Positions 1-22,343 of a stretch of 22,343 bases of DNA are shown in pieces. The translations under genes and the position numbers were made by a program. A model generated the notes under the pieces. The model saw only the letters and a list, made by a program, of their open reading frames with translations, had not been told where the DNA came from and did no database searches. The stretch comes from a virus. Location of the stretch: positions 1 through 22,343 of IMG/VR virus record IMGVR_UViG_3300027784_000057; one strand, given 5' to 3'. Within the stretch, counting starts at the first letter, position 1, and each line of letters opens with the position of its first letter.

Positions 1-2
1 GA

Positions 3-776
3 GTCTTCACCCCGCGCGTAGACCTAGAGGATGTCGTCAAGGCCAAGCACATGAATGATGTGCAGGCCGAGATTACTGCCATCCAGGTCGCGCTAGGTAC
101 CGACCCCTCGGGTGGGAGCAATACCGTCCGTGAGCGCATCGAAGACGTTGAGACCGGTTTGGCGGCTATTCCTACCGGCGCTGACCCCTATCCCCAGTAC
201 TACAACACCCCGCGCCACGAAGCCAACAACCACTCCTTCGTCGAACACAATCAACTGTCCGGACTCGCGTCGGGTGACCCACACCCTCAGTACTACAATC
301 AGAGTCGGGGGGATGCCCGGTACGCTAAGATCGATGACATTCCCAGTATGCCTGAAACGGCAACCCCCTACGTTTACGCCTACGCAACCTGGCCTTCCTC
401 GTCTTCTAACACCCGACGCAACCTCAATGGCACAATTCGCATCCCTACCTCGTGGAACACCGCGCATGTCACTGTTCGTGCTCACTGGGGTATGCAGGTG
501 GAGCACACCGGAGGAACAAATGCCCAGGCTACTCTTAGGGGCTGGGCAACGTGGAACGGGAACCCTCCCTCGCACGGGATGAGTGGTAGTAGGCTGAAGA
601 ATACCCACGCCTTCATCGGCTCGCGTTGGTTCACTACCGGGACCTCGGTAGCCTCCTGGAGCATCTCTTCTACCGGGAATCAGCAGTACGGGGTGGTGCT
701 TGAATGGCTCGGTTCCTGGGACTTCCGGTGGACGATGGATGTCCATGTTGAGGCCTTTGCCACAAGAAGTCAATAG
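3..776 (+). CDS. Tail fibre / minor tail protein, 5' partial
   Basis: Probable receptor-binding or tail-tip protein. The frame is open to the left edge: before the internal ATG at 51 it reads in frame from base 3 as VFTPRVDLEDVVKAKH. Together with the following MNDVQAEITAIQVALGTDP this matches the usual opening segment of actinophage minor tail proteins (a helical stretch about counting trimers, then a short Gly/Pro linker). The true start is therefore outside the window and ATG 51 is probably internal. Two near-identical blocks, DPYPQYYN (bases 183-206) and DPHPQYYN (276-299), the second followed by GDARYAK, are typical of repeat units in phage tail fibres. The C-terminal part, rich in Trp, Ser and Thr, looks like a beta-sandwich head. 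It is followed 13 bp later by another tail gene. Exact role in adsorption is inferred. Confidence 0.75.
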   Translation, partial: VFTPRVDLEDVVKAKHMNDVQAEITAIQVALGTDPSGGSNTVRERIEDVETGLAAIPTGADPYPQYYNTPRHEANNHSFVEHNQLSGLASGDPHPQYYNQSRGDARYAKIDDIPSMPETATPYVYAYATWPSSSSNTRRNLNGTIRIPTSWNTAHVTVRAHWGMQVEHTGGTNAQATLRGWATWNGNPPSHGMSGSRLKNTHAFIGSRWFTTGTSVASWSISSTGNQQYGVVLEWLGSWDFRWTMDVHVEAFATRSQ

Positions 777-789
777 TTAGGCTCAATAG

Positions 790-2499
790 ATGGCTGTTTA
801 CGGCTTTGACATCTATGGGGACTCCCCTTATGGATGGCTCGAAACGAACTTCGATGCAGAGCCGTTCTTGGCGATGCCTCAGACGTACGGCCAGTGGACT
901 ACCGTTGAGAAAACCCAGCAGTACGAGGACGGCACCGAGGTAACCTTCGAGGAGCGCCGACGCATTGGTGAACTCCTCGTCTCGTGGAATGTACCGTCGG
1001 GAGAATACGAGCGCCTGAGGCTCGTACGGAACACGAGAGGCTTTAGCGCCCACCAAGACGACGGTCTTGTCCTCTTTGATGAGTTAAAGGAATCAGCCCT
1101 TTCTTCCATCATGGACCGAGGGCTCAAGCCCGGCGCATTCATCTACTACACGCTCTGGGCCTACAATGAAGACTTCATTCCCTTCGGCGCGCTCGGGTGG
1201 AGGCGAGCCGGTGACACAATCGGCATCCCTCTCAAGGACCACGGCTACCGGAACCGTCTCTGGGAACTCCTCCCCGACATGTATGCCGAGGCTGACCGTA
1301 CGATGTGGAAGTACACGTCCCAGTTTCCGAAGGACCGAGACCTCGCCTGGGAGAAGGGTGGTCCTCTTCAGCGATTCATCGGCGTAATTGGTGAGCAACT
1401 AGACCACATCCGTAGTGAGTACGAGTCCCTGTTCACTCTGAGGGACATCGATCAGATGTCGGCGGGGATGCTTCCTCTTTTGGCCCACGAACTAGGAGTC
1501 AGGGTCGAGGCCGAACTAGGATCGCAGTTGACGAGGAAGTTGCTCAAGAACTCCGTATACATCTCCCAGCACAAGGGGACTCCCATGGGCGTTAGAGCCC
1601 TCGTGTCCTCCGCTGCTGGGTGGGATTGTGATCTCCTCTATGACTCGATGGAGCGAAAACTCGATGTACTCCTCCTGCCCGACCGCTTGAATCTCATCCC
1701 CAACCCTGGATTCGCTGTCGATCTCCTCGGCTGGGAGGCTGACCCCGAAGAGACCCTGATCTCACGCTCTAGTGAGATGTCGGTGTTCCACGATCACGCT
1801 ATGAAGGTCGAGCCCGCTGTCGGCAACACGGCGGGGGAACTCACCGTCTGGGCACCCGACGAGGCAGGTTACCCGATTGCGATCTACGGCCTCGTGCGCT
1901 ACGGCGATGAGCGTAAGACCTACGCCGCCACACAGCCTGAGGGTGGCGTACAAGCGGAACTCCTCCCATTCCGACCCAAGCAAGTCGAATTCTGGCACCG
2001 CTACACCTTCTCCTGTTACATCAACTCTAACGTCTCACGCAAGGCTTTCCTCACGGCCTCGTTCCTCGACGAGAATAAGGAATTCGTTGCCAGCGAGCGT
2101 TCTCCTGGACAGTGGACCGAGGTCCTAACCGACGTGCAGTGGGATGAGGACAGCACCCGACACGAACTCACGGTCTTCGTGCCCAAGACCGCGCGCTACG
2201 CAGGCGTGGCCGTAGAGATCTTGGGGGCAGAGGCTGGAGACGAGCACTGGATTGACGGCCTTTTGCTCGAACTGTCCTATGAGTCTAAGCCCTACTTCGA
2301 TGGCTCTTTCGATCCCCACCAACATTACTTCTGGCACGGTAACGCTCACTCTTCCCCCTCTTACTTCTATTCGCGCCGACTGCTTAGAGGTCAAAGACTT
2401 TCCGCTCTCATGCACGACCACATGCCCGGAGATGTGAACTTTGAACTCGTCTTCGGTGAGGGCGCGATTGCACCTTTGGAGAATCCTGACTTCTTCTAG
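790..2499 (+). CDS. Tail protein with gpI-like and carbohydrate-binding-like domains
   Basis: A 569-residue probable baseplate or tail-tip protein. Three parts can be seen. Residues 50-145 look like a fibronectin III-type beta domain (GELLVSWNVPSGEYERLRLV, then FIYYTLWAYN). Residues 153-285 resemble the P2 gpI-like phage tail protein domain: YRNRLWELLPDMY, then an LLPLLAHELGV segment and a YISQHKGTPMGVRALVSSA segment. Residues 295-500 begin LIPNPGFAVDLLGW and continue as a beta-rich stretch ending in DEHWIDGLLLE, a pattern of carbohydrate-binding modules. The protein probably links the tail tip to the cell envelope, binding sugar. No clear Shine-Dalgarno sequence precedes the ATG at 790, so translation may be coupled to the upstream tail gene. 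The domain calls are from family patterns, not from a search. Confidence 0.75.
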   Translation: MAVYGFDIYGDSPYGWLETNFDAEPFLAMPQTYGQWTTVEKTQQYEDGTEVTFEERRRIGELLVSWNVPSGEYERLRLVRNTRGFSAHQDDGLVLFDELKESALSSIMDRGLKPGAFIYYTLWAYNEDFIPFGALGWRRAGDTIGIPLKDHGYRNRLWELLPDMYAEADRTMWKYTSQFPKDRDLAWEKGGPLQRFIGVIGEQLDHIRSEYESLFTLRDIDQMSAGMLPLLAHELGVRVEAELGSQLTRKLLKNSVYISQHKGTPMGVRALVSSAAGWDCDLLYDSMERKLDVLLLPDRLNLIPNPGFAVDLLGWEADPEETLISRSSEMSVFHDHAMKVEPAVGNTAGELTVWAPDEAGYPIAIYGLVRYGDERKTYAATQPEGGVQAELLPFRPKQVEFWHRYTFSCYINSNVSRKAFLTASFLDENKEFVASERSPGQWTEVLTDVQWDEDSTRHELTVFVPKTARYAGVAVEILGAEAGDEHWIDGLLLELSYESKPYFDGSFDPHQHYFWHGNAHSSPSYFYSRRLLRGQRLSALMHDHMPGDVNFELVFGEGAIAPLENPDFF

Positions 2500-2502
2500 C
2501 CC

Positions 2503-2532
2503 TTGACGCACCCCCAGACGGAACGGTAGGGT
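2503..2532 (+). promoter_or_regulatory. Sigma70-type promoter, possible leaderless start
   Basis: TTGACG (2503-2508) and TAGGGT (2527-2532) are separated by 18 bp, a good match to actinobacterial housekeeping promoters. It lies in a true intergenic gap of 39 bp. The expected start point, about 7 bp past the -10 box, falls on the ATG at 2539, so the transcript may have no leader. Confidence 0.6.
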
Positions 2533-2538
2533 GGTTGC

Positions 2539-2823
2539 ATGGATCTACTTCTCACCTCGCTCGCCACTCTTGTCATCGTCTACGCATTCGAGTCCGTGAC
2601 GGACGAGATCGTGACGACCGATGGGGCTCCGGGTGTGCCTGCCTGGATGCTCCTCATCGTCGCCATGGTCACAGCCCTCGGGCTTGCGGCCTGGACACAG
2701 GCTACAGTGGAGGGCGCGGTACTCCTCGGCCTCGCGGCTGCGGGGGGCGCAGGACTGCTCAGACTCTTGAGCGAGGTCCTGAGTGCGGCTAGGGTGTCTC
2801 TCCTGACGCCGCGACGGCGCTAA
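2539..2823 (+). CDS. Small membrane protein, three possible TM segments
   Basis: A 94-residue hydrophobic protein with probable membrane segments at about residues 2-18, 34-52 and 56-77 and a basic C-terminus ending PRRR. Short acidic and polar turns separate the segments. It sits directly after the tail genes, where many actinophages place holins or other small membrane proteins, but the only recognisable endolysin in the window is 18 kb away with its own holin candidate, so a lysis role is not established. A promoter ends 6 bp before the ATG and there is no clear Shine-Dalgarno sequence, which suggests leaderless translation. Family not recognised. Confidence 0.7.
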   Translation: MDLLLTSLATLVIVYAFESVTDEIVTTDGAPGVPAWMLLIVAMVTALGLAAWTQATVEGAVLLGLAAAGGAGLLRLLSEVLSAARVSLLTPRRR

Positions 2824-2851
2824 GTAGTACTCAATCGACTGGAGGATAGAG

Positions 2852-3802
2852 ATGGCAACTATCGGCATCATTGGCTCGGGGGAGACGACCCCCGAGAACG
2901 CCACCGAACTGCTCGATATGATGATCGACCAGACGGGTGGTGACACCGAAGCAGCCTTCGTGTTCGGGGTCTCGCATGAGTGGACCCCGGTCTTGCAGGA
3001 GGCCGCTGACTACTTCGAGGACTTCCCCTCCGAGGTGGTGTGGTCGCAGCGCGCGAGGAAGGATCTCGATGCCTTCCCCGATGATCTACTCGACGCGGCC
3101 ACCGCTGTCCACAAGGCCGAACGGGTCGGGATCAAGGTCGCTGACGTGCTCGCCAAGCGGCGGGACGAGGGCAACGAGGTCTATCTGGCCGTGGCCTGGG
3201 ACCACAACCTCGCAGAAGACGAGGAGGACGAGGGCTATCGCGCGGCAGAGGCTGCCCACGACCTCGGCATCGAGGTCCGAGACCTCACGAGTGGTCTAGA
3301 GATCATCAACTTCCTCGACGAAGAGGACGAGGAGGAAGAGCCCGAGGAGGCTGAGGAGAAGGACGAGGCTCCTGAGACCGATGGCTACACCCGGGAGTAC
3401 CTCGAAGGCCTGGACCGCGCAGATCTGAAGAAGGTCGGCATCGACCTCGGACTCATTGAGGAGAGCCAGCGCCCTCGTACGCCGACCCTGGTCGAGATGA
3501 TCCTGAAGCACCAGGCGGCGGGGGAGGAGGGGGAGGAGCAGGAAGAGACTCCCGAGGAACCTGCTGAGAAGCCTGCTGAGGAAGAGCCTAAGGAAGAGCC
3601 TGAGGCTCAGGATGCCCCGGAAGGTTCCGAGACCACGAGCACTCCTTTCGATGACCTCAACGAGGGCATCATCCACTACAGGCTGGATCGTCTCGGTGAG
3701 CAGTTCGAGGCCATCCACGCTGAGTTGGCGCAGATGGAGGCTCGACTTACCGCCGCCATCGAGGCGAATAGCAAGCCCAAGCGGCAGCGTCACACGGACT
3801 AA
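2852..3802 (+). CDS. Rossmann-like protein with acidic linkers and a SAP/HeH-like motif
   Basis: A 316-residue protein of unknown function with a clear modular layout. Residues 1-155 look like an alpha/beta Rossmann or SLOG-type nucleotide-binding fold: ATIGIIGSGETTPEN (strand, glycine turn), then AAFVFGV, then VYLAVAW, ending EVRDLTSGLEIINF. Residues 156-175 are an almost pure Glu/Asp linker. Residues 179-221 (YLEGLDRADLKKVGIDLGL to LVEMILKHQ) resemble the HeH/SAP/Rho-N helix-extension-helix fold, often nucleic-acid binding. A second Glu/Pro linker (224-260) leads to a coiled coil at 268-305 and a basic end. The ATG at 2852 has GGAGGA five bases upstream. It lies just upstream of the replication initiator. 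Domain assignments are by pattern only; no specific biochemical role can be claimed. Confidence 0.75.
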   Translation: MATIGIIGSGETTPENATELLDMMIDQTGGDTEAAFVFGVSHEWTPVLQEAADYFEDFPSEVVWSQRARKDLDAFPDDLLDAATAVHKAERVGIKVADVLAKRRDEGNEVYLAVAWDHNLAEDEEDEGYRAAEAAHDLGIEVRDLTSGLEIINFLDEEDEEEEPEEAEEKDEAPETDGYTREYLEGLDRADLKKVGIDLGLIEESQRPRTPTLVEMILKHQAAGEEGEEQEETPEEPAEKPAEEEPKEEPEAQDAPEGSETTSTPFDDLNEGIIHYRLDRLGEQFEAIHAELAQMEARLTAAIEANSKPKRQRHTD

Positions 3803-3813
3803 GCGAGGGACAG

Positions 3814-5313
3814 ATGAGCAAGAACCACACTTTCGTACCTCAACGTGAGGTACTTATGAACGATGAGTTGTCCACTATGGGCAAGTTCGTGCTCATCGAG
3901 ATTCTGAGCAAGCCCGATCACTGGCAGTGCTGGGCCTCCGATCTCGCCCGCCGTGCCCAGGTCTCCCAGCCCACGTTGGCCCGCATCAAGGATGATCTCA
4001 TCCAGGCGGGCTACGTTCGCTGGAACAGTGGGGCGTCCCAGGGCAAGAGCCGGTGGTGGGTGCGCGAGAGCAAGCGTGTGGACTTCCCTTCGGGGCACAC
4101 CCGCATTGCTCGCCTCCGCACCCCCTCCGGGAGGATCGCCTACCGCAGCCACGGGGACTGGGGCCACAAGATCGATCACGGGGTCTGGAAGGATCCTAAT
4201 CTCACGCCCGGCGAGAAGGTCGTGCTCCAGATCCTCCTCTCCATGCACCCCAACCAGCGCAAGCGGGTGACGATCTCTACCCTCACCCGATACATCAAGG
4301 AAGGACGTTCCTTCGCCCAGAAGACTCTCGCGTCGCTAGAGGCGAAGGGCTATGTCGTCCGGGCCTCCGTACCCGGTACACGGGGAAGACTGACCTGGAG
4401 GACCGAGGTCAAGACCCACCCCCGAGTCCGTTCAGAGGGGGCCGAGGAGATCCAGCGGAGAGCCATCCCCCGACCCGTCTTCGCCAGCCACGTCAGCCAC
4501 GAGGTCCGGGAAATGGCTCTACAGAGCCAGAATCCGGCACCCAAAGAATTCTGCATGCGGTCATCTTTGGCCTTAGTAGGGAGTGACCATGCAACACAGA
4601 CGTATAGTGCGGATTCTCTCCGTACTCACTACGTGAGTACTTCGAGAATGGCTGCGCCTCTAGCGACAGTACAGTCTGACTTGTTTGATCCTGAAGAGAA
4701 GCGTCGTCAGGTCTTGGACAAGAAGCGTTCACGGGTTAACGAAGAAGCAAGTAGCGATACCACCTGGTCCCGTACGGTGGCCGGTGTTGATGTTGAATCT
4801 CCTGGTCGCACGCCCCGCCGTGGGCGGAAACGACGTGAGGATCTTGATCCTGCTGACTGGGACGCGGCTCTCCTCGCGGAGGAACTACGCGAGAGAAGCC
4901 GTTCTCTTGGGTTCGCTTCCCGTGGGTTCGACGTGAGTCGGGCGCGCGGTCGCATGAAGCACTTCCTCGGGACACATGAGCCGGATCGGCTCTATCAGGC
5001 GATGGTCTCTTGGTCTGAAGACTGGTCAGGGCACTACAACGAGATCAAGGATCCGATCAACCACTTCTTCTTCATGGCCGAGAACTACTACCTCACAGGC
5101 TGTTACTCCATTCGGGCGGATCGCCCTGAGGGTCTTGAGCACTCCACGACCCATTCGGTCTACGTAGAGCCCGTGAGCGGGCCTCGCGGCCCCGCCGCGT
5201 CTGCCGCCACCGAAGACGAGGACTCCGGGCCTGAGGAGGGCTCAGGTGAACTCTGGGGGGATCTGAAGCACCGCTACCAGCATGTCCCCCGTTACCTCCG
5301 CGGTGTCCGTTAG
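3814..5313 (+). CDS. Replication initiator-like protein with two winged helices
   Basis: A 499-residue protein that probably recognises the phage origin and recruits the helicase loader. Residues 6-86 form one winged-helix domain (VPQREVLMNDELSTMGKFVL, then a recognition region SQPTLARIKDDLIQAGYV and a wing). Residues 122-197 form a second (NLTPGEKVVLQILL, SFAQKTLASLEAKGYVVR). Residues 200-335 are a polar linker. Residues 335-460 (ADWDAALLAEELRERSRSLG to DPINHFFFMAENYY) look like a compact helical domain such as those of DnaD or lambda O-type proteins. ATG 3814 is chosen because the conserved winged-helix start lies before the next in-frame ATG (3856). DNA encoding the start and the linker contains perfect dyads, consistent with operator or origin sites within the gene. 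The replication role is inferred from folds and neighbours. Confidence 0.72.
   Translation: MSKNHTFVPQREVLMNDELSTMGKFVLIEILSKPDHWQCWASDLARRAQVSQPTLARIKDDLIQAGYVRWNSGASQGKSRWWVRESKRVDFPSGHTRIARLRTPSGRIAYRSHGDWGHKIDHGVWKDPNLTPGEKVVLQILLSMHPNQRKRVTISTLTRYIKEGRSFAQKTLASLEAKGYVVRASVPGTRGRLTWRTEVKTHPRVRSEGAEEIQRRAIPRPVFASHVSHEVREMALQSQNPAPKEFCMRSSLALVGSDHATQTYSADSLRTHYVSTSRMAAPLATVQSDLFDPEEKRRQVLDKKRSRVNEEASSDTTWSRTVAGVDVESPGRTPRRGRKRREDLDPADWDAALLAEELRERSRSLGFASRGFDVSRARGRMKHFLGTHEPDRLYQAMVSWSEDWSGHYNEIKDPINHFFFMAENYYLTGCYSIRADRPEGLEHSTTHSVYVEPVSGPRGPAASAATEDEDSGPEEGSGELWGDLKHRYQHVPRYLRGVR
3835..3853. repeat. Perfect 8-3-8 inverted repeat at start of initiator gene
   Basis: Arms GTACCTCA (3835-3842) and TGAGGTAC (3846-3853) flank ACG. 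It lies 21 bp inside the initiator gene. It could be an operator for self-regulation or an initiator-binding site, or a hairpin in the mRNA near the start codon. It has the same size as, and shares GTAC ends and CTCA with, the dyad at 4622-4640. Confidence 0.5.
4514..4529. repeat. 7-2-7 inverted repeat in initiator linker
   Basis: TGGCTCT (4514-4520) and AGAGCCA (4523-4529) are exact complements around AC. A repeat of this length is expected about once by chance in a window this size, so it matters only because it lies near the larger dyad at 4613-4649. Confidence 0.3.
4613..4649. repeat. 37-bp extended dyad, candidate origin or operator
   Basis: Outer arms ATTCTC (4613-4618) and GAGAAT (4644-4649) and inner arms GTACTCAC (4622-4629) and GTGAGTAC (4633-4640) share one centre at 4631, giving 14 complementary pairs with symmetrical 3-bp interruptions. 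The dyad lies in DNA for the non-conserved linker (about residues 267-279) of the initiator protein, between its DNA-binding and C-terminal domains. That is the position of the replication origin within gene O of lambda. A weaker CCAAAG/CTTTGG pair lies just upstream (about 4543-4572). Confidence 0.5.
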
Positions 5314-5334
5314 TCTGTCTGATCTGCTGAAGGG

Positions 5335-5362
5335 TTCGGTGGGTATTCTAGGGGCGTAAGGT
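5335..5362 (+). promoter_or_regulatory. Weak candidate promoter
   Basis: TTCGGT (5335-5340) and TAAGGT (5357-5362) are 16 bp apart in the 57-bp gap after the initiator gene. The predicted start is within a few bases of the GTG at 5371, again suggesting a very short or absent leader. The -35 match is poor. Confidence 0.3.
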
Positions 5363-5370
5363 AGAACAGG

Positions 5371-5727
5371 GTGGTGACGCTTGGAGTGGAGTCTGTGCTT
5401 GACGTACCATGGAGCCTATTGCTGCAAGGTCTCGGCCCGCTCACCATCGTCGGAGTCGTGCTGGTCTTTCTTCTGCGCTTGCTGGCGATAGGACAACTTC
5501 GCACGGGTAGGGAAATTGAAGAACTGAGACAGGATCGGGATGAGCGAGTCAAGGCTGCTGAAGACATCGCTCAGACGTGGAAAGAGGCGTACTTTTCTGA
5601 GCAGCAGGCCAGGAGAATGGATGCTGAGGTGAGGGACGGTGTTCTTGAGATGGGTAAGTTGACGGTGGAACTGATCGATGATATTCGTAAGCAGAACGCT
5701 TCGCTCTCTGATAAGGACGGGGAGTGA
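5371..5727 (+). CDS. Single-pass membrane protein with coiled coil
   Basis: A 118-residue protein with one probable membrane helix (about residues 22-40, GPLTIVGVVLVFLLRLLA) followed by a long charged helix or coiled coil (about 44-110; REIEELRQDRDERV). Proteins of this shape, with the REIEELRxDRDER pattern directly after the helix, are common in actinophages and usually carry only the label 'membrane protein'. The start is uncertain: GTG 5371 lies just behind a possible -10 box, while GTG 5395 follows a purine-rich stretch (5382-5391) that could be a ribosome site; both leave the membrane helix intact. It is followed 4 bp later by another small gene. Role unknown; a lysis or membrane-anchoring role is possible. 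Confidence 0.65.
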   Translation: MVTLGVESVLDVPWSLLLQGLGPLTIVGVVLVFLLRLLAIGQLRTGREIEELRQDRDERVKAAEDIAQTWKEAYFSEQQARRMDAEVRDGVLEMGKLTVELIDDIRKQNASLSDKDGE

Positions 5728-5731
5728 TTAC

Positions 5732-6001
5732 ATGCTTCCGATGGTCTTTTGGGTGCCTAAGCAGGAGTACTCTACTGCTCTAAAGGATCGTGGCGTTAAG
5801 GAGGGGCGGGCTAGTGAACTCTCTCCAGATGAGCGAGCCGCTTCAGAGGAGGCACACGGGGAGTTGGAGAAGAGCCGCAGGGAGGTTGCGGCGTCACGGG
5901 TGCGGAGAGACGAGTCCCGAGCAGTATTTCAGAGAATCCGAGAGGAACGCGAGCGTAACCACTTTGCGGCACTCATGGAGGATGCTTTCAGAGGTCGTTA
6001 G
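5732..6001 (+). CDS. Small charged helical protein
   Basis: An 89-residue protein, start ATG 5732 chosen because GGGGAG (5719-5724) is correctly spaced upstream and because longer in-frame starts lie inside the preceding gene. The first residues are hydrophobic (MLPMVFWVPKQEY), and residues 25-89 form a highly charged helix or coiled coil (ELEKSRREVAASRVRRDESR). Near-identical proteins of this shape accompany the coiled-coil membrane protein in many actinophages, but I know of no assigned function. The gene is read in the same direction, 4 bp after its neighbour. Confidence 0.55.
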   Translation: MLPMVFWVPKQEYSTALKDRGVKEGRASELSPDERAASEEAHGELEKSRREVAASRVRRDESRAVFQRIREERERNHFAALMEDAFRGR

Positions 6002-6022
6002 TTCTATGAGCAGGGAGCGGTC

Positions 6023-6379
6023 GTGGATCTTCTAGGTTTTATGTCTTTCATGCAGGGGGTCGCCTTTACACTAGGTGTCTTTGGTGCTGTCTATTTTCTT
6101 TATAACTACAGGCGTGTCTGGAACCTTAGTAATAGTGTGGCACGGTTCGTCGTCCTGCTTAATGTTTCTTTCATCGCCGTGGCCCTTCTCTTTATCACCA
6201 CGAGGTTTTACGGGGACTCGATCACTCTCCAGGCCTTCCGCGCGCTTGCTTTCCTTGGCCTCTCGATCTCCTTCGTCTGGCAACCGCTGATCCTGTCGAG
6301 AGCCCTGCGCCGTGAAGAGCGCGATGAGCAGGAGGGCCGCGACGAGCCAACCGAGGACGACGTGGCCCAGTACCAGTAG
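6023..6379 (+). CDS. Three-TM membrane protein
   Basis: A 118-residue protein beginning at GTG 6023 (CAGGGAG at 6011-6017 upstream). Probable membrane helices lie at about residues 8-28, 40-60 and 72-92, followed by a charged cytoplasmic tail rich in Arg, Glu and Asp (RREERDEQEGRDEPTEDD). The loop after the first helix is basic (YNYRRVWN), favouring an inside orientation there. Codon use is noticeably more T-rich than in the 2852-3802 gene. It closes the cluster of small genes and is followed by a clear promoter. Family and function not recognised; holin-like topology alone is not enough to call lysis. Confidence 0.65.
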   Translation: MDLLGFMSFMQGVAFTLGVFGAVYFLYNYRRVWNLSNSVARFVVLLNVSFIAVALLFITTRFYGDSITLQAFRALAFLGLSISFVWQPLILSRALRREERDEQEGRDEPTEDDVAQYQ

Positions 6380-6383
6380 GGGG

Positions 6384-6412
6384 TTGCCCTGCCACGGGGG
6401 TGCGGGTATAGT
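6384..6412 (+). promoter_or_regulatory. Strong sigma70-type promoter for the helicase module
   Basis: TTGCCC (6384-6389), 17 bp, TATAGT (6407-6412) in a 63-bp intergenic gap. It is followed by GGAGGA (6432-6437) and the ATG at 6443. It should drive the loader, unknown protein, DnaB, primase and SNF2 genes, which are packed without further gaps to 11346. Confidence 0.7.
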
Positions 6413-6442
6413 CCGGGAGCGGTCTACAGACGGAGGACAGTT

Positions 6443-7120
6443 ATGGTCTATGACTCAGATGTTGTGCGGCGTATTCTCGCGTCCGGGGTGCCTAAGGCGC
6501 ACGCTCAGGCGAACCTCGATCTCGATGATGACCACCCGAGCGTTGACGCTCTAGAGGCCGCTCGGAACTTCGTGGACACCTTCGACCGGCGCATCGGGCC
6601 TTCGGCCTTAGAGATCTACCGGGGAGAGGTGGACATCGATTACGACCTCATTGGTCGGGGGTTGTACCTTTATGGTTCCCGGTCTTCTGCCCGACGCAGG
6701 ACTTTTATTGCCTGCGCCGTGCTTAACGCTGTACTCGCCACTGAGGGAGGTCGTCGGTCTCACCGGGGCGGGTATCGCGGGAAGTACGTGTGGGCAGAGG
6801 ATCTTATGGAAGAGATGAGGAGTGCAGTCGGACTGTCGCAGGAGGGGAATCACGATGAGGCTAATGAGGTCTTCCAGAGGCATGCGAGGATCTTTAGTGT
6901 TGATGCCCTTGTGGTTGACGGTTTGGGTGTGGGGTCAAAAGTCTTCTCGGGGTCAGGTTGGGCAGTTCTTCGCCTTATGACTCTCTATCAGCGTCGGTTT
7001 CACGATGGACTGCCGACCATTACTACCTCTTACTCAAGCCCCGAGGATTTTGGTAAGTACGACGATTCGTTTTACTCTCTTCTGAACTACGAGAATGATG
7101 TCGTCTTGGTAGGGGGTTAG
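6443..7120 (+). CDS. Degenerate AAA+ helicase-loader-like protein
   Basis: A 225-residue protein that aligns by eye with DnaC/IstB-type AAA+ helicase loaders but lacks the nucleotide-binding residues. Residues 71-95 read like the Walker A region: RGLYLYGSRSSARRRTFIAC, where the family has LYGPxGxGKT; the lysine and the GxGKT turn are gone. Residues 153-162 (VDALVVDGLG) take the place of the Walker B LLxxDDLG, with the second acidic residue replaced by Gly. A sensor-like segment follows (GLPTITTSYSSPEDFG, 189-204), where loaders have PTIxTSN. It is the first gene behind a strong promoter and lies two genes before the DnaB-like helicase, the expected place for a loader. Role as an ATP-independent loader or helicase partner is inferred. 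Confidence 0.6.
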   Translation: MVYDSDVVRRILASGVPKAHAQANLDLDDDHPSVDALEAARNFVDTFDRRIGPSALEIYRGEVDIDYDLIGRGLYLYGSRSSARRRTFIACAVLNAVLATEGGRRSHRGGYRGKYVWAEDLMEEMRSAVGLSQEGNHDEANEVFQRHARIFSVDALVVDGLGVGSKVFSGSGWAVLRLMTLYQRRFHDGLPTITTSYSSPEDFGKYDDSFYSLLNYENDVVLVGG

Positions 7121-7123
7121 GGC

Positions 7124-7567
7124 GTGTATAAGGGAGACCTTAGTAATCGGCCTGCCCCCCGCTTGGTGTTCGTCTGGGAGGGAGTCTTGGCGCACCCCCT
7201 CAAGGGAGCAGAGTCTCGGATCTCGAAGTACCTCCGTAAGGGTGCCTGGGAGAAGGCTCTGTCGTTGCACACGACTGACTCAGTGATGAGCCACCAGTTG
7301 TGGCGGCTGGCCTGGAACTACGATTTCGGTCTTGACGTGGCGACGTATCTGTCGCAAGATCCGGGGTTCGTGGACGCGCTACGGGAGCGGCTAGACGCAG
7401 AGGACCTTCCCATTGGTCACGTCAACGGGACGGACACTCTCGACCTCGCGGGTCATCGCCTGATCCACGTTCAGAGGGTATTCGATAATGACGAGCGGAG
7501 GACGATGATGTATGGATCAAAGGGACGGCGTGTTGATGATCCCCGAGTCTTCGACCCGCTCTACTGA
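7124..7567 (+). CDS. Unknown protein, possibly HAD-like with lost catalytic residues
   Basis: A 147-residue protein starting at GTG 7124, with AGGGGG (7112-7117) upstream; its TGA overlaps the helicase ATG by one base. Near the N-terminus RLVFVWEGVLAHP (13-25) has the form of the HAD hydrolase motif I (hhhhDxDGVL), but the two aspartates would be Val and Glu, so catalysis would be absent. Later segments (WRLAWNYDFGLDVATYLSQD, 60-79; HVQRVFDNDERRTMMYG, 115-131) fit alternating helices and strands of an alpha/beta protein. The HAD link is a weak resemblance only. Position between loader and helicase suggests a replication-associated role. Confidence 0.5.
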   Translation: MYKGDLSNRPAPRLVFVWEGVLAHPLKGAESRISKYLRKGAWEKALSLHTTDSVMSHQLWRLAWNYDFGLDVATYLSQDPGFVDALRERLDAEDLPIGHVNGTDTLDLAGHRLIHVQRVFDNDERRTMMYGSKGRRVDDPRVFDPLY

Positions 7568-8808
7568 TGGCTGACCTCGAACGCGCTCTGATCGCTAAGG
7601 TCCTCGAAACAGGGGACCTTAAGTCTGCGGTCAACCGGGGCGTGACGACCGATCACTTTCAGGATGACCGGGCTGCTCGTCAGTGGGATTGGATCCTTGA
7701 GTCGTGGTCGAAGTACGGTGAGCCTCCTGTCGAGGCTTCATTTAAGAGACACTTTCCCGAGCGCCTAGAGCAGACCGACGAGCCTCTCGACCTCCTGGTC
7801 GATGAGGTCGTCAAGACCCATGCCGCGCTCGAAACGAACGCCCTCATCATCGAGGCCTCACAGGCGATGGCTGAGGAGGACGGAGATCCTGAGCAAGCCC
7901 TGAGGATCTTAGAGTCCGGGCTGTCAGAGATCCGATCCGGGGTCTCGGTCTCTCAGGACATTGACCTCGTGCAGACGACGGAGGACCGTATGGAGCATTA
8001 CCGTTGGCTTCGTGAGCACAAGGGCGAACTACAAGGCATCCCGACCTCGTTCGAGACCATCGATGATGCGACGGGCGGGCTCCAGGAAGAACAACTGGTG
8101 ACCATCGTCGGGCAGGTCAAACAAGGTAAATCCTGGATCGCTCTCTCCGTGGCTCGTGCCGCGAGCGTGGCCGGGAAGCGTGTGCTCTTCGTATCCTTCG
8201 AGATGTCCGCGCCCGAGCAGCAGGCTCGGTATGATGCTCTTGCTGCTGGGGTCAATGCCGAGCGTCTGAAGAGGGGCCAGGTCTCAGAGCGGGAGTTGCG
8301 GAAGGTCCAGCGCAAGATCGAAGAAGAGAATGAGTCGAGCGGTGCCTTCATTTTGTCCACCGACACGACGAGCACGACGACGGTCTCGGGTCTACGGGCG
8401 AAGATTGACACCCATGCCCCCGACCTCGTGGTCGTGGACGGTGCCTATTTCATGGACGACGAGAATGGCGAGCCTAAAGGTACCCCGAGGGCTTTGACCA
8501 ACATCACCCGATCCCTGAAGAGGCTGGCGCAGGCAAAGAAGATCCCTGTCGTTATCACGACGCAAGCCCTTTCTTGGAAGGTCGGCAAGGGAGGGAAACT
8601 CGACGCCAATGCGGTTGGGTATTCCTCTTCATTCGTGCAGGACTCTGATGTGCTCCTCGGGGTCGAGAAGCAGGCTGAGGACGAGGGGATGTTCATCCTC
8701 CGTATTGTGCTCTCTCGTAACACCGGGCCTCGTGCTACACGCCTCTTCATGGATTGGGACACGTCACAATTTGAAGAGTTGGGTGAGGTCATTGAGTTCA
8801 ATGACTAA
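7567..8808 (+). CDS. dnaB: DnaB-like replicative DNA helicase
   Basis: A 413-residue hexameric helicase expected to unwind DNA ahead of the phage polymerase. The N-terminal part (1-100) is a short DnaB-type helical domain. The C-terminal RecA-like motor has a Walker A motif GQVKQGKS (182-189), the FEM element after strand 2 (211-213), a Walker B DLVVVDG (286-292) and a TTQALS sensor (331-336), ending in a region (SSFVQDSDVLLG) typical of DnaB. It is somewhat shorter than cellular DnaB, as usual in phages. The start ATG 7567 overlaps the previous TGA (TGATG), and the 3' end overlaps the primase start by 8 bp, implying translational coupling of loader, helicase and primase. Confidence 0.9.
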   Translation: MADLERALIAKVLETGDLKSAVNRGVTTDHFQDDRAARQWDWILESWSKYGEPPVEASFKRHFPERLEQTDEPLDLLVDEVVKTHAALETNALIIEASQAMAEEDGDPEQALRILESGLSEIRSGVSVSQDIDLVQTTEDRMEHYRWLREHKGELQGIPTSFETIDDATGGLQEEQLVTIVGQVKQGKSWIALSVARAASVAGKRVLFVSFEMSAPEQQARYDALAAGVNAERLKRGQVSERELRKVQRKIEEENESSGAFILSTDTTSTTTVSGLRAKIDTHAPDLVVVDGAYFMDDENGEPKGTPRALTNITRSLKRLAQAKKIPVVITTQALSWKVGKGGKLDANAVGYSSSFVQDSDVLLGVEKQAEDEGMFILRIVLSRNTGPRATRLFMDWDTSQFEELGEVIEFND

Positions 8809-9775
8809 GCCTAAGAGGAAGGACGGGCCTCCCCTCGTACCCAAGGACGTGGTAGGGGCACTGCACCGTCTCGGGATCAGGCCCGAGCGCGCTAACGGTG
8901 GTGAGATTGCTGCCCGCTGCCCCGGACACTACTCTCGGCTGGGCCGCGCCGACCGACGGGCGGGCTCGTGGAGTATCAGCACCAGGACCGGGAAGCACCA
9001 CTGCTTCTCGTGCGGCTTTGGCGGGGACTTCACGATCCTCGTCATGGAGATCCGTGGCTGGTCTCGACGCAAGGCTCAGATGTGGGTCGTGTCGTTGGGC
9101 GCTGAGGTCGCGCAGGAGGAGATGCAGCCCGAGGAGTACCGGGTCCGTGTCGAGGAGGCCTCCCTCGTGCTCTACTCCCCTCCCCCTACCCGCGCGCTCA
9201 AGAGGAGGGGCCTCACTGCCGAGGCTGCCGCCCACTACGGGGTCTTGTGGGACCCGGAGGAGGATGCTTGGATCCTTCCTTTCCGCGATGAAGAGGGCTC
9301 TTTGATCGGGTGGCAGCGCAAGTGGGAGGGGGAGTCGAAGGTACGTAATCATCCCCGAGGCCTGCGAAAGGGCCAGACACTATTCGGTATTGACCGGCTG
9401 GAGTCCGATGAGGTAGTGTTGGTGGAGTCTCCTCTTGATGCGGCGAAGGTCCATGCTGCGGGGATCAGTGGAGCGGTAGCGGTGGCCGGGGCGAGGTTGA
9501 CGGTGGAGCAGAAGCGCATTCTCCTACGCCGAGCCCGGAGGCTGGTGCTGGCTCTCGACAACGATGAGCCTGGTCGCAGGGCTGCTGAGGACGTGGTCAA
9601 CAGCATTGGCACACGCCTCGGTGCGAGGGTCTTTGACTATGATGCCGCGCCGGATGCGAAGGACCCCGGTGACATGACTTACGACCAGATCGTAGAGGGG
9701 TACGAAGGAGCGAGGTACTTCTTACTGGACAAGGTGACGAGACGGGAGGCAGTGACATCTTCACGGGAGAACTGA
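8801..9775 (+). CDS. dnaG: DnaG-like primase (zinc finger plus TOPRIM)
   Basis: A 324-residue primase that would synthesise RNA primers for the phage replisome. The start is ATG 8801 (MTKPKRKDG); the frame is open further upstream, but that portion lies in the helicase gene and is not conserved-looking. Zinc ligands C40, H43, C68 and C71 form a CHC2-type finger (RCPGH, then HHCFSCGFGGDF). A TOPRIM domain follows, with the catalytic Glu in VVLVESPLDAAKV and the Asp pair in LVLALDNDEPGRRAA. The protein is short compared with bacterial DnaG and lacks a large helicase-interaction domain, as in many phage primases. It overlaps dnaB by 8 bp and abuts the SNF2-type helicase. Confidence 0.88.
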   Translation: MTKPKRKDGPPLVPKDVVGALHRLGIRPERANGGEIAARCPGHYSRLGRADRRAGSWSISTRTGKHHCFSCGFGGDFTILVMEIRGWSRRKAQMWVVSLGAEVAQEEMQPEEYRVRVEEASLVLYSPPPTRALKRRGLTAEAAAHYGVLWDPEEDAWILPFRDEEGSLIGWQRKWEGESKVRNHPRGLRKGQTLFGIDRLESDEVVLVESPLDAAKVHAAGISGAVAVAGARLTVEQKRILLRRARRLVLALDNDEPGRRAAEDVVNSIGTRLGARVFDYDAAPDAKDPGDMTYDQIVEGYEGARYFLLDKVTRREAVTSSREN

Positions 9776-11346
9776 AGCCTTTCCAGATTGACGGCTTGCA
9801 CAAACTCCTTGACCTCGAAGGGGGTTTGTTGTCGTTCGTCTTTGGGCTGGGTAAGACTCCCACGGCTCTCGCGTGGTCGGAAGATCTCATTGAGTGCGGG
9901 GAAGCGAAGACTGGTTGGGTCGTTACCGACGGTAACCTGAAGTATCAGTGGCTCGGGACTGAGGGTGGTGACGGGATCGACCCTAGCGGGATCCTCGGGT
10001 TCACTGACTCCTCTGCCATCGTCATTGACGGCAATCCGAAGGAGCGTAAGGCGCAGTATCGAGAGGCAATGACGGGGCGCTATCAGTACATTGTCATTGG
10101 CTACACGAATATCACGAATGAGTGGGAGAAGGTTCGTCATCTTCCCCGAGACTTCGTAATCGCTGACGAGATCACGGCGATCAAGAATCCCTGGTCCCAG
10201 CGCACGAAGGCCTTCACGAAGGTGGACTCTCCTCGAAGGCTGGGCCTGAGCGGGGCACCCATTGAGAACAAGATCGAGGACGCATTCTTCATCCTGCGTT
10301 GGATCGACCCCGACGTGTTTGGACCCTTCCACGTCTTCGAGCGGGTCTTCATCGAGCGCGACCGCTTTGGAAATGTAGTGCGGTGTAAAGACCCCGAACT
10401 TTTCCGGGAACTGCTTGATTCGGTGATGGTGCGCTCCTCGGAAGAGGACAGGGCGGAAAACCTGCCGGATGTTATTAATGGGGGTATGACTCCCCACTAC
10501 GTTCGATTCGATCCTTTCGGGGAGAGTTTGTACAACTCCCTGGCAGATGGGCTCGTGGAAGAACTTCGTGAGGCGGCATCGAAGTTGGGCTCGTCCTTCA
10601 ACCTGTGGGCTCATTACACGGGGGTCAAGGACAATCCGGTAGCAGATGCTATTCGCGGTAGGGTGATGAGTTACCTTCTCTGCATTCGTCTTCTATGTGA
10701 CCACCCGGACTTGCTCCATGTAAGCGCAGAGAAGTACGACCGCACAGGAGGGGCTCGGGGTGCTGCTCGTGCATCGGAGTTGCGTGAGAATGGTCTTTTA
10801 CTCCCCATGGGGTCGAGGTCTCCGAAGTTGGCCGAACTCATTAAGCAGGTACAGGACTTCCTGGATGAAGACGAAGACAACAAGATCGTTATCTTCACTG
10901 CCTTCACTGAGATGCTATCGATATTGGCTGAGATGCTTGCTCCTGAAGCAAAGTACGTGACATTCCACGGGGGTAAGACGGCGAAGGCAAAAGATGCTGC
11001 GAGAAGAGCATTCAACGAGGACCCCGAGGTTCGTCTGTTTTTGACATCTGATGCAGGAGGCTATGGGTTGAACCTTCCTGTCGCTAACCTGCTCATCAAT
11101 TACGATCTGCCTTGGGGCGCGGGCAAGCAAGGACAGCGCAACGCTCGCATCGTCCGCATGAGCAGTGAGTGGGATGAGGTAGAGCAGCGGGCGCTCCTTA
11201 TGGAGGGCTCCGTCGAGGAGCGGATGCTGGACCTCATCGCCATGCAGACCCGCATGAGCGAGCGTCTAGTTGACGGGCGGGGCAAGGGGGGACTATCCCT
11301 GGGCATCGGGAGTCTCGTGCAGTTTCTGGAAGAAACCAGGCCTTAG
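9757..11346 (+). CDS. SNF2-type DEAD/DEAH helicase
   Basis: An SF2 helicase of about 529 residues. Motif I is FGLGKT (K about residue 33), motif II is ADEITAIKNP, motif III LSGAPIENK, motif IV KIVIFTAFTEMLS, motif V TSDAGGYGLNL and motif VI QRNARIVRMSS. SNF2-like phage helicases act in replication, recombination or fork remodelling. The start is a problem: the first ATG/GTG/TTG in frame is TTG 9796, yet the preceding codons read FTGELKPFQIDGL, the conserved Q-motif-like opening (PFQxxGL) of this family. GGGAGG (9744-9749) is ideally spaced before ATC 9757, used here as the most likely start; a stop at 9670-9672 limits anything longer. The alternative is 9796..11346, or a sequence error. Overlaps the primase end by 19 bp. 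Confidence 0.8.
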   Translation: MFTGELKPFQIDGLHKLLDLEGGLLSFVFGLGKTPTALAWSEDLIECGEAKTGWVVTDGNLKYQWLGTEGGDGIDPSGILGFTDSSAIVIDGNPKERKAQYREAMTGRYQYIVIGYTNITNEWEKVRHLPRDFVIADEITAIKNPWSQRTKAFTKVDSPRRLGLSGAPIENKIEDAFFILRWIDPDVFGPFHVFERVFIERDRFGNVVRCKDPELFRELLDSVMVRSSEEDRAENLPDVINGGMTPHYVRFDPFGESLYNSLADGLVEELREAASKLGSSFNLWAHYTGVKDNPVADAIRGRVMSYLLCIRLLCDHPDLLHVSAEKYDRTGGARGAARASELRENGLLLPMGSRSPKLAELIKQVQDFLDEDEDNKIVIFTAFTEMLSILAEMLAPEAKYVTFHGGKTAKAKDAARRAFNEDPEVRLFLTSDAGGYGLNLPVANLLINYDLPWGAGKQGQRNARIVRMSSEWDEVEQRALLMEGSVEERMLDLIAMQTRMSERLVDGRGKGGLSLGIGSLVQFLEETRP

Positions 11347-11348
11347 AC

Positions 11349-11377
11349 TTGCGAGGACTGGGCATCATAGTTAGTAT
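11349..11377 (+). promoter_or_regulatory. Strong sigma70-type promoter for the polymerase/recombination module
   Basis: TTGCGA (11349-11354), 17 bp, TAGTAT (11372-11377) in a 68-bp gap. Transcription would begin near 11384, giving a leader of about 30 bases with AGAGGAG before the ATG at 11415. It probably serves the long gene run that follows. Confidence 0.65.
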
Positions 11378-11414
11378 GGCCCTGTCGTAGGAGAACCGAG
11401 CAGAGGAGACGAAG

Positions 11415-11861
11415 ATGGCGACGACGGTGAAGCGGCGCAACAAGCCGGGGCTGAACACGCGGACAGTGCGGGAGAAGGTCCGCCAGTTCGTTGGTCTCGA
11501 CGCTGAGGCCAAGGTCCTGGAGAAGCGCAGGAAGGAACTCCGGGATGACCTCGTGGCGGTCATCGAGGAGTACGGGTACGAGGACCCTAACGAGGGGCAT
11601 TCGTACTTTGACCTCGGTGACGAGACGGTCGAGGGCGTTACGCGCATCAAGCGCGAGCGCCGGGTGAGCCGTTCCCTGGACCGGGAGAAGGCCATGGCGC
11701 TCATCACGGAGCGGGGCCTGGAGTCTGAAGTCATCCAGTGGCAGCCGGTCATTGACGAGGACGCCTTGTACGAGCAGGTGTACCACGGCAAGATCAAGCC
11801 CGAGGAGATCGACGACCTCGTGGTTGAGAAGATCTCCTACGCCTTTAAGCCGGTGCGGTAG
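11415..11861 (+). CDS. Gam-like or conserved phage recombination-module protein
   Basis: A 148-residue protein: helical N-terminal half (residues 15-55; LDAEAKVLEKRRKELRDDLV), then a beta region (HSYFDLGDETVEGVTRIKRE), then conserved-looking segments SRSLDREKAMALITERGLE, WQPVIDEDALYEQVYHGKI and VEKISYAFKPVR. This pattern recurs in actinophage replication modules. A long helix followed by a small beta region and acidic helix also suits Gam-type host-nuclease inhibitors, but the similarity is loose. First gene behind a strong promoter, with AGAGGAG upstream; its TAG overlaps the next GTG. Function not proven. Confidence 0.6.
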   Translation: MATTVKRRNKPGLNTRTVREKVRQFVGLDAEAKVLEKRRKELRDDLVAVIEEYGYEDPNEGHSYFDLGDETVEGVTRIKRERRVSRSLDREKAMALITERGLESEVIQWQPVIDEDALYEQVYHGKIKPEEIDDLVVEKISYAFKPVR

Positions 11862-12148
11862 TGGTGGACGCCTACTTTTGCACGGTCATCATCTCCTTCA
11901 TCTCCGTGGCTCTCGTAGTTGCCCTGGGGGGTCTCTACGCCCTACGCCGCCGTTTGGAGTTCTACCGACGGGAGTATTTCGATCTCCTGAAGGTTGTGCA
12001 GAGACTACAGGCTAGCCACATCGACCTACTCTCGATCTCCAAGCCTGACAGTGTTTGGGAGGGCCGGATAGACGGTGTGGTCGAGACCTTGCAGGAGATT
12101 CGGGCTGATATCGAAAGACTGCACCCTGAGGGGGATCGCCATGAGTGA
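11861..12148 (+). CDS. Small single-TM membrane protein
   Basis: A 95-residue protein starting at GTG 11861 (TAGTG overlap with the previous stop; GTG 11864 is an equally possible start). One hydrophobic helix at about residues 4-27 (FCTVIISFISVALVVALGGL) is followed by basic residues (RRRLEFYRREYF), so the C-terminal part should be cytoplasmic, and then a helical segment that may form a coiled coil. Last 8 bp overlap the next gene. No family recognised; it may attach a replication component to the membrane, but this is speculation. Confidence 0.6.
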   Translation: MVDAYFCTVIISFISVALVVALGGLYALRRRLEFYRREYFDLLKVVQRLQASHIDLLSISKPDSVWEGRIDGVVETLQEIRADIERLHPEGDRHE

Positions 12149-12566
12149 TGACCCGATCCTTGACCGATTTCGTCCTCCGCACGTTGGTACCTCGCTCTTC
12201 GAGTCGGAAGAGGAAGGGCCTGAGGAGACTGAAGCGCCCTCATGGGAGCGCCGTGGGAGGGTCTACAGCATCAAGTCGAGGGATGTGGAACTCTTCCCTG
12301 TTGGCGCGCTCGCTGAGGCTCTGAACCGTAAGCCCACCACGATTCGGTCGTGGGAGTCTCGGGGGTGGTATCCGAAGACGCCCATCCGTGGACCGGTACA
12401 GGGGCACACCGGCAAGCGTCGTCTCTACACGCGGGAGATGATCGAGGGGACCGTAGAGATTGCCTGGGACGAGGGACTGATGCCCGATCCCCACCGCTCT
12501 CCTCCGATGGAGGACACTGACTTCGTTGCTCGCGTGTTCGACCTTTATGACAGTCTGGAGATCTGA
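12141..12566 (+). CDS. MerR-like helix-turn-helix protein
   Basis: A 141-residue protein with a MerR- or excisionase-type winged helix-turn-helix: residues 51-80 (LFPVGALAEALNRKPTTIRS, then WESRGWYPKT) followed by a basic wing and GKRRLYTREMIEGTVEIAWD (91-110). The N-terminal 40 residues are acidic and probably disordered. Start ATG 12141 has GAGGGGG (12128-12134) upstream; a longer frame exists but would lie within the preceding gene. It might control phage transcription or bind DNA structurally; targets are unknown. It overlaps the next gene by one base (TGATG). Confidence 0.7.
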   Translation: MSDDPILDRFRPPHVGTSLFESEEEGPEETEAPSWERRGRVYSIKSRDVELFPVGALAEALNRKPTTIRSWESRGWYPKTPIRGPVQGHTGKRRLYTREMIEGTVEIAWDEGLMPDPHRSPPMEDTDFVARVFDLYDSLEI

Positions 12567-12853
12567 TGCACATCGAGAAGACGCGGAGGTTCACCGTACA
12601 GCCTCGTCAGTACGAGGGCGTTCAGTTTGGGGCCACAGTGTCGGCCAGTCATCACGATCTCGGGCTGACTGACGAAGATCTTCAAGGTCGCCTGGCCGAC
12701 GAGAATGTCGAGGTCCACAATGACCTGCAAAGGCTCGTGGATGAGCGGTTGGACTCGCTCATCGAGGAGGATATGAGGGAGGCTCGACGGATCCAGGGTG
12801 CTGCCGAGTGGGGCGGGGAGCCCGCCCCCAAGAAGCGTCGGAGGAACGCATGA
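12566..12853 (+). CDS. Conserved-looking small phage protein
   Basis: A 95-residue protein: a beta-rich first third (RRFTVQPRQYEGVQFGATVS), an acidic helical middle (LGLTDEDLQGRLADENVEVH and the following helix with LVDERLDSLIEEDMREARRI) and a basic end (PKKRRRNA). The 'xYEgvxfgatv' plus helical arrangement recurs in actinophage replication modules without a known function. ATG 12566 overlaps the upstream TGA by one base, so it should be translated from the same message as the HTH protein. Confidence 0.6.
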   Translation: MHIEKTRRFTVQPRQYEGVQFGATVSASHHDLGLTDEDLQGRLADENVEVHNDLQRLVDERLDSLIEEDMREARRIQGAAEWGGEPAPKKRRRNA

Positions 12854-12918
12854 GGAGCGTCGAGCCCGAGGTCACGCTGCTGGCCTACACCATGACCATG
12901 ACTGAACGGAGGAGATAA
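12850..12918 (+). CDS. 22-residue ORF, possible remnant of thyX
   Basis: A tiny ORF (starts MRSVEPEVTLLAYTMTM, ends in ERRR) whose ATG overlaps the previous TGA as ATGA. GGAGGA (12840-12845) lies four bases upstream, a site good enough to decide this start. The segment EPEVTLLAYT is like the first beta strand of many flavin-dependent thymidylate synthases (ThyX), a gene often found in this part of phage genomes, so this may be the stub of a deleted thyX. It may equally be a coincidence or a translation-coupling peptide, since the ribosome site of the next gene lies at its 3' end. Confidence 0.35.
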   Translation: MRSVEPEVTLLAYTMTMTERRR

Positions 12919-12920
12919 AG

Positions 12921-13745
12921 ATGGTCGAGAAGCGACGCCGCAAGCGCGGTGCCCCGGCGCACGACGAGTACCGCTCGCGCGCCAAGGAAGAGTTCGATGT
13001 CGATGACGATGACGACACGGGTGGCGAGGACGAGGCTGAGGAGACCGAGGCCCCTCGTCGCCGTGGTGGAGGAGGAAGTATGGCAGCCAAGGGAGGAGCA
13101 GGCTGGGACGCTTTCAAGGGTCTCGGCTCTAGCAAGGGTGCAGGTCGTCCTGATCGTCTCAAGTTGGAACTCGATGGACCGCCGGTCCTGGTCAAGTTCC
13201 TCGATGATGAGCCTTTTGCTGTCTACCAGAGGCATTGGGTACAGGAGATGCCGAAGGGCAAGAAGAAGTCCTTCGTCGCACCGGATAACGACGCGGACAA
13301 CCCTCTTCTTGCCGTAGGCCACGAGCCCGAGACGCGGGTGTGCTTCAACGTCGCTGTCGTGTGGACGGAGAGCGGTGAGGGCGTGGGCAAGGTGCTCGTG
13401 TTGGACGCTCCTGCCGGTCTCGCGGCAACGCTTCGTGATCTCAATGACCACGAGCGGAAGGGTCCTCTCTCGAAGGAATACTTCGAGATCGCCATGTTCC
13501 GCCAGAACAATGGCTTTACAGCCTATTCGGTGGACTTCGTGAAGGGCCGTGATCTCCGCGAGGAGTTCGAGATCGACCCCCTGTCCGACGATGACCTCGA
13601 CGCGCTTGAGGCCGAGGCCTACGAGTACGAGGACTACGTGGATGAGGTGGACATTCCTGGCATGAAGGAGGCCGCTGACATTCTCCTCGGTGAGGACGGG
13701 GAGGACGATGAGCCCTCTACCCCCGCTCGCCGCCGTCGCCGGTAG
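12921..13745 (+). CDS. Single-stranded DNA-binding protein, gp32-like, zinc cysteines lost
   Basis: A 274-residue protein probably coating single-stranded DNA for the adjacent DNA polymerase. Residues 1-60 are charged and disordered (DVDDDDD, then basic RRRGGGG). The core (78-220) has the pattern of gp32-like SSBs linked to phage family A polymerases: RLKLELDGPPVLVKFLDDEP, a HW pair at 105-106, CFNVAVVW, GPLSKEYFEIAMFRQNNG and VDFVKGRDLREEFE. In this family the turn before the 'FNVV' strand usually carries a zinc site of the CxxxxCPLC type; here the matching residues read FVAPDND and NPLLAVG, with no cysteine. The tail is acidic, then Arg-rich. ATG 12921 has GGAGGAG at the right distance. Identity is inferred from pattern and location. 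Confidence 0.68.
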   Translation: MVEKRRRKRGAPAHDEYRSRAKEEFDVDDDDDTGGEDEAEETEAPRRRGGGGSMAAKGGAGWDAFKGLGSSKGAGRPDRLKLELDGPPVLVKFLDDEPFAVYQRHWVQEMPKGKKKSFVAPDNDADNPLLAVGHEPETRVCFNVAVVWTESGEGVGKVLVLDAPAGLAATLRDLNDHERKGPLSKEYFEIAMFRQNNGFTAYSVDFVKGRDLREEFEIDPLSDDDLDALEAEAYEYEDYVDEVDIPGMKEAADILLGEDGEDDEPSTPARRRRR

Positions 13746-15715
13746 TGAGAAAGCGAGCCCCCTGGGGCAGTGACGTTATCCTCGACATGGACACTCTTCG
13801 TGCCCGTGTCGAGGAGGCGTCGCGCCATGATGCTTTCGCGTTCGACATCGAATCTCGTGGTGGCGCGAATTCTCCTTCTGACCCTGACGTTGCTGCGCTG
13901 GACACCATGCACAACGAGGTCACTTGGATTAGCATTACCGGACCTGCTGGTAGCATGGTGATACCATTTTCGCATCCCGTAGGGGAACTCATTGAGGAGC
14001 AGCGCAAGGTTAAGGAGCCTTGGTACGACTACGACAATCCCACGAAGACGGGCAAGCCTCGTAAGAAGTGGCGTACGGTCACCATACCCCCTGTCTTCTC
14101 GGATCCTCCCAAGCAGTTGTGGCCGGGGGATGTCTTCGAGGTCTTGGAGCCTCTGCTCTTTGACCCCGACAAGGTGAAGGTGGGATCGAATGTCAAGTTC
14201 GATGTCAAGTCTCTGGCGAAGTATTTCGACGGTCGTCTCATGCCCGGCCCCTACTGGGACACTGAGGTAGCCCAACACCTTATTGACGAGAATATGCCGA
14301 GTAAGGGTCTTAAGGCCCTGACGAAGCACTACTGCAACTTCGAGTATGCGGAGTTGGCGAAGAAGGGCTTGGATGGTCAGCCTTTCAGCGCGGTCGCGCG
14401 GTATGCCCTATATGACACGGTGTATGCCTGGATCGTCTACAGACGCCAGAGCGAGATCGTAGAGCGTGACTTCTCCGGTGTCATGCACCTGGACCAGGAC
14501 ACGCTTGAGGCTCTGATGCGCGCTGAGTACCGGGGTGCCTACATCGACGTAGACGCTCTCTCGGCCCTCAGCGAGCGTCTAAGCGCGCGCCTCGGGGAGA
14601 TCAAGGCGCTTGTGTGGAAGGACGCGCAGAAGGAGTTCAATCTTCAGTCCCGCGCCGACGTGGCCTGGTACGTGTACGAGCATAGAGGTCACGAGGTGAC
14701 GGAGTGGACAAAGGGTGGAAAGAACGTCGCCCCGAGTCCGAAGACTGACGAGAAGACTCTGACTCCTCTTGCTCGCACTGATCCTCACGTCGGATATGTG
14801 CTTGAGCACGCTTCTGTGCAGAAGATGTACGGTACGTACTCTGAGGGGATTCGTAAGTGGTTGGACGGCTCATGGGTGCATCCTTCGTTTCGGCTCGCTG
14901 CTGCACGTACGGGCCGTCTGTCCTGTGCGTCCCCTAACCTCCAGAATATCCCCGCCCCCGACACCGAGATAGGTGCGCTGGTCCGGGGCGTCTTCGTTGC
15001 TCCTCCTGGGCACCGTCTCGTGGTAGCGGACTACGGCCAGATCGAGCCCCGCACCCTCGCCCACTGTGCCGACGATCCTGCGATGCAGGAGGTCTTCCTG
15101 TCAGGGGAGGACCCCTATCGAGCCATGGGCGCGCTAGTGTACGGTAAAGTCCCGGACGAGATCACCAAGTCTGAGCGCAGCATCATCAAGGTCCTGCTCC
15201 TCTCGGTGCTCTACGGCGCTGGGCCGAGGTCGGTGTCCGAGACTTCTGGGGTGCCTCTACGGCAGATCGAGATGGCGCTGAAGGCGCACCGCCAGGCCTT
15301 TCCCGCCACCTACGGCTGGATGCGGCGGGAGATCGACAAGGCGCGCAAGCGTAAGCCCGTGCCCTACGTCGAGACCCTGCTGGGGCGTCGTCGTCGTCTT
15401 CCTGATCTGCTCCACCCGGACGAGGGAGTCATGGACCGTGCCCGACGCCAGGCGATCAACTCGATCATCCAGGGGTCGGCGGGGGAGATTATGAAACTCG
15501 CCCTTGTGCGCCTAGATCGATTGCTTGAGGACGGTATGAGCCTTACCGTGACCGTGCATGATGAGGTCGTCGTGACGACGCCTGAGGATCGAGCAGAGCG
15601 GTGCGCGGAGATCGTGGAAGAGGCTCTTGTCGGTGAAGAGATGCAGGAACTTCTATCAGTGCCGCTGGTGACAGATGCTAAGATCGTAGACAGTTGGGCC
15701 GAGGGTAAGGACTAA
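13745..15715 (+). CDS. polA: Family A DNA polymerase with 3'-5' exonuclease
   Basis: A 656-residue replicative DNA polymerase. Exonuclease motifs: FAFDIES (D34, E36), VGSNVKFDVKS and YALYDTVYAW. Polymerase motifs: motif A VVADYGQIEPRTLAHC (catalytic D429), O-helix ERSIIKVLLLSVLYG (R478, K482, Y490, the counterparts of E. coli R754, K758, Y766) and motif C VTVHDEVVV (D606). The residue matching E. coli F762 is Leu486. There is no 5'-3' exonuclease domain, so primer removal must come from elsewhere. The GTG start at 13745 overlaps the previous TAG. Strong, complete motif set; only the exact start is uncertain. Confidence 0.95.
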   Translation: MRKRAPWGSDVILDMDTLRARVEEASRHDAFAFDIESRGGANSPSDPDVAALDTMHNEVTWISITGPAGSMVIPFSHPVGELIEEQRKVKEPWYDYDNPTKTGKPRKKWRTVTIPPVFSDPPKQLWPGDVFEVLEPLLFDPDKVKVGSNVKFDVKSLAKYFDGRLMPGPYWDTEVAQHLIDENMPSKGLKALTKHYCNFEYAELAKKGLDGQPFSAVARYALYDTVYAWIVYRRQSEIVERDFSGVMHLDQDTLEALMRAEYRGAYIDVDALSALSERLSARLGEIKALVWKDAQKEFNLQSRADVAWYVYEHRGHEVTEWTKGGKNVAPSPKTDEKTLTPLARTDPHVGYVLEHASVQKMYGTYSEGIRKWLDGSWVHPSFRLAAARTGRLSCASPNLQNIPAPDTEIGALVRGVFVAPPGHRLVVADYGQIEPRTLAHCADDPAMQEVFLSGEDPYRAMGALVYGKVPDEITKSERSIIKVLLLSVLYGAGPRSVSETSGVPLRQIEMALKAHRQAFPATYGWMRREIDKARKRKPVPYVETLLGRRRRLPDLLHPDEGVMDRARRQAINSIIQGSAGEIMKLALVRLDRLLEDGMSLTVTVHDEVVVTTPEDRAERCAEIVEEALVGEEMQELLSVPLVTDAKIVDSWAEGKD

Positions 15716-15717
15716 TT

Positions 15718-16125
15718 ATGAGTTGGTGGCAGCAGAAACTCACGGGTGAGCCGAGCCCCCTGCGGGCTCCGGTGCAGAGTCAGCAGTCCTCTCCTCCTGC
15801 CCACGAGCCCTCTCCCCACGTTACCGAGGACGGGAAGATCGCGGTCTCTGACGCGACTGAGGTTTGGGGCGGTACTGAGGAGCAGCGGAATCGTTCTGGT
15901 CGCTGCGACGTGTGTGGGAGCACGAACTACTGGGAGATCCCCCAGCGTGGTACTTACGTACCGAAGTGCTTTGACTGTGGGCGCATCGTACAGTTCGGAT
16001 CCGACACGGGGACCGGCGGTTCGCAGCAGAAGGTAAACAAGAGCAATGAGGTTGCTGGCGCTGCCCGGCAGCCTAAGAGTTTCTATACCGGTGCCCACAC
16101 CAGTACTATCGTCGGACGTGTCTAA
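15718..16125 (+). CDS. Zinc-ribbon protein
   Basis: A 135-residue protein whose middle forms a zinc ribbon: C63, C66 (CDVCGSTNYW) and C84, C87 (PKCFDCGRIVQFG). N-terminal 50 residues are Pro/Ser/Gln-rich and probably disordered; the last 14 residues (FYTGAHTSTIVGRV) look like a short conserved tail. Such proteins lie next to polymerase and RecA in many actinophages with no proven function; DNA or protein binding is likely. It begins two bases after the polymerase stop. Confidence 0.7.
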   Translation: MSWWQQKLTGEPSPLRAPVQSQQSSPPAHEPSPHVTEDGKIAVSDATEVWGGTEEQRNRSGRCDVCGSTNYWEIPQRGTYVPKCFDCGRIVQFGSDTGTGGSQQKVNKSNEVAGAARQPKSFYTGAHTSTIVGRV

Positions 16126-16138
16126 GGGGGTGAGCCCC

Positions 16139-16183
16139 GTGGCGTGTAAGAAGAAGTCCAAGAAGAAGCCGAAGAAGAAGTAG
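16139..16183 (+). CDS. 14-residue Lys-rich peptide ORF
   Basis: GTG 16139 encodes MACKKKSKKKPKKK, nine of fourteen residues lysine. AAGGGGG (16124-16130) is about eight bases upstream, a good ribosome site, and a second site (GGAGAG, 16183-16188) follows for the RecA gene. It fills the only gap between zinc ribbon and recA. A basic peptide of this kind could bind nucleic acid, or the translation of it may help position ribosomes for recA. Real expression is not shown. Confidence 0.35.
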   Translation: MACKKKSKKKPKKK

Positions 16184-16190
16184 GAGAGCC

Positions 16191-17288
16191 GTGGCTACGA
16201 AGACGAGGGACAAGAAGGCGACGCTTGCGGCCATTGCCGCCGAACTTAATAAGACACATGGGGTCGGCACGGTGGTGCTGGGCTCCGAGATTAGTAATTA
16301 CGTCCTGCCGAGAATCACGACAGGTTCTCTAGCCCTTGACGTTGCGTTGGGCGGTGGCTGGCCCGCGAATCAATGGAATGAGGTTCTAGGGTGGGAGAGC
16401 ACGGGCAAGACGACTATTGTCCTCAAAAGCATTGCAGCGAACCAGGCCTCGGATCCCGATTGGGTTTGTGTGTGGGTTGCTGCCGAGCATTTTAACAGTG
16501 AGTGGGCTCGCGCCCTTGGGGTGGATCTCGATAGGGTCATCCTCGTAGAGGACAATCTGATGGAGGTTGGCTACGAGGCCGCGATTCGTTATGCGGAGAC
16601 CCGAGAGGTTGACTGTATCGTCATCGATTCCCTTCCTGCCATGGTGCCTGGGGACGAGGCCGAGAAGGGTATCGAGGAGATGACGGTGAGCGCGGCTGCT
16701 CGTCTCACCAACAGGTTCTTCCGCAAGGTCTCGAAGGCCATGCGGCGCTCGATGGTGGAAGAGGATCGTCCCATCACTGGCATCATCATCAATCAGTGGC
16801 GTGACCAGATCGGTGCGTTCTCCCCCAACCCTAATGTGACTCCTAAGACCTCTCCGGGCGGTAAGGGGAAGAATTTCTCCTATTACACCCGTATCGAGAT
16901 TCTTCGTGGCGATTGGCTGCGGTACAAGGGCACGCGGGTTGGTCAGGAGATCAAGTTCCGGGTTGTCAAGAACAAGTCAGCCGCGCCGATGAGGGAAGCC
17001 TTCGTCGATTTCTACTTCGAGCCCGTCGAGGGGTTCTCCGTAGGGGACTTCGACACGGTGAAGGAGGTTGCCTCTTGCGCTCTGTCTCTCGGTGTGCTAG
17101 AGCAGCCCCCTGGTACCCAGTCTGGTACCTACGTCTTCGAGGAGCGAGGGTACAAGCAGCGGGGCAAGGAGAACGTCTCTAAGGACCTCTCAGAGGACCC
17201 CGCCCTCCGTACGGCCCTGGAGTACGCCGTGAGGAAGAGACTGGCGCAGAAGGACGCTCCTGTCCTCTCACCGGAGGACGAGGAGTGA
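16191..17288 (+). CDS. recA: RecA-like recombinase
   Basis: A 365-residue strand-exchange protein. Walker A is GWESTGKTT (67-75, E. coli GPESSGKTT); the catalytic glutamate region reads VAAEHFNSEWARALGVD (E99); Walker B is VDCIVIDSLPAMVPGDEAE; the L2 loop and strand read NQWRDQIGAFSPN, TPKTSPGGKG, then YYTRIEI, matching RecA NQxRxKIG...GGxALKFYxSxR. It probably supports recombination-dependent replication together with the nucleases downstream. GTG 16191 follows GGAGAG. The stop overlaps the next GTG (GTGA). A phage RecA rather than UvsX is indicated by the closer match to bacterial RecA. Confidence 0.93.
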   Translation: MATKTRDKKATLAAIAAELNKTHGVGTVVLGSEISNYVLPRITTGSLALDVALGGGWPANQWNEVLGWESTGKTTIVLKSIAANQASDPDWVCVWVAAEHFNSEWARALGVDLDRVILVEDNLMEVGYEAAIRYAETREVDCIVIDSLPAMVPGDEAEKGIEEMTVSAAARLTNRFFRKVSKAMRRSMVEEDRPITGIIINQWRDQIGAFSPNPNVTPKTSPGGKGKNFSYYTRIEILRGDWLRYKGTRVGQEIKFRVVKNKSAAPMREAFVDFYFEPVEGFSVGDFDTVKEVASCALSLGVLEQPPGTQSGTYVFEERGYKQRGKENVSKDLSEDPALRTALEYAVRKRLAQKDAPVLSPEDEE

Positions 17289-17548
17289 GCGGGTACGAGG
17301 TCACTGGAGGGTGGGGATTGAGCACGTACAGGGTCAGGTCCCAGGACCCTCCTACCCACAACGACTCCCAGGACATCCAGTCGCTCGTCATGGAGGACAT
17401 CGCTGCCCGTAGGCGGGAGGGGATCCGAAAGTACGGCACTCCTCTCCAGGCTTGGAACGATAGGGATGCCATAGTAGACGCCTACGAAGAGGCTCTGGAC
17501 CTCGTCTGCTATTTACGACAATTGATCGAGGAGCGAGATGGCGACTAA
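17285..17548 (+). CDS. MazG-like nucleotide pyrophosphohydrolase
   Basis: An 87-residue protein starting at GTG 17285 (4-bp overlap with recA, ribosome site GGAGGACGAGGA). Residues 35-85 read VMEDIAARRREGIRKYGTPL, then RDAIVDAYEEALDLVCYLRQ, the pattern of the small phage MazG-like proteins, with acidic residues E68/E69 and D72 for metal binding. Such enzymes hydrolyse dNTPs or (p)ppGpp-like nucleotides; in phages they are thought to alter the host nucleotide pool. Only one half of the full MazG-type acidic motif is seen, so activity is inferred. Confidence 0.65.
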   Translation: MSGYEVTGGWGLSTYRVRSQDPPTHNDSQDIQSLVMEDIAARRREGIRKYGTPLQAWNDRDAIVDAYEEALDLVCYLRQLIEERDGD

Positions 17549-17870
17549 CGCAGAGAAGCGTAAGAGGCGGCGCTCGAAGATGCAGGAACTCGCTACTGCC
17601 GAGGCTTTCGAGGGCCGTACTACGCCTGCTTCTGGTGCCCTGTGGGGCTCGAAGGGTGACGTGGTTACCGACGCGGAGATGGTAGAGAATAAACGCACGG
17701 ATAAGAATCAGATCATCCTGAAGAAGTCAGATCTCAGGAAACTGTGGTCTGAGGCAACGGCGTCAGGCAAGGTTCCCTATATGGCAATCGAGATCGACGG
17801 AGACCGCTACGTGCTGCACGCAGAGGGAGACTTTCTGGAGTGGAGATATCGGAAGATGACAAGCGGCTAG
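17538..17870 (+). CDS. PD-(D/E)XK nuclease, probable Holliday-junction resolvase
   Basis: A 110-residue protein with the nuclease signature GALWGSKGDVVTDAEMVENK: D41, E50 and K52 form the D...ExK triad, followed by a DLRKLWSEATASGKVPYMAI helix-strand pair and DGDRYVLHAEGDF. The N-terminus is basic (EKRKRRRSKMQE). Size and order match the small resolvases of phage recombination modules; it would cut branched DNA after RecA action. ATG 17538 follows GAGGAGCGAG and overlaps the previous gene by 11 bp. A restriction-like nuclease of other specificity cannot be excluded. Confidence 0.7.
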   Translation: MATNAEKRKRRRSKMQELATAEAFEGRTTPASGALWGSKGDVVTDAEMVENKRTDKNQIILKKSDLRKLWSEATASGKVPYMAIEIDGDRYVLHAEGDFLEWRYRKMTSG

Positions 17871-18466
17871 ACCTAGAGGACATCTGGCCGGACTGGATGA
17901 GGCAGGGTAGGTGCTGGGGCACGGCTCCAGTCCCTACCCCTCTTCGGGTCGTGGCGCTGGTCGAGAACGGGAAGGAGATCCTGACCTGTGGTCATCAGGT
18001 GGACCCTATCTTTCCTCTAACCGAAGCGCCTGCTAGGTCGTACCACCGCCTGTGCGAGGAGTGTGGGGCCGATCCTGAGACCATCGATCTCTTCATGCCA
18101 CGGAAGGGGCCGGATTCGTACGAACAAACGAAGGCGGCGAAGAGTGTTTGTGACGGGTTCCGAGGCAAGGACGACCCCTGCCCGGTGCGTGAGGAGTGCC
18201 GTGAGTTCGCTATCACGACCGGCCAGAATCAAGGGGTGTGGGGTGGAACGAGCCCAGAGGACAGAGCAAGGATACGCAGGGAACGAGCGGGCAAGCCGCC
18301 AGTGAGGAGAGACCGTGGCCGCGAAGAAGTCGGATCTGTGGGGGCTCGTGAAGAGCCGGAAATCTTCAACGCAACTGCTCGGCCAGGTCGAGCAACACCT
18401 ATCGCTCCTCCGGGAAAGCGACAGGGATCAGACAGTACTACACCCCTCGGAGATGGCGAAGAGTGA
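17840..18466 (+). CDS. WhiB-like iron-sulphur protein with a zinc-ribbon-like insertion
   Basis: A 208-residue WhiB-family protein, likely a sigma-A-associated Fe-S regulator of host or phage transcription. Conserved elements: WPDWMRQGRC (first Cys, C25), LFMPRKG (85-90), AKSVC (C104), CPVREECREFA (C114, C120) and GVWGG with SPEDRARIRRERAGK. Two things are odd. About 56 residues between C25 and LFMPRKG contain an extra Cys/His set (TCGH at 49-52, LCEECG at 71-76) like a zinc ribbon. And C104 to C114 are ten residues apart instead of the usual C-x2-C, owing to an insert (DGFRGKDDP). GTG 17840 is used; ATG 17897 is a possible shorter start. The last 50 residues overlap the next gene out of frame. 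Confidence 0.75.
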   Translation: MEISEDDKRLDLEDIWPDWMRQGRCWGTAPVPTPLRVVALVENGKEILTCGHQVDPIFPLTEAPARSYHRLCEECGADPETIDLFMPRKGPDSYEQTKAAKSVCDGFRGKDDPCPVREECREFAITTGQNQGVWGGTSPEDRARIRRERAGKPPVRRDRGREEVGSVGAREEPEIFNATARPGRATPIAPPGKRQGSDSTTPLGDGEE

Positions 18467-19412
18467 TTGGTGCGCTCGACGTGCCTACTACCGAGTCACT
18501 GGCACGCCCGAGGAAGAGCGGAAGATCCACTACCGTCTGCGCTCGGTGTTTGACTATGGTGACGAACTCCATGAGAGGTGGCAGGGTCGTCTCTGGGACA
18601 TGGGGATCCTGTCAGGTACTTTCGAGTGCGTTGTCTGTTCCCGTCGGTGGGAGGACCAGAGCCCGGAGCAGTGTCCCTACTGTGAGACACCTCGTGGCGG
18701 TCTCGTCTATCGAGAGGTGCCGCTGCGGTCGGAAGAACTGAATATCTCTGGGCACGCCGATGGCGCGGTAGGTGACGCCCTCCTTGAGATCAAGACCATT
18801 GGCGTAGGCACGGTGCGGTGGGAAGCGCCTCATCTCCTGAAGAAGCACACGCACGAGACCGTCGAAGGTAAGAAGGTCATTGATGCCGAGGGCCTGTGGA
18901 AGTCGATCAACACGCCCTTCCCTTCCCACGTCCGACAGGGATTGATCTACCTTTTCCTCTCGGGCCTTAGCAAGATGATCTTCATCTACGACTCGAAACT
19001 CGATCAGAGTGCGAAGGAGTTCATCGTCCACCGAGACGATGAGCGAATCGCGCACCTTCTCGAAGACGCGGCGGCGATAGCAGCAGCGGTAGAAGCGGGT
19101 CTTCCTGTTGAGCACCCCGAGTGGGCGCACAAAGATCATGCGACATGCAAGGCCTGTCCGTTCTATAATCTGTGTTGGAACATTGAGACGGAGGGCAGTG
19201 ACGATGGCGAAGCCGACGTGGACGAAGAATCCGAAGGTAGAGAGAGCGCGGCAGGAGGCGAGGGAGCGCGACGAACTCGCTCGACGGGATCTCGAACTCG
19301 CCCCGAGGCCGAACGACGAGGGGATGGGGCCTCCGGGACTCCCGGAAGACGTATCCGCTTTGAGCGACGACGCCCTCGTCAGGATGATGACCGTCCTGAG
19401 CGGCTGGGCTGA
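18315..19412 (+). CDS. Cas4-like PD-(D/E)XK exonuclease with Fe-S cysteines
   Basis: A 365-residue RecB/Cas4-type exonuclease that would resect DNA ends for RecA. Motifs: VLHPSEMAKSDWCARRAYYR (C53, first Fe-S ligand), H86 region YGDELHERWQ, core ISGHADGAVGDALLEIKT (D149, E158, K160), QGLIYLFLSG and C-terminal CKACPFYNLC (C278, C281, C287), a four-cysteine Fe-S set. An extra zinc finger (C105, C108, C120, C123; FECVVCSRRW and QCPYCE) is inserted between H86 and the catalytic core. GTG 18315 follows GAGGAGAG. Residues beyond about 295 form a low-complexity Arg/Gly/Glu tail that overlaps the next gene by 209 bp in another frame. Conserved nuclease motifs lie entirely before that overlap. Confidence 0.82.
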   Translation: MAAKKSDLWGLVKSRKSSTQLLGQVEQHLSLLRESDRDQTVLHPSEMAKSDWCARRAYYRVTGTPEEERKIHYRLRSVFDYGDELHERWQGRLWDMGILSGTFECVVCSRRWEDQSPEQCPYCETPRGGLVYREVPLRSEELNISGHADGAVGDALLEIKTIGVGTVRWEAPHLLKKHTHETVEGKKVIDAEGLWKSINTPFPSHVRQGLIYLFLSGLSKMIFIYDSKLDQSAKEFIVHRDDERIAHLLEDAAAIAAAVEAGLPVEHPEWAHKDHATCKACPFYNLCWNIETEGSDDGEADVDEESEGRESAAGGEGARRTRSTGSRTRPEAERRGDGASGTPGRRIRFERRRPRQDDDRPERLG

Positions 19413-19731
19413 TTACCTCGAAGCCGAACTTGCTGCTGCCGAGGTCCATGAGCGTGGGTGCAATGACATCCTGGAGGTCATTGAGGCCGAGGGTCTGATT
19501 CGTAACTGGGGGGAGTCGGGCTCGGTCAATGTCGCCAAGGCGCGGGCCAAGGTCTCATCCTCCGAGGTCGTGGAGGCTCGGGACCAGGCGCAGGTTGCCT
19601 ACGCGCGCCGGAAGTACCTGACCACGATTTTCAACCGCGCTGAGAGGGGGGCCGCTCTTTTGAGCCGGGAGTTGACTCGACGCCTGGGCAGGGAACAAGT
19701 CACCCGTCGAGCCGACCGGTACTCGACATGA
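19204..19731 (+). CDS. Coiled-coil protein of unknown function
   Basis: A 175-residue mostly helical protein. The start ATG 19204 is chosen because GGAGGG (19190-19195) is correctly spaced; the longer frame (from 19108) would only cover nuclease coding sequence. N-terminal basic/acidic helix (RARQEARERDELARRDLELA), LSDDALVRMMTVLSGWADYL at 53-72, then two long helices and the ending RAERGAALLSRELTRR, which recurs in actinophage proteins of this size. No enzymatic motifs seen. It overlaps the nuclease by 209 bp and the next small ORF by 4 bp (ATGA). Function unknown. Confidence 0.65.
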   Translation: MAKPTWTKNPKVERARQEARERDELARRDLELAPRPNDEGMGPPGLPEDVSALSDDALVRMMTVLSGWADYLEAELAAAEVHERGCNDILEVIEAEGLIRNWGESGSVNVAKARAKVSSSEVVEARDQAQVAYARRKYLTTIFNRAERGAALLSRELTRRLGREQVTRRADRYST

Positions 19732-19874
19732 AGGTCAAGCGACGGTCTAAGAAGCCTTCTGAGCCCCCGAAGGAGAAGTCCTGGTGGTGCAAGAGGGGGA
19801 TGCCCCAGACGTGCCTCCACATGGCTCCTGTGCCCTGCTCGGAGCACCCCAACAAGGAGAACGCAGATGAGTGA
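19728..19874 (+). CDS. 48-residue Cys/His protein, possible zinc finger
   Basis: A small ORF of 48 residues beginning MKVKRRSKKPSEPPKEKSWW. It has an ATGA overlap with the previous gene and an 8-bp overlap with the resolvase start, which suggests translational coupling. After a basic N-terminus it carries C21, C29, H32, C37 and H40 in the stretch WWCKRGMPQTCLHMAPVPC, a spacing that could bind one zinc. Not a recognised family. Its continuity with neighbours and lack of any gap argue that it is a real gene. Confidence 0.55.
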   Translation: MKVKRRSKKPSEPPKEKSWWCKRGMPQTCLHMAPVPCSEHPNKENADE

Positions 19875-20370
19875 CGTGGTTGGAATCGATCCTAGTCTTA
19901 CGAGCACGGGCATCGCCTATGGGAGTGGACCCCTCCTCCAGACCCTCAAGCCCCCGAAGGGCGTGGACGGTGTGGAGCGCCTTGTCTGGATTCGAGATGA
20001 GGTCCCGTACATGCTAGAGGACTCCATCGTAGTGCTTGAGGGGTACGCTTACGGTGCCAAGCATCAGGCTCATCAGATCGGGGAACTGGGCGGTGTCCTC
20101 CGGGTGGCCCTCTACGAGCAGGGTGTTCCCACCTACATCGTGCCCCCGACGAAACTCAAGATTTTCGCTACGGGTAAGGGCAACGCTTCTAAGGACGTGG
20201 TAGGGTACGAGGCAGTGTCAAGGTTTGGCATCTCTCCTGGAGACAACAATCAGGCCGACGCCTTGTGGCTTTGGGAGATTGGTAATCATCTCCTTGGAAC
20301 TCCGACCATTGATCTTCCTAAGACGCACACGCGCGCCCTCGATGGAAAGATTACCCTTCTTCACTCTTGA
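19867..20370 (+). CDS. RuvC-like Holliday-junction resolvase
   Basis: A 167-residue RNase H-fold protein. Acidic catalytic residues: D8 in VVGIDPSLTSTGIAYG, E58 in IVVLEGYAYG and D131 in NNQADALWLWEIG, with PPTKLKIFATGKGNASKD between, a typical RuvC order. It would resolve four-way junctions formed by RecA. ATG 19867 follows AAGGAGAA. This is the second resolvase candidate in the module, beside the PD-(D/E)XK protein at 17538. It is the last gene of the plus-strand run, followed by a 56-bp gap with a dyad. Confidence 0.82.
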   Translation: MSDVVGIDPSLTSTGIAYGSGPLLQTLKPPKGVDGVERLVWIRDEVPYMLEDSIVVLEGYAYGAKHQAHQIGELGGVLRVALYEQGVPTYIVPPTKLKIFATGKGNASKDVVGYEAVSRFGISPGDNNQADALWLWEIGNHLLGTPTIDLPKTHTRALDGKITLLHS

Positions 20371-20404
20371 CTCTCCGTTAGTGGTAAGGTTACCTCAGTA
20401 ACGG
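20367..20404. promoter_or_regulatory. Operator-like dyads before spoVS
   Basis: A TTGACT box (20367-20372) is followed by nested inverted repeats: outer CCGTTA/TAACGG (20375-20380 and 20399-20404) and inner GGTAA/TTACC (20383-20387 and 20390-20394), with an alternative GTTAC/GTAAC pairing. TAAGGT (20385-20390) resembles a -10 box, but it is only 12 bp from TTGACT, so the promoter itself is uncertain. No T-run follows, so a terminator is unlikely. Confidence 0.4.
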
Positions 20405-20426
20405 CCTACTAGATGGAGACGAAACT

Positions 20427-20729
20427 ATGGCTACAGAGAAGAATGAGACCAAGGAAAAGCATCTTCGAGTTCGCTCCGCTTCCGACGTACACGCCGTCGC
20501 TGGGGCTATCGCCAACGAACTCTACGAGGAAAAGGAAGTGCGCCTACGCTCAATTGGCGCAGGCGCACTGAACCAGGCGGTGAAGGCTGTCGTTCTGGCT
20601 CGATCCTTTGTTGCTACGAGGGGTTGGGACATCAAGTTGCAGCCTGCCATGGAGACTGTGATCTTTGACGATCCCGGCGGACCTCAGGAGAGATCCGCCA
20701 TCGTTCTCAAGGTCATTGTGGAAAAGTAG
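20427..20729 (+). CDS. spoVS: SpoVS-like DNA-binding protein
   Basis: A 100-residue protein that matches SpoVS from end to end: LRVRSASDVHAVAGAIANEL, IGAGALNQAVKAVVLARSFV (the family hallmark), then GWDIKLQPAMETVIFDD and ERSAIVLKVIVE. SpoVS has an Alba-like fold and affects sporulation and division in Bacillus; its molecular role is still poorly defined. The N-terminal 12 residues are charged and extra. ATG 20427 has TGGAG eight bases upstream. Gene ends 13 bp from the convergent endolysin. As a host-regulator homologue in a phage it could redirect development or bind phage DNA; that is inference. Confidence 0.88.
   Translation: MATEKNETKEKHLRVRSASDVHAVAGAIANELYEEKEVRLRSIGAGALNQAVKAVVLARSFVATRGWDIKLQPAMETVIFDDPGGPQERSAIVLKVIVEK
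20537..20569. repeat. 33-bp dyad inside spoVS
   Basis: AGTGCGCCT (20537-20545) and AGGCGCACT (20561-20569) are exact complements; after one mismatched pair the stem continues with CGC/GCG around a 7-base loop. The message could form a strong hairpin here. It overlaps the conserved SpoVS motif codons, so protein constraint might contribute. Confidence 0.4.
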
Positions 20730-20742
20730 TTGTCCTGATGAT

Positions 20743-21522
20743 CTATCCGAGATCTTGACGGTCTTCGTCGCTTCCCTTGGTCAGGTCCACGATCTCCTCA
20801 GCCGCATCGAGGAGGCCTGCATCTCGCAGACGGCGGAAGCCGTCAACGACGTACTGAAGATCACGAAGCCTACCCAGGTCAGCGGCTTCGAGGAGACGAG
20901 TGAGTTCACGGTGAGTCTCGGTGATGTGACGACCATCACGGGCGTTGCCGAGGTCGAATGCGCGCTCGATACGGTTGTCAATGAGTTGCCTGATTTCCGC
21001 TTCCGTTGCCATGTCGCTCCACTCCTGGGGTTTGGGGGCCGGTGTCGTGAGTCTTGCACTTCTGTAGTGGGAGAGTCGTGAGTAGGCTGATCCACCAGGG
21101 CACGCAGTCTGCCCGAGGTCACGGTGGCCGACGAGGGACGCGCCCCACCAACCCCGCTCGATGCCGTGCCGGTAGGTCCAGACGATTGCCTCTTCCATGG
21201 CTGGAGGAGGTCTCTTATTTGAGAAGTTTCCAATGAGGGTCAGGGCATGTCGAGTGCTGTTGTGGCCGCGCGTGTGTCCTCCGACGACGTTCAGAGGGCG
21301 ACCCGAGAAGATGTTGCCATTCACATCGACCGCAAGCGTGTAGCCGACGGTGGCGAAACCCATACGAATCATCAGTTCGTTGAGCCGCCTCATCCCTGCG
21401 TTACCCGTCCACTCTGGGGTGACGGTGTGGTGAAGGACGAGGCCTCGTCTGTTAGTCGGTGCTGAGGGCATGGGCTTTACCGCCCGATACCCCCAACTCG
21501 AACGTCCAATAATCTTTGACAT
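20743..21522 (-). CDS. Endolysin, N-acetylmuramoyl-L-alanine amidase (Amidase_2/PGRP)
   Basis: A 259-residue lysis enzyme on the minus strand that cuts the amide between N-acetylmuramic acid and the stem peptide. Zinc site and catalytic residues: VLHHTVTP (H31/H32), GYTLAVDVNGNIFSGR (Y61), GHTRGHN and VGHRDLGQTACPGG (H133, C141). The PGRP fold occupies residues 5-155; after a Pro-rich linker (TTPAPKPQEW) residues 171-259 are helical (EAEIRQLIDNRIERAF) and may be an oligomerisation or wall-binding part. No signal peptide is seen, so it should depend on the upstream holin. Its ATG overlaps the holin stop (TAATG). Confidence 0.92.
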   Translation of the reverse strand: MSKIIGRSSWGYRAVKPMPSAPTNRRGLVLHHTVTPEWTGNAGMRRLNELMIRMGFATVGYTLAVDVNGNIFSGRPLNVVGGHTRGHNSTRHALTLIGNFSNKRPPPAMEEAIVWTYRHGIERGWWGASLVGHRDLGQTACPGGSAYSRLSHYRSARLTTPAPKPQEWSDMATEAEIRQLIDNRIERAFDLGNARDGRHITETHRELTRLLEAADLGRLRDLQYVVDGFRRLRDAGLLDAAEEIVDLTKGSDEDRQDLG

Positions 21523-21779
21523 TAGATCAACTCTTCGTCGTCAAAGATCTCTTCATCTTCGCGCCCGTCTTCGATCTCCATCCAGGGCATCGTGTAACGC
21601 TCTGCAAACTTGCCGATGAGGCCACCGACGATACCGACGATGAGAACGCCGATAAGCGTGATTGACTCATCCCCGAGCGCGGGGAGAGCGTCCTCGACGA
21701 AAGGACGGAGGTCGGTGACGACGGCGGCGACGAGAGCAGCGGCAATTCCTACAAAGGTCGGGGGGTGAGTTCTAACCAT
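21522..21779 (-). CDS. Holin
   Basis: An 85-residue membrane protein directly upstream of the endolysin on the minus strand, with a one-base overlap. Two probable membrane segments (about residues 8-23, FVGIAAALVAAVVTD, and 38-57, ESITLIGVLIVGIVGGLIGK) and an acidic C-terminal tail (EDGREDEEIFDDEELI) fit a class II holin. A longer frame reaches 21821, but the ATG at 21779 is preferred because GGAGGA (complement of 21784-21789) lies 4 bases upstream, while earlier ATGs have none. Lysis role follows from position and topology. Confidence 0.8.
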   Translation of the reverse strand: MVRTHPPTFVGIAAALVAAVVTDLRPFVEDALPALGDESITLIGVLIVGIVGGLIGKFAERYTMPWMEIEDGREDEEIFDDEELI

Positions 21780-21854
21780 CTCTTCCTCCATGGGGGTAGG
21801 CTCGCCCGTATGGGCTCGCATCTATCGTACACTTTCGGTGAGAGGAGGTAACCT
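21780..21854. promoter_or_regulatory. Divergent intergenic region
   Basis: Holds the start signals of the minus-strand lysis genes and the plus-strand gene at 21855. On the minus strand TTACCT (complement of 21846-21851) and TACGAT (21824-21829) are 16 bp apart, a fair promoter for holin and endolysin. GAGGAGGT (21843-21849 area) is the ribosome site of the plus-strand gene. A short GCCC/GGGC dyad lies at 21804-21815. No convincing plus-strand promoter was found. Confidence 0.35.
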
Positions 21855-22064
21855 ATGGATCTGCGAATGAACGGCCACGCCATTAGGCGTCGAAACAACT
21901 ACGAGTCTGCTACGGTTACCGCCGCCGAGAATCAGTCGAAGAACATTGACGAGTCACCTCCCATTCCTGAGTACTACGGTACTGAGATTGGGGAAACTCT
22001 CGGTCTGGAGGTCAACCAACTGCCCCGTCAGGACTCTCTCACAAGGATGCGAAGAAATGCTTGA
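21855..22064 (+). CDS. Unknown small protein
   Basis: A 69-residue hydrophilic protein (starts MDLRMNGHAIRRRNNYESAT) with a very good ribosome site, GAGGAGG, before ATG 21855. A basic N-terminus and a polar Pro/Tyr middle (ESPPIPEYYGTEIGE) precede a basic end. No family recognised and no membrane segment. It is the first plus-strand gene beyond the inverted lysis cassette and overlaps the next gene by 8 bp, suggesting a new operon. Confidence 0.55.
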   Translation: MDLRMNGHAIRRRNNYESATVTAAENQSKNIDESPPIPEYYGTEIGETLGLEVNQLPRQDSLTRMRRNA

Positions 22065-22343
22065 CCCTAACGTCAATCCCGCCCCGATTGGCCCCTACGA
22101 CTACGTTGGGGACATTCACAACATTCTGAGTCCTCAGTTGGGTGCTGTGCGCGCCGAGGACCAGACAATGGCTCAGGAGAGAGGGCACGCAAAGGTGCCC
22201 CAGGACCCCTCGATGGGTACGAAGACCAACGCGGTCAATGTTGAGCACTCCCAGCGTGAGGCGCTAGGAGCACGGCGTGTCGTGGACAAGAACACCCACG
22301 CTACGCACCGCACCCAGCACCCGGACAAGGAGCGTAACGTCCT
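22057..22343 (+). CDS. Unknown protein, 3' partial
   Basis: Begins at ATG 22057 (AAGGA at 22043-22047 upstream; 8-bp overlap with the preceding TGA) and stays open to the right edge, 95 codons. N-terminus MLDPNVNPAPIGPYDYVGDI, then a polar, His- and Gln-rich stretch (VEHSQREALGARRVVDKN, HATHRTQHPDKER). No hydrophobic core segment stands out, and no family was recognised. The coupling to the gene before suggests they act together, possibly as virion or early proteins. Confidence 0.5.
   Translation, partial: MLDPNVNPAPIGPYDYVGDIHNILSPQLGAVRAEDQTMAQERGHAKVPQDPSMGTKTNAVNVEHSQREALGARRVVDKNTHATHRTQHPDKERNV

Follow-up and report, generated by a model that had tools for sequence, protein, structure and literature searches.

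Wbl proteins have been described as small and compact, with four cysteines that keep the fold together and a GVWGG β-turn as an invariant motif (PMC6282962). In Mycobacterium tuberculosis WhiB1, a class I Wbl protein (structures 5oay, 6ono and 6onu), residues W3, F17, F18 and W60, like their counterparts in WhiB3, have roles in cluster stability and σA binding. The tryptophan at position −6 relative to the first cysteine (W3) stabilizes the cluster and aids σA binding in WhiB1, while WhiB3 carries W17 at −6 and a second, redundant tryptophan close by (PMC10245118). According to a 2021 survey of actinobacteriophage WhiB proteins, only the WhiB of phage TM4 had been studied for its role in infection; it represses host whiB2 and has been linked to superinfection exclusion (PMC8612146).

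Among phages, the BRock-type proteins (BRock gp68, GiJojo gp149, LuckySocke gp158, the pSt2308 protein and IMG/VR loci L012–L051) share with the protein analyzed here the position between an Hjc-like resolvase and an exonuclease, the C-x8/9-C-x5-C spacing and GVWGG. They carry no insert, and 23–34 residues separate their first and second cysteines, compared with 79 in the present protein. Among the viral WhiBs of L012–L136, a large class has C-x8-C or C-x9-C instead of C-x2-C.

A WhiB domain and cysteine-rich knuckles also occur on one polypeptide in Piper2020 gp60, VRedHorse gp57 and locus L114. In these proteins, however, the cysteine-rich parts lie at the C- or N-terminus, whereas here they lie within the Fe-S ligand set. 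In L114 (approximately 3800–4264), a zinc-finger-like CADCG...CHGC extension precedes an ordinary WhiB domain.

The WhiB gene and its layout

The window (the whole stretch of DNA analyzed, 22,343 bases) is an IMG/VR virus fragment whose genes include a family A DNA polymerase, a RecA/UvsX-like recombinase, an Hjc-like resolvase, WhiB, a Cas4-like exonuclease and a RuvC-like resolvase. By exonuclease and recombinase protein, the nearest named phages were Streptomyces phages BRock, GiJojo, LuckySocke, Alone3 and pSt2308 (39–44% identity), which makes an actinobacterial host probable. No phage record matched the window DNA at 16000–19500, and a DNA polymerase scan found no nearer phages.

The WhiB open reading frame (17840–18466, forward strand, GTG start) encodes 208 amino acids. 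It scored 47.9 bits against PF02467 (E = 2e-12; curated cut-off 23.6 bits) and matched PHROG 472 with E = 1.4e-15, in agreement with the earlier note, which had placed a WhiB protein with an insertion at this locus. Its closest solved relatives were WhiB1, WhiB, WhiB3 and WhiB7, and its fold matched the WhiB1 and WhiB3 structures.

The gene overlaps the upstream Hjc-like Holliday junction resolvase gene (17538–17870, forward; PHROG 2002, 3.7e-17) by 31 nt and the downstream Cas4-like exonuclease gene (18315–19412, forward; PHROG 2506, 1.7e-32) by 152 nt. The synteny set comprised 44 loci, of which 40 were IMG/VR loci reached via the neighboring exonuclease and four were Streptomyces phages. 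The order Hjc–WhiB–Cas4-like exonuclease was kept in all 44 as well as in the window, and the protein is, judged from sequence and gene order, the syntenic ortholog of WhiB in BRock-type Streptomyces phages.

Cysteines were found at positions 25, 50, 72, 75, 104, 114 and 120, and histidines at 52 and 69. The element W16..W19-x5-C25 (17885–17914, forward), with a putative first cluster cysteine and a tryptophan at −6, is followed by DLFMPRKG (18086–18109, forward), an FFPE-like element in which F85 aligns with WhiB1 F17 and M86 with F18, the two residues whose role was described for WhiB1 (PMC10245118). The other three candidate cluster cysteines form C104-x9-C114-x5-C120 (18149–18199, forward); the spacings x8/x9 and x5 also occur in the syntenic orthologs. 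After the last cysteine, the aligned GVWGG β-turn motif (residues 132–136; 18233–18247, forward) matches the Wbl pattern G[VI]WGG, and an Arg-rich C-terminal helix, SPEDRARIRRERAGKPP (18254–18304, forward), aligns with that of WhiB1 and is predicted as helix at residues 139–149. C25, C104, C114 and C120 were invariant among the 50 WhiBs of alignment A4, which bears out the proposal that four candidate Fe-S cysteines remain.

WhiB1 was the best match in both sequence and fold; it shares with the window protein the tryptophan at −6 of the first cysteine, TGQ followed by GVWGG, and a basic C-terminal helix. It differs in its C-x2-C spacing, in having no insert and in being small and compact.

A C-x2-C pair widened to ten residues had been counted among the unusual features of the protein. 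The pair is indeed widened, but to nine residues (C104–C114), and this is not peculiar to the protein: 41 of 105 distinct viral WhiBs had C-x8-C or C-x9-C, among them all syntenic orthologs that were scored, compared with none of the 83 cellular WhiB frames scored. The wide spacing is a phage-lineage trait, separate from the insert. It was rejected as a novelty, since x8/x9 is standard across the phage lineage.

The C-terminal tail (residues 156–208) shares its DNA with the exonuclease gene, which is read in a different frame there (18315–18466, approximately 50 codons), and has an atypical GC3 of 0.42; it was therefore probably shaped by the other frame.

Position of the first cluster cysteine

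The alignment methods did not agree on the first cluster ligand. In MAFFT alignment A1 with ordinary phage WhiBs, C72 stood in the first-cysteine column, and hmmalign likewise favored the C72–C75 region. Both alignments lacked close orthologs, and both prefer C72/C75 because a gap of approximately 50 residues costs more than a shifted match.

These results are consistent with a WhiB domain starting at C72 or C75, so that residues 1–71 would be an N-terminal extension, C25, C50 and H52 would make up at best a degenerate site, and apart from its long N-terminus the protein would be a WhiB of the ordinary kind. The Pfam alignment begins at residue 77, the distance from C75 to F85 is near normal (10 compared with 9), and N-terminal extensions occur in many phage WhiBs, for example Spooky gp66. 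However, there is no tryptophan at −6 of either cysteine, the CxxC pair and CGH would each be one partner short, and W19 and RCWG would be left unexplained.

The scores also set the two regions apart. When the sequence context of the first cysteine was scored position by position, C25 yielded p values of about 0 to 0.0025, while both C72 and C75 were indistinguishable from random. In the profile-segment score, residues 8–32 reached +6.1 bits against all WhiBs and +2.7 bits against the wide-spacing set, compared with −0.6 bits, a value below zero, for residues 55–82. Lengthening the core profile segment from residue 77 back to 60 gained just 0.3–0.9 bits.

In the alignment with a set of syntenic orthologs, C25 did not vary and W19 hardly did; alignment A4, with 50 sequences, likewise had an invariant C25, and W19 was conserved there in at least 90%. 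The syntenic orthologs read W-x5-RC[KR]G at this point. Loci such as L041 continue as W-x5-RCKG-VADTDIFYPP, and the window counterpart is W-x5-RCWG, the insert, and then ADPETIDLFMP. W19 lies at −6 of C25, like W3 of WhiB1, with a second tryptophan (W16) nearby.

Considering the syntenic alignment, the context score, the profile segments and the −6 tryptophan together, C25 is likely the first WhiB cluster cysteine, as the earlier note had assumed, with MAFFT A1 and hmmalign disagreeing; a domain start at C72 or C75 is considered unlikely.

An AlphaFold2 model was obtained from the 50-sequence alignment. As this alignment had C25 pre-placed as the first cysteine, the model does not test this assignment independently. 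The pLDDT was mostly above 80 for residues 80–150 and about 71 for residues 11–20, while most of the insert (27–42 and 45–62) stayed below 50. The best Foldseek matches were WhiB1, WhiB3 and WhiB in complexes that contain sigma region 4 or RNA polymerase, with WhiB1:σA region 4 complexes at the top, and phage WhiBs including that of BRock were also matched; together with the confident core at 80–150, this corresponds to a WhiB fold. Single-sequence folding (pLDDT 37) was uninformative.

The inserted segment

With C25 as the first cysteine, the inserted segment comprises residues 29–76 (17924–18067, forward), for which a β-hairpin (37–42/45–50) and a helix (65–75) were predicted at low confidence. 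Read in translation, it holds C50-G-H52 (17987–17995, forward) and C72-E-E-C75 followed by G (18053–18064, forward), the two halves of a zinc-ribbon-like motif. An insertion of about 56 residues with TCGH and LCEECG had been proposed between the first cysteine and FMPRKG. The distance found between C25 and F85 of FMPRKG is 59 residues, including TCGH and RLCEECG, and the net insertion relative to the syntenic orthologs is approximately 44–51 residues.

From the first to the second cysteine, 79 residues were counted in the window, compared with 23–34 in the syntenic orthologs and 20–36 in the 105 distinct viral WhiBs, none of which has the insert. It was also absent from the 43 syntenic loci that passed the cysteine pattern and have the usual four cluster cysteines, and from the 44th, L035, with the same cysteines and GTWGG. 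An uninterrupted first-to-second cysteine segment of 23–34 residues is a trait seen in BRock-type orthologs, with no published definition; at 79 residues, the window protein is therefore a variant of the BRock-type WhiB rather than a plain member.

The protein had been said to differ from typical phage and cellular WhiBs. This holds for the insert, found in none of the 105 viral WhiBs or 80 bacterial genome loci; it does not hold for the wide C-x-C spacing, which is ordinary in the phage lineage.

The GC3 of the insert (0.67) is close to that of the core (0.68) and falls within the range of the neighboring genes (0.66–0.72), so that the insert reads as genuine coding sequence. The seven cysteines and H52 are each used once in a 4+4 partition, with an Fe-S set (25/104/114/120) and a zinc-ribbon-like set (50/52/72/75). 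Compared with a zinc ribbon, in which CxH and CxxC knuckles lie between β strands, the motif is present, the hairpin was predicted at pLDDT below 50, and no profile was matched. Since no homolog of the insert was recognizable by profile, tblastn or genome and module scans, it is the motif spacing that points to a zinc ribbon. The insert had no significant similarity to the extensions of Piper2020 gp60, VRedHorse gp57 and L114 (E = 4 to Piper2020 gp60).

The search for homologs with the same insertion yielded no second carrier in phage records, plasmids, IMG/VR scans, GTDB or about 400 actinobacterial genomes. Tblastn with the whole protein, and with the insert by itself, found none in 50,697 phage records; a tblastn search of plasmids with the whole protein found none either, and the five matches inspected there were ordinary WhiBs. 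In IMG/VR, no carrier was obtained by the peptide search, by the alignment search (80 of 335 loci kept) or by three DNA-pattern scans, for the first of which this applies to the matches listed; the other two covered sequences whose F-x-P and AKx[VI]CxG codons matched exactly. GTDB genomes searched by peptide and alignment yielded none, as did 395 genomes of one actinobacterial class, where 19 weak matches resembled noise. A scan for the module only (CGH..RxC..CG) returned eight stretches, one of them in frame, in a 55-aa frame within a 371 kb contig. Alignment A2 was dropped as a query for the collection scan because it was too diverse.

On the sequence evidence, the insert-bearing WhiB is a singleton so far and a real variant of a common phage protein, seen on a single metagenomic contig. 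An assembly artifact is not favored as its source, because frame and codon usage are kept.

The singleton status, the lack of homologs found and the low AlphaFold confidence would also be consistent with a chance in-frame segment that binds no metal and forms a disordered loop, the phage gene being in decay or evolving fast. Against this, the frame is held over approximately 48 codons with the codon usage of the gene, the core WhiB residues are intact, and CGH/CEECG is a typical zinc-knuckle pair in zinc ribbons. A chance segment is accordingly regarded as improbable.

Alternatively, the extra thiols could serve as a redox switch, through a disulfide or cluster relay, instead of a structural zinc site; Wbl cluster loss and disulfides have been tied to altered DNA binding, as for WhiB4 (PMC6282962). 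The histidine in CxH and the CxxCG knuckle, however, point to zinc, and such a switch appears highly improbable. We know of no homologous redox switch.

Proposed function and genomic context

With C25 placed first, an Fe-S cluster with a separate, putative zinc-ribbon-like site stands as the most parsimonious reading. The Fe-S fold would be built from two separated pieces, C25 with W19 and then C104/C114/C120 with GVWGG, and a [4Fe-4S] cluster would be held by these four cysteines. The module of approximately 48 residues would sit in the helix 1–helix 2 loop, where it would most likely hold one structural zinc ion; C50, H52, C72 and C75 are reasonably likely to be its ligands.

W19, F85 and W134 keep three of the four WhiB1 residues W3, F17, F18 and W60, with M86 in place of the second phenylalanine. 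Most likely, region 4 of the host principal sigma factor would be bound via the cluster face (W19, F85, W134), in the manner of WhiB1 and WhiB3, and this binding would redirect host RNA polymerase. The inserted ribbon may add a contact to DNA or RNA polymerase.

As a whole, a phage Wbl regulator with a split Fe-S fold, a zinc-binding insert and sigma region 4 binding is somewhat favored. More tentative, and on the doubtful side, is a protein with two metal centers in which the [4Fe-4S] ligand set is split by a zinc ribbon that newly contacts RNA polymerase or promoter DNA beside the σA region 4 interface. Since the TM4 WhiB, the sole actinobacteriophage WhiB studied in infection by the time of the 2021 survey, acts on host whiB2, a host-directed role would be equally open.

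The window WhiB is a genuine variant of a phage regulator that is already known, and a modestly surprising one. If a natural insertion separates the first cluster ligand from the second, the helix 1–helix 2 loop tolerates a whole module, and this loop would mark a site where Wbl proteins can acquire new contacts. The insertion also offers a test of what the loop faces in the sigma-bound complex.

RecA usually lies ahead of the Hjc–WhiB–exonuclease cluster, and so does the polymerase in contigs long enough to include it. The constant order in 44 of 44 loci, often with overlaps, suggests a joint operon for the three genes, and the place of WhiB among replication and recombination genes suggests that the regulator is made together with that module. 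The WhiB class in these phages may be tied to recombination and replication genes, and its conserved association with a Holliday resolvase and a Cas4-like nuclease gives a lead on the role of such phage WhiBs.

Overlaps among the resolvase, WhiB and exonuclease genes were frequent (window 17538–19412; loci L012–L055). The Cas4-like exonuclease (18315–19412) carries a rubredoxin-like CxxC...CxxC knuckle at residues 104–123 approximately, a pattern present in 41 of 44 orthologs, and beside it Cas4-like cysteines in C-x2-C-x5-C spacing, present in 26 of 44. Between the polymerase and the recombinase, a 135-aa open reading frame (15718–16125) contains a CxxC...CxxC ribbon (RCDVCG...KCFDCG), with weak relatives at the equivalent place in L044, L045 and L049.
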